Assembly (NCBI GenBank): GCA_022844045.1
Contig: JALHMM010000018.1
Location: forward strand, 18,292-82,291
Length of the DNA: 64,000 bases
Reading direction: 5' to 3'
From: Reyranellaceae bacterium
GTDB taxonomy: Bacteria; Pseudomonadota; Alphaproteobacteria; Reyranellales; Reyranellaceae
Both the position numbers and the translations under genes were made by a program. The notes under the pieces are model-generated. The model had not been told where the DNA came from. It searched no databases and saw only the letters and a program-made list of their open reading frames with translations. Below, one piece after another: positions 1 to 64,000 of the stretch. Numbering within the stretch: the stretch's first letter is position 1; each line of letters starts with the position of its first letter.

Positions 1-504
1 GAAGGCACTTTTCTCGCGACCGTCGCGGCGCGCGCACCGCGGCTCCAGTTGCTGCTTTTCGACCTACCCGCCGTTGCTGCCCGGGCCGAGGCTCGGTTCG
101 CAGCCTTGGGGCTTGTGGATAGGGCTGTCGCAGTTGGGGGTGATTTCCGTCGTGATCGGTTGCCGTCCGGCGCTGACATCGTGTCATTGATCCGGGTCCT
201 GCACGACCATGACGACCCGTCGGCGCTCCTCATTTTGCGCGCCATCCACGCCGCGCTGCCGCCTGGTGGAACGCTCCTGGTCGCCGAACCGATGTCCGCC
301 AGCAGAGGATCCGACCCAGTTGGCGACGCCTATTTTGCGTTCTACCTGATGGCCATGGGCAGCGGCCGTCCGCGTCAGCCGACCGAGATTTCGAACCTCC
401 TCGCGGCGGCGGGATTTCGCGACATCGAGTCTATGCGTACCCGTCAGCCGATGCTGACACGCCTCATTGTGGCCAGGCGGTCGACGGCGGTGGACAGGTG
501 TTAG
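1..504 (+). CDS. crtF: Demethylspheroidene O-methyltransferase CrtF, 3' part
   Basis: The frame is open from base 1 and lacks its start, so this is the C-terminal 167 codons of a SAM-dependent O-methyltransferase. The ORF track begins it at an internal TTG (49), which is not a credible start. Visible features fit the class I O-methyltransferase fold: FDLPAV (SAM-binding acidic loop), GDFRRD, LIRVLHDHDD around the catalytic region, and LLVAEPM. CrtF methylates the C-1 hydroxyl in the spheroidene/spirilloxanthin carotenoid pathway. Assignment to CrtF rather than another O-methyltransferase rests on these motifs plus the conserved crtEF-bchCXYZ-puf gene order. The stop codon lies inside the PpsR box controlling bchC. 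More crt genes are expected to the left of the window. Confidence 0.88.
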   Translation, partial: EGTFLATVAARAPRLQLLLFDLPAVAARAEARFAALGLVDRAVAVGGDFRRDRLPSGADIVSLIRVLHDHDDPSALLILRAIHAALPPGGTLLVAEPMSASRGSDPVGDAYFAFYLMAMGSGRPRQPTEISNLLAAAGFRDIESMRTRQPMLTRLIVARRSTAVDRC

Positions 505-553
505 ATTTAGTTGACACTTTGGATAGTCAAGTTACGATGACACTTCGATAGTC
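499..553 (+). promoter_or_regulatory. bchC promoter with two tandem PpsR/CrtJ boxes
   Basis: TGT-N12-ACA is exact at 499-516 and overlaps the crtF stop codon. A second box, AGT-N12-ACA (extended AGTCA-N8-TGACA), lies at 525-542, exactly 8 bp further on. A sigma70-like promoter runs through them: TTGACA at 511-516, 16-bp spacer, TACGAT at 533-538. The first box covers the -35 and the second covers the -10. Seen also as a 26-bp period direct repeat of TGACACTT..GATAGTC. In Rhodobacter capsulatus, CrtJ (PpsR) binds two such palindromes 8 bp apart at bchC, so repression of bchCXYZ-puf by the PpsR proteins encoded here is the natural inference. Confidence 0.85.
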
Positions 554-569
554 CAAAACCAGCTGCCCC

Positions 570-1514
570 ATGAAGACGCTCGCTGTAGTCGTCGAAAGGC
601 CCGAGCACCTCGTGCTCAGTCATCTGCCGTTGCCCCCGCCCGGTGACGGCGAGGTGGTGGTTGACATCGAATGGAGCGCCATCAGCACCGGTACCGAGAG
701 GCTTTTGTGGACCGGCCGCATGCCGTCGTTTCCGGGCATGGGCTACCCCTTGGTCCCCGGCTACGAGTCGGTCGGACGCATCACGTCGGCCGGTAGTCGC
801 CGACTGGACTCCCGCATCGGTGAACGCGTCTTTGTTCCCGGCGCACGCTGCTTCGGCGAGGTCCGCGGCCTGTTTGGCGGCGCTGCGGCGCGCGTGGTCG
901 TGCCATGCGAGAAAGCGGTGACGATCGATGAGAGCCTTGGCGAGCAGGGCGTGCTCATCGCGCTTGCCGCCACCGCTTATCACGTGACCGCCAAGGCGGG
1001 CAGCGCTCAACCGGACTTGATCGTCGGGCACGGGGTGCTGGGACGTCTGATGGCGCGGCTCGCTTTGGTGGCGGGTGCGCCGCCGCCGGTGGTCTGGGAG
1101 CGAAACCCGGAACGACGCCATGGTGCGGTCGGCTACAGCGTGGTCGATCCGGACACCGATCCGCGGCGCGACTATCGCGTCATCTGTGACGTCAGCGGCG
1201 ACGCGTCCGTGCTCGACGGTTTGTTCGCCCGGCTCGCGCCAGGCGGCGAGGTCGTCCTCGCCGGCTTCTACAGCGAGCGCCTGGGGTTCGACTTTCCGGG
1301 CGCTTTCATGCGCGAGGCCCGTATCCGCGTCGCCGCGGAATGGCAGCCGCCCGATCTGCACGCCGTCAAGACCCTGATCGAAACCGGCGCGCTGTCGCTC
1401 GATGGGCTGATCACGCATCGCAGCTCCGCGATGAAGGCGGACGCCGCTTATCGAACCGCGTTCGGCGACCCGGCGTGCCTCAAGATGATCCTCGATTGGA
1501 GGGACTGCGTATGA
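570..1514 (+). CDS. bchC: 3-hydroxyethyl bacteriochlorophyllide a dehydrogenase BchC
   Basis: 314 aa, usual for the family. It oxidises the C-3 hydroxyethyl group to the acetyl group of bacteriochlorophyllide a, with NAD+. The N-terminal GroES-like alcohol dehydrogenase half shows SAISTGTERLLW and GYPLVPGYESVG, the zinc-less MDR pattern typical of BchC. The C-terminal half holds the nucleotide-binding fold around IVGHGVLGRLMARLA. The ATG at 570 lies just behind the double PpsR-box promoter. The stop overlaps the bchX start (ATGA), beginning the bchCXYZ-puf superoperon. A long antisense ORF across it is a shadow. Confidence 0.95.
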   Translation: MKTLAVVVERPEHLVLSHLPLPPPGDGEVVVDIEWSAISTGTERLLWTGRMPSFPGMGYPLVPGYESVGRITSAGSRRLDSRIGERVFVPGARCFGEVRGLFGGAAARVVVPCEKAVTIDESLGEQGVLIALAATAYHVTAKAGSAQPDLIVGHGVLGRLMARLALVAGAPPPVVWERNPERRHGAVGYSVVDPDTDPRRDYRVICDVSGDASVLDGLFARLAPGGEVVLAGFYSERLGFDFPGAFMREARIRVAAEWQPPDLHAVKTLIETGALSLDGLITHRSSAMKADAAYRTAFGDPACLKMILDWRDCV

Positions 1515-2506
1515 ACGCCCAGCCGACCATCAATCTCCGGGATCATCTGAGAGCCGAGGCGTCGATAGAGCCCGACCCGGTTTCGACAGCGACGCCGACG
1601 CGCGAAACCCAGGTCATCGCGATCTACGGTAAGGGCGGCATCGGCAAGAGCTTCACGCTGGCCAACCTGTCATACATGATGGCGCAGCAGGGCAAGCGGG
1701 TTCTGCTGATCGGCTGCGATCCCAAGAGCGACACGACCTCCCTGCTGTTCGGCGGCCGTGCCTGCCCGACAATCATCGAGACCTCCTCCAAGAAGAAAGC
1801 CGCAGGCGAGGACGTCAAGATCGGTGATGTCTGCTTCAAGCGCGACGGTGTTTTCGCCATGGAGCTCGGGGGCCCCGAGGTCGGCCGCGGTTGCGGCGGT
1901 CGCGGGATCATCCATGGCTTCGAGCTGCTCGAGAAGCTCGGTTTTCATGAGTGGGGCTTTGACTATGTCCTGCTCGACTTCCTGGGCGACGTCGTGTGTG
2001 GCGGCTTCGGTCTGCCGATCGCGCGCGACATGTGCCAGAAGGTGATCGTCGTCGGCTCGAACGATCTCCAATCGCTTTATGTCGCCAACAACGTTTGCTC
2101 GGCCGTCGAGTATTTCCGCAAGCTCGGCGGCAACGTCGGCGTCGCCGGCATGGTGGTCAACAAGGACGACGGCAGCGGTGAAGCTCATGCCTTCGCAGAG
2201 CTGGCCGGGATCCCCGTCCTCGCGTCGGTTCCGGCGCATGACGATATCCGCCGCAAGAGCGCCAACTACGAGATCATCGGGCGCCCCGGAACGCAGTGGG
2301 CGCCGCTTTTTGAGGAGCTGGCGAAGAATGTCGCCGAAGCGCCGCCGATGCGGCCCAAGCCGCTGACCCAGGACGGTCTGCTCGATCTCTTCAAGGGCGA
2401 GGCTGTCGGCCGCAACGTGGTGCTGCAGCCCGCGACCGCGGAGGACATGTGCGGCGGCATAGTCATCGAGAAGCCGTCGCTTGAAGTCGTCTACGACACG
2501 GTGTGA
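1511..2506 (+). CDS. bchX: Chlorophyllide reductase iron protein subunit BchX
   Basis: 331 aa from the ATG at 1511. The track's earlier start (1340) lies inside bchC and is rejected because 1511 gives the ATGA overlap and the expected N-terminus. BchX is the NifH-like ATP-dependent reductase of chlorophyllide a reductase, passing electrons to BchYZ to reduce the C7=C8 bond of ring B. Visible: P-loop YGKGGIGKS about residue 38, and the two cysteine motifs for the bridging [4Fe-4S] cluster, GRGCGGRGI and GDVVCGGFG. The insert around TSSKKKAAGEDVKIGDVCFK distinguishes BchX from BchL. Overlaps bchY by 4 bp (GTGA). Confidence 0.96.
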   Translation: MNAQPTINLRDHLRAEASIEPDPVSTATPTRETQVIAIYGKGGIGKSFTLANLSYMMAQQGKRVLLIGCDPKSDTTSLLFGGRACPTIIETSSKKKAAGEDVKIGDVCFKRDGVFAMELGGPEVGRGCGGRGIIHGFELLEKLGFHEWGFDYVLLDFLGDVVCGGFGLPIARDMCQKVIVVGSNDLQSLYVANNVCSAVEYFRKLGGNVGVAGMVVNKDDGSGEAHAFAELAGIPVLASVPAHDDIRRKSANYEIIGRPGTQWAPLFEELAKNVAEAPPMRPKPLTQDGLLDLFKGEAVGRNVVLQPATAEDMCGGIVIEKPSLEVVYDTV

Positions 2507-4092
2507 GCGACGCAGGAGGCAGTATCAACGTGGCCGCACATCCATCATCCCCTGGTACCGGCGTCGGCGCATCGCCCGCGACCGTCCACGACGGTGTGGC
2601 GAGCGCACGCGCCCTGCCGACGGATGGTGCAGGCTGCCATGCGGGCAAAGCCGAGATGCAGAACGCCGCGGCGGCCGCGGGCAAGAGCGAGACGCTGGCG
2701 AGGTATGCGGCGGACTATCCCACCGGCCCGCACGATCAGCCGCAAAGCATGTGCCCCGCGTTCGGCTCGCTGCGCGTCGGTCTGCGTATGCGCCGCACCG
2801 CGACCGTACTCTCCGGGTCAGCGTGCTGCGTCTACGGGCTGACGTTCACGTCCCACTTCTACGGCGCCCGCCGTTCGGTCGGGTACGTGCCGTTCAATTC
2901 CGAGACGCTGGTGACCGGCAAACTGTTCGAAGACATCCGCGACGCGGTCTTCAAGCTCGCCGATCCCGAGCTTTACGACACGATCGTCATCACCAACCTC
3001 TGTGTGCCAACGGCCTCGGGCGTGCCGCTGCAACTGCTGCCAAAGGTGATCAATGGGGTCCGGATCGTCGGTATCGACGTTCCGGGCTTCGGTGTTCCGA
3101 CGCATGCCGAAGCCAAGGACGTGCTGGCGGCCGCGATGCTCAAGTACGCCCGTGCGGAAGCCGAGCAGGGCCCGGTCCAGGCTCCGGCCTCCAGACGTTC
3201 CGACGTGCAGACGATCACACTGGTCGGCGAGATGTTCCCGGTGGATCCGATCGGCATCGGCATGATGCTCGAGCCGATGGGCCTCGCAGCCGGGCCGGTC
3301 GTGCCGACGCGCGAATGGCGTGAACTCTACGCCGCGCTGGATTGCGCCGCGGTCGCGGCGATCCATCCGCACTACACGGCGACGTTCCGCGAGTTCGAGT
3401 CGGCGGGTCGCAAGATCGTGGCATCGGCGCCTGTCGGCCTCGACGGCACGGCCACCTGGCTCGAAGGCGTCGGCGAGGCCTGCGGTACGTCGCGGCAGAA
3501 GATCGAGGCGGCGAAAAACGCTGTATTGCCGGCCATCCGTGGCGCTCTTGCCAAGATGCCTATCCGGTCTCGCATAACCCTGTCGGGCTACGAGGGCTCG
3601 GAGCTGCTTGTCGCGCGACTGCTGATCGAGAGCGGTGCGGATGTGCGCTACGTCGGCACGGCCTGCCCGCGCACGGCGCTGTCGGACGGCGATCGGCAAT
3701 GGCTCGAAGCGAAAGGTGCGCACGTGCAGTTTCGCGCCTCGTTGGAGCAGGACATCGCGGCGATGCTCGAATTCAAGCCCGACGTGGCGATCGGCACGAC
3801 GCCGGTCGTGCAGAAGGCGAAGGAGTTGGCGACGCCTGCTCTCTACTTCACCAACCTCATCTCGGCCCGGCCGTTGATGGGTCCGGCGGGCGCGGGCTCT
3901 CTGGCGCAGGTCGTCAACGCGGCCGTCGCCGGCAAGTCGCGAATGGACGAGATGAACGCCTTCTTCGCCGGAGTTGGAACCGACGCGACGGCGGGGATCT
4001 GGGAGGATCTGCCACGTGATCGGCCCGAGTTCCGGGCCCGCTTCCAGAAGCGGCTTCAGGCCGACAGGAAGAAGACCGAGGAGCCGGTGTGA
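2503..4092 (+). CDS. bchY: Chlorophyllide reductase subunit BchY
   Basis: 529 aa from the GTG at 2503, which overlaps the bchX stop. A second in-frame GTG at 2530 sits 11 bp behind AGGAGG (2513-2518) and may be the true start, giving 520 aa. BchY is the NifD-like subunit that forms the catalytic BchY2Z2 tetramer with BchZ and helps ligate the [4Fe-4S] cluster. Family cysteines are visible in [11 protein letters not shown] and [12 protein letters not shown], and THSHFYG-type residues follow. Residues 1 to about 70 are Ala/Gly-rich and look poorly conserved, a common feature of BchY N-termini. Ends in a TGATG junction with bchZ. Confidence 0.95.
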
Positions 4093-5543
4093 TGCTGATC
4101 CTCGACCATGACAGGGCTGGCGGATACTGGGGTGCCGTCTACGTGTTCACCGCGGTGAAGGGCCTGCAGGTGATCATCGACGGGCCAGTCGGCTGCGAGA
4201 ATCTGCCGGTCACCGCCGTTCTTCACTACACGGACGCCTTACCGCCGCATGAGCTGCCCATCGTGGTCACCGGCCTGTCCGAGGACGAGCTTGGCCAGCA
4301 CGGCACGGAGCAGGCGATGCGGCGGGCGCACAAGACGCTCGATCCGACTTTGCCGAGTGTCGTGGTCACGGGTTCGATCGCCGAGATGATTGGCGGCGGG
4401 GTCACGCCGGAAGGAACCGGAATCCAGCGATTCCTTCCGCGCACGATCGACGAGGATCAGTGGCAGAGCGCAAATCGCGCGATGTTCTGGTTGTGGAAGG
4501 AGTATGGCCCCAAGCGGGCGCCAAAGCTCAAGCCACGCGCGCCCGACAAGAAGCCCAAGGTCAATATCATCGGCCCGATATACGGGAACTTCAACACGTA
4601 CTCCGATCTCGCCGAGATACGCCGGCTCGTCGAGGGCATCGGCGCCGAAGTCAACATGGTGTTTCCCCTCGGGAGCCATCTGGCCGACGTCGTCCGCCTG
4701 GGCGATGCGGACGCGAACGTTTGCATGTATCGCGAGTTCGGCCGGATGCTTTGCGAGGCGATGGAACGGCCCTACCTGCAAGCGCCGATCGGCCTGCATT
4801 CGACCACCAAGTTCCTGCGCAAGCTGGGTGAAATCCTCGGGCTCGACCCCGAACCTTTCATAACGCGCGAGAAGCACACCACGATCAAGGCGGTGTGGGA
4901 CCTCTGGCGCTCCGTGACGCAGGACTTCTTCGGCACCGCGAGTTTCGCGATCGTCGCCAACGAGACTTATGCTCGTGGCGTGCGGCACTTCCTCGAGGAG
5001 GAGATGGGGCTGCCGTGCGCGTTCTCATTCGCCCGGCGGCCGGGCGTCAAGCCGGACAATGAGGCCGTAAGGCAAGCGATCCGCGAGAAGCCACCGCTGA
5101 TTCTGTTTGGCAGCTTCAACGAGCGGATGTATCTCGCCGAGTCCGGTGGGCGGGCGATGTTCATTCCCGCCTCCTTCCCCGGCGCGATCGTGCGGCGACA
5201 TACCGGCACGCCTTTCATGGGCTACGCCGGCGCCACTTACATCGTCCAGGAGGTTTGCAACGCGCTGTTCGATGCGCTGTTCAACATCCTTCCGCTCGCC
5301 AGTGCTCTCGACAAGGTAGAGGCGACTCCGGCGCGTCTCCACCGCGAGCTTCCTTGGGACGACGACGCCAAGCGCCGGCTCGATGAGATGCTCGAAGACC
5401 ATCCGGTTCTGGTTCGCATCTCGGCGGCCAAGCGGATGCGCGAAGCCGCGGAGCGAGAAGCACGCAAGGTCGGAGGGGATCGCGTCACCATGGCGTGTAT
5501 CGCCGCCGTGGGTTCCGGCCTGGCCGAAGGACGGGCAGCATGA
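4092..5543 (+). CDS. bchZ: Chlorophyllide reductase subunit BchZ
   Basis: 483 aa from the ATG at 4092; a GTG directly before it (4089) is also in frame. NifK-like partner of BchY in chlorophyllide a reductase (bacteriochlorophyllide synthesis, cytoplasm). The N-terminus [20 protein letters not shown] and the cysteine in [11 protein letters not shown] are the family signatures, followed by the long nitrogenase component 1 fold. Length matches other BchZ. The stop overlaps the start of a 30-codon ORF (ATGA) that leads to pufB, consistent with read-through into the puf genes. Confidence 0.95.
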
Positions 5544-5632
5544 CGACAGCCATCGAGATCCATTTGAGTACCCCAGCCGCGCGGGTCGGGTGCGGTAACG
5601 GCCTCAGGGCCAATCTCATGGAGAATGCATAG
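5540..5632 (+). CDS. 30-aa ORF bridging bchZ and pufB
   Basis: Not in the ORF track because of its length. It starts with an ATG overlapping the bchZ stop (ATGA) and its TAG at 5630-5632 directly abuts the pufB ATG at 5633. It reads [17 protein letters not shown]..., with no membrane segment. It occupies the place where Rhodobacter species have pufQ (about 74 aa), but shows no likeness to PufQ. It may be a coupling leader that delivers ribosomes to pufB, or a chance frame. The pufB Shine-Dalgarno (GGAGA, 5620-5624) lies inside it. No function can be assigned. Confidence 0.4.
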
Positions 5633-5863
5633 ATGGCAAATGTCGAAACGAGAGGTGGTTCCCTATCGGGACTCTCCGAGCGCGAAGCGAAGGAGTTCCA
5701 CGGGATTTTCATGAGTAGCTTCATCGGGTTCACGGCGATCGCGGTGGTTGCTCACATCCTCGCCTGGATGTGGCGCCCCTGGCTGCCGCCCGCAAAAGGC
5801 TACGGCTCACTGGTCGACGGCGCGACAACGACCGTCGCTTCAGTGCTCACCTACCTCCTATAG
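5633..5863 (+). CDS. pufB: LH1 light-harvesting beta polypeptide PufB
   Basis: 76 aa. The core is a textbook LH1 beta chain: [17 protein letters not shown] with the upstream histidine, a single membrane helix, and the bacteriochlorophyll-ligating His in [13 protein letters not shown]. It pairs with PufA in the ring around the reaction centre. Typical beta chains end soon after WRPW. This one carries about 25 further residues ([20 protein letters not shown]...), rich in small residues and ending in LTYLL. Preceded by GGAGA at suitable spacing; pufA follows after 12 bp. Confidence 0.95.
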
Positions 5864-5875
5864 AGGGAGGATCGC

Positions 5876-6052
5876 ATGTATCGACTCTGGCTTATGTTCG
5901 ATCCGCGACGCACGCTGATCGCACTGTTTACGTTCCTGTTCGGGTTGGCGCTGGTCATTCACTTCATCTTGCTCAGCACCGACCGCTTCAACTGGCTCGA
6001 AGGTTCACGCGCGACGCGTGCTCCGGCGGCCCAGGTGACGCCTACCAAGTAG
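5876..6052 (+). CDS. pufA: LH1 light-harvesting alpha polypeptide PufA
   Basis: 58 aa, below the ORF-track cutoff. ATG at 5876 follows GAGGGAGG at ideal distance. Sequence is a clear LH1 alpha chain: [14 protein letters not shown] at the cytoplasmic face, one membrane helix, the ligand His in [18 protein letters not shown], then a short polar tail ending TPTK. It binds bacteriochlorophyll a and carotenoid as a heterodimer with PufB. The RC genes follow after a 109-bp gap holding a strong hairpin. Confidence 0.97.
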
Positions 6053-6068
6053 GACTACACAACGACGA

Positions 6069-6103
6069 CGGGCGAGGCGCGGGCGCAGGCCCTGCCTCGT
6101 CCG
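6069..6103 (+). promoter_or_regulatory. pufA-pufL intercistronic RNA hairpin
   Basis: CGGGCGAGGC (6069-6078) pairs with GCCTCGTCCG (6094-6103) over 10 bp with one G-T pair. Inside it GGGC (6081-6084) pairs with GCCC (6089-6092) around a GCAG loop. In Rhodobacter, hairpins at this position block 3'-5' decay and stabilise the pufBA message over the pufLM part, giving excess LH1 over reaction centres. There is no U-run, so it is more likely a decay barrier than a terminator. Confidence 0.75.
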
Positions 6104-6161
6104 CCTTCCCTGTCACTTCAAGGTGAGCGTGGTCGCGTGATCGCGCTCGGGGGAACCGGCC

Positions 6162-6986
6162 ATGGCGATGCTTAGCTTCGAACGGAAATACCGGGTCCGC
6201 GGCGGTACGTTGATCGGTGGTGACCTGTTCGACTTCTGGGTCGGACCGTTCTACGTCGGATTTTTCGGTGTCACGACGATTTTTTTCTCGTTCGTGGGCA
6301 TCGCACTGATCGCATGGGGTGCGGCGCTCGGCCCCACCTGGAACCCGTGGCAAATCAGCATTGATCCGCCCGATGTCAAGTATGGGCTGTCCCTGGCGCC
6401 TCTTCAGGAGGGCGGCCTGTGGCAGTTGATCACGATAGCCGCGATCGGGGCTTTTGTGTCGTGGGCACTTCGCGAGGTCGAGATCTGCCGAAAGCTGGGC
6501 ATCGGGCTGCATGTGCCCTTCGCTTTCGGTATGGCAATTTTCGCTTATGTTTCCTTGGTCGTTATTCGGCCGGTGATGCTGGGCGCCTGGGGGCACGGCT
6601 TCCCTTACGGTATCATCACCCATCTCGATTGGGTGTCGAACACCGGCTACCAGTATCTCAACTTTCACTACAATCCGGCGCACATGATCGCCGTGAGCTT
6701 CTTCTTCACGACGACGCTCGCCTTGGCGTTGCATGGTTCGCTGGTGCTGTCCGCCGTCAACCCGCCGAAGGGCGAAACGGTCAAGACGCCGGAGCACGAG
6801 AACACATTCTTCCGCGACACGATCGGTTATTCGATCGGAACCCTGGGCATCCATAGGCTCGGCCTGTTCCTCGCCCTCTCGGCCGGGTTCTGGAGCGCTG
6901 TCTGCATGATCATCAGCGGACCATTCTGGACCCTGGGCTGGCCCGAATGGTGGGACTGGTGGCTCAAGCTGCCAATCTGGTCTTAA
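6162..6986 (+). CDS. pufL: Photosynthetic reaction centre L subunit PufL
   Basis: 274 aa, standard length. Five membrane helices; N-terminus [20 protein letters not shown] is the conserved L-subunit start. The special-pair bacteriochlorophyll ligand is in NFHYNPAHM and the non-haem iron/QB region is near [19 protein letters not shown]. With PufM and PuhA it carries out light-driven charge separation in the cytoplasmic membrane. Separated from pufM by 15 bp containing GAGGAG. Confidence 0.98.
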
Positions 6987-7001
6987 CGCGAGGAGATTCC
7001 G

Positions 7002-7922
7002 ATGGCCGAGTATCAGAACATCTTCACGCGCGCTCAGATCCGCGCTCCCGCGTATCCAGGCGTTCCCTTGCCGCAAGGCAACTCGGAACGTCGGGGAACG
7101 CCATACTTCGTGCACTGGATCGGTCGGCTTGGCGACGCGCAGATCGGTCCGATCTATCTCGGATGGACGGGCCTAGCCTCGCTGTTTTGCGGCTTCATCG
7201 CGATCGAGATCATCGGCCTCAACATGCTTGCGTCGGTGAACTGGGATCCTATCCAGTTCTTGCGGCAGTTCTTCTGGTTGACGCTCGATCCGCCGGCGCC
7301 GGAGCACGGCATCAGTATTCCGCCCCTGAAAGAGGGCGGATGGTGGTTGATGGCCGGCATGTTCCTGACGCTTTCGATCCTTCTGTGGTGGGTGCGCATG
7401 TATCGGCGTGCCCGCGCCTTGGGCATGGGCACGCACGTCGCCTGGGCTTTTGCATCGGCCATTTGGCTCTATCTCGTTCTAGGCTTCATCCGCCCCCTGT
7501 TGATGGGCAGTTGGAGTGAGGCTGTGCCGTTCGGCATATTCTCGCACCTCGACTGGACGGGTGCGTTTTCGATCAAGTACGGCAACTTGTTCTACAACCC
7601 GTTCCACATGCTTTCGATCGCGTTCCTTTACGGCGCCGCGCTTCTGTTCGCGATGCACGGCGCGACGATTCTGGCTGTCAGCCGGTTTGGTGGCGAGCGC
7701 GAGATCGAGCAGGTGGTCGATCGAGGGACCGCCGCCGAACGGGCGGCTCTGTTCTGGCGTTGGACCATGGGCTTCAACGCCACGATGGAATCCGTTCACC
7801 GCTGGGCTTGGTGGTTTGCGGTTCTCTGCCCCCTGACAGGAGGAATAGGCATTCTCCTGACAGGCACGGTCGTCGACAACTGGTACGAGTGGGGGATCCA
7901 GCACGGCTTGGCGCGGCGTTAG
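7002..7922 (+). CDS. pufM: Photosynthetic reaction centre M subunit PufM
   Basis: 306 aa, five membrane helices. N-terminus [20 protein letters not shown] is typical. The special-pair ligand lies in NLFYNPFHM, and the iron-ligand helix in [15 protein letters not shown]. It ends at HGLARR, with no tail and no pufC behind it, so the RC is probably reduced by soluble carriers such as the cytochrome c2 encoded at 12671. ATG chosen because GAGGAG precedes it by a normal distance. Confidence 0.98.
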
Positions 7923-7944
7923 TAGCGGGCGCCTGGAACGGTCG

Positions 7945-7965
7945 CCGATCGCGCGTGGTGATCGG
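7945..7965 (+). terminator. Hairpin downstream of pufM
   Basis: CCGATC (7945-7950) and GATCGG (7960-7965) form a perfect 6-bp stem with a 9-nt loop, 22 bases after the pufM stop. It may protect or end the puf transcript, but no U-run follows. Confidence 0.3.
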
Positions 7966-8083
7966 GAAGACGCATACTCGAGGCGACGTTGGATCTGTCC
8001 GTTCTATCGGCGGCTGTCGGCATGTGTTGGCGTCAGTTGTGTCGTCTGGTACCGTCGAACGAGTTGGCATCTTGGCTCGACAC

Positions 8084-8791
8084 ATGACGGACAGTAGGCA
8101 ACGCCCCTTGGATGATTCGCCGCCGGATTCTGTCGGCACTGGCCCGACGATCGGGGCGGCGAGTCTTCTGGCCAAGCTGCGGGAGCGGACACGGGCGCTG
8201 CACGCCGAAGCCGAACGATCCGGGTTCGTCTCGGAACTCCTTCGAGGTCGAGGAAGTCGAGCCGGATATGCGATGCTTCTTCGAAATCTACTGCCCGCTT
8301 ATCAGGAACTTGAGCGGGGGTTGGATCGGCACGGAGCGTCGCCAGTCTTCGATCGTGTTCGGTGGTCGTCGTTGTACCGTTGCGCGGCCATTGAACGGGA
8401 TCTCTTGGCCCTGGCTGGTCCCGATTGGAGTCATTCTGTCGCCCTGCTGCCGTCGGGCAGGGACTACGCGACTGGCGTGGCGCAGGCCGCCGCCGACAAC
8501 GGGGAGAGGCTGATAGCGCATGCTTATACGCGCTATCTGGGTGATCTCAGCGGGGGGCAGATTCTAAAGCGACTTCTAGAGCGGTCGCTTGGGCTCGGGC
8601 CGGATGCACTGTCGTTCTATGAGTTTCCTGCCATCGCCGACATCGCGGTCTTCAAATCGGGCCTGCATGCGGCGATCGCGGCGGCGACGAGCGTTGTCGA
8701 TGTCGTAGCCGTCGTCGAAGAAGCGGCGATGGCGTTCCGTCTGAACATCGAGCTTTCCAGGGCGATACATTTGGCCGGCATCGCGCGCTGA
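8084..8791 (+). CDS. hmuO: Biliverdin-forming haem oxygenase
   Basis: 235 aa from the ATG at 8084. The ORF track starts it inside pufM (7760), which would add non-family sequence and is rejected. It opens haem to biliverdin, CO and iron. Visible: the proximal haem ligand in LRERTRALHAEAE near residue 33 and the distal-helix motif RYLGDLSGGQIL. The gene converges on bphP, whose product needs biliverdin, so its job is very probably chromophore supply; this pairing is known in photosynthetic Bradyrhizobium. The symbol follows usage there; bphO or hemO would be equally apt. Confidence 0.9.
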   Translation: MTDSRQRPLDDSPPDSVGTGPTIGAASLLAKLRERTRALHAEAERSGFVSELLRGRGSRAGYAMLLRNLLPAYQELERGLDRHGASPVFDRVRWSSLYRCAAIERDLLALAGPDWSHSVALLPSGRDYATGVAQAAADNGERLIAHAYTRYLGDLSGGQILKRLLERSLGLGPDALSFYEFPAIADIAVFKSGLHAAIAAATSVVDVVAVVEEAAMAFRLNIELSRAIHLAGIAR

Positions 8792-8803
8792 AGCGGCGGA
8801 CCC

Positions 8804-8829
8804 GACGTCAAAGCCCTTTCTTTGACGTC
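8804..8829. terminator. Bidirectional hairpin between hmuO and bphP
   Basis: GACGTCAAAG (8804-8813) and CTTTGACGTC (8820-8829) are perfect 10-bp arms around CCCTTT. It lies 12 bp past the hmuO stop and covers the last codons of convergent bphP. Position and symmetry suit a shared terminator, although U-tracts are short. Confidence 0.65.
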
Positions 8830-10988
8830 CGGCTGGCATGCCAGAGCAATAGCTCAAGAATCTCGGCCGTTCTCGTGACCGACGTATGCACGCTCTCCAG
8901 CATTTCCGGCATACGAGCCAAATCCATGCCGTCGGTGATCTCGAGCGCCGCAAGCTGGGCATTGTCCACGATCGATGACAGTAGGTTCTGGAACGCAAGA
9001 TCCGTTGTCGTGTCCAAGCGCACGCTCGTCACGTGATGCCTCTCGATGATGCTTTCCTGGAAACGCCGTCGCGCGGCCTCCGCCGCTTTGCGTTCAGTGA
9101 GTTCTGTTAGCAAGATAACGAAACCCAGAACGACGTCGGGCGGCGATAACACAGGATCGGCTCGCAGGAGCAGCGGTTTCGTGGCGCCGTCTGACATCTC
9201 CAGCCGGACTTCGGCGCGCCATGGTCCGCGTTGCGTCAGCAGGTCGCGAAGCCGTCGGCGCACACCATCGCTTTCGGCGAACATGGCGGGAAGATCGTCG
9301 ATCCATTGCAGGCGCGGACGAGGAACCGGCAGCAGCCTCTCAAAGGCGTCATTCGCGAGCAGAATGCGGCCGCGCGCGTCAGAGATGATGACGGGCAGCT
9401 CGGATCGTTCAACCTGACGGCTCGCATGCTCGAGCTGATTCTGGGCGATGAGCATCCGCACCGACCTGAACTGGAGAACCACGTCTGACACGGTTTCTCC
9501 GATCAGTCGCACCACACCGAGGTCCGCCGGCGTCCATGGTTCCGAGGTGTTCTCGACCAGCTGATGCCATTGCGCGAATGAGCGTCGCGGTGACAGCTCT
9601 GCTGGATTGTCGCCGATGATGACGGGCTTGAGCGGGTCGCCGCCCCACGTGACGGTGCGAACGCGTTCGGGCCGGAACCAGACCAGATGCTCGCCGCGCG
9701 AGCTCGACACGGCGGTGGAGAGAACACCGCTGGCTGAAGCCTTGATTGGCAGGAACCGCGGCTCGTCGATGCCAAGCGACGCGGTCGCGATGACCGCCCC
9801 TCGCTTCCGCCTCTCGCCATCAAGCCAGGTTCCAAGTTCCCGCAACTCCTGCGTTCCCGGCACATCGCCGACGGTATGCACTTCTCCTTCGAACAGCAGA
9901 GCCGCGCCCGTGGCACCCACGTATTGCAGCAGGGACTTCGTGCCGTCGAACAGCGCCAGCTTCCAGTCGCCATCGCGCGAGATCGCCTCGATCATCCTTT
10001 GCTCGAGGCGCCGGACCGAGAGTTCGGCCTGTGCCTGCACGAAGCTTTCGAGCGCGGCGATCCGCGTCGCTATCACCTCGGCAAGAAGTTCGCAGACCGC
10101 GCGGACCTCGAAGTGGACAAACCGCGGAGCGTAGTGATGGCAGGCGATGAGGCCCCAGAGCTTCCCGCCGACCATCAGCGAAACCACGAGCGTCGCTTTG
10201 ACGCCCATGTTTTTCAGGTATTGGATATGGATCGGCGACATGCTGCGCAGAAAACACATCGACATGTCGAGGTCGCGGCCGGTAATCGGCGACAGCCTGT
10301 CGCTCAGCGGTATCGGCTCGTAACCGACATCGACCAGGACGCGCACGCGATTGCGCTCGTAGAGCCGACGCGCGATCTGGGGAATGTCCGAGGCCGGATA
10401 CCGGTTGCCGAGATAGGCTTCCAGCTGCGGTTGCCGACGTTCGGAGAAGACTTCTCCATGTCCTTGATCGTCGAAGCGATAGACCATCACCCGGTCATAG
10501 CCTGTGAGGTCCTTGAAGATCTTCGCGGTCGCGTCACATAAAGCCCGCAGCGAAGGCGCCGTGAGAGCCGTCTGCACGGCTCTGTCGAGGTGTCGCGACA
10601 GGTCGACGGGTGGGCCTGCGCGTTCCAATTCGATGATGAGGCCGCCGTCGGCCGGTCGATGCAGCAATCCGTCGAATTCGCTCGCGGGCTGTCCAACGCG
10701 GCAGCGCACGGCGCGCGGAATTGTGCTGAGAGAGTCGCGAAGGTGAGGCTCGACCCGCGACGCCAGATCGCCAGGGAGGCTCCCCAGGGAGCGACCGATG
10801 AAGTTGTCGCCGATACCCAGGAATTGCCCGGCGTTCTGGCTGGCCTGCACGATGACGCTATCCGCCTCGCGAACGACGATCAATGCGCCATGCGGCTGGA
10901 TCGAAGCCGCGAACTGAATCTGCTCACGTTCGCAGTTGGAGAGATCCGCGTGCCCGAAGGCAGGTGTGGGCGATGGGTGGGCGGTCAC
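8808..10988 (-). CDS. bphP: Bacteriophytochrome BphP (PAS-GAF-PHY-PAS)
   Basis: 726 aa from a GTG behind GGGGGGCG. Red/far-red photoreceptor. Domains in order: N-terminal PAS (about 20-120) with the biliverdin-attachment Cys19 in SNCEREQIQ; GAF (about 145-315) with the chromophore-pocket motif PASDIP; PHY (about 330-505) with the tongue motif PRRSF; a second PAS (about 515-625); and a C-terminal helical stretch. There is no HATPase domain, so it is not a conventional histidine kinase. Located 18 bp downstream of ppsR1 on the same strand. In Bradyrhizobium ORS278 and Rhodopseudomonas palustris a BphP of this architecture relieves PpsR repression under far-red light, and the same role is inferred. 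Confidence 0.95.
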   Translation of the reverse strand: MTAHPSPTPAFGHADLSNCEREQIQFAASIQPHGALIVVREADSVIVQASQNAGQFLGIGDNFIGRSLGSLPGDLASRVEPHLRDSLSTIPRAVRCRVGQPASEFDGLLHRPADGGLIIELERAGPPVDLSRHLDRAVQTALTAPSLRALCDATAKIFKDLTGYDRVMVYRFDDQGHGEVFSERRQPQLEAYLGNRYPASDIPQIARRLYERNRVRVLVDVGYEPIPLSDRLSPITGRDLDMSMCFLRSMSPIHIQYLKNMGVKATLVVSLMVGGKLWGLIACHHYAPRFVHFEVRAVCELLAEVIATRIAALESFVQAQAELSVRRLEQRMIEAISRDGDWKLALFDGTKSLLQYVGATGAALLFEGEVHTVGDVPGTQELRELGTWLDGERRKRGAVIATASLGIDEPRFLPIKASASGVLSTAVSSSRGEHLVWFRPERVRTVTWGGDPLKPVIIGDNPAELSPRRSFAQWHQLVENTSEPWTPADLGVVRLIGETVSDVVLQFRSVRMLIAQNQLEHASRQVERSELPVIISDARGRILLANDAFERLLPVPRPRLQWIDDLPAMFAESDGVRRRLRDLLTQRGPWRAEVRLEMSDGATKPLLLRADPVLSPPDVVLGFVILLTELTERKAAEAARRRFQESIIERHHVTSVRLDTTTDLAFQNLLSSIVDNAQLAALEITDGMDLARMPEMLESVHTSVTRTAEILELLLWHASRTSKKGL

Positions 10989-11006
10989 GTCAAACGCCCC
11001 CCGCGG

Positions 11007-12380
11007 TCAGTCGCCGGTGTCGGAGTCCGCTCGGCTGCGTTGTTCGAGGCCATACCTCTTCAGCTTAGCATAAAGGCTCTGCCGACTTAGACCAAGGATT
11101 TCAGCGGCCGCGGTTCGGTTGCCGTCGGCTGTCTCGATGGCCGACTTGATATGGTATCGTTCGACGACCCCAACGGTGTCGTCGACCAGCTTGCGCAGGG
11201 GAGCCCGACCGAGTTGCTCCGATAGTGAACCGAGCGCCGACAGCAAACGCGAATCGTTGGGGGGGGGCTGCAACCGGCGGCTGACATCGCGAATGATCAT
11301 GCCGATGTAGTGCGATTCGAGATTGGCCGTTCCAGCGACCGACACTTCGACCTCGGTTTCCGTGCCCAGCTCGCCGTGTATCGTCGTCGAAAAACGGCGT
11401 ACCACGCGATGACGATGGAACGTCCCCAGCAACACCGAGAGATCGGCGCCCGGTTGCCACAGCCACCGAGCCAGGCTCTCGCCGACCACAGATCCCACCG
11501 CGCCGAGTTCTACCAGCTCCAGAAAAGCTTTGTTGGTGCGGCGGATCAGGCCCTCGTCATCGACCACGACGAAGCCATCGGGGGCGTGTTCAATCAACTC
11601 TTCGATCGACACCGCTTCCTTGCCGCGGCGGTCGGGTGGCGCCGATCCCACAGACGCCAGCTGCAGAAGAAAAGCCTGCCCGGCCTCCGCCGCGATCAAT
11701 GACGCGCGCACCATCCACGGTTTGCGATCGAGCCCGACATGGATGAGCAGCCCAGGCGCCTTGCCCTGCTCGCGGACCCGCTGGAGCATCGTCTGGAACG
11801 GCTCGCGCTCTTGGGGCACGAGCTCCTGGAGGAATTCGCGGCCGTTAAGGGCTTCGGGATCCTGGGAGGAGAGTCCCAGAGCCTGCACTGCGGCGGGATT
11901 TGCCTCGACAATCCGAAGGTTCGAAGCCCGGATCATCAGAAACGATTCGTTCGAATTCTCGAAAAGCAGGCGATAGCGGGTCTCAACTTCGCGTCTCTTC
12001 CAGTGGTCGCGCTCCATAGCCTGTTGCGCGGCGATCAAGCGCGACTGGAGTTCGGCGACCGCTTGGAGGTTCTTGCCGATCGCGATCAATCCGGCACGCC
12101 CGCCGAGCATGAGCGTTGTGTACTCGACAGGCAGTTCAAGGCCGCTCGGAAACCGCTGCATGACCTGGCGGAAGGCGGACACGCCACTGGCCTTGGCGTC
12201 GTCGACCATGCGGCGAATCTTGTCGCCGCCAAAATCTGAGACTGTGTCGACCCAGGGCCGTCCCAACCAGCTCTCGATCGGTTCGCCTGAAATGGCGCCA
12301 GCCAGCGTCGCCTCTCGGATCACTCCGTCCATGTCGAGGAGCAAGGTGACGTCAGGTTGGGTGATCGAGATAGCGCTCAT
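11007..12380 (-). CDS. ppsR1: PpsR-type photosynthesis regulator, copy 1
   Basis: 457 aa from the ATG at 12380; the ORF extends to a TTG at 12443 with extra residues (MSCLDWRRW...) that do not look like the family. Three PAS-like regions with a glutamine-rich linker (LQSRLIAAQQAMERDHWKR) are followed by a Fis-type helix-turn-helix, GNRTAAAEILGLSRQSLYAK. Such proteins bind TGT-N12-ACA upstream of bch, crt and puf genes. From the ATG onward the protein has no cysteine at all, so the thiol redox switch described for Rhodobacter PpsR/CrtJ cannot operate; light control through BphP from the adjacent gene is the likelier input. Whether it represses or activates cannot be read from sequence. Confidence 0.93.
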   Translation of the reverse strand: MSAISITQPDVTLLLDMDGVIREATLAGAISGEPIESWLGRPWVDTVSDFGGDKIRRMVDDAKASGVSAFRQVMQRFPSGLELPVEYTTLMLGGRAGLIAIGKNLQAVAELQSRLIAAQQAMERDHWKRREVETRYRLLFENSNESFLMIRASNLRIVEANPAAVQALGLSSQDPEALNGREFLQELVPQEREPFQTMLQRVREQGKAPGLLIHVGLDRKPWMVRASLIAAEAGQAFLLQLASVGSAPPDRRGKEAVSIEELIEHAPDGFVVVDDEGLIRRTNKAFLELVELGAVGSVVGESLARWLWQPGADLSVLLGTFHRHRVVRRFSTTIHGELGTETEVEVSVAGTANLESHYIGMIIRDVSRRLQPPPNDSRLLSALGSLSEQLGRAPLRKLVDDTVGVVERYHIKSAIETADGNRTAAAEILGLSRQSLYAKLKRYGLEQRSRADSDTGD

Positions 12381-12493
12381 AGCTTGTCGGACTGCTTTCT
12401 TGGGTGACAAGTCTGGCCAGCGTCTCCAATCCAAACATGACAAACTGTAACGCCCACCTGTCTATCAGATAAGCCGAAAAGCACAAAATTGCC

Positions 12494-12626
12494 AGTCAAA
12501 ATGACTCTGCACTCAATTTTGGCGAGACAAGGGTATTTTGACCCTTACACGTCAACATGACTTGTCATGATTTCAACCTTCGCCGATATTGACGTGGCAG
12601 GGCGACACTTAAGCGTCAACATTGCT
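12494..12626. promoter_or_regulatory. Triple GTCAA-ATGAC element between ppsR1 and cycA
   Basis: In the 290-bp divergent gap, AGTCAAAATGACT (12494-12506) and CGTCAACATGACT (12550-12562) match at 11 of 13 positions, each a small palindrome GTCA-N3-TGAC. A third, weaker copy CGTCAACATTGCT is at 12614-12626. The second overlaps a further perfect palindrome CATGAC-TT-GTCATG (12556-12569). The GTCA/TGAC arms resemble PpsR half-sites but the spacing does not fit TGT-N12-ACA. Probable operators for cycA and/or ppsR1; the binding protein is unknown. Confidence 0.5.
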
Positions 12627-12670
12627 CGACGCCTGTCTGTCGCCGGGTAGGAGTTAGGGAGCTTGTGAGC

Positions 12671-13111
12671 ATGAAAGCCGTGGCATTGTTGGCGCTCGCG
12701 GTCGGCGCCTTTATCGGGTCTGCAGACTTCGCTCAAGCGCAGCAGGGAGACGCCGAGAAAGGCGCCAAGGTCTTTGGGAAATGCATGACCTGTCACCGAG
12801 TCGGGGAAGGCGCCAGGAACCTTGTCGGGCCAGTGTTGACGGGGGTCGTAGGACGTCCGGCGGGTACGATCGAGGGTTTCGCGTATTCGCCGCTGAACAA
12901 GGCCGCAGGCGAAAATGGGCTTGTCTGGACCGAGGATCAGCTCTTTTCGTATCTGGCCAATCCCAATGCGTTCTTGAAAAAGTTCCTGACGGACAAGGGT
13001 AAGCCGCAGCTCGCCACCGGGTCGACCAAGATGGTCTTCAACCTTCCCAACGAGACCGAGCGCAGGGACGTTATCGCCTTCTTGAAGACGTTCTCGAAGC
13101 CCACCCAGTGA
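12671..13111 (+). CDS. cycA: Cytochrome c2
   Basis: 146 aa from the ATG at 12671, placed 9 bp behind AGGGAG; the GTG at 12665 is too close to it. A Sec signal peptide (MKAVALLALAVGAFIG...AQA) is followed by a class I cytochrome c: haem site KCMTCH about residue 41, and the sixth-ligand methionine in STKMVFNLP. Periplasmic electron carrier. In the absence of pufC it is the obvious donor to the photo-oxidised reaction centre and acceptor from the bc1 complex. Encoded divergently from ppsR1 across repeated palindromes, suggesting co-regulation with the photosystem. Confidence 0.92.
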   Translation: MKAVALLALAVGAFIGSADFAQAQQGDAEKGAKVFGKCMTCHRVGEGARNLVGPVLTGVVGRPAGTIEGFAYSPLNKAAGENGLVWTEDQLFSYLANPNAFLKKFLTDKGKPQLATGSTKMVFNLPNETERRDVIAFLKTFSKPTQ

Positions 13112-13132
13112 TCTGGACGACCTGAGGCCTTT

Positions 13133-13624
13133 CTAGAAGGGTCCGTTCAACCGAACAATGGCGAGATTGAGGAATCCCGCGAAGGCGACCCAGCAGAGGT
13201 AGGGCAATAGCAGCCAGCGGGCGGTGCTCGAATGTCTCGTCGGGCCGATGATGAGCCAGACGATGGATAGCCAGAGAGCGACGACTTCTATAAGCGCCCA
13301 GTCGGGCTGCCGCAGGCGGAAGAACAGGGCGCTCCAGAGAATATTCAGGACTCCATTCAAAGCGAACAGCCCGATGATCGCTTCACGGGTGCGCCGATCC
13401 GGCGCGGTGTTCCAGGCCACGATCCCGGAGAGCGCTGTCAGGCCAAAAATGACGGTCCACGCCGGCCCGAATAGCCAGTCCGGCGGCTGCCAGTCGGGCT
13501 TGCGCAGGTTCTGATACCAAGGTCCGAGGTCGGTCATGGTCGCGCCCAGCCCCGCCAGGGCGACGGCCGCCGCCGCGCCCGCGATGAAGGGCAATAGACG
13601 GCGACTAGATCGCTTGGCCGTCAA
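13133..13624 (-). CDS. tspO: TspO/MBR family protein (tryptophan-rich sensory protein)
   Basis: 163 aa from a TTG at 13624 that overlaps the bchP stop (TTGA). The first ATG in frame would delete membrane helix 1, so the TTG start is preferred. Family marks: WYQNLRKPDWQPPDWLFGPAWT, the five-helix hydrophobic pattern, ALNGVLNILWSALFF, and W-rich loops. TspO is an outer-membrane porphyrin-binding protein in Rhodobacter, where it damps photosynthesis gene expression, probably via tetrapyrrole efflux. Last gene of the minus-strand aerR-to-tspO run, convergent with cycA. Confidence 0.88.
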   Translation of the reverse strand: MTAKRSSRRLLPFIAGAAAAVALAGLGATMTDLGPWYQNLRKPDWQPPDWLFGPAWTVIFGLTALSGIVAWNTAPDRRTREAIIGLFALNGVLNILWSALFFRLRQPDWALIEVVALWLSIVWLIIGPTRHSSTARWLLLPYLCWVAFAGFLNLAIVRLNGPF

Positions 13625-14823
13625 GGGCGCACGAGCCCAAAAAGATGTGCCAGATCCTTGAAGAAGATTCTCATGTGGGCGACCGGTCGCGCACGAACCA
13701 GCTTCTTGTTCATGTAGGCTTCCCAGGTCAGTTTCTGGACATCGGGATCGCCGCAGATGCTGACGAATCGCTCGCGACGGCGATCGCTCCGATACCAGAA
13801 TCGCTGCATGATTCCGAGCACCCAGAACACTCGGGCATGCAGTTTCATGAATTCCTTGCGTGCCTTGCGCAGTTCGCGCGCGTCGCCGGTCTCGAGAAAT
13901 GCGTCCACGGCCTCTGCGGCGAACCGGCCGCATGCCATGGCATAGTAGATGCCCTCGCCGGAGGCGGGTGCGACGACGCCCGCCGCGTCACCCGCGAGTA
14001 ACACGTCCCTGCCGTTATCCCAGCGTCGCAGTGGGCGCATCGGGATAGGCGCGCCTTCGCGCCTCAGCGTCTCCGCGCCCTCCAGCCCTGCGCATTTGCG
14101 CAGTTCGCCGACAGCGCCTCGCAAGGAGAAACCCTTGTGAGCCGACCCCGTGCCCACGCTCGTGGTATCGCCGTGAGGGAAAACCCAGCCATAGAAGTCA
14201 GGCGATAGCGAACCTCGGTAGTAGACATCGCAACGGCTGCCATCGAAATCCGCCGAGATCCCGGCAGGTGAGCGCACGATCTCATGGTAGGCAAAGACGT
14301 AGGGTACGCGCTCGGCCCCCGGGACGCACTGTTTGGCGACGGCGGAGTTCGCGCCATCGGCACCTATGATGGCCCGGGCGAGGACGCGGGCGGTACCTGC
14401 CGGCTCGTCGCCAGACCTCCCGCAGCGATACTCGATCTCAATCAAGCCGTCCTTGCGACCGATCACACTTTCGAACTTGCCGGCCATGCGCGTGGCGCCA
14501 GCGAGAGCGGCGCGATTTCTCAGCCACTCGTCGAACACGTCCCGATCGACCATGCCCACGAAGCCATTTTCGATCGGCATGTCGACGCGGCGATCGGAAG
14601 GCGAAACGATACGTGCGCCCGCCGCCTTCGCCACGAGCAGATGATCGGGAATCGCGAAGTCGCGGATAAGCCGGGGCGGTATCGCGCCACCGCAGGGCTT
14701 GATCCTGCCGGCCTTGTCCAGCAGCAGGATACTGCGTCCCTGTCGCGCGAGTTCGGTTGCGGCAGTGGCTCCGGCGGGCCCGCCACCGACAACGACGACG
14801 TCATATACAGTCGACTGGGTCAT
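13621..14823 (-). CDS. bchP: Geranylgeranyl (bacterio)chlorophyll reductase BchP
   Basis: 400 aa. FAD-dependent reductase of the digeranylgeranylglycerophospholipid reductase family that hydrogenates the geranylgeranyl tail of bacteriochlorophyll to phytyl. N-terminal Rossmann motif VVVVGGGPAGATAATELA, then GRIKPCGGAIPPRLI, which is the ChlP/BchP signature, and the second FAD motif VLLAGDAAGVVAPASGEG near residue 280. Start overlaps the stop of the bch2/pucC-type gene (ATGA). Context bchG-bch2-bchP is conserved in purple bacteria. Confidence 0.95.
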   Translation of the reverse strand: MTQSTVYDVVVVGGGPAGATAATELARQGRSILLLDKAGRIKPCGGAIPPRLIRDFAIPDHLLVAKAAGARIVSPSDRRVDMPIENGFVGMVDRDVFDEWLRNRAALAGATRMAGKFESVIGRKDGLIEIEYRCGRSGDEPAGTARVLARAIIGADGANSAVAKQCVPGAERVPYVFAYHEIVRSPAGISADFDGSRCDVYYRGSLSPDFYGWVFPHGDTTSVGTGSAHKGFSLRGAVGELRKCAGLEGAETLRREGAPIPMRPLRRWDNGRDVLLAGDAAGVVAPASGEGIYYAMACGRFAAEAVDAFLETGDARELRKARKEFMKLHARVFWVLGIMQRFWYRSDRRRERFVSICGDPDVQKLTWEAYMNKKLVRARPVAHMRIFFKDLAHLFGLVRP

Positions 14824-16184
14824 GCCGATCGCCCTTCTTTCAGCGGGCCGACGAAAGGTGTCGCCTTGTCCTGCCGCATTGTGTGAGACGAGCTGGTCAA
14901 CGCCGTGGCCGCGCGGGTCGCGAGGACGGCCGACAAGACGAACAACGCGGCCTCGCAGATGAAGACAACGGCGTAGGCGTCCGCTGCCGAATCAAGCAGG
15001 TAGCGAGCGACGTCGCTCGCGAGAGTCCCGAGCAGCCCGCCCATTCCGAAGGCGATCGCCTGCGCGGCACCCCACAGACCCATCCGCACGCCCTCGCGAT
15101 TGGCGCGTCCCGCGCCGACCAGCGACATCATCGAGCCGATCGCCGCGATCGCGTAGACACCGTTGGCGACACCCAGCGCGAAAACTGTCGGTCGGAGCGG
15201 CCATGGCGGTCCGACGACGCCGCTTGTCGCCAGCAGGCACAAAGCCACTGCAGATGCGAGGCAACCACCGATTGTCCAAGACCTCAGAGAACCGATGCGT
15301 GGAACGCCAATGCCGCTGCTAAAGATCGCGACAAGCAGCATCCCGGTCAGCACACCACCATTCTGAATACCGGATAGCTGCGTGGTCTGGCCTGGTGTCA
15401 GGCTAAAGACGAGGCCGGCGAATGGCTCGAGGATCAGATCCTGGGCGCTGTATGCGATCATGGAGAGGAACACGAACACGGCGAACCGTCGCGCCCGCGG
15501 CTCCGACCAGACGTCCAACATGGCAGCGCGAAATGATGGTTGCGGATCGCTCGCGAAGCGTTCGTCTCCGCTTGGGCGCGCGTAGTCCGGCTCGATCCGC
15601 CAAACCGCCAGGACCGAAAGGGCGAACGCCGCCGCCGACAGAGCGGTGGCGACCCAGACAAGCCGTGCAGGGGAGAACGGATCGAGCAGCTGTCCCGTGA
15701 CCATGGCGGTGATAACAAAGCCACCGATCATCATGATCCAGACAATACTCGCCGCGGCGGCGCGGCGGCGCTCATCGGTTCGCTTGGCAAGGAGCACGAG
15801 AAGCGAAGTGCCGGCCGCGCCGACGCCAATACCGATCAGCAAGAACGCGACGATGGCAAGCACGATGCCCGCCGCAAGGTTCGAACTCATCCACGCTGTG
15901 GCCAGGGATGCCGTGGCGCCGCCGACGCAAAGAAGCGCCATACCACCGATGATCCACGGCGTGCGTCGCCCCCCGACATCGGATCCATGGCCAAGCCGGG
16001 GCCTGAAGACCTGTAGCACGTAGTGGAGCCCGACAAGAAAGCCGGGCAACATCGCCGGCAAAGCCAACTCGACCACCATGATGCGGTTGAGTGTCGACGT
16101 GGTGAGAACGACGACCGAGCCCAACGCCGTCTGGACCAGACCGAGGCGAACGATACCCAACCATGCCAGGGACTCGGCTGTCAT
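14820..16184 (-). CDS. PucC-family MFS protein (bch2/ORF428 type)
   Basis: 454 aa, about 12 membrane helices, BCD/PucC branch of the major facilitator superfamily. Family marks: LNRIMVVELALPAMLPGFLVGLHY, the first-loop GRRTPWIIGG, and SAQDLILEPFAGLVF. Located between bchG and bchP with 4-bp overlaps on both sides, the place of ORF428/bch2 in Rhodobacter. Members are thought to deliver or shield bacteriochlorophyll during assembly; the exact substrate of this subgroup is not established. A second family member, lhaA, is in this window. Confidence 0.9.
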   Translation of the reverse strand: MTAESLAWLGIVRLGLVQTALGSVVVLTTSTLNRIMVVELALPAMLPGFLVGLHYVLQVFRPRLGHGSDVGGRRTPWIIGGMALLCVGGATASLATAWMSSNLAAGIVLAIVAFLLIGIGVGAAGTSLLVLLAKRTDERRRAAAASIVWIMMIGGFVITAMVTGQLLDPFSPARLVWVATALSAAAFALSVLAVWRIEPDYARPSGDERFASDPQPSFRAAMLDVWSEPRARRFAVFVFLSMIAYSAQDLILEPFAGLVFSLTPGQTTQLSGIQNGGVLTGMLLVAIFSSGIGVPRIGSLRSWTIGGCLASAVALCLLATSGVVGPPWPLRPTVFALGVANGVYAIAAIGSMMSLVGAGRANREGVRMGLWGAAQAIAFGMGGLLGTLASDVARYLLDSAADAYAVVFICEAALFVLSAVLATRAATALTSSSHTMRQDKATPFVGPLKEGRSA

Positions 16185-17068
16185 GTCCCCCCCGCGATGC
16201 CGGGTCGTATGGCAAAAGCGCTTATCAGCATGCCGATCACGTAAAGTGTCACGCCGGTCGCGTTGTACCAGGGCGCCCGCTCACGCGGATTGTCGAGCAG
16301 ACGTTTCATCAGAAACAGCTGAACTGCGAGAAGAGCGGCGATCGTCGCCGCATGAGGCAAGTATCCCCATGCCGCAAGCAGTCCGACCACCGCGATCTGC
16401 GAGCCCGCCATGAACGCGCAGGCGACGCGTCCTGCGTTCGTCGGGCCGAGCCGCACGGGGAGAGAGCCGATACCCATGCGGCTGTCGCCGTCGATCGACT
16501 TGAAGTCGTTCAGCGTCATGATTCCATGCGCGCCCACGCTGTAGAGGATGGCCAGCGCGGCCGAGCGTCCGTCCGGCGCGGCCCCGCCTGTCGCGACCAT
16601 AGCGCCGGTTAGCCAGGCGAGGCCCTCGTAGCACGCGGCGCATGCGGCGTTACCCCACCAACCGTTCTGCTTCAGGCGTGGCGGTGGGGCGCTATACGCC
16701 CAGGCTAGTGCGAGACCGCCGACCGCCGCGACGAACACGTAGGTTCCCAGAAGCGCGGCGACGGCCAATGAGAGCGCGGTCCAGATGATGGCTATGCGAA
16801 GCCCCCAGTTTCCAGGGATGCGGCCCGAGGGAATCGGTCGGTGCGGCTCGTTGATGGTGTCGACGTCACGATCAAACCAGTCGTTAACCGCCTGACTGGT
16901 CGCGCAAACCAGCGGACCGGCCAACAGCACACCGCCGACGATCGCCGGCCACTTGTCGGCCGTGAAGGGGCCCGCCGAAACGACTCCGCAAGCAAAGGCC
17001 CACATCGGCGGAAACCAGGTCACCGGCTTCAGGAGTTCCAGCACCGCGGATGCCTGGGGCCGAGCCAT
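16181..17068 (-). CDS. bchG: Bacteriochlorophyll synthase BchG
   Basis: 295 aa from the ATG at 17068, which follows GAGG by 6 bp; the track's TTG start (17080) adds four residues and overlaps ppsR2. UbiA-family prenyltransferase that esterifies bacteriochlorophyllide a with geranylgeranyl diphosphate in the membrane. Visible: LLKPVTWFPPMWAFACG at the N-terminus, the Mg/diphosphate site NDWFDRDVDTINEPHRPIPSG, and the second aspartate-rich loop near LNDFKSIDGDSRMGI. Eight to nine membrane helices. Directly downstream of ppsR2. Confidence 0.96.
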   Translation of the reverse strand: MARPQASAVLELLKPVTWFPPMWAFACGVVSAGPFTADKWPAIVGGVLLAGPLVCATSQAVNDWFDRDVDTINEPHRPIPSGRIPGNWGLRIAIIWTALSLAVAALLGTYVFVAAVGGLALAWAYSAPPPRLKQNGWWGNAACAACYEGLAWLTGAMVATGGAAPDGRSAALAILYSVGAHGIMTLNDFKSIDGDSRMGIGSLPVRLGPTNAGRVACAFMAGSQIAVVGLLAAWGYLPHAATIAALLAVQLFLMKRLLDNPRERAPWYNATGVTLYVIGMLISAFAIRPGIAGGT

Positions 17069-17076
17069 AGATCGCC

Positions 17077-18516
17077 TCAATCGTGCGTTTCGCTATGGAC
17101 GGCTGGCGCGAGCCCGTACCTGCGCAGCTTGACATACAGGCTCTGGCGGCTGAGGCCGAGGATCTCGGCGGCCGACGCGCGGTTGTCGCGTGTCAGCTGC
17201 AGCGCCGCCTCGATCGCGAGACGCTCGATAAGATCAGTGGCCTCCTGGACGAGCTCTTTCAGCGACACGCGTCCGACCAACGCTGTCAGCTGTTCGACCG
17301 AATGTGGCAGCCCCCGGGGCATCGGTGGCTCTGGCTTCAGTCTTCCGCCGACGTTGCGGATCGTGAAGCCCAAGCGTTGCCCGTCTTCGTTCTTCACCAA
17401 GACCGCCGATATCTCGACATTCGACTGGACGCCGTGTTCGCCACGCAGCGTCGTCGCGAACAATCGTACGGTTCCCCTCTGTTTGAGGTTCAGTATCAGT
17501 ACGCCGAGATCGACGCCCGATCGGCCGAGCCAGCGTTCGATCGACTCCGAAACCGCCTGTTTCTCGTTGGCGAGCTGAGCCATCTCGAGAAAGGCCTCGT
17601 TGGCCGCCAGGATCCGGCCTTCTAGGTCGGTTACGACGAAACCGTCAGGCGCGCTCTCGACTAGCTTGACGAGCATCGCCTTGGTCGCCGACAGCGTCGA
17701 AGACGCATCGGCGTTTTGCGCCGCCTCGAGCCGCACGAGGAACAGCGAGGCTTTGTCCTGTCGGAACAGAGACGCCGAGACCATGACCTCGCCTTCGACG
17801 CCCTGGAGCTTCGCCTTGGTCGAATCCGTCCTCCCCGCGCCCCGCACGCCCGCGAGAAAACTCTGGATCGTTTGGGTGCTGTCTCGGTCGAATGCCGAGA
17901 TGAACGGACGGCCCACGAGGCGTTTTCCGATCGCGCCGAACAGATGGCTGGCGGCGGGGTTCGATTCGATGATCTTCAGAGTGGAGACGTCGACGATCAA
18001 CACGGGCTCGGAAGAGATCTGAAACAGGAGCCGATAGCGGGTCTCGACGTGACGGAGTCTGGAATAGTCGCGCTCCATCGATTGCTGTGCGTCCACAAGC
18101 TGCTGCTGCAAGGCGGAGACGGACCGCAAGTCCCGTCCGAAGACGACCAGAAGCCCTTGCTTGTCGACGCGAACCGCGCAGCACAACACCGGCAGGGGGG
18201 CCGCCTCTGCCGATCCGCGATAGTTTACGTGACGCCAACGCGGTGCCTGCCCCGAGGCCGCTTCCCGCAGGATCTGTTCAACCTTCCCTTGGCTATCGGA
18301 CGCTACGGTATCGACCCAGGTGCTGCCGGGCCACCTGGAGACCCCCGCGAAGCTATGCGCGAACTCGTCATTGTTGAACGCGATATCCCGGATAACGCCC
18401 GACTGGTCGACGACCATCGCGACGTCCGCCGCCGCCGCGACAATCGCCGCAACAGCATCCGCGTCGAGTTGGGCAAGAAACCTCTTCGGGGCCTTGAAAG
18501 CCTTCACGAGAGACAT
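17077..18516 (-). CDS. ppsR2: PpsR-type photosynthesis repressor, copy 2
   Basis: 479 aa from the ATG at 18516, which follows AAGAAGGA; a GTG at 18540 would add eight residues. Architecture as for ppsR1: N-terminal domain, linker, two PAS domains (SAPDGFVVTDLEGRILAANE in the last), then Fis-type HTH with ASAAEILGLSRQSLYVKL. The start MSLVKAF... and the position between aerR and bchG match the canonical repressor. Its only cysteines are an adjacent pair in the N-terminal domain (Cys112-Cys113); none lies in or near the HTH, unlike the redox cysteines reported for Rhodobacter CrtJ/PpsR. Likely acts at the bchC and bchF promoters seen here. Confidence 0.94.
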   Translation of the reverse strand: MSLVKAFKAPKRFLAQLDADAVAAIVAAAADVAMVVDQSGVIRDIAFNNDEFAHSFAGVSRWPGSTWVDTVASDSQGKVEQILREAASGQAPRWRHVNYRGSAEAAPLPVLCCAVRVDKQGLLVVFGRDLRSVSALQQQLVDAQQSMERDYSRLRHVETRYRLLFQISSEPVLIVDVSTLKIIESNPAASHLFGAIGKRLVGRPFISAFDRDSTQTIQSFLAGVRGAGRTDSTKAKLQGVEGEVMVSASLFRQDKASLFLVRLEAAQNADASSTLSATKAMLVKLVESAPDGFVVTDLEGRILAANEAFLEMAQLANEKQAVSESIERWLGRSGVDLGVLILNLKQRGTVRLFATTLRGEHGVQSNVEISAVLVKNEDGQRLGFTIRNVGGRLKPEPPMPRGLPHSVEQLTALVGRVSLKELVQEATDLIERLAIEAALQLTRDNRASAAEILGLSRQSLYVKLRRYGLAPAVHSETHD

Positions 18517-18628
18517 GATCCTTCTTCGCCAGAGCCGCACTCCTCCCGACTTTCCTTGTCCCGGTCCTTGTCACGCACCGGTTGTGTCGACTGGTATCTG
18601 TGTGGGTCGCTCGCCCGCCACGAACGGA

Positions 18629-19561
18629 TTAGGGTCGTTTTCGTCGTTGTAGTTCCATCAGGTTGTCGGCTTGAATTGCGGCGTCTCGTCCGTCGGTCGC
18701 CGACATGTCGGCTCCGACGGATGTGATGTTCTCGGGATGGTCGCGAAACGCGGGGCCGCTGACGATCACGCCGATCGTCCTGTTTCGCGACGCCCTGCGG
18801 ATCTGTCGGATTCCAGCCGCAAGATCGTCGAGATGCGACTCGAGAGTGAGCGAGATTTCGACGACGTCGAACCATTCGCGGCGGACGATACCCACGGTTT
18901 CGGCGCCCGATGCCGAGCAGCCCAGATAGGCGTCCCAGCCGTCCCGCCTGAGGAACTCGGCGGCCAGCACGAGTCCGAACGCACCGAAGATCAAATGCCC
19001 GAAACTGGCCTCTTCCCCGGGGGCCGGCACCAATAGCACGCGATGACCGTGCTCGCGGGGCTTGACCTCTCCACGAAACGCCAGGCCGAACTCGTGGAGG
19101 ATCTGCTGCAGTCGCAGAGTGCCGAGCGTTACAGCGACAAAGTCGCAAACGTCGTCCTTCCAGTAGTCCCCCATCCGCCGCGCCGCCGGCTCTATCAGAT
19201 CGAGATAAATCTGCTCCAGCGACAGGCCTTGTGAGCGCATCGTTTCGACCCGGCTACACGCCTCGGCAACGCTGCCGCCCAGAACCAGTCTTGCGAAGTC
19301 GTCGACCTCCGTGGTCGCGGCCTTCGCGTCGATGCTCGCTGGGGTCCTGACACTACGGATGGCTGAGACAAGCCGCGGGATGATCTCCAACTCGACCACG
19401 CTGGCCACATCGTGCGCCGGCTTAATGAGTCGCCGTTCCCGCTGTTTCCTCGGCGGCGAGTTCAGCCCGGCGATTCCCGCCTGGCTGTCATCTTGGCCGA
19501 GACCGGTCGACTCGAGTTCGAAGCCCCGCATCTCAAGTCGTTCTCTCAAATGACCTGTCAT
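18629..19561 (-). CDS. aerR: AerR/PpaA-type regulator with B12-binding-like domain
   Basis: 310 aa. The N-terminal third is variable; residues about 85-160 form the helical cap (SLEQIYLDLIEPAARRMGDYW) and about 165-290 the Rossmann-like SCHIC/B12-binding fold (HRVLLVPAPGEEASFGHLI...). PpaA/AerR proteins are antirepressors of PpsR/CrtJ that sense cobalamin and light. The classical DxHxxG cobalamin motif is not visible; the equivalent stretch reads PGEEASFGH. The gene is divergent from bchF and directly upstream of ppsR2, its usual neighbour. Confidence 0.88.
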   Translation of the reverse strand: MTGHLRERLEMRGFELESTGLGQDDSQAGIAGLNSPPRKQRERRLIKPAHDVASVVELEIIPRLVSAIRSVRTPASIDAKAATTEVDDFARLVLGGSVAEACSRVETMRSQGLSLEQIYLDLIEPAARRMGDYWKDDVCDFVAVTLGTLRLQQILHEFGLAFRGEVKPREHGHRVLLVPAPGEEASFGHLIFGAFGLVLAAEFLRRDGWDAYLGCSASGAETVGIVRREWFDVVEISLTLESHLDDLAAGIRQIRRASRNRTIGVIVSGPAFRDHPENITSVGADMSATDGRDAAIQADNLMELQRRKRP

Positions 19562-19619
19562 GGACTGCTCCCTCCCAGAAGGCTAAATCCACTTCCATGT
19601 GATCGTCAACTGAAGTTTA

Positions 19620-19690
19620 CGTTGATCTAGGTTGACACTCCTCGAACAGCGACCTAGGCTTTCTATCAACGAAGGCATTCGCGTCAGGAG
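19620..19690 (+). promoter_or_regulatory. bchF promoter, PpsR-like box and ribosome-binding site
   Basis: TTGACA (19632-19637), 17-bp spacer, TAGGCT (19655-19660) is a good sigma70 promoter. The TTGACA also closes a near-consensus PpsR box CGT-N12-ACA (19620-19637), the same overlap as at bchC. AGGAG (19686-19690) sits 7 bp before the ATG at 19698, which supports that start for bchF. Confidence 0.6.
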
Positions 19691-19697
19691 TTGCGCA

Positions 19698-21709
<2,012 letters not shown>

Positions 21710-21711
21710 CG

Positions 21712-23257
21712 ATGCAGCTGACGGTCTGGACATACGAGGCTCCTCCCCATGTCGGTGCGATGCGAATCGCCACGGCGATGCGCGGCGTCCACTACGTTCT
21801 GCACGCGCCGCAAGGCGATACGTACGCCGATCTCCTGTTCACGATGATCGAACGTCGTGACCGCAGGCCGCCCGTCACCTACACGACGTTCCAGGCTCGC
21901 GATCTCGGTGGCGACACCGCCACGCTGTTCAAGGATTCAGTGAGCGACGCCTTCGAGCGCTTCCGTCCGGAGCTCATGCTGGTTGGCGCGTCGTGCACCG
22001 CCGAACTCATCCAGGACGATCCAGGTGGCCTGGCGCGCGCCGTCGGCCTGCCGATCCCGGTCATTCCGCTCGAGTTGCCGGCGTATCAGAAGAAGGAGAA
22101 CTGGGGCGCGTCCGAGACGTTCTATCGGATCGCCCGCGCGCTCGTCCGCCCGCCCGAGGCGGGCGCCGGCGCGAACCGGCGAACGGCTGGCGCGAAGCCG
22201 CTCTGCAATCTGCTCGGGCCGACCGCGTTGGGCTTCAGGCATCGCGACGACGTTCGCGAAATCACCGGGTTGTTGGAGCGCCTGGGCGTTGGCGTCAACG
22301 TCGTGGCGCCGCTCGGGGCGAGCCCCTCGGATATCGCCCGTCTTGCCGACGCCGACTTCAATGTCGTGCTCTACCCCGAGATCGCGATGGCGGTCGCGTC
22401 CTGGCTCGAGAAATCGTTCGGCATGCCCACCGTGAAGACGGTACCGATCGGCGACGGCGCGACACGGGAGTTCATCGCGGAGGTCGCAGCCCTGATTGGC
22501 CACGATCCGACATCGGTGCTCGAAGACTCCGGCTCGCGTTCGCCATGGTACTCGAAGTCCGTCGACTCAACCTACCTCACCGGCAAACGCGTCTTCATCT
22601 TCGGCGACGCCACGCACGCCGTGGCCGCGGCCCGCGTGGCGACGCGTGAGCTCGGTTTCTCCGTGGTCGGCCTGGGGACATACAGCAGGGAGTTCGCGCG
22701 CGAGGTTCGCGCGGCAGCGGACGAGCTCGGTCTCGAGGCGCTGATCACCGACGACTACCTGGAGGTCGAGGCTCGCGTCGCTGAACTGCGTCCCGAGTTG
22801 GTTCTGGGCACCCAGATGGAGCGGCACATCGCCAAGCGCCTCGGTATCCCCTGCGCAGTCATTTCGTCGCCGGTACACGTTCAGGACTTTCCCGCCCGCT
22901 ACTCGCCGCAGATGGGCTTCGAGGGCGCCAACGTGATCTTCGACGCCTGGATCCATCCGTTGATGATGGGCCTCGAGGAGCATCTGCTGACGATGTTCCG
23001 CGAAGACTTCGAGTTCCACGACGGCGCCGCGCCCTCGCATCTGGGGTCGGAACATGGCGACCTGACCGAGGCGCGGGAACCCGAAGCGGTGACGCCGGTC
23101 GCCCCGACCGGTCTCGGGCAAGCCCTTCCCTGGACATCCGAGGCGGAACGAGAGCTGAAGAAGATCCCGTTCTTCGTACGGGGCAAGGCGCGGCGAAACA
23201 CCGAACGCTTTGCCGGCGAACGTGGCGTGGCAACCATCACGATCGAGACCTTGTACG

Positions 23258-23283
<26 letters not shown>
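21712..23283 (+). CDS. bchB: Light-independent protochlorophyllide reductase subunit BchB
   Basis: 523 aa from the ATG at 21712 ([20 protein letters not shown]), the family's invariant start; the track start inside bchN is rejected. NifK-like DPOR subunit. Asp36 in [12 protein letters not shown] is the aspartate known to ligate the [4Fe-4S] cluster together with three BchN cysteines. The C-terminal region near [18 protein letters not shown] is the small helical PCP_red domain. The last 26 bp overlap the start of bchH. Confidence 0.97.
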
Positions 23284-27881
<4,598 letters not shown>

Positions 27882-27882
<1 letters not shown>

Positions 27883-28583
27883 TGGATTCCGCATCCTACA
27901 CCGAGCGTCGTAGTCAGATCGAAGCCTACTTCGATCGCACCGCCGTCGACGCCTGGTCGAGGCTGACGTCGGATGCGCCGGTCGGACGGATTCGCGCCAC
28001 GGTCAGGGCTGGGCGTGACCGGATGCGCGCCACGATTCTCGAATGGCTGCCCGTCGATCTGCGCGGCAGACGGGTACTCGACGCCGGGTGCGGTACGGGG
28101 GCGCTGGCGGTCGAATTGGCGCGGCGGGGGGCCGAGGTCGTCGCGGTAGACCTGTCGCCGACTCTGGTCGGTTTGGCGCAGGAGCGCATGATGCCAGGTC
28201 CGATGGCCGGGTCCGTCCGCTTCGCCGTGGGTGACATGCTGGGCACGTCGCTCGGACGCTTCGACCACGTCGTCGCCATGGACTCGCTGATACACTATCG
28301 TGCCGATGACATGGTGCGCGCGATCGGCAGTCTGGCGCAGCGCACCGATCGCTCCCTGATCTTCACCTTCGCGCCGCGGACCCCCGCGCTTGCCTTGATG
28401 CACGCTGTCGGTCGCTGCTTTCCGCGCGGCGATCGCGCGCCCGCGATCGAACCGATTGCCGCCGGAGTGATCCACCGACGTATCGGTGACGACTCGGCGG
28501 TGGGCTCGTGGCGGGCCGCGCGGACGCAGCGGATCGCCAGCGGTTTCTATACCTCCCAAGCCATGGAGGTTCTGCCGGCATGA
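27882..28583 (+). CDS. bchM: Mg-protoporphyrin IX O-methyltransferase BchM
   Basis: 233 aa from the ATG at 27882, overlapping the bchL stop by one base; the track start (27807) is within bchL. SAM-binding motif RVLDAGCGTGALAVELA, then VVAVDLSPTLVGLA. It methylates the ring C propionate of Mg-protoporphyrin, the substrate of AcsF encoded nearby. Family N-terminus YFDRTAVDAWSRLTSD is visible. Overlaps lhaA by 4 bp. Confidence 0.96.
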
Positions 28584-30016
28584 CTCAGATCAACCAGAGG
28601 ATGGCTCGGATATGGATCGCGCTCGGGCCGCGATTCCTTCCGTTCGCCGATGCGGCGACGGTCGAGCTGCCCCTTGGGCGACTGGTGCGCTTGTCGTTGT
28701 TCCAGGTGTCGGTCGGCATGGCGGTGGTGCTGCTCAACGGCACACTGAACCGGGTCATGATCGTCGAGCTTCAGGTGCCGACCTGGCTCGTGGCGCTGAT
28801 GATCTCTCTGCCGCTGATGTTCGCACCGCTGCGGGCACTTGTGGGCTTCCGGTCGGACACGCATCGCTCTTTCCTCGGTTGGCGGCGCGTGCCCTACATC
28901 TGGCTGGGCACCATGCTGCAGTTCGGTGGCTTCGCCATCATGCCGTTCGCGCTGCTGGTCCTGTCTGGTGACACCCACGGTCCGGCGTGGATCGGGCAGG
29001 CGGGCGCCGCGCTGGCGTTTCTCCTCGTCGGCGCGGGGCTGCATACGACGCAGACGGCCGGATTGGCGCTGGCGACTGATCTCGCACCGGATGAATCGCG
29101 TCCGCGCGTCGTGGCGTTCCTTTATGTCCTGTCGCTGGTCGGCATGGTCGGCAGCTCTCTGGCGTTCAGCGCGGCGCTTGCGGACTTCGACCAGATTCGG
29201 CTGATCCAGGTCATCCAGGGCGCCGCGCTGATCACCTTCGTGCTCAATGCGATCGCGCTCTGGAAGCAGGAACCCAGAAGGCCGTCGGTCACCTTGCCGG
29301 ATCGCGAGCGTCCAGCTTTCCGCGATGCGTTGAAGTCGCTACGTGCCAAAGGGCTTTCGGCGCGCTCGTTGGTTGCCGTCGGGCTGGGGACGGCCGCGTT
29401 CAGCATGCAGGATATCCTTCTCGAGCCCTACGGGGGCGAGGTCCTCAAGATGTCGGTCGGCGAGACCACAGCACTCACGGCGTTCCTTGCAGCTGGAACC
29501 TTGGCTGGCCTCGCATTGGCGTCGAGGCTGCTTGCGCGCGGTATCGGCGCCTATCGGCTGGCAGGCTACGGCGCGGTCTTGGGCATCGTCGCGTTCTCGT
29601 TGGTGATATTCGCCGCGCCACTCGGGTCCTTGCTCCTGTTTCTGCTCGGCACGACGCTCATCGGCTTCAGTGGTGGCCTCTTCGCGGTCGGGACCCTGAC
29701 AGCGGTCATGGACTTGGCGCGCGACGGTCAGGGCGGGCTGATCCTCGGCGCCTGGGGTGCCGTCCAGGCGTCGGCGGCCGGCATTGGAATCGCCTTGGGT
29801 GGCCTCGTGCGCGATGTGATTTCCGCTCTCGCCGCGAACGGTACGCTTGGTCCGGCGATGGCTGGCCCGTCAGTCGGCTACAGCGTCGTCTACCATATTG
29901 AGATTGCTCTCTTGTTCTGCGCTCTCGTCGCGCTGGGTCCGCTCGCCAGCCGCCGGAACCGGGAGCGGCGGCAAGGTGGTTCATCCAGGTTCGGCCTCGC
30001 CGAGATGCCTGGCTAG
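28580..30016 (+). CDS. lhaA: LH1 assembly protein LhaA (PucC family)
   Basis: 478 aa, about 12 membrane helices, BCD/PucC family of the major facilitator superfamily. Signature LNRVMIVELQVPTWLVALMI, FRSDTHRSFLGWRRVPYIWLG, and MQDILLEPYGGEVL. The position between bchM and puhA is that of lhaA in purple bacteria, where it supports LH1 assembly by handling bacteriochlorophyll. Start chosen at 28580 because of the ATGA overlap. Confidence 0.94.
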   Translation: MTQINQRMARIWIALGPRFLPFADAATVELPLGRLVRLSLFQVSVGMAVVLLNGTLNRVMIVELQVPTWLVALMISLPLMFAPLRALVGFRSDTHRSFLGWRRVPYIWLGTMLQFGGFAIMPFALLVLSGDTHGPAWIGQAGAALAFLLVGAGLHTTQTAGLALATDLAPDESRPRVVAFLYVLSLVGMVGSSLAFSAALADFDQIRLIQVIQGAALITFVLNAIALWKQEPRRPSVTLPDRERPAFRDALKSLRAKGLSARSLVAVGLGTAAFSMQDILLEPYGGEVLKMSVGETTALTAFLAAGTLAGLALASRLLARGIGAYRLAGYGAVLGIVAFSLVIFAAPLGSLLLFLLGTTLIGFSGGLFAVGTLTAVMDLARDGQGGLILGAWGAVQASAAGIGIALGGLVRDVISALAANGTLGPAMAGPSVGYSVVYHIEIALLFCALVALGPLASRRNRERRQGGSSRFGLAEMPG

Positions 30017-30043
30017 CTTCAATCCGTCGGGAGGTCTTCCGTC

Positions 30044-30805
30044 ATGCAAGGCTCCATCATCGGCTCCATCGACCTCACATTGGTCACCCTTTACATGTTC
30101 TGGCTATTCCTCGCCGGTCTCATCTTCTATCTGCGCCGTGAGGACAAACGCGAAGGATACCCGCTGGAGTCCGATCGCTCCGGCCTTATCACGGTGCAGG
30201 GATTTCCGGCGATGCCGGCGCCCAAGACGTTCCTCCTGCCCCATGGCGGCAGCACCAGCGCGCCCAGCGGCAAGGTCGATGACCGAGAGATCCTCGCGAC
30301 CCCGATCGGTCAATGGCCTGGGGCACCTCTCGAACCGACCGGCAATCCGATGGTCGATGGAGTCGGGCCCGCCGCCTATGCCGCGCGCGCCGACGTGCCC
30401 GAGCTAACGATCGATGGCCATCCGAGCGTCGTGCCGACGCGGGTGGCGAGCGACCACGTCGCCGCGCGCCCTGACGATAGCCCTGTTGGCATGGATGTGC
30501 TCGGAGCCGACGGCGTGGTGGCCGGCACCGTGCGAGATGTATGGGTCGATCGAACCGAACCTCAGATTCGCTACCTTGAGGTCGAGATCGCCGGCCCGCG
30601 CAATGTCCTTCTCCCGATGACGCTTGCGCGCATCAATGGCCGTCGACAGGTGACCGTGAAGTCGATCCTCGCGGCGCAGTTCGCCGACGTGCCCGGGCTG
30701 AAAAACCCCGACCTGGTCACCAAGCGTGAGGAGGATCGCATCAGCGCCTACTATGCGAGCGGCAATCTGTACGCCACTCCGTCCAGGCTGGGGCCACTCC
30801 TATGA
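30044..30805 (+). CDS. puhA: Photosynthetic reaction centre H subunit PuhA
   Basis: 253 aa. One N-terminal membrane helix (DLTLVTLYMFWLFLAGLIFYL) followed by REDKREGYPLESDRSG and a soluble PRC-barrel domain, where GVVAGTVRDVWVDRTEPQIRYLEVE is the family core. Caps the L/M dimer on the cytoplasmic side and guides protons to QB. GGGAGG precedes the ATG by 8 bp. Overlaps puhB by 4 bp. Confidence 0.98.
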   Translation: MQGSIIGSIDLTLVTLYMFWLFLAGLIFYLRREDKREGYPLESDRSGLITVQGFPAMPAPKTFLLPHGGSTSAPSGKVDDREILATPIGQWPGAPLEPTGNPMVDGVGPAAYAARADVPELTIDGHPSVVPTRVASDHVAARPDDSPVGMDVLGADGVVAGTVRDVWVDRTEPQIRYLEVEIAGPRNVLLPMTLARINGRRQVTVKSILAAQFADVPGLKNPDLVTKREEDRISAYYASGNLYATPSRLGPLL

Positions 30806-31470
30806 GCGGCGACTACGACTTCGAGCCCGTCCGGGGGTTGCCGGAGCACCTGCCCGCGGGCGAGACGTTGATTTGGCAGGGTGGCCCCGACTGGCGGTCG
30901 CTGGCGGTTCGCGCCTTTCACCTCAAGAAGGTCGTCCTGTACTTCGGCCTTCTTGCCATCTGGTCGATTGTCTCGGCATGGGCCGACGATCGGAAGCTCG
31001 GTGAGGCGTTGGTCGGCGCGGCCTGGATCCTGCCGGTGACGCTGGCCGCCGTCGTACCGCTTGCCTTGCTGGCTTGGCTCATCGCGCGCACAACGGTCTA
31101 TTCGATCACCAGCAAGCGCGTCGTGATGCGGATTGGCGTTGCGCTGCCGATCACGATCAACATTCCCTTCAAGGCGATCGAGTCGATCGGGATGCGGCGG
31201 CATCACGACGGATCCGGTGACCTCCCGGCTTCGATCATGAAGGGCTACAAACTGGCATTTCTGGTGCTCTGGCCACATGTGCGGCCGTGGCATATCCGAC
31301 ATCCTCAGCCGATGCTGCGGTGCGTACCCGACTGTGAGCGGGTCGCGGGTATCCTGGCGCAAGCCATTTCGGGCGATGCTGCCCAGGCTCGGCAGCCGAT
31401 AACAGACGCGGCGCGCGAACCGGATCGACGGCCCACGCCGGTCGTGCCGGCCTCGGCGGCTGCTGCGTGA
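30802..31470 (+). CDS. puhB: Photosynthetic complex assembly protein PuhB
   Basis: 222 aa. N-terminal GLPEHLPAGETLIWQGGPDWRSLA is the PuhB signature, followed by membrane helices and a bacterial PH-like segment around TSKRVVMRIGVALPITINIPF. In Rhodobacter it acts as an RC assembly factor. It sits directly after puhA with start/stop overlap and before puhC. Confidence 0.95.
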   Translation: MSGDYDFEPVRGLPEHLPAGETLIWQGGPDWRSLAVRAFHLKKVVLYFGLLAIWSIVSAWADDRKLGEALVGAAWILPVTLAAVVPLALLAWLIARTTVYSITSKRVVMRIGVALPITINIPFKAIESIGMRRHHDGSGDLPASIMKGYKLAFLVLWPHVRPWHIRHPQPMLRCVPDCERVAGILAQAISGDAAQARQPITDAAREPDRRPTPVVPASAAAA

Positions 31471-31483
31471 GGAGGGCCCAGTC

Positions 31484-31945
31484 ATGAGCCATTCCCACAC
31501 TGTCAGGCCCATCCCCCGTGGCATTCTGATCGGCGCCGGGGTCATGATCGCGGTCTCGATCGCCCTTGCCGGTGTGGCTCGTATGACGGGCGTGGGCACG
31601 GTGCGCGTCGTCAGCGATGCCGCCGTCGTCGAAAGCCGGGATCTGCGCTTCACCGACCGGCGCGACGGCTCGATCGTCATACTCGACGTGGCCACCGAAG
31701 AGGTCGTGTCGGTGGTCGCGCCGGCCACCAACGGTTTCATCCGTGGCGCGCTGCGAGGCCTTGCGCGTGAGCGGCGGCAGCAAGGCGTCGGTGCGGGCCC
31801 GGCCTTCCGGTTGGCCCGGTGGGCCGACGGACGGCTGACCATCGAGGATCCGGTGACCAGTCGGGTCATCGACCTGACAGCCTTCGGTCCGACGAACACC
31901 GCGGCGTTCGCGGCTCTTCTGGCGAGCAAGGGAACGACACGATGA
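31484..31945 (+). CDS. puhC: Photosynthetic complex assembly protein PuhC
   Basis: 153 aa. One N-terminal membrane anchor (IPRGILIGAGVMIAVSIALAG) and a periplasmic domain with RDLRFTDRRDGSIVILDV and GFIRGALRGLARERR, as in the PuhC family. Needed for normal LH1-RC organisation in Rhodobacter. GGAGGG lies 7 bp before the ATG. Its stop overlaps the next small gene (ATGA). Confidence 0.93.
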   Translation: MSHSHTVRPIPRGILIGAGVMIAVSIALAGVARMTGVGTVRVVSDAAVVESRDLRFTDRRDGSIVILDVATEEVVSVVAPATNGFIRGALRGLARERRQQGVGAGPAFRLARWADGRLTIEDPVTSRVIDLTAFGPTNTAAFAALLASKGTTR

Positions 31946-32247
31946 TCGGTGGCTTCCTCTACGCGCGCCGCACGCTCGATGTCGGCTGCACCATCGATAT
32001 CGAGCATACGGCCGACAGCCTGCACGCCCACGTCGATCTCGACGGCGAGCCGGACATTGGCCCGGGCGATCAGGTGGTTATTCATGCGGCGCCAATGAAG
32101 GTGGCCCATGGTGAGCGGATGGTCGTGAGACGCGTCGCCACCATCGCGCGCTCGTCGTGGATCGAGCGCCTGTGGGTCCGTTCGATCGCCTATCGCGGGC
32201 TGACCGACCTCTATGAAATTGGCTTCTCGATCGGGAGGCACCGATGA
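31942..32247 (+). CDS. Conserved PGC-linked protein between puhC and acsF
   Basis: 101 aa from the ATG at 31942; the longer track ORF starts inside puhC. Soluble, no membrane helix or signal. It reads as a small beta-rich domain ([20 protein letters not shown], then [12 protein letters not shown]) with a basic C-terminus. A small unnamed ORF of this size between puhC and acsF is a common feature of alphaproteobacterial PGCs as I recall them; its function is not known to me. 4-bp overlaps on both sides imply coordinated synthesis with puhC and acsF. Confidence 0.8.
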
Positions 32248-33308
32248 CCGCCATGCTCCGCGAGTCCGTTTCCAACGCCACGACCGAGTTGGCGCGGCAG
32301 GACACCGTTCTCAGTCCACGGTTCTATACGACCGATTTCAAGGAGCTCGATCGCACCGATGTCGGTCCCGTGCGGCGCGAGTGGGATGAACTCCTTGCCG
32401 AGATGCGCCGCGACCCCAACAAGTCGCACTTTGTTCGAAACGAGAATTTCGACCTGGATCTGTCGCGGCTGCCAAACGACCTTCGTGAGGAGTTCATCGA
32501 ATTTCTTGTGAGTTCGGTCACGGCGGAATTCTCGGGCTGCATTCTGTATGCCGAGATCAAGAAGCGATCGACCAATCCAGATGTCCGCGAGCTCTTCAGC
32601 TACATGAGTCGCGACGAGGCGCGGCATGCCGGCTTCATCAACGAGTCGCTCAAGGATTTCGGGATCGGCGTCGACCTCGGCTTCCTGACGCGGGTGAAGA
32701 AGTACACCTACTTCAAGCCGAAGTTCATCTACTACGCGACCTACCTGTCGGAGAAGATCGGCTACGCGAGATACATCACGATCTTCCGGCAGTTCGAACG
32801 CCATCCCGAGCGCCGCTTTCATCCGATTTTCAAGTGGTTCGACAAGTGGTGCAACGACGAGTTCCGCCATGGCGAGGCTTTCGCGCTCCTGATGCGCGCG
32901 AACCCGAGCCTTCTCTCCGGCGTCAACAGGCTCTGGATCCGCTTCTTCGTGCTCGCCGTGTTCGCCACAATGTATGTCCGTGACCACTCTCGGCCGCTGT
33001 TTCACTCGGCGCTGGGGATGGATCCGACCGACTACGATTTCGAGGTGTTCCGCATCACCTCCGAGATCTCCCGGCAGGTCTTCCCGGTGACACTTGATCT
33101 CGACAACCCGGCGTTTCGCGCTGGCCTCGATCGTCTCTGGCGGCTGTCCGAGGCGATCTCGGCGGCGCGCGCGGAGGGTGGGCTCGCGGGTCGCGCCAAG
33201 CGCCTGGCGCTGACAGCGGCGGTCGCGGCGACGTTCGTCAGACTCTACCTTCTACCCGCCAAGCGACATCCCTTGCCGGAGCAGGTCCGCCTGCAACCGG
33301 CCTGGTAG
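32244..33308 (+). CDS. acsF: Oxygen-dependent Mg-protoporphyrin IX monomethyl ester cyclase AcsF
   Basis: 354 aa. Di-iron oxidative cyclase that forms ring E using O2, the aerobic alternative to BchE. Carboxylate/histidine di-iron motifs are visible: [24 protein letters not shown] and [13 protein letters not shown]. Its presence shows bacteriochlorophyll can be made in air; bchE is not in this window but could lie elsewhere. Overlaps the preceding small ORF by 4 bp and is followed by puhE. Confidence 0.97.
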
Positions 33309-33324
33309 CGGGGTATCGGCGTCC

Positions 33325-34260
33325 ATGCTTCAAGTCGCCCTGCCTGTCCTGTACGCGCTGTTCGTCTGGTGGTTCAGCACCGGGATCGTGCTTTACCTCG
33401 TGACCTTGCCGCGGCGCACGCATCGCTGGAGTCTGCTGGGCGTGACGCTGCTGACGGCCGCCGCGCTCTGGGGGCTGTCGGCGAGCTCGATGGACGCGAC
33501 GGTGAGCAATGCCTATGCGGCCTTCGCCTGCGCGATCGTCGTTTGGGGCTGGCAGGAGATCTGCTTTCTCACGGGAGTTACCGCCGGACCGCGCATCGAT
33601 CCTTGTCCCGCGGGTCTTGGTGGCTGGAAGCGCGTCGGCGCGGCCATTGGGGTCATCCTATACCATGAGCTTCAGCTGCTCGCGCTCGGCGTCGCGATCG
33701 TCATCGCGACCGCTGGCGGCGCGAACCAGGTCGGACTCTGGACCTTTGTCGTCCTCTGGACGATGCGTCTCAGCGCGAAGCTGAATCTCTTCCTGGGCGT
33801 GCCCTTCCTGCACGATGACTGGCTGCCGCATCATCTGCGACACGTGGCGACGTACTTCCGGATCAGGTCGATGAATTACCTTTTCCCAGTGGCGGTAACG
33901 GTGTCCTCGATCGTGGTCTTCGTGCTGGTGCGCTCGGCGCTCAGTCCGGAGACCGGCCCGTTCGACGCGACGGCTCAGCTTTTGCTCGCATCGCTCCTGG
34001 CGCTCGCCGTTCTGGAGCATTGGTTCATGGTGCTGCCGCTGCCTGTCGCCAGGTTGTGGGCCGGATTCCGCGCCAGGCGCCGCAGCGTCGCCGGCGGTGA
34101 AGGAGCGGAGCCTGAGATGGTCGCCGCTCCGGCCTCGCCGCGCGTTGTGAATCAGCCGGTCGATGATCACCTCGCGATGGCGAAACCGCAGCCTTTCATC
34201 GCCGCGACGCAGCCTGTCCTTGTCTTTTCTGTTCCGACGATCAACGGGGGACGACCATGA
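33325..34260 (+). CDS. puhE: PuhE (DUF3623) membrane protein
   Basis: 311 aa with about seven membrane helices: [21 protein letters not shown] and [17 protein letters not shown] are typical. In Rhodobacter capsulatus PuhE modulates bacteriochlorophyll accumulation; the mechanism is unknown. The family usually ends earlier, and here the last 50-60 residues form a soluble, Pro/Ala-rich tail. Stop overlaps the hemA start (ATGA). Confidence 0.92.
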
Positions 34261-35468
34261 ACTATGAAGCCTTCTTCCGCCGGCAGTTGGACGGGCTGCA
34301 TGCCGAAGGTCGCTACCGGGTCTTCGCCGACCTTGAGCGCCAGGCGGGCTCCTTTCCCCGTGCCACCCACTATTGCGACCGGGGCCAGGCGCCCGTGACG
34401 GTCTGGTGCTCGAACGACTATCTCGGGATGGGGCAGCATCCGCTGGTCCTCGGCGCCATGCATGAGGCGCTCGATCGTTGCGGCGCCGGCGCGGGCGGTA
34501 CGCGAAACATCGCCGGTACCAACCACTATCATGTGCTGTTGGAGCGCGAGCTTGCTGATCTGCATGGCAAGCAGAGCGCGCTGCTGTTCACGTCGGGATA
34601 TGTGTCGAACTGGGCGAGCCTTGGCACGCTCGCGTCGCGCATGCCGGGCTGCGTCGTGCTGTCGGATGCGCTGAACCACGCCTCGATGATCGAGGGAATC
34701 CGGCATAGCCGCGCCGAGACCCGGGTGTTCGCGCACAACGACCCGGCGGACCTCGCGCGCAAGCTGGCTGATCTCGATCCGTCGCGGCCCAAGCTCGTGG
34801 CGTTCGAGTCGGTGTACTCGATGGATGGCGATATCGCGCCGATCCAGGAGATTTGCGATGTCGCCGAACGGTACGGCGCGATGACCTATCTCGATGAAGT
34901 CCACGCCGTCGGCCTTTATGGTCCGCGTGGCGGCGGCGTGGCGGAGCGCGACGGTCAGAGTCACCGACTGACGGTCATCGAGGGCACGCTGGCGAAGGCG
35001 TTCGGCGTCGTCGGCGGTTACATCGCCGCGTCCGAGGCGCTGTGCGACTTCGTGCGCAGCTTCGCCTCCGGCTTCATCTTCACCACGGCGCTGCCACCGG
35101 CGAGCGCGGCCGGCGCCCTGGCGAGCATCCGTCACCTCAAGGTCAGTGGCGCGGAACGCGCGCAGCAACAACAGCGGGTCGCCAGCCTGCGTCGCCGCCT
35201 GGACGCGGCGGGCTTGCCGTACCTGCGCAACGAAAGCCACATCGTGCCCGTCATGGTGCGCGATCCGGTGCTCTGCAAGCGCATCAGCGACCAGCTGCTC
35301 GAGGACTACGGCATCTACGTGCAGCCGATCAACTATCCGACGGTCGCCCGCGGCACCGAGCGGCTGCGCATCACGCCATCGCCGCTGCACAGCGATGCCG
35401 ACATCGACCATCTTGTGTCATCGCTGTCCGCCATCTGGTCGACGCTCGGGCTGCGGCAGGCGGCGTAG
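34257..35468 (+). CDS. hemA: 5-aminolevulinate synthase HemA
   Basis: 403 aa. PLP enzyme that condenses glycine and succinyl-CoA to 5-aminolevulinate, the Shemin route typical of alphaproteobacteria. Visible: [33 protein letters not shown], the cofactor aspartate in [12 protein letters not shown], and the PLP lysine in [14 protein letters not shown]. Location at the end of the puh operon ties precursor supply to photosystem expression. A second hemA elsewhere is common but cannot be judged here. Confidence 0.97.
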
Positions 35469-35491
35469 TCAAATCGGTGCGGGGTACCCTC

Positions 35492-37408
35492 ATGACCAGG
35501 AATTCCCGACTACTCGACCAGATCATCGAACCCGCGGATCTTCGTCAGCTCGGCGAAAGCGAGCTCGGCCGCCTCGCCGACGAGCTGCGGGCGGAGACGA
35601 TCGACGCCGTCTCCGTTACCGGCGGGCACCTCGGCGCCGGCCTTGGCGTCGTCGAGCTGACGGTGGCCCTGCACTATGTCTTCGACACCCCGACGGATCG
35701 GCTGATCTGGGATGTCGGCCACCAGGCCTACCCGCACAAGATCCTGACGGGCCGTCGTGATCGCATACGCACGCTGCGCCAGGGCGGTGGCCTGTCGGGT
35801 TTCACCAAGCGCGCGGAGAGCCCCTATGATCCGTTCGGCGCGGCGCACAGCTCGACCTCGATATCCGCCGGGCTCGGCATGGCTGTGGCGCGCGACCTTG
35901 AAGGCCGCAAGAACAACGTGATCTGCGTCATCGGCGACGGCGCGCTGTCGGCGGGAATGGCTTATGAGGCGATGAACAACGCCGGCTCGATGGATGCGCG
36001 GCTGATCGTCATCCTCAACGACAACGATATGTCCATCGCGCCGCCCGTTGGCGCCATGTCTGCCTACCTGGCGCGGGTCCTGTCCGGGCGCACCTACCTG
36101 TCGCTGCGCGAGATTGCCAAGCAGGTCACGTACAAGCTGCCGAAACGGCTGGCCCGGCGTGCCGCCCAGACGGAGACCTTCGCACGAAGCTTCTGGACCG
36201 GCGGCACGCTGTTCGAAGAACTCGGCTTCTACTATGTCGGGCCGATCGACGGCCACGACCTCGGACATCTGCTTCCGGTTCTGCGCAATGCGCGCGACGC
36301 TCCAAACGGTCCGATCTTCATCCATGTGGTGACGCAGAAAGGCAAGGGCTACGCGCCGGCCGAGAGCGCCGAGGACAAATACCATGGCGTGGTCAAGTTC
36401 GATGTGGTGACCGGAAAGCAGGCCAAGGCTCAGGCTTCGGCTCCGGCCTATACCAAGGTGTTCGGGGATGCCCTCGTCGCCGAAGCGAGCCGGGATCGCC
36501 GGATCGTCGCGATCACGGCGGCGATGCCGAGCGGCACCGGCCTGGATGCCTTCAAGCGGGCTTTTCCGGATCGCTTCTTCGATGTTGGCATCGCCGAGCA
36601 GCACGCGGTCACGTTCGCGGCCGGTCTTGCGACCGAAGGCATGAAGCCTTTCGCGGCGATCTATTCGACGTTCCTGCAGCGCGCCTATGACCAGGTTGTG
36701 CATGACGTCGCGATCCAGCGCCTGCCCGTGCGCTTCGCCATCGATCGCGCCGGGCTGGTAGGCGCGGACGGACCGACCCATGCCGGCTCGTTCGACGTTG
36801 GATATCTCGCGTCCTTGCCCGGCTTCGTGGTGATGGCGCCGGCCGACGAGTGCGAGCTCGTGCATATGATGGCGACGGCGGCGGCGATAGACGACCGGCC
36901 GTCGGCCTTCCGCTATCCGCGCGGCGACGGCACCGGCGCGACCTTGCCCGAAAAGGGCGTGCCGCTGCCGATCGGCAAGGGGCGGATCGTCCGCGAAGGC
37001 ACTACCGTCGCCCTGCTTTCCCTGGGGACCAGGCTCGCCGAATGCTGCAAGGCCGCGGAGCAGCTCGCGCGCTTCGGCCTGTCGACGACGGTGGCCGACG
37101 CGCGGTTCGCCAAGCCGCTCGACACCGATCTCGTGCTGCGCCTGGCGCGCGAGCACGAGGTCCTCGTCACGATCGAGGAAGGCGCGATCGGCGGCTTCGG
37201 ATCCCATGTCCTGCAGCTGCTGAGCCAGCATGACGCGCTCGGCGGCGGGCTCAAGGTCCGGCCCATGGTCCTGCCCGACGTCTTCATCGATCAGGACAGT
37301 CCGGCCGCGATGTATGCGAAGGCCGGGCTCGACGCCGACGGAATCGTCCGGACGGTGTTCGAGTGCCTGGGGCGGCAGGTCGGGTTGCGTGCGGGCCACC
37401 TCGCCTGA
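35492..37408 (+). CDS. dxs: 1-deoxy-D-xylulose-5-phosphate synthase Dxs
   Basis: 638 aa from the ATG at 35492; the track's earlier start is in hemA. Thiamine-diphosphate transketolase-like enzyme, first step of the MEP isoprenoid pathway. TPP motif [18 protein letters not shown], histidine motif [18 protein letters not shown], and the catalytic glutamate in [17 protein letters not shown]. As part of the PGC it would feed phytyl and carotenoid synthesis. No strong ribosome site is visible. The following DNA carries a broken ispH-like start. Confidence 0.96.
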
Positions 37409-37435
37409 GTCGCGAAGGTCGGGCCGGGGATCGCA

Positions 37436-37500
37436 ATGCAGGCGATCCTCGCTGAGCCATACGGCTTCTGCGTCGGCTTCGTTCGCGCGATCGATCTCCT
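37436..37500 (+). pseudogene. N-terminal remnant of IspH (HMBPP reductase)
   Basis: The first 22 codons of the 78-aa ORF at 37436-37672 read MQAILAEPYGFCVGFVRAID, which matches the IspH start pattern ILAxPxGFCxGxxRAI including the first cluster cysteine. The rest of IspH is missing: at about LLRKS the ORF switches to recombinase sequence. IspH is the last enzyme of the MEP pathway, so a former dxs-ispH pair cut by an insertion is the simplest reading. The match rests on one short motif. Confidence 0.6.
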
Positions 37501-38000
37501 GCGCAAGTCGATCTACGTCGGCAGGATTGTCCATCGGGGAGAAGAGCACGCCGGACTGCACGTGCCGATCCTTGAAAGAGCACTCTGGGACGAGGTTCAG
37601 GCAATGCTGAAGCGCAATCGCCAAGGTGAACGGGGACCAGTCGGTCCGCAGCGGCTGGCAGCAGCCTGTTGACGGGCCAGCTTTACGATGATCGCGGTAA
37701 CCTCATGAGCCCCTCCCATACCTGGAAGCGGGGCCCCATCTGTCGTTACCAAGTAAGCTAGGCGCTATTGCAGTACAGGCGCAGGCCGGTGGATCGATCC
37801 CGCGCGTGGCTGCGGCAGCGATCGCGGGACTGGCCATAGATCGAATACTGGCGTGGAGCCGGGAGGCGGGGGAGAACCTGACCGGTGCAGTGAGACCGTC
37901 CGAGGTAGTCGCAGCCAGGGTTGCTCGTGTCGTGCTGGGCCGTGACCGGGTCACAATCGATCTCTCTGGTGCCACCGGCGGCGACTCCATTCGAGCGCCT
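37495..38000 (+). pseudogene. Degraded serine recombinase (C-terminal half)
   Basis: Three pieces in different frames read in order like the recombinase and zinc-ribbon part of a large serine recombinase: SIYVGRIVHRGEEHAGLHVP...LWDEVQAML (to 37640), then LLTGQLYDDRGNLMSPSHTW...CRYQVS with an in-frame TAG after it (about 37667-37760), then GGSIPRVAAAAIAGLAIDRI and ARVVLGRDRVTIDLSG (about 37788-37970). The catalytic N-terminal domain is absent. At least two frameshifts plus a stop make it dead. It marks a past mobile element next to dxs. Confidence 0.7.
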
Positions 38001-38033
38001 AACTCCCGGAGATCGCGCCACTATCTGCGCGGG

Positions 38034-38061
38034 CCATACGAACGGAGAATGGTTCGTATGG
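38034..38061. repeat. Perfect 10-bp inverted repeat beside tRNA-Gln
   Basis: CCATACGAAC (38034-38043) and GTTCGTATGG (38052-38061) flank GGAGAATG. The repeat ends 5 bp from the CCA end of the tRNA gene. It could be the tRNA terminator, though there is no U-run, or a recombinase recognition site given the relics on both sides. Confidence 0.6.
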
Positions 38062-38066
38062 AAGGT

Positions 38067-38141
38067 TGGCTGGGGCGCCAGGATTCGAACCTGGGAATGG
38101 CGGAATCAAAATCCGCTGCCTTACCGCTTGGCTACGCCCCA
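38067..38141 (-). tRNA. tRNA-Gln (TTG anticodon)
   Basis: On the minus strand the gene begins TGGGGCGTAGCCAAGCGGTA and folds into a full cloverleaf: acceptor TGGGGCG/CGCCCCA, anticodon stem GCGGA/TCCGC with loop TTTTGAT (anticodon TTG, reading CAA), and T arm CCCAGGTTCGAATCCTGGG-type. CCA is encoded after discriminator G. Intact and probably functional. It stands between two recombinase relics, so it may have been an integration target. Confidence 0.95.
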
Positions 38142-38254
38142 TAGATAAGCGCTTCTGGAAATATCAGATGGTTAAGCCATAGCCGTGTATACAATTCCGC
38201 ATATAGAATCGAGACTCGTATGCCATTTCCTATACACGAAGACACCCTCACCCC

Positions 38255-38560
38255 ATGGCGAGATACCCGGGCCTATTCCTGAACATCCGTGACGGACTCT
38301 AACTCGATCGAAACGCAGCCCCCGACGCGGTGCGAGACGTAGTCGGAAAGGCAATGTGGATCAAGTTATTCGGCACGACGGATAGGCGCGAGGCGGAAAG
38401 CCGCTGATCTATGGTCGGCGTGGAGTTCAAGTTGGTGGTCGCCCAAGCGGAGGCCGGTCCCGGCTGGCCCGGGATCAGCGTTGAGCAGGCCGATCGTGCA
38501 CATGTCGCGAAGGTCCGCGCGTCGGTTCTCAGCTGACCTTCAACAGCCTGCGGCACACGG
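38255..38560 (+). pseudogene. Degraded tyrosine recombinase (integrase) fragments
   Basis: An ATG at 38255 opens MARYPGLFLNIRDGL then stops; shifted frames give AVRDVVGKAMWIKLFGTTD and RREAESR, together resembling the N-terminal domain of phage-type integrases (MARxPGLF...VPADVRDxVGKxxWxxSLGTxDxREAERR). Further on LTFNSLRHT (38533-38559) resembles the HxLRHT catalytic box, with Asn replacing His. The middle is unrecognisable. Frameshifts and stops show it is inactive. Family assignment is by short motifs only. Confidence 0.5.
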
Positions 38561-38951
38561 CAAGGATCAAGGCGCGGACCGTGGTGGTCCCGGAAGAAAA
38601 ATCGATGACATCGCTGGACGCGGCAGCGTCATTCAGGGACGCCGCCATGGCGACCACGCGCTGGTCGCGCCGAATGCGGCTATCGACAAGCCGAGCTCCC
38701 GATCCAGGTCAAGCCGTGGCGCTGAAGCGCAGACAACGTACCTCGGACAAAGCCGTCTCGCTCGTGGTCAGACTCATTGAGTTCGGCCAGTTCCTCCGAG
38801 CTTCCGCATGAGGCCTGTTACGTTGAACCGTCGCAATTCCCGGCCCGCGATAGACTTGAGCGCGACAATGTCATGGCGATGCAGAAAATCTACGTGACAG
38901 ATGTTCGACCCATACTGGAGGATCAGCTCACGCAGAAGAGGGAGGCACCGC
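38561..38951. other. Non-coding or degenerate stretch before the EPS cluster
   Basis: About 390 bp without a convincing gene. Short ORFs on both strands (for example MVVPEEKSMTSLDAAASFR on plus) have no recognisable domain and no ribosome site. The stretch may include further decayed integrase DNA, and its last 100 bases should hold the promoter for the outer-membrane protein gene, but I see no clear -35/-10 pair. Confidence 0.4.
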
Positions 38952-40268
38952 ATGAGCGGGGTATTCGCCATGAGTCTCGGCTCGCTTCACACGGTGTGCG
39001 CCTTCGTGGTCCGCTGTTCGGCGGTCGTCTTGGTGACAATTTGGGCATCGCAGGCGTTGGCGCAGCAGCCCACACCCAGCCGGCCGGGCACCGTCCAGCC
39101 CGGCCCCGGCGAGAACTACGATCCCCCGGGTATTCGGCTTGGCGGCTTCCTTCTGTTTCCGACCCTGGAACTGGTTGAGATGTACAACGACAACGTCTTC
39201 GCCACGACCAACAACCGGACCGGCAGGTTCATCACGGTGGTCAATCCCCGCGTCGACTTGCGCTCGAACTGGAACAACCACATGTTGAACCTGTTCGCGG
39301 CTGGCTCGTTCGGATTCTATCACGGCGCCAGCGCCGAGAACTTCCAGGATTTCTCTTTTGGCGCGACCGGCCGCCTGGACATCCAGCGCAACTGGAACGT
39401 CTATGGCGGCGCGTCCTTCAGTCGGCGACACGAGGAACGCGGTACGCCCAACGATCTCGTCGGGCGGGAGCCGAACCGCTTCTCCGATACGGCGGTGAAT
39501 CTCGGCTACTACCAGAAATTCAATCGGTTCTTCGTCCGGCTCGACGGCCGCTGGCAAAATCTCGCGTACACCAACAACAAGACGCTGAACCTCCCGGGGG
39601 TCATCAACAACGAGAACCGCAACCGCAACGAGTTCACCGAGAGCTTGCGGTTTGGTTACGAATTCCTCGAGGGTACCGAGGTCTGGATCCAGGGCGGCCT
39701 GAACCAGCGGCGCTACGAATCACGCTTCGACAATCTCGGCTTTGAGCGCAGCTCTGCTGGCTGGGAAATCGTCGTCGGCGCAACCGTCGATCTCGGCGGC
39801 ATCACGCAGCTTGAAGGTTTCGGCGGCTTCCGCGCGCAGGACTATCGCGACGCACGTCTGGGCGAAATCCGGGGCGCGATGTTCGGATTGTCCGGCACGT
39901 GGAACCCATACCAGCCGCTCCTTATCAAGCCTTATGTCAAGCGCACGATCGAGGAGACGAATTCCGGCGGCTACAGCGGCTACTGGTCGACGGTGCTGGG
40001 CGTCAATGTCGACTACCGCCTCCGCCCCAACATCCGCGTCAACGCCGGTGCGGCTTACGGCTTCGACGACTATCGCCTCAACAACGCGGTCCCCGGCACG
40101 CCTGCGCGCAACGATCGTGTCCTGGCGCTCGAAATCGGCGTGCAGTATCGGCCGACCGAGAACTTCTTCGTCGGCCCGACCTACCAGTACACCAACCGCG
40201 ATTCCAACCTGGCGGGTCTCGATTTCGGTCGTAACATCTTCATGCTGCGCGGCGGCGCGCAGTTCTGA
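38952..40268 (+). CDS. Outer-membrane beta-barrel protein of the EPS cluster
   Basis: 438 aa from the ATG at 38952, 6 bp behind GGAGG; the track's earlier start is less likely. A long Sec signal (CSAVVLVTIWASQALAQ) is followed by a Pro-rich linker and then regular amphipathic strands rich in Tyr, Asn and Arg, such as VEMYNDNVFATTNNRTG and FFVGPTYQYTNRDSNLAG, ending in Phe as barrel proteins do. It resembles the putative beta-barrel porin 2 (BBP2) proteins often found in polysaccharide loci. A role in EPS passage through the outer membrane is inferred from context; the Wza-like protein here is short, and this barrel might complement it. Confidence 0.8.
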   Translation: MSGVFAMSLGSLHTVCAFVVRCSAVVLVTIWASQALAQQPTPSRPGTVQPGPGENYDPPGIRLGGFLLFPTLELVEMYNDNVFATTNNRTGRFITVVNPRVDLRSNWNNHMLNLFAAGSFGFYHGASAENFQDFSFGATGRLDIQRNWNVYGGASFSRRHEERGTPNDLVGREPNRFSDTAVNLGYYQKFNRFFVRLDGRWQNLAYTNNKTLNLPGVINNENRNRNEFTESLRFGYEFLEGTEVWIQGGLNQRRYESRFDNLGFERSSAGWEIVVGATVDLGGITQLEGFGGFRAQDYRDARLGEIRGAMFGLSGTWNPYQPLLIKPYVKRTIEETNSGGYSGYWSTVLGVNVDYRLRPNIRVNAGAAYGFDDYRLNNAVPGTPARNDRVLALEIGVQYRPTENFFVGPTYQYTNRDSNLAGLDFGRNIFMLRGGAQF

Positions 40269-40398
40269 TCCGAGGGTCCACATTGGTCGTGACGACAGAA
40301 TTGGCATCGTCGGACATTTAATAGTCACTTCCGCTGCGGGCTGTGACGGCGAATGCTGTTGGGCATCGTGGAAACGGGTCGCGTAGGAAGCCGTCGTC

Positions 40399-41178
40399 AT
40401 GCTGAAAATCGTCAGGGACTCAGTCCTCAAGGTCAGCCGTTCCTTCGGCTACGACATCGTGCCCTTGCGCGAGATGAAGGAGCGCGACTTCGCCCTGCAC
40501 CTGCGCGAATTGCTCGCCAGTCAGCGGATTGATTGCGTGCTCGATGTCGGCGCCAATGTCGGCCAGTACCGCGACTTCCTGCGCGATCGCGTGCTCTATG
40601 ATGGGCCGATCGTGTCCTTCGAGCCGGTCGGTCGGCACATCGAGATCCTGCGCCAGCGCGCGCGCGAGGACCGCGACTGGCATGTCGAGGGCTATGCGCT
40701 GGGTGCCAAGAGCGGGGCGATGCCGATCAATGTCATGGCGTCGGACCAGTTCAGCTCGTTCCTCGAGCCCGACAATACGCACGTCCAGGATTACGGCGAT
40801 CTCAACGTCCCCTGCCGCACCGAGCTGGTGGCGGTGCGCACGCTGGACCAGATCTTGCCGACGCTACGCCAGCAGCTCGGCTTCTTCCGGCCTTATCTGA
40901 AGATCGACACCCAGGGCTACGACATCGAGGTGCTGCACGGCGCCGAGGACAGCCTACCCTCGATCAGCGCGCTGCAGACCGAGGCTTCGGTGATCGGCAT
41001 CTACAAGAGCATGCCGAGCTACATGGATACCATCCGCTATCTCAACGAACGCGGCTTCGAGATCACCGGCCTCTATCCGATCAGCCGCGACCGCGCGCTG
41101 CGCCTTGTCGAGTTCGACTGCGTGATGGTCAACGCCGCGATGGTCGGGCAGGCCCGGTCGCGACCGCGCCTGGCCTGA
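40399..41178 (+). CDS. FkbM family SAM-dependent methyltransferase
   Basis: 259 aa. The SAM-binding core VLDVGANVGQYRDFLRD (about residues 48-64), PIVSFEPVGRHIEIL, and the C-terminal LKIDTQGYDIEVLHGAED match the FkbM family. In polysaccharide loci these enzymes usually O-methylate sugar hydroxyls, so a methylated EPS residue is plausible. TAGGAAG lies 9 bp before the ATG. The last 50 bp overlap the 3' end of the convergent glycosyltransferase gene. Confidence 0.9.
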   Translation: MLKIVRDSVLKVSRSFGYDIVPLREMKERDFALHLRELLASQRIDCVLDVGANVGQYRDFLRDRVLYDGPIVSFEPVGRHIEILRQRAREDRDWHVEGYALGAKSGAMPINVMASDQFSSFLEPDNTHVQDYGDLNVPCRTELVAVRTLDQILPTLRQQLGFFRPYLKIDTQGYDIEVLHGAEDSLPSISALQTEASVIGIYKSMPSYMDTIRYLNERGFEITGLYPISRDRALRLVEFDCVMVNAAMVGQARSRPRLA

Positions 41179-42358
41179 GCGGCCGGCGCTCGGCCGCGTC
41201 GGCCGTGCCGGTGGCGAGGCGCGAGAGGATCGCGCTCAGCCGCGTGAGGTCCTCGCCGGCGACAAAGGTACTCTGCGGCAGGCCGCACAGGCGACCGCGC
41301 ACCTTCAGGTAATCCGCCGGCGTCAGCGCCTGGAAGAAGCGCACCAGTTGCTCCTCGAGCGGCCGGCCGAAGGTCCAACCGATGCGATGTTCCTCGAGCA
41401 GGGCGCCGATCTCGAAGCCGTGCACGCCCAGACACGGCACGCCGAAATGTCCGGCCTCGTAGAAGCGACAGGGCAGCAGCCAGCGCGAATTATGGTCGGC
41501 GTTCTCGAGGTCGAGCGCCCAGGCGAAATCGACGTCGCCATAGAGGTCCTGCAGGTCGTCGTGCGGCCGGTAGGGGCCGTCATAGACCATGTTGGGATGC
41601 TGCAGCAGGGCGCGGCGGAAGCGCTCCTCGTCGACCGTGGTCAGCACGCCGCGGAACTTGAACAGCACCTTGTCGCCCAACCGCGCGGCCAGGCGCGTCA
41701 TGAGGTCGAACGTCGCCTCGCCGCGGATCAGCCCGAAATAACCGATCACCCACGGGCGCTTGCCGTCGTGGGAGCGGGGGTTTTCGCGCACCCCGGCGGC
41801 GGCCGGGATTGGCGCGTGCAGCTTGTTCTCGAGCAGGAACCATTCTCCGCGATACTTCTGCATCATCGAATAGTAGCTGCGATGGAAGCCAGGCGAAGAC
41901 AGCACCAGCAGGCGCACGTGGCGCAGGCACAGTCGCTCGACGAAACGCAACAGGGCGGCGAGAGGATTGCGTCCCATCAACGCCGGCTGGATATCGAGCA
42001 CCTCGTAGGCGACCGGCGCACGGCTGCCCGACATCATGCGCGCCAGCATCGTCAGCACCAGCTGATCCAGATTGCGGGCATAGAACAACGAGGCGCGACC
42101 GAGCCATCGGCGCTGCGCGAAGATCACCGGCAGCGCGCCGATGAGGGCACGCAGGCGCTGCCAGTAGCGCGCATCGGCGGTCATGCCGAGCAGTACATGG
42201 CGCCACGGTGGTTCATAGCCGTTGTTGTAGCGCTCGCGGCGGAAGCCGAAGACGACGACCCGCAGTCCATGCTCGATGAATTGCTGGACACGCTTGACGG
42301 TACTGGCGTCGGTGATGTCCGGGCAGAAGAAGAAAAGGCGGTCTGCGTCGTCGTCCAT
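41129..42358 (-). CDS. Glycosyltransferase (GT4-like)
   Basis: 409 aa. N-terminus RLFFFCPDITDASTVKRVQQF resembles ExoL-type succinoglycan glycosyltransferases; KRPWVIGYFGLIRGEATFDLM begins the C-terminal Rossmann domain, and RWLLPCRFYEAGHFGVPCLG is the donor-binding region. GT-B fold is inferred. Cytoplasmic, adding one sugar to the lipid-linked repeat unit; substrate unknown. Divergent from the next glycosyltransferase across a 150-bp region with repeated palindromic motifs. Confidence 0.82.
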   Translation of the reverse strand: MDDDADRLFFFCPDITDASTVKRVQQFIEHGLRVVVFGFRRERYNNGYEPPWRHVLLGMTADARYWQRLRALIGALPVIFAQRRWLGRASLFYARNLDQLVLTMLARMMSGSRAPVAYEVLDIQPALMGRNPLAALLRFVERLCLRHVRLLVLSSPGFHRSYYSMMQKYRGEWFLLENKLHAPIPAAAGVRENPRSHDGKRPWVIGYFGLIRGEATFDLMTRLAARLGDKVLFKFRGVLTTVDEERFRRALLQHPNMVYDGPYRPHDDLQDLYGDVDFAWALDLENADHNSRWLLPCRFYEAGHFGVPCLGVHGFEIGALLEEHRIGWTFGRPLEEQLVRFFQALTPADYLKVRGRLCGLPQSTFVAGEDLTRLSAILSRLATGTADAAERRPLRPGAVATGPARPSRR

Positions 42359-42387
42359 GGCGGCAGTATCGGCCGACTGCTCGCTGC

Positions 42388-42474
42388 CACAGTGTGATCA
42401 AACTGTGTCGGTGGAATCGCGCGAATCCGCGGCGATCCATCGGCGATTCCGGGGGTCACAGGTTGATCACTGGT
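42388..42474. promoter_or_regulatory. Paired operator-like motifs in the divergent EPS promoter
   Basis: CACAGT-N8-ACTGTG at 42388-42407 contains GTGTGATCAAACTGTG. A related copy lies on the opposite strand at 42455-42473 (CAGTGATCAACCTGTGACC). Both sit between two divergent glycosyltransferase genes, and a third copy precedes manC. Likely a shared regulator site; the regulator is not identified. Confidence 0.5.
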
Positions 42475-42507
42475 CCCTGCGCGGGCCTGAGTGGTTCTGT
42501 TGGCGCG

Positions 42508-43656
42508 ATGAATGCCGTGCCCCAACTCCGCGACCAGCGCGCGCTGCGCTTCGAGCGCATCGCGATGACCTCGGTGTTCGGCGATCCGCGTGATCGCCGC
42601 TCGTGGTCGGGCGCGCCGGCCAATCTCGCCGACGCGCTCGAACGCATCGGTATCGCCGTCGAGGGCATCCATCCGCATCTCGGCCTGTTCGGCAAGCTGA
42701 GCGTCGCCGCCGGTGATGTGCTGAGCGGTCACGGGCGACCGATCGACGGTGAGCACCTTCTGCGCAGCGCGCGCTCGCGCCACAGGCTGGCCGGGCAGGT
42801 CGCGCGCGAGGCCGAGCGTCGGGGCATCGAGCATGTGTTGCACACCGGCAGCATGGATCTGCCGGCGCTCGACCTGTCGCGCGGCGTGAAGCACTACCTG
42901 TACTGCGATCACAGCTGGGCGCTGGCCATGCCCAACCGCAGCGATCTCGACCGCTTCAAGCCGCGTGCGCTCGCCGCCTTCGAGAAGAGCGAGCGAGAAT
43001 CGCTGGGTGGACTGACGCACGTATTCACCTTCGGCGCCTATGTTCGCGATAATCTGATCCGTCACTACGGCCTGCCGGCGGATCGCGTCACTGCGGTCGG
43101 CTCGGGCATGGGCGCGATCGAGCCCCATGACGGACGCAAGGATTTCTCGAAGCCATCGCTGCTCTTCGTCGCCAAGCACCTGTTCCGCGCCAAGGGCGGC
43201 TTCCTGCTGCTGGAGGCGTTCCGATTGGCGCTGAAGCGGCGGCCGGATCTGACGCTCACCATCGTCGGCGACCGCCGCAGCAAGGCCTTCGTCCCGGACC
43301 ATCCGGCGATCAAGTTCCACGGCCATCTGCCTTGGGCGGAGCTGCAGCGTCTCTTCCGTGACGCGACCTTGCTGGCCCAGCCGATGCTCAACGATCCCTG
43401 GGGTCAGGTCTATCTCGAGGCCCTGGTGTCGCGCACGCCGGTGCTGGGGCTCGATCGCAACGGCCTGCCGGAGATCGTCGACGGCGGCCGCTATGGCTTC
43501 CTGGTCAAGCACGCCGATCCCGAGGCGCTGTCGCACGCCATCCTCGATGCCGTCGCCGACCCGGCGCGGCTCGAGCGCATGGCGATCGCGGGTCAGCGCC
43601 ACGTGCTCGGCAACTACTCCTGGGACCGGGTCGCCGAGCGTGTTGGTTTTTGTTGA
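42508..43656 (+). CDS. Glycosyltransferase family 4 protein
   Basis: 382 aa from the ATG at 42508; the track's upstream start (42394) would run through the operator-like region and is not preferred. C-terminal GT4 domain: [35 protein letters not shown], then the EX7E-like region [19 protein letters not shown]. Cytoplasmic sugar transferase; acceptor and donor unknown. Gmd follows 22 bp downstream on the same strand. The C-terminus ends rather abruptly at RVGFC. Confidence 0.85.
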
Positions 43657-43678
43657 GTCAAGAGAAAGGTACCTTCGC

Positions 43679-44767
43679 ATGTCCGACAAGATCGCCCTGA
43701 TCACCGGTATCACCGGCCAGGACGGCGCCTACCTGGCCGATTTCCTGTTGGCACGCGGCTACACCGTGCATGGCGTCAAGCGACGATCCTCGTCGCTGAA
43801 CACCGAGCGCATCGACCACGTCTATCGCGACCGCCACGAGGCGGACGTGCGGATGTTCCTGCACTACGGCGACATGACGGACTCGACCAACCTTCTACGC
43901 CTGATCAACGAGCATCGGCCGACCGAGATCTACAATCTCGCCGCCCAGAGCCACGTGCAGGTGAGCTTCGAGACGCCGGAATACACCGCCAACACCGACG
44001 CGCTGGGCACGCTGCGCCTGCTCGAGGCGATCCGCATCCTGAAGATGGAAGACCGCGTGCGCTTCTACCAGGCCTCGACGTCGGAGCTGTTCGGCAAGGT
44101 CCAGGAGACGCCGCAACGCGAGGTCACGCCGTTCTATCCGCGCAGCCCCTACGCGGTGGCCAAGCTCTACGCCTACTGGATCGTGGTGAATTACCGCGAG
44201 GCCTACGGCATGCATGCGTCGAACGGTATTCTGTTCAACCACGAATCGCCGATCCGCGGCGAGACCTTCGTCACCCGCAAGATCACCCGCGCCGTGGCGG
44301 CGATCGAGCGCGGCCTGCAGGACAGGCTGTTCCTGGGCAACCTCGACGCGCGGCGCGACTGGGGCCATGCGCGCGATTATGTCGAAGGCATGTGGCTGAT
44401 CCTGCAGCAGGACAAGCCCGACGACTACGTGCTGGCGACCGGCGAGACGCACACCGTGCGGGAGTTTGTCGAGCTCGCCTTCGAGCAGGTCGACCGGCCC
44501 ATCGTCTGGCGCGGCAATGACGGCGAGGAGACCGGCTGCTGTCGCAAGAGCGGCAAAGTGCTGGTGGCGCTCGATCCGGCCTATCGCCGGCCGACCGAGG
44601 TCGATCTGCTGCTGGGCGATCCATCGAAAGCGCATAGCCGGTTGGGCTGGCGTCACCGCACCAGCTTCAAGGAGCTGGTCGCCGAGATGGTCCAGTCCGA
44701 CCGTGCCCTACTTCGCGAAGCGGGAGACATCAATGCACAACAGCACCTCCTACACGCTGCGCAATAA
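43679..44767 (+). CDS. gmd: GDP-mannose 4,6-dehydratase
   Basis: 362 aa from the ATG at 43679 behind AAAGG. Short-chain dehydrogenase fold: [19 protein letters not shown], the substrate motif [15 protein letters not shown], and the catalytic YAVAK. Converts GDP-D-mannose to GDP-4-keto-6-deoxymannose, the substrate for Fcl next door. Its donor, GDP-mannose, would come from the manC product in the same cluster. The last 35 bp overlap fcl. Confidence 0.97.
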
Positions 44768-45707
44768 GCGCGTCTGGGTCGCGGGTCACCGCGGCCTGGT
44801 GGGCAGCGCGCTCGTCCGGCGTCTGCAGGACGAGGGCTGCGAGATCCTCAGCGCCTCGCGCGCCCAGGTCGATCTGCGCGCGCCTGAGCAGCTCGAACGC
44901 TGGATGCGCGAACGCAAGCCCGAGGCGGTGTTCGTGGCGGCGGCGCGGGTCGGCGGCATCTACGCCAACGACAGTCGGCCGGCCGAGTTCATCTACGACA
45001 ACCTGATGATCGCCGCCAACGTGGTCGAGGCGGCGTGCCGTCACGGCGTCGAGAAGCTGCTGATGCTGGGCTCGTCCTGCATCTACCCCAGGCTGGCACC
45101 GCAGCCGATCTCCGAAGACGCGCTGCTGTCGGGGCCGCTGGAGCCGACCAACCAGTGGTACGCGATCGCCAAGATCGCCGGCATCAAGCTGTGCCAGGCC
45201 TACCGGCGCCAGCACGGCAGCGACTTCATCTCGGTCATGCCGACCAACCTCTATGGTCCGGGCGACAATTTCGACCTGATGAGCAGCCACGTCATGCCGG
45301 CGCTGATGGCCAAGGCACACGACGCCAAGCTACGGCGTGCGCCCAGCCTCGAGGTCTGGGGCACCGGCCGGCCGCTGCGCGAGTTCATGTATGTCGATGA
45401 TCTCGCCGACGGGCTGGTCTTCCTGATGCGGCACTACTCGGACGAGCCGATCATCAATATCGGCACCGGCATCGACCTGCCGATCGGCGAGCTCGCGGCC
45501 ATGGTCTGCGAGGTGGTCGGCTTCCGTGGCCGGCTCCGCTTCGACACATCGAAACCCGACGGCACGCCGCGCAAGGTGATGGATGTATCGCGCCTGCGCG
45601 AATTGGGCTGGCAGGCGCGTACGCCTTTGCGCCAGGGCCTCGAACAAACATATCGGTGGTACGTTGAGCATATCGTCCGCGAGCAGCGGCCAGCAGCCGT
45701 CGCCTGA
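44733..45707 (+). CDS. fcl: GDP-L-fucose synthase
   Basis: 324 aa from the ATG at 44733, 6 bp behind GGGAG. Epimerase/reductase with [38 protein letters not shown], the catalytic WYAIAKIAG, and [12 protein letters not shown]. It turns the Gmd product into GDP-L-fucose. Together the two genes predict fucose (or a related 6-deoxyhexose) in the EPS. Confidence 0.96.
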
Positions 45708-47214
45708 GGGCGAGCTCGGGACGGACCATCTCGTCACGGATCTCGGTCGCCGCTCGCGCCGTGGCGGCGCGCTGATGATGGCGGCGCAGGCCGTGCGCGT
45801 GCTCGTCCAGGCCTGCGCCATCATCGTGCTGGCGCGGCTGTTGCCGCCGCAAACCTTCGGCCTGCTGGCGATGGTGGCGGCGCTGGGCGTGATCCTCGAC
45901 CTGGCCAAGGATCTCGGCTTGTCGTCGGCCACCATCCAGAAGGCCGACCTCACCGAGGCGCAGATTTCGAGCCTGTTCTGGATCAACACCGCCGCTGGTG
46001 CCGCGTTGGCGCTGGCGCTGTTCCTGGCCGCCCCCGCTCTGGCGCGCTTCTATGGCCAGCCTGTGGTGGCGCCGGTGACGCAATGGCTTGCGCTGGGCTT
46101 CCTGATGAGCGGGCTCACCGTGCAGCACTGGGCGCTGCTGCGCCGCCAGATGCGCTTCGGCGCCATCGCCGCGATCGAGGTCGGCGCCGATCTCGCCGGC
46201 TTCGCCGTGGCGATCGGCTTGGCCTTTGCCGGGGCGGGGCTGTGGGCGTTGGTGGCGCAGCGCCTGGTGAGCCCTGGTGTACTGCTGGTTGGCAGCTGGA
46301 TTGTCTGCCGTTGGCGGCCCGGTCGGCCGGCGGGGGCCAGCGGACTGGGCGGGTTACTGCGCTTCGGCGCCGCGGTCACCGGCAGCGGGCTGGCTTCGGC
46401 ACTGACCCGCAGTGTCGATCAGGTGCTGATCGGCTGGCTGTGGGGACCGACGATCCTTGGCCTCTACGAACGCACCACGCGCCTGCTGCTGCTGCCGATC
46501 AACAGCATCAACGCGCCGGTCTATGCCGTCGGCATGCCGGCGCTCAGCCGGCTGGCAACCCATCCCGAGCCCTATCGGCGCGCCTTCAGGCAATTGCTGC
46601 AGAAGCTGGCGCTGCTGACCATGCCGCCTTTCGCCGTGATCTGCGTCACCGCCGACTGGGTCGTGCAGATCCTGTTCGGCCCGAGCTGGAGTCAGGCAGT
46701 CCCGCTGGTGCAGTGGTTCGCCATCTCGGCGACCTATCTGCCGGTGCTGATGGCCGTCAGCCTGCTCTACCTGACGCAGGACCGTACGGGTGAGATGCTG
46801 CGCGCCACCTTGATCGATTCGGCGATCTGCATCGTCTCGATCCTGCTCGGCCTTGTGTCGGGCGCCGTGGGTGTGGCGGCGGCGATCGCCGTGATCGGCT
46901 TCGTGGTGCGCACGCCGATGGCATTCTGGCTGTCGACGCGCCAGGGCCCGGTGACGCAACGTGATGTCTACGCCGCCGTGCTGCCGGCCATCGTTGCCGC
47001 TGTGATTGCCGCCGCGTGCGCATGGGCGTTACGCCGATTCTATCTTACCGACGTCGCGGTCAGTGTCAGCGGGGTCGCGTGGGTGGCGCTCACGGCGCTC
47101 GGCGCGATGGCGGTTACTCTGCTGGCATTTCCGGAGACCCGGCGCGAGCTTATGGCGCTGATCAGGCACCCACTGGCGTTCCGTCTTCGTCGCCAGACGG
47201 CGCCCCCTTCTTGA
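45664..47214 (+). CDS. Wzx-type polysaccharide flippase (MOP/PST family)
   Basis: 516 aa from the TTG at 45664, which overlaps fcl. The first ATG (45775) would drop the conserved basic lead RRSRRGGA just before helix 1, so the TTG is preferred, with doubt. About 12-14 membrane helices; typical LARLLPPQTFGLLAMVAALG and DQVLIGWLWGPTILGLYERT. It flips undecaprenyl-linked repeat units across the inner membrane. The 3' end overlaps by 53 bp the convergent beta-helix gene. Confidence 0.88.
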   Translation: MSISSASSGQQPSPEGELGTDHLVTDLGRRSRRGGALMMAAQAVRVLVQACAIIVLARLLPPQTFGLLAMVAALGVILDLAKDLGLSSATIQKADLTEAQISSLFWINTAAGAALALALFLAAPALARFYGQPVVAPVTQWLALGFLMSGLTVQHWALLRRQMRFGAIAAIEVGADLAGFAVAIGLAFAGAGLWALVAQRLVSPGVLLVGSWIVCRWRPGRPAGASGLGGLLRFGAAVTGSGLASALTRSVDQVLIGWLWGPTILGLYERTTRLLLLPINSINAPVYAVGMPALSRLATHPEPYRRAFRQLLQKLALLTMPPFAVICVTADWVVQILFGPSWSQAVPLVQWFAISATYLPVLMAVSLLYLTQDRTGEMLRATLIDSAICIVSILLGLVSGAVGVAAAIAVIGFVVRTPMAFWLSTRQGPVTQRDVYAAVLPAIVAAVIAAACAWALRRFYLTDVAVSVSGVAWVALTALGAMAVTLLAFPETRRELMALIRHPLAFRLRRQTAPPS

Positions 47215-48445
47215 GGCGCAACCGGCCGCGCCGATCGACCCAGAGGCGGTAGTCGCCTAGTCGCGCGAGGTTGGCACCGTTCCAGGCGGCGCTGAGGCCA
47301 ACGCCGCCTGAAGCGCCGCCGATTTCCAGTCCTTCGAATCCGTTCTGGTACTCGATCGCGCCACTGGCGCCGATGATGGTGGCGCGCGCCCTTTTCTCGC
47401 CGCCGATGCGCGCCAGCCCGGCGCCCTTGGCGCGCGCATCGCCGCTGCCCGAGCAGCCGATCATCACCAGCTGACCGACGACATAGGCCTGCAGCAGGCG
47501 TTGCTGCTTGAACATGGAGTAGGCGGTGCAACCGATCAGCGTGGCGAAGCCTTGCAGCATCATGCCGGCGCCGCCGGCCTCGAAGCTCGCTGCCGATTCA
47601 TGGTTGTTCTCGAAACCGCAATGAGCCAGCAGCGTGCAACCGTTCTCGGCCACCAGCCCATACTTGCCGTTGAGCAGGAAGTAGCAGCCATGGAATCCCG
47701 CGTCGTAGCAGCCGTTGACCATGGCGGCGCCGAACTGGCCGTTCTGGCCGAACACGCAGCCAAAGGCATGTATCGCCGAGAGGATGCCAGCCTTCATGCC
47801 ATGGCCAAGGGTCAGGCCGTTGCGCTTGTTGTCGCGGAAATAGCAGTTGATCAGCTGGCCCTCGAAGACGTTGCCGATCATGCGGCAGCCGTCGCCGCCG
47901 CAGCCTTGCACGGTCACGTCACGCAGGCAGAAATTGTAGAGGAAGTGCTCCTTGTGCTCGCACGCCAGGTGGATGCCGTCGCCCTCGCGGCCACTGCCAA
48001 GGATGTCGAGGCCTTCGATCAGCAGGAAGCGCACGGTCGAGTGGCTGATGAACTCCAGCACGTTGCCGCCGCCGGCAATCGTCGACAGCAGCCGCGCGCC
48101 ATGGCCGGTGATGCCGTGGTTGCGAGTGATGTCGCCACGTTCGCCCTGCCGTGTGTGTATGCGCAGCGTGCGGCTCACGCGGTAGGTGCCGGGCGGGATG
48201 ATGAGGAACCCCGGTCCGCCCGGCGCGAAGGCAGCGTCCACCGCCGACTGCAGTGCGGCGGTGTCGTCGGCTGAGCCGTCGCCGATCGCGCCGAACGCCA
48301 CCACCGACAGCATTTGACGAGGTGGTGCCGGGCGTTGTGTCGGCTGCTGCGCCAGCGCGGCCAAAGGCAAGGTCGACAGCGCCAAGCCGGCACCCATCAG
48401 TGCGGCGCGCCGTCCGGCGTCGGGGCCAGTCACGCGGCCAGTCAC
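47162..48445 (-). CDS. Secreted right-handed beta-helix protein (pectate lyase-like)
   Basis: 427 aa from a GTG overlapping the wzy-like stop (GTGA); a second GTG at 48433 is possible. The N-terminus has a twin-arginine-like GRRAALMGAGLALSTLPLAALAQ signal. VAFGAIGDGSADDTAALQSAVD and GPGFLIIPPGTYRVSRTLRI are the start of the Pectate_lyase_3 fold, followed by repeated beta-helix rungs rich in Cys and Asn. In EPS operons such proteins commonly trim or modify the polymer in the periplasm. Catalytic residues cannot be fixed by eye. The ORF track's 821-aa version is an out-of-gene extension. Confidence 0.8.
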   Translation of the reverse strand: MTGRVTGPDAGRRAALMGAGLALSTLPLAALAQQPTQRPAPPRQMLSVVAFGAIGDGSADDTAALQSAVDAAFAPGGPGFLIIPPGTYRVSRTLRIHTRQGERGDITRNHGITGHGARLLSTIAGGGNVLEFISHSTVRFLLIEGLDILGSGREGDGIHLACEHKEHFLYNFCLRDVTVQGCGGDGCRMIGNVFEGQLINCYFRDNKRNGLTLGHGMKAGILSAIHAFGCVFGQNGQFGAAMVNGCYDAGFHGCYFLLNGKYGLVAENGCTLLAHCGFENNHESAASFEAGGAGMMLQGFATLIGCTAYSMFKQQRLLQAYVVGQLVMIGCSGSGDARAKGAGLARIGGEKRARATIIGASGAIEYQNGFEGLEIGGASGGVGLSAAWNGANLARLGDYRLWVDRRGRLRLKKGAPSGDEDGTPVGA

Positions 48446-49782
48446 GCGGCCCGCCTGCGGTTGGCGAGCAGGGCAGGATAGACCGGCAACTCGGTAGGAC
48501 GCGGATGGGCCGGGCGCGTGGCGATGATCGAAACGGCAGCGGCGGTGAACAGCACCGCCCAGGTCTTGGGGCCGACATAGGCGCCGGAAGCCTGGCCGAG
48601 GATCGCCCAGCAGGTCCAGCAATAGAGCACGCTGGGCACGCCCAGAATGCGCAGCCAGCCCGACATACCGGCAAAGATGACCGCGCCCCAGATCAGCCCG
48701 AGGTAAATCCAGTGCAGCCAGAAATAGTTGGTGAGCACGTCGCCGATCTTCGGGATCTTCCACGCCGCCTGGAAGCCGGGCGCGTTCATGTAGACGTTGA
48801 TCACGTCGTCCGCGATGAAGGGCTCGCCGGTGAGCCCCGATCCAGCCCAGGGATACTTGTCGAACATCTCGAAGGCCACCAGCATCGGGCCGGTGAAGCG
48901 GTAAAAGAAGCTGGCGTCCTTGCCGTCGGCGAGTTCCTTCAAGCGCTCGGCGAAGAACATGTTGCCGATCCACACCGCGACACCGAGAACGATCGCCGAC
49001 AGCGCCAGCGCGCCGATCAAGCGGGTCGCCGCCGAGCCGGGGCGCACGCCGTCGACCGTCCCCGACAGAAAGATGAAGTAGGGAATCGCCAGCAGCAGCA
49101 TCAGCACCAGGGTCGGTCCCGGCATGACGATCAGGGCGGCGCCGACCAGCCCGGCATAGACCACGATCTTGTAGCGCCATGGGCTCGTCACGAGCCAGAT
49201 CGAGCAGAAATGCGTGAAGCTGAAGGTGACCGCCGACGGCTCGGAGGTGAAAAGCTTGGGCCGCACCTTGCCATAGAGGATCTCGTCGCGCAGGTCGGCG
49301 TCGTAGACGTAGGCCGACTCGAAGATCTTCTCGCGCACCCAGTCGCTGATCGGCCGCAGGCCGGCATAGCTCTCCAGCAGGCAGCCGACGATGATGAAGA
49401 CGCAGAAGCCAAGCAGGATGGCCGCGACCTGCTTGCGCTGGCCTTGCACCATCGTGAGGAAGAGCGCGTAGCCGATAATCAGCGAGTACGTGAGCTGCAG
49501 CAGCCCGGTGGCACGCTTGCCGAGGAAACTGTAGTCGGCGGCGGTGAAGATCGAGCCGAGATAGAGCGCGATGACGCCGAAGAGCCCGGCGAGATGCGTC
49601 GGCCGGATTTGGTCGCGACGGCGCCACAGCATCGCCAGGCCGGCGAAGCCCGAAGGCGCGCAGGTCAAGGGGATCTTGGAGGTAATCGGCAGCGAGACAC
49701 CGAGATACAAGCCGACCAGAAAGACCACGAGCAGGCTCGTGTCGATCCAGTCCAGCGAGCGTTCGGAGTCGGCGCTGGTCAT
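48442..49782 (-). CDS. Wzy/O-antigen ligase-like membrane protein
   Basis: 446 aa with about 11 membrane helices and one large loop (SDWVREKIFESAYVYDADLR... to ALFSF region), the usual shape of Wzy polymerases and WaaL ligases. Sequence in this class is poorly conserved; context beside a Wzx flippase and Wzc co-polymerase favours EPS polymerase. DKYPWAGSGLTGEPF in the C-terminal half resembles the short motif before the last helices in ligase-type proteins. Three bases separate it from the upstream glycosyltransferase. Confidence 0.75.
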   Translation of the reverse strand: MTSADSERSLDWIDTSLLVVFLVGLYLGVSLPITSKIPLTCAPSGFAGLAMLWRRRDQIRPTHLAGLFGVIALYLGSIFTAADYSFLGKRATGLLQLTYSLIIGYALFLTMVQGQRKQVAAILLGFCVFIIVGCLLESYAGLRPISDWVREKIFESAYVYDADLRDEILYGKVRPKLFTSEPSAVTFSFTHFCSIWLVTSPWRYKIVVYAGLVGAALIVMPGPTLVLMLLLAIPYFIFLSGTVDGVRPGSAATRLIGALALSAIVLGVAVWIGNMFFAERLKELADGKDASFFYRFTGPMLVAFEMFDKYPWAGSGLTGEPFIADDVINVYMNAPGFQAAWKIPKIGDVLTNYFWLHWIYLGLIWGAVIFAGMSGWLRILGVPSVLYCWTCWAILGQASGAYVGPKTWAVLFTAAAVSIIATRPAHPRPTELPVYPALLANRRRAA

Positions 49783-49785
49783 GGC

Positions 49786-50994
49786 TCAGCCGATTGCCGC
49801 GAGGATCTGGCGGCCGCGGGTCGACCAGTCGAAGCGGTCCCTGCAGACCTGGTAGGCGCGCTCCTGCAGGCGATTGAGCAGGTCGACGTTGTCGATCATC
49901 TCAAGCACGCCTTTGGCCAGTGCCGCGTGATCAGGAAACATCATGGCGCTCTCGCCATGGCGCAGCGGCACGCCGGCGAAGGCCTCGGCCAGGCCGAACA
50001 CCGGGATGCGGTTGAACACATACTCGAGCAACTTGAGCTTGAAGCCGCCGCCATTGCGCTCGGGCACGATGGCGATCCGCGCGTCGTTCATGAAGCCGGT
50101 GACGTCGTCGACCGTGCCGGTGAAGCTGCTGGCGCTGACCGAGCGGCGCAACTTCTCGAGGAAGGCCGCCTCGGCGCTGCCGATCGCCTGCAGCTCGACA
50201 CCGCCCGCGGCGAACATGGGATCGGCGATGGCGACGAACTCCTCGAGATTCATGCGCTTGGCGATCCAGTCGAAGCTGCCGATTATCACGGCGCGGCGTG
50301 GCAGGCGGCGGGTGATCGATCGCGACGCGACGCGCCGGCCTTGATAGCCCGGCGTCAGGACATCCATCGGCTTGTCGTGGTGACTCTCGCGGTAGAGCGA
50401 GAGGTCTTCGGGCGTGATCGCGGTCACGACATCGACCGCCTCGACCAGGCTGCGCTCCAGCCGCGCGACCTTGTAGGCGTCGAGCCTGCTGGCCTGACGC
50501 TTGAGGAAGTGGCCCTGGCTGTCGGCCACTCGGCTGCGCAGGCTCGCCTCGTGGTTATGCGAGACATAGACCAGCTTCGGCCGGTCAGGCTCATTGACAT
50601 AGTGCTTGAGTATGCGCGGCAGCGCCCAGGCGCCGCATATGCTGTCGAAGACGATGCCGTCCCAGCCGCCCCGTGCCAGCAGATCATCGAGGATACGCCG
50701 TGTCCGGGCGTTGACGCAGCGATGCGCCATGTGCGGCAGGCGCGATGTGAGGCTCGCAAGCCGCGATAGCGGCCGGTCGGCCGGCAGCCACCACACGACA
50801 TGCGGCTCGCGCCAGCCGTTGCTACGTTGCGATTCGGGCCGCGCCAGGCCGAGCACCTCGACCTCGGCGCCGGCTTCGATCACGGCGTCGATCAGGCCGC
50901 CGGAATAGACGTACTGGCCATTGTGGCGAGGCTCCGGGTCGGACAGCGTCAGCCACAGGCAGCGCGGCGCGCGGGGTTGCTGCTCAGAATGCAT
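49786..50994 (-). CDS. Glycosyltransferase family 4 protein
   Basis: 402 aa from the ATG at 50994, inside the end of the wcaJ-like gene (11-bp overlap); the longer track ORF is an extension. N-terminal LWLTLSDPEPRHNGQYVYSGGL, the stretch LVYVSHNHEASLRSRVA, and C-terminal RRAVIIGSFDWIAKRMNLEEF with GGFKLKLLEYVFNRIPVFG indicate a GT-B enzyme of the GT1/GT4 group. Part of the minus-strand EPS operon. Confidence 0.83.
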   Translation of the reverse strand: MHSEQQPRAPRCLWLTLSDPEPRHNGQYVYSGGLIDAVIEAGAEVEVLGLARPESQRSNGWREPHVVWWLPADRPLSRLASLTSRLPHMAHRCVNARTRRILDDLLARGGWDGIVFDSICGAWALPRILKHYVNEPDRPKLVYVSHNHEASLRSRVADSQGHFLKRQASRLDAYKVARLERSLVEAVDVVTAITPEDLSLYRESHHDKPMDVLTPGYQGRRVASRSITRRLPRRAVIIGSFDWIAKRMNLEEFVAIADPMFAAGGVELQAIGSAEAAFLEKLRRSVSASSFTGTVDDVTGFMNDARIAIVPERNGGGFKLKLLEYVFNRIPVFGLAEAFAGVPLRHGESAMMFPDHAALAKGVLEMIDNVDLLNRLQERAYQVCRDRFDWSTRGRQILAAIG

Positions 50995-52462
50995 GGTGCC
51001 CTTTAAAGCCGCCCAGCATGGTGCGAGCGATGATCTTGAGGTCCAGGCGGATCGACCAGTTGTCGATGTAGTAAAGGTCGTGCTCGACACGCTTGCGGAT
51101 CTGCTCGACGGTGTCGGTTTCGCCGCGCCAGCCATTGACCTGGGCCCAGCCGGTGATGCCGGGCTTCATGCGGTGGCGCGCGTCGTAGTAGCGCACGGCG
51201 TCCTGGTAGAGCAGGGTGCCGGCCTTAGCGCGCAACGCATGCGGACGCGGGCCGACGATCGACATCTCGCCACGCAGCACGTTGATGAACTGTGGCAGCT
51301 CGTCGATGCTGGTGCGGCGGATGAAGGCGCCGACGCGGGTGATGCGCGGATCGTTGCGGCGTGTCAGCTGCTCGGCGTTGGTGTCCTGCGCGGCGTGGTG
51401 CATGGAGCGGAACTTCCATACCTCGATCAGCTGGTTATTGAATCCGTAGCGCTTCTGCCTGAAGAACACCGGGCCGGGACTGTCGAGCTTGATCAGCAAG
51501 GCGACGCCCAGCAGCACAGGCGAGATAAGGGTCAGGATGATCGCGGCCAGCATCCGGTCCTCGATCTCCTTGGCGATCCACCGCCAATCGCGCAGCGGCC
51601 GGTCCAGCACGTTGAGGAAAGTCAGCCCGCCGATATGACTCACCTGGATCTGGCCAAGCTGCAACCCGAACGCGTCGGGGCAGAGCCGCACGTCGACCGG
51701 CAGCAGGCTGAGCTTGTTCATTGTGTCGGTGAGCGCACGGTCGACTGCGAGCGGCAGGGCGACGATCACCGTGCCGATGCCGAGGCGGCGCGCGTCGTCG
51801 ACCAGATCGTCGATGGTGCCGCGGATCGGATGGCCCATGCAGCGCTCAGGCAGAGAGCGCGCGTCGTCGTCGTAGACGCCGACGATGCGCATGCTCGAGC
51901 TTGGCGACTCGTTGAGGTGGCGCAGCAGGCGCTGGGCGATCGGCCCCGCGCCGACGATCGCCACCAGTTCGCCCAGCCGGCCCTCGCGTCGCCATTTGCG
52001 TACAAGATGGAACAGCACCAGCCTGGATGGCAGCAGCAGGCTCAAGCCCGCGGCGAACCACAGCATGAACCACGCGCTGCCGGCCCCGCCTATCGGCGCC
52101 GCGACATAGGCCGCGACAGCGAGCGTGCCCAGCGTCAGGGTCCAGGCCAGCAACGCGCGCGAGACACCGTCGTCGAGCCGCGCGAAACGGTCGAAGCCGT
52201 ACGCCCCGAAGAAATGCAGGAAGTTGACACCGAGCAGTGTGCCGAGCAGCACGGCCAGGCTCGGCATCTGCCAGTCGAGGCCTTGCGCGCCCCAGTGCGT
52301 GGCAACCACGCCGGCGGTGAGAATCGAGACGCCATCGAAGACGCCGACGATGCGCCGCACGATCGGTTCCGACACGGGCTTGCGACTGGCGAAGACTTCC
52401 TCGATACGCTCCGCCGCGAGGTCATCGATGACCTGCGCACGTTGCGCGACGCTGTTTCTCAT
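50984..52462 (-). CDS. Undecaprenyl-phosphate sugar phosphotransferase (WcaJ-like)
   Basis: 492 aa. N-terminal helices, a central nucleotide-binding-like CoA_binding_3 domain ([18 protein letters not shown]), then the bacterial sugar transferase domain: [47 protein letters not shown] and IVGPRPHA. This initiates repeat-unit assembly by moving a hexose-1-phosphate, most often glucose, onto undecaprenyl phosphate at the inner membrane. GAGGAG precedes the ATG by 7 bp. Confidence 0.94.
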
Positions 52463-52556
52463 GTGGGTGCTCCTCGGCTGCGTTCAGAGGAGAACGCTGC
52501 GACGCGGCGGATTCTCCATATCGGAGCCGCGAGGGTCTTGTGATCAAGTTGAGGCG

Positions 52557-53807
52557 TCAGGCGACGCCATCGAGCACCATGGCTGCGAAGTGCCTGGGCG
52601 TGCGCGACTCGACAAATCGTCTGGCGCCGGCGGGATCGAACAGCGCCTGGGTACCGCTTTCGACGATCCTTTCGATGGCAAGCGCAAGACAGCCGGGATC
52701 GGACGAGTCTGTGGCGAGTCCGAGGCCGTGATCGCGCGTCAGCCGGCCGAGCAAGCCGAAATCCTGTGTCAACACCGGACGACCGGCGCGTGCCGCCCAC
52801 AGCAGCACGCCGCTGGAGCCGACGAAGCGCTGATAGGGCGCCAGCACGACACCGCTTTTCTCGATCAGTGAATCGATCTCGGCGCTCTCGAGACGTCGAT
52901 CCGCGACCTGCAGCCAGAGCGCGGGCTGAGCGTGCGACAGCGTCTGGCATCGCTGATCGAGCTCGGCGCGGATTTCAGGATCGACCCGGCCCGCGAGCAT
53001 GACCGCCACGCGCGCGGCGGTCTGGGGCTTCAGACGTCGCAGCGCGTCGAGCAGTTCGAGAGGTCCCTTGCGGCGCGCGAGATAGCCGAACAGCAGCAAG
53101 CCGATGCGTCCCTGCGGCGCGTAGCCGGCGAACCGGTCAAGGTCGGCGGCCGCGTCGCTCGCTTCATGCGCCGGATCGGGCAGGGTCTGGACCTTCTCGC
53201 CATGACCGTAGTGCGACATGGCGTAACCGGGAAAATACGGATCCAATGACAGGATCGATCGCAGCGCCTTGTTGCGCAGCATCAAGCGGTAGAGCAGAGC
53301 CTTGCGCAGGTCGCGCAGCCGCTCGGCCCGCGTCGGATGGTAGGAACCGAGCACCGCATAGTGCACCGACGGCCGGAACAGGATGCCCGACACGCGCGCG
53401 CCGCCGAGGCCCAGGCCGCAAGCCAGCGGCAACGACAGATGATCGATCGAGAGGAAGAAGCCTGCCCGCGCGCCGCTGCGCCTGAGGCGCCGGCGCATCA
53501 CCCACCATCGCGCGAAGCCGGATACCGCCAGGCGGCGATGCGTGCACAGGCGCTGTTCGTCCGGCGAGAGGGGCGAGAGCGAAATGCGGCGATGCGCGCC
53601 GTCGGTGATGGCGGGCCGCAACGCCTCGCACAACGCGGCGGACGCGACGATCTCCAGCCGATGCGTGTCGCCTGACGCGACGAAATCGATCAGGTGGCCG
53701 AGCCACTCCTGCGAATGGCCCTCGCTGTCGGGCTCGAGGACGAGGACCCGGTCGTCGGGGGTCCGATCCTCGGCGACCCGCTCCTCAGGTGCTGGCTGAG
53801 AGGGCAT
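52557..53807 (-). CDS. Glycosyltransferase
   Basis: 416 aa. C-terminal GT-B features: GRIGLLLFGYLARRKGPLELL, VMLAGRVDPEIRAEL, and VLAPYQRFVGSSGVLLWAARA near the donor site. The N-terminal half is divergent. Overlaps the upstream glycosyltransferase by 23 bp, so it belongs to the same transcript. A 95-bp gap separates it from the wcaJ-like gene. Substrate unknown. Confidence 0.78.
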   Translation of the reverse strand: MPSQPAPEERVAEDRTPDDRVLVLEPDSEGHSQEWLGHLIDFVASGDTHRLEIVASAALCEALRPAITDGAHRRISLSPLSPDEQRLCTHRRLAVSGFARWWVMRRRLRRSGARAGFFLSIDHLSLPLACGLGLGGARVSGILFRPSVHYAVLGSYHPTRAERLRDLRKALLYRLMLRNKALRSILSLDPYFPGYAMSHYGHGEKVQTLPDPAHEASDAAADLDRFAGYAPQGRIGLLLFGYLARRKGPLELLDALRRLKPQTAARVAVMLAGRVDPEIRAELDQRCQTLSHAQPALWLQVADRRLESAEIDSLIEKSGVVLAPYQRFVGSSGVLLWAARAGRPVLTQDFGLLGRLTRDHGLGLATDSSDPGCLALAIERIVESGTQALFDPAGARRFVESRTPRHFAAMVLDGVA

Positions 53808-55005
53808 CGAGCCGAGTCACGAAATCGCCCAACACCTTGGGCTTGGCGCAATGACGCTCGACGAAATGGCGGCCGCGACGACCGAGCTCATCGCGCAGCT
53901 GCCGATCGTCGGCGAGCTTCAGCACGGCGTCAGCGAAGGCCTCCGGATCGTTGGGCGGCACGCAGAGGAAGGCGCCCGTGGCCTCCTGCAGGCGCCACAG
54001 CACCGTGCCGGGCAGCGCGGTGGCGACGAAAGGACGGCCGACGGCCATGATGTTGAAGGCTTTCGATGGCACCGCGAAAGCCGCGGCGTCGGGGTTCTGC
54101 GGGACGAGGTGCACGTCACCGGCGGCCAGCGCCGTGCCCAGGCCTTCGTGTGGGAGCAACTCGGTGAGTCGCACGTTGCGCAGGCCGAGATGCTCGATCT
54201 CCGCGGCCAGGGCGCTGACCTGGCTGCCGCTGCCGCGCAGGATGATCTCGATGTCAGGTCGGCGTGTCGCCAGCAGCTGGGCCAGGGCGATGACCTGGCC
54301 GAGGCCTTGCTTGCGACCGAAGTTGCCGCTGTAGAGCACCCGCAGCGGTCCCGGCGCCGGTACGCTAGCCGGGCGCACGCGGTCGGTGTCGACCCACAGC
54401 GGCACGACCTCGATCGGCGCGATGACGCCGATCTGGCGCAGGTGGTCGCGCATCTCCGCCGACAGCACGACGACGAGGTCGACGCGGTTGAGCACAAAGC
54501 GCTCGCAGGCACGCATCGCACCCGCCATGCCGCCGCCCTTGACCATGCCGAGGCCGGCGGCGAGACCCGACTGGATATCGTGCACGATGGCGACGCAGAC
54601 GCCGCCGCGGCGACGCGCGACCACGCCCAGGGCGACGCCCAGCACGGAAGGACAGAGCGCCAGCACGACACGATGGCGGGCGAAGCGTCCGCTGGCCAGC
54701 GAGGCGAGACCACGCAGCAGGAAGCCAATCTCGTTGAGGATGCGGGACGAGGCCGAGGCCCGCCTGGGTGTGCCGCTCGGCACGCGTTCGACCTTCACGC
54801 CGTTGAATACCTCGCGCAGGCGCGCGCCGTCGCGGTAGTCGGGGAAGACCTCGGCCATCGGATAGTGCGGCAGGCCGGTGACCACCGTGACATCGCGCCC
54901 GGCATCGGCGAGGAACTCCGCGATGTCGGCCGTGAACGGCGCCGAGCCGATCAGCTCGGGCCTGTAGTAACGCGTGACGAAGAGGATCTGCGACGGTGGC
55001 GCCAT
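53785..55005 (-). CDS. Glycosyltransferase family 4 protein (WcaI-like)
   Basis: 406 aa from the ATG at 55005; a GTG at 55020 overlapping the wzc-like stop is also in frame. N-terminal QILFVTRYYRPELIGSAPFTAD and VVTGLPHYPMAEVFPDY are characteristic of WcaI-type colanic acid fucosyl/glycosyltransferases; C-terminal LRVLYSGNFGRKQGLGQV and VPSKAFNIMAVGRPFVA form the GT4 domain. Given gmd and fcl, a fucosyl transfer is possible but unproven. Confidence 0.86.
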   Translation of the reverse strand: MAPPSQILFVTRYYRPELIGSAPFTADIAEFLADAGRDVTVVTGLPHYPMAEVFPDYRDGARLREVFNGVKVERVPSGTPRRASASSRILNEIGFLLRGLASLASGRFARHRVVLALCPSVLGVALGVVARRRGGVCVAIVHDIQSGLAAGLGMVKGGGMAGAMRACERFVLNRVDLVVVLSAEMRDHLRQIGVIAPIEVVPLWVDTDRVRPASVPAPGPLRVLYSGNFGRKQGLGQVIALAQLLATRRPDIEIILRGSGSQVSALAAEIEHLGLRNVRLTELLPHEGLGTALAAGDVHLVPQNPDAAAFAVPSKAFNIMAVGRPFVATALPGTVLWRLQEATGAFLCVPPNDPEAFADAVLKLADDRQLRDELGRRGRHFVERHCAKPKVLGDFVTRLDALSAST

Positions 55006-55016
55006 GCTTGCCGCCG

Positions 55017-57323
55017 TCACGTGATCCTCGCCATCTCTGGGCGCGCATACTCGTGCATCGACATGCCGTAAGCGTAGCGGCTGTACTGCTTGGCGACGAC
55101 GCGCGAGAGCACGACGCCGGCAACATCGCCCTGCGCCTCGATGATCTGCTTGAGCGCCTCCATGACCGCCTCGCGCCTGGTGTGACCCCAGCGCACGACG
55201 AAGACCACCTTGTTGACCAGCCGCGACAGCGCCAGCACCTCGGCGGCGACCAGCACTGGCGGCGTGTCGAGAAGGATGAAGTCGTAGTCGGGCTCGAGCG
55301 CAGCCAGCATGTGACGCATGCGATCCGAGCTGATCAGATGCGATTGCCTGGGGTTCCAGTTGCCGGCCGGCATGACATCGACGCCCGACAGCGAGTCGTG
55401 ATGGATGGCGTCGGTCAGCGCCGTGTCCTTCTCGCCCAGCACGCTGACCAGGCCGACGCGGTTGGAGCATCGGAAGGTCTGGTGCAGGCGCGGACACCGC
55501 CAGTCGCAGTCGATCAGCAGCACCCGCTTTCCGTTGCTGGCCAGCAGACGGCCGAGCGAGGCCACCATCACCGACTTGCCCTCCGCCGGTGTCGCCGAAC
55601 TGAACAGCACTGTCTTGGGTGACTCCGCGGTCTCCGACAGTTCGAGCCCGATCTGCAGGCGGCGCAGCGCCTCGCTATAGGCCGACACCGGCTGACGTAG
55701 CACATGCACGGTCGCCGGCGTGCGCCCGGGCAGATGCGGCACGACAGACATCACGGGCAGGCCGGTGGCGGCGACGATCTGGTCGGCGCGGCGGAAGGTG
55801 CGGTCGCTGCCCTCGCGCAACAGCGCGATCGCCGCGCCGGTCAACAGGCCGGCCAAGGTGCCAAGGAAGGCGATCAGCATCTTGGGTGGATAGGCCGGCG
55901 CCTCAGGCGGGCTGGCGGCCGAAACCAGCTTGGCATTGGCCTGCTGGAAGTCCTCGATGCCGATGGTCTGCTTGGCCCGTTGCAGCATGGCCTCGAGCAG
56001 GCCGCGGGTGACCGCGGCGTCGCGCTCCAGCGCCTCGAGCTGGATCGAGGCGTTGTTCACCGTACCCATGGTGCGTTTCAGGCGCTCGAAGTTCTGGTTC
56101 AATGCTTCGTAACGCGCCGCTGCCTGACGCGCCTCGCGCGCCAGGCCGTCGATGGTCTTGGCGATCTCCGCATTGACACGGGCGGCGATATTGCCGGCAT
56201 CTGCGCGGGCGCTGCGCATCAGTGGGTGGCGCTCGCCATAGGCCGCCGATAGCTCGGCGGCCTTGCGCTCAGCATCGGCCTGGGCCTGCTTGAGCGAGGC
56301 GATCAGCGGCGACTTCAGCACATCGGGGACGCTCTCGCGTCCCAGGCCGCCGCGGCTCAGCTCCTGCGCCTCGCGCAGTTTCGCCTCGGCCTCGACTTTG
56401 GCGGTCTGAGCCTGCAGCAGCTGGGTGTTGAGCTCGCTCAACTGCTGGGTGGTGACGCTGCCGCTCGAGCCGCTCTTGTAAAGACCGTGTTCGCGCCTGT
56501 AGTCCTCGACCGCCTGGTCGGAGCGGCGCACCTGCTCGCGCAGCTCGTTGACACGGGTCATCAGGAACTTCTCGACGCGGCCCATGGAGGCGATCTTTTC
56601 CTGGCGCTGGCTGTCCAGATAGACCTCGGCGAGGACATTGGCGATCGACGCGGCGGTGCCGGGGCTCAGTGATTCCGCCTTGACGCTCAGCACATGCGAG
56701 CGGCCCAGGGTCGAGACGTTGACCTGGGCCAGCAGGATATCGATCGTGCGGTTTTCGGTCTGCGCTCTGGCGACGTCGGGTTCGACCGGCTTGGGCGGCT
56801 GCTTGGGCCGCTGCGCGTCGATCCATGCCATCCAGTCGGCTGGCAGGTAACGCGCCGGATCGAGCACGCGCGTCCAGCCTGCGGGCTGCTTGGGCGGCGG
56901 GTTGAATTCGGGATTGTCCTGGAGCTTCAGGCGGTCGATGACCTGCTTGGCGAGGATGCGCGACTGCAGGATAAAGCCTTCGTTCTGCACCCGCTCGGCA
57001 TCCGGGCTGACATCGTTGACCGCGGCCTCGATATTGAACACGCGCGGGCCCTGGATGCCGACCAGCACGCGCGCCTCCGCGACATAGCGCGAGGGCAGCG
57101 ACATGGCGATGGCGGCGGCGGCCGCGCCCATGACGACGGCGCAACCCAGCACGATACGGCGCTGGCGCCACAGCCGGCGTAGCGTCTCGAGCAGGCCTTC
57201 CTCCGGCTCGGGCGCGGTGAGCCGGATCGCGGTGTCCGCGATGAGGCTGCGGCGCCTCGCCGCCGGATCGCGGGCCACGCGCCGTTGCGGCAGGTGATAT
57301 GGGCGACGCTGCACATCCGTCAT
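55017..57323 (-). CDS. Wzc-like polysaccharide co-polymerase with tyrosine autokinase
   Basis: 768 aa. Wzz domain between two membrane helices (about 50-70 and 490-510), with a long coiled-coil periplasmic part around EKFLMTRVNELREQVRRSDQ; then a BY-kinase domain with Walker A ATPAEGKSVMVASLGRLLA, Walker A' LLIDCDWRCPR, and Walker B FILLDTPPVL. The C-terminus carries a tyrosine cluster (QYSRYAYGMSMHEY) that would be autophosphorylated. It governs EPS chain length and export with the Wza-like protein, whose gene it overlaps by one base. Confidence 0.94.
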   Translation of the reverse strand: MTDVQRRPYHLPQRRVARDPAARRRSLIADTAIRLTAPEPEEGLLETLRRLWRQRRIVLGCAVVMGAAAAAIAMSLPSRYVAEARVLVGIQGPRVFNIEAAVNDVSPDAERVQNEGFILQSRILAKQVIDRLKLQDNPEFNPPPKQPAGWTRVLDPARYLPADWMAWIDAQRPKQPPKPVEPDVARAQTENRTIDILLAQVNVSTLGRSHVLSVKAESLSPGTAASIANVLAEVYLDSQRQEKIASMGRVEKFLMTRVNELREQVRRSDQAVEDYRREHGLYKSGSSGSVTTQQLSELNTQLLQAQTAKVEAEAKLREAQELSRGGLGRESVPDVLKSPLIASLKQAQADAERKAAELSAAYGERHPLMRSARADAGNIAARVNAEIAKTIDGLAREARQAAARYEALNQNFERLKRTMGTVNNASIQLEALERDAAVTRGLLEAMLQRAKQTIGIEDFQQANAKLVSAASPPEAPAYPPKMLIAFLGTLAGLLTGAAIALLREGSDRTFRRADQIVAATGLPVMSVVPHLPGRTPATVHVLRQPVSAYSEALRRLQIGLELSETAESPKTVLFSSATPAEGKSVMVASLGRLLASNGKRVLLIDCDWRCPRLHQTFRCSNRVGLVSVLGEKDTALTDAIHHDSLSGVDVMPAGNWNPRQSHLISSDRMRHMLAALEPDYDFILLDTPPVLVAAEVLALSRLVNKVVFVVRWGHTRREAVMEALKQIIEAQGDVAGVVLSRVVAKQYSRYAYGMSMHEYARPEMARIT

Positions 57324-57952
57324 CAGAAATACCGTTCCCGCACCTGGATCGTGTCGCCCGGCCGGATCACCGTGTTGGAGGTGGCGGCGACGCGCACGAT
57401 CTGGCCGTCCTTGCCGGTGCGCTTGATGTAGAAGGAGTTCTCGCGCGCCCGGTAGGTGTAGCCGCCGGCCAACGCGACCGCGTTGAACACGCTGATGCCC
57501 GAGACATAGGGATAGCTGCCGGGGTTGCGCACCTCGCCGATGATGTAGAACGGCCGCTTGCTGGCGACCTCGACGCTGACGCTGGCGCCGCGAATGTAGT
57601 CGGGGTCGAGCTTCGACTTGATCGTGCGCTCGAGCTCGCCCGGGGTCATGCCCGACGCCTTGATCTGGCCGGCGAGCGGGAAGGACAGCACGCCGGCATT
57701 GTCGAGCGCATAGTCGCCGGTCAGATGGTTCTGGCCGTAGACGATAATGCGCATCTTGTCGCCCGGGTTGAGACGATAGCTGCCCGCGGCGACGTCCTCG
57801 CCGCTACCCGGCGCGCCGGCAAACTGGATCGCATCGCCACTGTCGGCGGCGACGATCGGCGTATCGTCGGTGTCGCAGGCGGCCAGAGCCACCGCACCGA
57901 CCAGCAAGCCACGACGGGAAATCGAAAGGGCGTTCACGACCTTGTTCGTCAT
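57323..57952 (-). CDS. Wza-like polysaccharide export lipoprotein
   Basis: 209 aa. Lipoprotein signal SRRGLLVGAVALAAC with the lipobox LAAC near residue 26. Poly_export domain follows: YRLNPGDKMRIIVYGQNHLTGDY, then an SLBB-type segment FYIIGEVRNPGSYPYVSG. It is much shorter than E. coli Wza (379 aa) and lacks the C-terminal outer-membrane helix barrel, as in many alphaproteobacterial exporters, so another protein probably forms the outer-membrane pore. Confidence 0.92.
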   Translation of the reverse strand: MTNKVVNALSISRRGLLVGAVALAACDTDDTPIVAADSGDAIQFAGAPGSGEDVAAGSYRLNPGDKMRIIVYGQNHLTGDYALDNAGVLSFPLAGQIKASGMTPGELERTIKSKLDPDYIRGASVSVEVASKRPFYIIGEVRNPGSYPYVSGISVFNAVALAGGYTYRARENSFYIKRTGKDGQIVRVAATSNTVIRPGDTIQVRERYF

Positions 57953-58072
57953 CTCACCACCTGTCGCGCTGAGTGATGGTCGCGCGCCCGGCGGGCAGCG
58001 CGCCGCTGAAACGAATGTCTAGCAATCCGGGGCGCGCAGTCGGTGTGACCAAAGCGGGACATCGGCGCGGCT

Positions 58073-59536
58073 TCAGGCGCGGCCGTACTGGTCCTCCAGG
58101 CGCACGATGTCGTCCTCGCCGAGATAGGGACCGGACTGCACCTCGATCAGCTGCAGCGGCAGCTTGCCGGGGTTCTCGAGGCGATGCGCGGTGCCGATCG
58201 GGATGTAGATCGACTCGTTCTCACGCAGCAGCAGACGTTCCTCGCCGCGCTGCACCAGCGCCGTGCCTTGCACCACGACCCAATGCTCGGCGCGGTGGAA
58301 GTGCTTCTGCAGGCTGAGCCGCGCGCCGGGCTTCACCATGATGCGCTTGACCTGGTAGCGCAGGCCGGCGTCGACGCTGCGGTAGTAGCCCCAGGGCCGG
58401 TAGGTGGTGACATGCGTCAACGGCTCCGGCCGGTTGCGCTGGCGCAGAATCTCGACGACTTCGGACAATTCGCCGGCGATCTCGGCGTCGGCCACCAGCA
58501 CCGCGTCGTCGGTGGCGACCACCACCACGTTCTCGACACCGATCGCGGCCACCAACCTGCCGTCCGAGTGGATGTAGGAACCGCGCACCCGGCTCGCCAC
58601 GACGTCACCGCGCAGCACGTTGCCGTCGTCGTCGGGCTGGCTGATCTCGCGCAGCGACTGCCAGGAGCCGACATCGCTCCACGCCATGTCCACCGGGACC
58701 ACGGCGGCGCGCTCGGTGCGCTCCATCACGGCGCGATCGACGGCGATCGAGGGCGCCTCGGCGAAAGCCCCGCCATCGAGGCGGAAGAAGTCGAGATCCT
58801 GCTTTCCCGCGCGGACGGCCTTCTCGCAGGCCTCGAGCATCGCCGGGTTGAGCCGCGCCAGGTCGTCGAGGAAAGCGCGCGCGCCCAACAGAAAGATGCC
58901 GCTGTTCCAGAAGAACACGCCACTATCGACGAAACGCTGCGCCGTGGCGCGATCGGGCTTCTCGACGAAGCGCTCGACAGCCAGCACCTCGACCGAGCCG
59001 TTCACCGGATCGCCGGCCTGGATGTAGCCATAGCCGCTGTCGGGCCGCGTCGGCTTGATGCCGAAGGTGACCAGCATGCCGGCCTGCGCCGCGGCGAGAC
59101 CATGCGTGATGGCGTCGTGGAAGCGCGGCAGCGAGGCGATGACGTGATCGGAGGGCTGCACCAGCATGAGCGCGTCGGGATCTTTGTCGAGTAGCCACAG
59201 CGCCGCCGCCGTGATCGCCGGCCCGGTGTTGCGCGCCACCGGCTCGAGCAGGATCGCCTGCGGCTTGACGCCGATCTGCTTGAGCTGCTCGTCGATGAGG
59301 AAGCGGTGATCCTCGTTGCAGATCACCAGCGGGCCGGTGAAGCCGACGTCGTTCTGATTACGCGCCACCGTCTCCTGCAGCATGCTGCGGTCGGAGACCA
59401 GCGACAGCAGCTGCTTGGGATAGGCCGCGCGCGATAGCGGCCAAAGCCGCGTGCCCGAGCCGCCGGACAGAATGACCGGATGGATCTGTGCCGAACCCGA
59501 CTCGCGAAAGCGCGCGAGATTGGCGATGGTGTCCAT
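58073..59536 (-). CDS. manC: Mannose-1-phosphate guanylyltransferase / mannose-6-phosphate isomerase
   Basis: 487 aa, the length of type II bifunctional enzymes. Nucleotidyltransferase signature VILSGGSGTRLWPLSRAAYP, followed by KQLL, the VEKPDRATAQ region, and a C-terminal cupin domain (RPWGYYRSVDAGLRYQVKRI, LSLQKHFHRAEHW) typical of the isomerase part. Makes GDP-mannose for direct use and for gmd/fcl. No phosphomannomutase is seen in the window. An EPS motif lies about 60 bp upstream. Confidence 0.95.
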   Translation of the reverse strand: MDTIANLARFRESGSAQIHPVILSGGSGTRLWPLSRAAYPKQLLSLVSDRSMLQETVARNQNDVGFTGPLVICNEDHRFLIDEQLKQIGVKPQAILLEPVARNTGPAITAAALWLLDKDPDALMLVQPSDHVIASLPRFHDAITHGLAAAQAGMLVTFGIKPTRPDSGYGYIQAGDPVNGSVEVLAVERFVEKPDRATAQRFVDSGVFFWNSGIFLLGARAFLDDLARLNPAMLEACEKAVRAGKQDLDFFRLDGGAFAEAPSIAVDRAVMERTERAAVVPVDMAWSDVGSWQSLREISQPDDDGNVLRGDVVASRVRGSYIHSDGRLVAAIGVENVVVVATDDAVLVADAEIAGELSEVVEILRQRNRPEPLTHVTTYRPWGYYRSVDAGLRYQVKRIMVKPGARLSLQKHFHRAEHWVVVQGTALVQRGEERLLLRENESIYIPIGTAHRLENPGKLPLQLIEVQSGPYLGEDDIVRLEDQYGRA

Positions 59537-59598
59537 GACTCGTGTGCTCCGTCGCTGACCCCGTGGGGCGCAAGCTAGGAACGCCAGTCATCGGTCTC

Positions 59599-59614
59599 CA
59601 GTGTTCAAACTGTG
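59599..59614 (+). promoter_or_regulatory. EPS motif upstream of manC
   Basis: CAGTGTTCAAACTGTG lies between the histidine kinase stop and manC. It matches the CAGTG-N-TCAAMCTGTG pattern found twice in the 42.4-kb divergent promoter. Weak relatives occur near 58045 (GTGTGACCAAA, upstream of the Wza-like gene) and near 52540 (TGTGATCAA, upstream of the wcaJ-like gene's neighbour). Confidence 0.4.
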
Positions 59615-59624
59615 GTCGCCGCGC

Positions 59625-61331
59625 TCAGATGTCATTGCGAGGCAACGTGATCGTCACGCTGAGACCGCCACCAAGACGATTGGCCGCGACGACCGTGCCT
59701 CCCAGCGCTTCGACATTGCGGCGCGCGATCCACAAGCCGAGCCCGGCATGGCCCGCCGCGTCGACCTGTTCATCGATGGACTGGCGCGGGCGCAGCGAGA
59801 AATAGCGCTCGAAGACGCGATCGAGCTTGCGCGGATCGATGCCGGGGCCCTCGTCGTCGACGCGCAGCTCAATGGCACTCTGGTTCTGGGTGAGCGTCAC
59901 GACGATGGTGCCGCCCGGCGGCGTGAAGCTGATGGCGTTCTCGAGGATGTTCTGCAGCACGATCTCGAGCATGCCCTCGGCGGCGCGGATCTTCACGCTC
60001 GGCTCCAGCCTTCGGACCAGGCGGACGTTGCGGCCGGCCATCAGCTCGCGGAAATGCAGCACCGATTCGCCGACGATCTCGGCCAGGTTCATCGACGCAC
60101 GCGGCGCCGCGATCATATCGGCCGCGTTGTTGTCGAGATGCTGCGCCGCTGCCACCAGCGCCGTCAGCCTGTCGACCGAGGCATCGACGATTTCCAGCGC
60201 GCGCCGGGCGCGCTGGTCGGTGGGCGGCATGGCGCGGCGGACCGGCTCGAGCGAGGCGCGGATCGTGGCCAGCGGCGACTTGAAGGAGTGCGCGTTGTCT
60301 TCGGCCGACTGCCTGATGTCGCGCGCCGCGCGATGCACGTCCTCGACCAGGCGATCAAAGTCGCGTGCCACGCTGCTGAGCTCGATCACGATGTTGCGTT
60401 TGGCGAAGGCGCCTTCGCCGATGCGGCCCTGGCGCACCTCGTGCGCGACTTCCCGGAAGTGCCGCAGGCTCTTGCGAATGCTGAGCGCCGTCAGTACCGC
60501 GAGCGCGATCAACACGACGCAGATGAGGGCCGCGATGCGCACCGGCCGCGTCTCCCAGTAGGACCGGCCGATCGAGGTCCGCAGGAAGTCCGACGTGCTA
60601 TGGGTCGAGACCAGTACCCAGCAGCCGCGCTCGGTGCGCACCGGCACCAGCGACGTGAGCAACTCGACCGAGCCGTCTGGCTGCTTGTAGCTGATCTCGC
60701 CGGGTAGGTCGGCGGTGCATGCCTCCGACAGGCCTTTGAGGATGCCGCGCTGGCTGAACTGGTCGAGAACGGCCTGCAGCTGGTCGGCGCGGATCGCTGG
60801 CGCGGAGGCGACGAAGAAGATTCCGCTGCCCTGCTCGGCGCGCGCCGGCTGGAACAGCAGCTTCAGCACCGTGCCTTCGGTGGCATACTTCAGAAGCTCG
60901 CTTGCCAGATTCGGATTGGCGACGGGATCGCTACGGGCGAGCAGAGGGGTGATCGCCTGCGCCACCAGCGCGCTGCGATCCTTGACCGAGCGGGTCACCA
61001 GGTCGCGCATGTGTCGGTCGGCGGTCTCGAACTGACCGTAGAGCAACACCGGCAGCGCGGCGCAGATCGTGATCAGTCCGATCAGCTTCAGCGTCAGTGA
61101 TGCGCCATAGCGGCGTGCCGAAGCACGCCACTCGGGCCAGGTCTTCTTGGGCCACGTCCCCTTAGGCCATGCCTTCTTGAGCCAGGCCCACGCCTCAGGC
61201 GTTGGCCGGCGCTCGACCCCAGCGGTAGCCGAACGAGGGGAAGTTCTCGATCTCGGCGAAGTCGGGATCGATGGCGCGGAACTTGTTGCGTATCCGCTTG
61301 ATTGAGGATCGGACATTTGTTCGATAGCCAT
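59625..61331 (-). CDS. Sensor histidine kinase
   Basis: 568 aa from the ATG at 61331, with GGGGAG upstream; this start lies 137 bp inside the response regulator gene, an unusually long overlap. Layout: cytoplasmic lead of about 80 residues with repeated Trp-Pro-Lys units (AWPKGTWPKKTWPEW), membrane helix (about 80-100), periplasmic sensor of about 170 residues, second helix, HAMP (about 290-335), HisKA with phospho-histidine in NAHSFKSPLATI, and HATPase with LENAISF, DDEGPGI and GLGLWIA. ExoS/ChvG-like arrangement next to EPS genes suggests envelope sensing; the signal is unknown. Confidence 0.9.
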   Translation of the reverse strand: MAIEQMSDPQSSGYATSSAPSIPTSPRSRTSPRSATAGVERRPTPEAWAWLKKAWPKGTWPKKTWPEWRASARRYGASLTLKLIGLITICAALPVLLYGQFETADRHMRDLVTRSVKDRSALVAQAITPLLARSDPVANPNLASELLKYATEGTVLKLLFQPARAEQGSGIFFVASAPAIRADQLQAVLDQFSQRGILKGLSEACTADLPGEISYKQPDGSVELLTSLVPVRTERGCWVLVSTHSTSDFLRTSIGRSYWETRPVRIAALICVVLIALAVLTALSIRKSLRHFREVAHEVRQGRIGEGAFAKRNIVIELSSVARDFDRLVEDVHRAARDIRQSAEDNAHSFKSPLATIRASLEPVRRAMPPTDQRARRALEIVDASVDRLTALVAAAQHLDNNAADMIAAPRASMNLAEIVGESVLHFRELMAGRNVRLVRRLEPSVKIRAAEGMLEIVLQNILENAISFTPPGGTIVVTLTQNQSAIELRVDDEGPGIDPRKLDRVFERYFSLRPRQSIDEQVDAAGHAGLGLWIARRNVEALGGTVVAANRLGGGLSVTITLPRNDI

Positions 61332-62007
61332 CCTCGCCGCTCCCCGCGATAAAGCCCGCGTAGTGCATGCAGTCGTAGACGGCGCGATAGGTCACGTGCG
61401 CGCCGACAGTCGACGCCAGCAGGCGTACGATGTTGAACTCGGTCAGGGTGAGGTTGACGTCGACGTCGTCCCAGTAGGCCCGGCTGACATGCGGCTTCAG
61501 CATCAGCCGGCCGCAATGCAGGACCTCGCCGCCAGGCTCGGCGGCCGGTGGCCGCTTGCCGGCCTCGACGATCAGCCGCAGGCGTTTGGCGAGGATTTCG
61601 ACACCGCGTGTCTTGTCGATGAAGTCGAGCGCACCGCGGTCGAACGCCATGTTCTCGTGCGCCAGCGAGCCGCGGCCGGTAAGGAACACGACCGGCACAA
61701 CGACACCCTTGCGTTTCAACTTCTGCAGCAAGTCGATGCCCGAGATCGCGGGCAGGCTCCAGTCGAGCACGATGATGTCGGCGCAGCCGCCGCCGGCGAG
61801 GAACTCGAGCATCGAAGCGCCGTCGGCGAAACTACTGATCAAGAAGCCGCGCTCGGCCAGCTCGGCGCCGACCGCCTCGCGATAATCGTCGTCGTCGTCG
61901 ACGAAGATCAGCCGGATGATGCCGGCCGACTCGTCGACATTAGCGAATCCGGCCGCGAGACTGGAGTTGTCCAATACAGAGCTGTTTTGCTTGATCTGAG
62001 TTGTCAT
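61195..62007 (-). CDS. OmpR-like response regulator
   Basis: 270 aa from the ATG at 62007 with AGGAG just upstream; the track's longer form starts in the lipoprotein gene. Receiver: acidic pocket FVDDDDDY, phospho-acceptor Asp in IIVLDWSLP, VVFLTGRG, and the switch lysine in FIDKTRG (Lys-Thr, not the usual Lys-Pro). C-terminal winged helix with LTLTEFNIVRLLASTVG and RSSIKRIRNKFRAID...FGYRWG. Co-transcribed with the kinase downstream and the lipoprotein upstream (68-bp overlap). Probable regulator of the EPS genes. Confidence 0.92.
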   Translation of the reverse strand: MTTQIKQNSSVLDNSSLAAGFANVDESAGIIRLIFVDDDDDYREAVGAELAERGFLISSFADGASMLEFLAGGGCADIIVLDWSLPAISGIDLLQKLKRKGVVVPVVFLTGRGSLAHENMAFDRGALDFIDKTRGVEILAKRLRLIVEAGKRPPAAEPGGEVLHCGRLMLKPHVSRAYWDDVDVNLTLTEFNIVRLLASTVGAHVTYRAVYDCMHYAGFIAGSGEDGYRTNVRSSIKRIRNKFRAIDPDFAEIENFPSFGYRWGRAPANA

Positions 62008-62446
62008 CGCTCCTGACCTCATAAGCAAGGGTTGTGAACTTTCTGGTCTGGATGTCGGGATAAAGGGACACATCCAGGGCACATGGCCCGTACCTGTAGC
62101 GCCAGGTTTTTCCTGGTGAGCGATCCTCCTCGCTTACTGGCGCGCCGAAACGCGCACGAATGTCGCCCTCGCTCTGGCCAACCAGATTCAGGGGCTGTGA
62201 CACGATCTCCTCCTTGTCGGGCATTGTTGGTTGTCTGAAGCCGGTGATCTTCGGGTCAGCGGCGGCAGCGACGTTCGGGCGCACTGCTGGTGAAGTGGTG
62301 GACGTTGGTGCTCGGGCCGGGCGCGGCGCAGCGAACGGTGACTGCACCGTCGGCCGGCCGAAATCGGGTCGGGCCACACCATCGCAGCCCGTGAGAAACA
62401 TCAGCGCTACGCCAATCAAACACGTCAGTTGCGCCGTATGTGCCAT
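61940..62446 (-). CDS. Small lipoprotein encoded ahead of the two-component system
   Basis: 168 aa from the ATG at 62446 behind GGGAG; the longer track ORF has no signal peptide in place. Lipoprotein signal LTCLIGVALMFLTGCDG, then a Pro/Ala/Thr-rich linker and a small domain (LVGQSEGDIRARFGAPVSEE, TWRYRYGPCALDVSLYPD) with two cysteines that could form a disulfide. The domain recalls the SmpA/OmlA-type pattern (GxxxxDVxxRFGxP) but is not certain. Gene overlap suggests it may work with the sensor kinase. Confidence 0.75.
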   Translation of the reverse strand: MAHTAQLTCLIGVALMFLTGCDGVARPDFGRPTVQSPFAAPRPARAPTSTTSPAVRPNVAAAADPKITGFRQPTMPDKEEIVSQPLNLVGQSEGDIRARFGAPVSEEDRSPGKTWRYRYGPCALDVSLYPDIQTRKFTTLAYEVRSDDNSDQAKQLCIGQLQSRGRIR

Positions 62447-63067
62447 CACTGCTCCCGTCGATATGCTTGTCAATGCTGCGGCTACGGCGTCCCGCCGATT
62501 GGGCGCGGGACACTGTTTCGCTACAATGCAATCGACATGCCTCGGTTGCCCGGCCGTCAGCCGGCGCAGACGCTTGAGATTGGCAACGGGCCTTTCGGTC
62601 CCGGGACACAAGCGGATTGAACTCTGTTTTTGGCAAGTTTGGGGCGAGAACCCTTCGTCGTTGAAGGTTCGCTGGACTGTCTTGTCACAGAAATAGCACC
62701 GTCGCCAAATTGACAGATGGAAGCCTAGTGCTAAGCGGTTGCTGCGTTGCCACTGCACGGGCGGCGTCCTCGCATTGCCGAGCGTGGTGGGGTTGCGCGC
62801 TTCACCTGTTGGCGGAGAGACGCCGAAGCAGTTCAGGGACAGATCGAACCCGTGACACGAACCGAGAGCCTGGCACTTAGTTGTGTGCCTCCGCAGCTGG
62901 CACCAGGGTTCGTGCTCAGTTAGCGATCCCCGAGGAGTAGTCGGCGTGATTCACGTTGCGCAGGCACGGGCGCGCGCGGGCACGACTGTCTGTTGGAGTA
63001 CGGCCCCGCCACGACGATCCGCAACCGCTTCAATCGGTGTCGAAGCGGGGCGTCTGGGAGGGTGGCC
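62447..63067. other. Intergenic region with promoter of the lipoprotein-regulator-kinase operon
   Basis: 620 bp without a credible gene; small ORFs on both strands lack domains and ribosome sites. An imperfect hairpin GAACCCTTC/GAAGGTTC (62648-62670, loop GTCGTT) lies about 200 bp upstream of the lipoprotein. A TTGACA (about 62711) on plus has no good partner. Nothing else recognisable. Confidence 0.4.
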
Positions 63068-63583
63068 TCAGGATGGCGGCGCCACGCCGCGCAGCACGTC
63101 GGCCGGCACGAAAGTGGCGTCGGCGTAGAGCAAGGCGACCGCCGCAGGATCCAGCGCGACATCCGAGATCTGGCCGACAACGATGGTGTGCGTGCCCGCC
63201 ACCATCGTGTTGACGGTTTCGCAGGCGAAGGTCACCGGGCAGCCGAGCAGGGTTGGCACGTCGCCGATCATTGTCCGCCACTCGCCCAGCCCGTCGAAAC
63301 GCGCGTCGCCTTCGACGCCGTCCATGCCGGCGAAACGCTCGGCGATCTTGCGATGCTGAGGCGCCAGCACATTGACGCAGAATTTTCGGCTGGCGACGAT
63401 CAGCGGATGCGCGCTGGCCGAGCGGTTGACGCAGACAAGCAGCTGCGGCGGATCGGCCGAGACCGAGCACACCGCGGTCGCCGTCAGCCCACCGCGCTCG
63501 CCGGCGTGACGCGTCGTGATCAAGGTCACGCTGGCCGCCAGGTGGCGCATGCCCTTCTTGAAGGCGACCGGATCGCAGGTCAT
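63068..63583 (-). CDS. Flavin reductase (HpaC/RutF-like)
   Basis: 171 aa from the ATG at 63583 behind AGAGGAAG; 14 extra residues in the track ORF are unlikely. Flavin reductase-like domain: FKKGMRHLAASVTLITT, GGLTATAVCSVSADPPQLLVCVN, and HPLIVASRKFCVNVLAPQH, ending at LLYADATFVP. It reduces FMN or FAD with NAD(P)H, normally for a partner monooxygenase that is not present here. It stands alone, outside the EPS operon. Confidence 0.9.
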   Translation of the reverse strand: MTCDPVAFKKGMRHLAASVTLITTRHAGERGGLTATAVCSVSADPPQLLVCVNRSASAHPLIVASRKFCVNVLAPQHRKIAERFAGMDGVEGDARFDGLGEWRTMIGDVPTLLGCPVTFACETVNTMVAGTHTIVVGQISDVALDPAAVALLYADATFVPADVLRGVAPPS

Positions 63584-63770
63584 CACCGCTTCCTCTTTAC
63601 GCTGGCCGGCAGAGTGGGGGATCACCCGGCGCGACGCAACCGGAGTCGGGCGCTGTGCGAAATGAGGGGATGATCACGTAGCTGAATCGCTCGACCGAGC
63701 ATCGCGCGACCGTCCGTCAAGCGGGCGATCGTGGTTGATCGGGCCGCCGTGACAAGGGCACCCTGCGGCC

Positions 63771-64000
63771 ATGGACGAGGTGGCGGCCCCCGAGCCGGTC
63801 TATAGCCCCGCCGTGCACGACCTTGTGCGCGCCACGCTGCGCTCGGCCCGTGCCGAGCTGCTGGCGAGCCGCGAGCTGGTGCTGAGCGGGCGCGAGCCCG
63901 TGGGTATCCACCGCAGCCGCGTGGCGTTGCGCCGCCTGCGCGCCGCGCTGGCGCTGTTCCGCGAGCCGCTGACGGGCGACGCGGTACTGGCGCTGCGCGA
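63771..64000 (+). CDS. CHAD-domain protein, 5' part
   Basis: Runs off the window after 76 codons, so it is absent from the ORF track. From the ATG at 63771 it reads MDEVAAPEPVYSPAVHDLVR, then REPVGIHRSRVALRRLRAAL, the histidine/arginine-rich signature of CHAD domains, which bind polyphosphate. No N-terminal CYTH domain is seen unless the gene starts further left. An antisense ORF is a shadow. Confidence 0.75.
   Translation, partial: MDEVAAPEPVYSPAVHDLVRATLRSARAELLASRELVLSGREPVGIHRSRVALRRLRAALALFREPLTGDAVLALR

Follow-up and report, generated by a model that had tools for sequence, protein, structure and literature searches.

The window analysed here (the whole stretch, 64,000 nucleotides, of a Reyranellaceae genome) carries two PpsR-type palindromes on the promoter of bchC and encodes two PpsR proteins without the redox cysteines of the Rhodobacter regulators. 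The locus raises two questions: whether the two palindromes constitute a tandem PpsR/CrtJ operator of the bchC promoter, and which signals could reach bchC through PpsR proteins of this kind.

The double palindrome of the bchC promoter

A preliminary description of the locus had proposed that an exact TGT-N12-ACA and an AGT-N12-ACA lie 8 bp apart, that they cover TTGACA and TACGAT, respectively, and that the first contains the crtF stop codon. All three proposals are correct to the base. The sequence of 499-542 reads TGTTAGATTTAGTTGACA-CTTTGGAT-AGTCAAGTTACGATGACA (box 1, spacer, and box 2); the gap is 517-524, the hexamers lie at 511-516 in box 1 and 533-538 in box 2, and the crtF frame closes with TAG at 502-504 (Table 1). 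The boxes are 26 bp apart center to center, TTGACA and TACGAT are separated by a 16 bp spacer, and no other sigma70-type promoter match occurs in 300-700 (shuffle expectation 0.0). The locus combines two palindromes, an 8 bp gap, and predicted −35 and −10 elements that the palindromes cover, and the genome encodes PpsR proteins with an intact helix-turn-helix (HTH). We conclude that 499-542 is, very probably, the bchC operator in its canonical form, a tandem site for PpsR/CrtJ.

Table 1. Coordinates of the bchC operator, its promoter, and the associated genes in the window
Feature	Position	Strand	Remarks
PpsR box 1 (upper palindrome, over −35)	499..516	.	TGT-N12-ACA exact, 6/6; matrix score 19.9; same position in relatives
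Inter-box spacer, 8 bp	517..524	.	exactly 8 bp in 74/80 relatives
PpsR box 2 (lower palindrome, over −10)	525..542	.	AGT-N12-ACA, 5/6, one departure; matrix score 20.7
Predicted −35 hexamer TTGACA, bchC promoter	511..516	+	right end of box 1; same slot in 71/75 relatives
Predicted −10 hexamer TACGAT, bchC promoter	533..538	+	within box 2; TANNNT in same slot in 70/75 relatives
crtF stop codon TAG	502..504	+	inside box 1
bchC	570..1514	+	TIGR01202, E 5e-136; start ATG 570
bchX, bchY, bchZ	after bchC, to 5543	+	TIGR02016, TIGR02015, TIGR02014
Bacteriophytochrome BphP	8808..10988	-	beside ppsR2; nearest solved relative R. palustris BphP1 (4gw9)
PpsR2-like regulator	11007..12443	-	TIGR02040; His at HTH cysteine position, Leu at Cys251 position
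PpsR1-like regulator	17077..18540	-	TIGR02040; Ala at HTH cysteine position, Val at Cys251 position
B12-binding AerR/PpaA-like protein	18629..19561	-	PF02310; adjoins ppsR1

Single exact TGT-N12-ACA sites occur in the window at about the frequency expected by chance (8 matches vs. 4.8 expected), and this is the one observation that favors a chance resemblance. For the pair, the result is different: in dinucleotide shuffles of the 330 bp upstream region, a pair matching at least 11/12 positions occurs at 8 bp spacing in 0.035% of shuffles and, with spacings of 0 to 12 all allowed, in 0.3%. With a matrix trained on bchC operators of other species, the window being excluded from training, the bchC pair is the top match on the 82-kb contig (46.8, vs. 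14.3 for the next unrelated site), and a strict consensus pattern allowing up to three mismatches matches only the bchC site in the 6.4-Mb assembly, apart from its own near-palindromic reverse. Seven boxes on the contig score at least 13, vs. 0.65 expected, and the majority of the high-scoring boxes lie between photosynthesis genes. The shuffles, the matrix score, and the occurrence of the pair at the orthologous position and spacing in 74/80 loci (see below) reduce a chance origin to a vanishing probability, and we reject it.

Other PpsR-like sites were observed in and around the window. A second 8 bp pair lies in the divergent crtD/crtE gap 1620 bp before the window (G000:C18:16671-16714); single boxes lie upstream of ppsR2 (12550-12567 and 12614-12631) and between the AerR-like gene and bchF (19604-19637 and 19807-19824; the bchF start codon is uncertain). 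At bchC itself, a lone AGTC half-site 7 bp past box 2 (538-553) extends a repeat (TGACACTTTGGATAGTC / TGACACTTCGATAGTC), and a few relatives (L022, L044, L075) have extra boxes at 8 bp steps.

Conservation of the double box across bchC loci

We compared 80 bchC loci from alpha-, beta-, and gammaproteobacteria, picked by similarity to the window bchC. In 74/80 loci there is a pair that matches at least 10/12 positions with a gap of exactly 8 bp, vs. 0.4 expected from shuffles; the loci are related and were chosen by bchC similarity, so the counts are not independent, and down-weighting of similar operators leaves ~52 effective sequences. Other spacings occur in 1-12 loci each, except for 2 bp, which occurs in 21 loci. 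The 2 bp excess was considered as a second design and rejected: nearly all cases are a secondary register of the main pair. The remaining 300 bp bins of these loci, covering −1500 to about +2400, together contain one such pair. PpsR is encoded in 78/80 genomes of the sample.

Alignment on the pair shows which positions are kept. TTGACA occupies the −35 slot in 71/75 pair-aligned loci and TANNNT the −10 slot in 70/75. Outside the hexamers, the GT of the left half-sites of both boxes is kept in 96-100%, and the left half-sites together with the right end of box 2 are conserved at 79-100%, whereas most positions of the 8 bp spacer drift among relatives. These results bear on the reading that conservation concerns a strong sigma70 promoter alone, with the palindromes as a by-product of TTGACA and the −10 element that no PpsR binds. 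The near invariance of the hexamers accords with that reading, as does the fact that the right end of box 1 comes from TTGACA; however, the conservation of half-sites that lie beyond the hexamers implies that more than a promoter is kept, the spacing is fixed at 8 bp in 74/80 loci, and the equivalent operator of Rhodobacter capsulatus has been footprinted (PMC5362033). We reject the promoter-only reading as highly improbable. Conserved hexamers and half-sites on either side of a drifting spacer indicate that promoter and operator are both kept, in a fixed geometry.

The same alignment places two details of the window in context. In 28/75 relatives box 2 begins with A, so the AGT seen here is an ordinary variant. 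The crtF stop codon lies inside box 1 in 21/74 loci and upstream of it in 52/74; its position in the window reflects a compact crtF-bchC junction and no special overlap.

A recognizable bchC pair is absent from four of the 80 loci (L039, L050, L073, L085), the record titles of which name Thiocystis, Thiorhodococcus, Thiocapsa, and Chromatium, all members of the Chromatiaceae; the genomes of these four still encode a PpsR with the HTH cysteine. In three Oxalobacteraceae (L051, L052, L055) box 2 has decayed and no TANNNT occupies the −10 slot, and in the PpsR proteins of the same genomes (L149, L148, L144) Ala replaces the HTH cysteine; bchC promoter and PpsR may have changed together in this group.

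Across the 80 genomes, the 8 bp double box on the promoter of bchC emerges as an almost universal design of purple bacteria. It had been supposed that the locus reproduces the R. capsulatus bchC arrangement. The layout is indeed the same, but it amounts to no special resemblance to Rhodobacter, being shared by 74/80 loci: it is a general proteobacterial bchC design, not particular to the host organism. In the literature, which we covered in part, we found no paper stating conservation over 80 genomes.

PpsR proteins without the HTH cysteine and the signals they may convey

The genome encodes two PpsR-family proteins above the curated cut-off of 275 (495 and 480 bits), both in the window; the true start of PpsR2 is probably slightly inside its open reading frame. 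The recognition helix (SRQSLYVKLRRYGL / SRQSLYAKLKRYGL) and the HTH are intact in both. The cysteine positions were read from an alignment of 113 PpsR proteins. At the HTH position (Cys420/424), Cys is present in 77/113; at the position of R. sphaeroides Cys251, it is present in only 2/113, both from Rhodobacterales. The window proteins have neither of the two cysteines of the Rhodobacter-type redox thiol system: that is, neither the HTH cysteine (Cys420/424) nor the second cysteine (Cys249/251). The preliminary description was right that both proteins lack these residues (Ala/His and Val/Leu), but the absence of a Cys251 equivalent is the norm and says little. A different second cysteine, in alignment column 523, which is not the Cys251 position, is common to 55/113 proteins and is absent in both window PpsRs.

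Genomes in which no PpsR has the HTH cysteine are less common: 7/76 other genomes belong to this class. The 8 bp pair is present in 7/7 of these genomes, vs. 63/69 of the remaining ones; since all seven retain the pair, the 8 bp geometry is independent of the HTH cysteine. Because the double box persists without that cysteine, its geometry should not be taken to indicate redox control. The HTH position is Ser/His in the sole phototrophic relative from the family and Ser/Tyr in a Bradyrhizobium genome. A PpsR2 without the cysteine was already known (PMC6899989); the host organism extends this to PpsR1, which is likewise without it, as in the family relative and in the one Bradyrhizobium.

The control element is a known one, seen here in one further organism, and in a lineage in which phototrophy is rare: among 75 genomes of the family, two carry bchC (G000, the genome of the window, and G044). 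The photosynthesis cluster (570 to about 35000) seems native to this genome, because the gene at 50984-52462, also on this contig, shares 81-83% identity with two genomes of the same genus; this identity also speaks against contamination of the photosynthesis contig, which we considered because so few genomes of the family have bchC. A left-flank gene compared with relatives in the same way gave no match and has no bearing on the question. The rarity of the cluster reflects either gain in the host or loss in the rest of the family. The contig also carries a gene for the RuBisCO large subunit, upstream of the photosynthesis cluster (G000:C18:1861-3327).

The genes next to ppsR2 and ppsR1 suggest which signals might act. 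A BphP1-type phytochrome lies beside a ppsR2 without HTH cysteine, in the gene order bphP-ppsR2-cycA-bchP-MFS-bchG-ppsR1, which is that of Bradyrhizobium (PMC10569730). BphP is probably a light antagonist of PpsR2, and the product of a heme oxygenase gene in the neighborhood could supply its chromophore. The AerR/PpaA-like protein is, partly to judge from its position, a probable co-regulator of PpsR1. Since neither PpsR carries the HTH redox cysteine, control via these neighboring sensors is probable.

According to the mechanism that we propose, tandem palindromes on the −35 and −10 elements of a sigma70-type promoter reading into bchCXYZ would be occupied by PpsR oligomers side by side, and these would exclude RNA polymerase from the promoter; PpsR2 would be relieved by BphP in far-red light, and PpsR1 would be modulated by its B12-binding AerR-like neighbor. 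The particular choice of signals (light via BphP and PpsR2, B12 via the AerR-like protein and PpsR1) we regard as possible, with at best an even chance of being correct. The stricter proposal, that thiol redox sensing no longer acts on a standard bchC operator, which is driven solely by light (BphP/PpsR2) and B12 (AerR-like/PpsR1), we put forward tentatively, as somewhat doubtful in this exclusive form.

Two rivals accept the operator and differ in how it is used. In the first, redox control persists through PpsR1, by way of other residues, for example its adjacent cysteine pair (Cys120-Cys121), or of a PAS-bound ligand. The pair is retained in the window protein, one of its members lying in a column that is Cys in 16/113 PpsRs, and in Rubrivivax gelatinosus the C436A mutant still exerted repression aerobically (PMC4452267); however, the position has no known redox role, and a phototrophic relative (G075) has no such pair at the same numbering. 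We consider persistence of redox control unlikely, although far from negligible. In the second, PpsR1 activates bchC from both boxes and PpsR2 represses from the same boxes. The gene order and the paralog pair match Bradyrhizobium, in whose PGC1 system PpsR2 represses and PpsR1 is reported as an activator (PMC10569730), and both HTHs are intact, so both proteins could bind the same sequence. Against activation, boxes over −35 and −10 favor repression, and PpsR1 and PpsR2 of Rhodopseudomonas palustris are both reported repressors. The odds on activation by PpsR1 are, in our estimate, as low as those on residual redox control. Organisms like the host provide natural test cases for a PpsR that has no redox thiols.

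Comparison with known PpsR/CrtJ-controlled promoters

The best-characterized counterpart is bchC of R. capsulatus, where CrtJ palindromes at −47/−30 and −21/−4 lie over −35 and −10, 8 bp apart (PMC5362033, PMC6199135). The palindromes have been footprinted, ChIP-exo shows that they are occupied in vivo (PMC5362033), and aerobic expression of bchC increases sixfold when crtJ is deleted (PMC5362033, PMC6199135); cooperative CrtJ binding there was reported earlier (Ponnampalam 1998, as cited in PMC5362033 and PMC6199135). The host locus is alike in its two palindromes, 8 bp gap, position over −35/−10, and probable co-regulator of the B12-binding AerR type. It is unlike in that box 2 is AGT-N12-ACA and in that there are two PpsRs, neither with an equivalent of Cys420 or Cys249/251. 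Box spacing and placement relative to the hexamers match those of R. capsulatus, which predicts a bchC start at ~546; by analogy, PpsR would bind, and bind cooperatively, at bchC in the host.

In regulators and gene content, the host is closer to Bradyrhizobium and R. palustris, with which it shares the bphP/ppsR2/cycA/bchP/MFS/bchG/ppsR1 set and order (PMC10569730, PMC6899989), a PpsR2 without the HTH cysteine, and a phytochrome nearest R. palustris BphP1. The difference lies in PpsR1, whose cysteine is reported in most strains and is Ala in the host; a cysteine-less PpsR1 is nonetheless not unique to the host, because one Bradyrhizobium genome (L087/G151) has Ser there.

The crtI promoter of Rubrivivax gelatinosus, a crtI rather than a bchC promoter, also has tandem PpsR boxes with an 8 bp gap and degenerate half-sites (TGa, cGT), and the Rubrivivax PpsR, unlike those of the host, retains the HTH cysteine, Cys436 (PMC4452267). 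Binding of PpsR to this 8 bp pair did not depend on redox state although the cysteine is present (PMC4452267), which agrees with a geometry independent of the cysteine. In Congregibacter litoralis, 12/15 predicted PpsR sites are likewise tandem, 7 or 8 nt apart, in contrast to the host with one PpsR described, the two cysteines of which are thought to be redox-sensing (PMC2654016). That tandem PpsR palindromes with 7 or 8 nt between them are common over sigma70 promoters in several species was already recognized in 2009 (PMC2654016).
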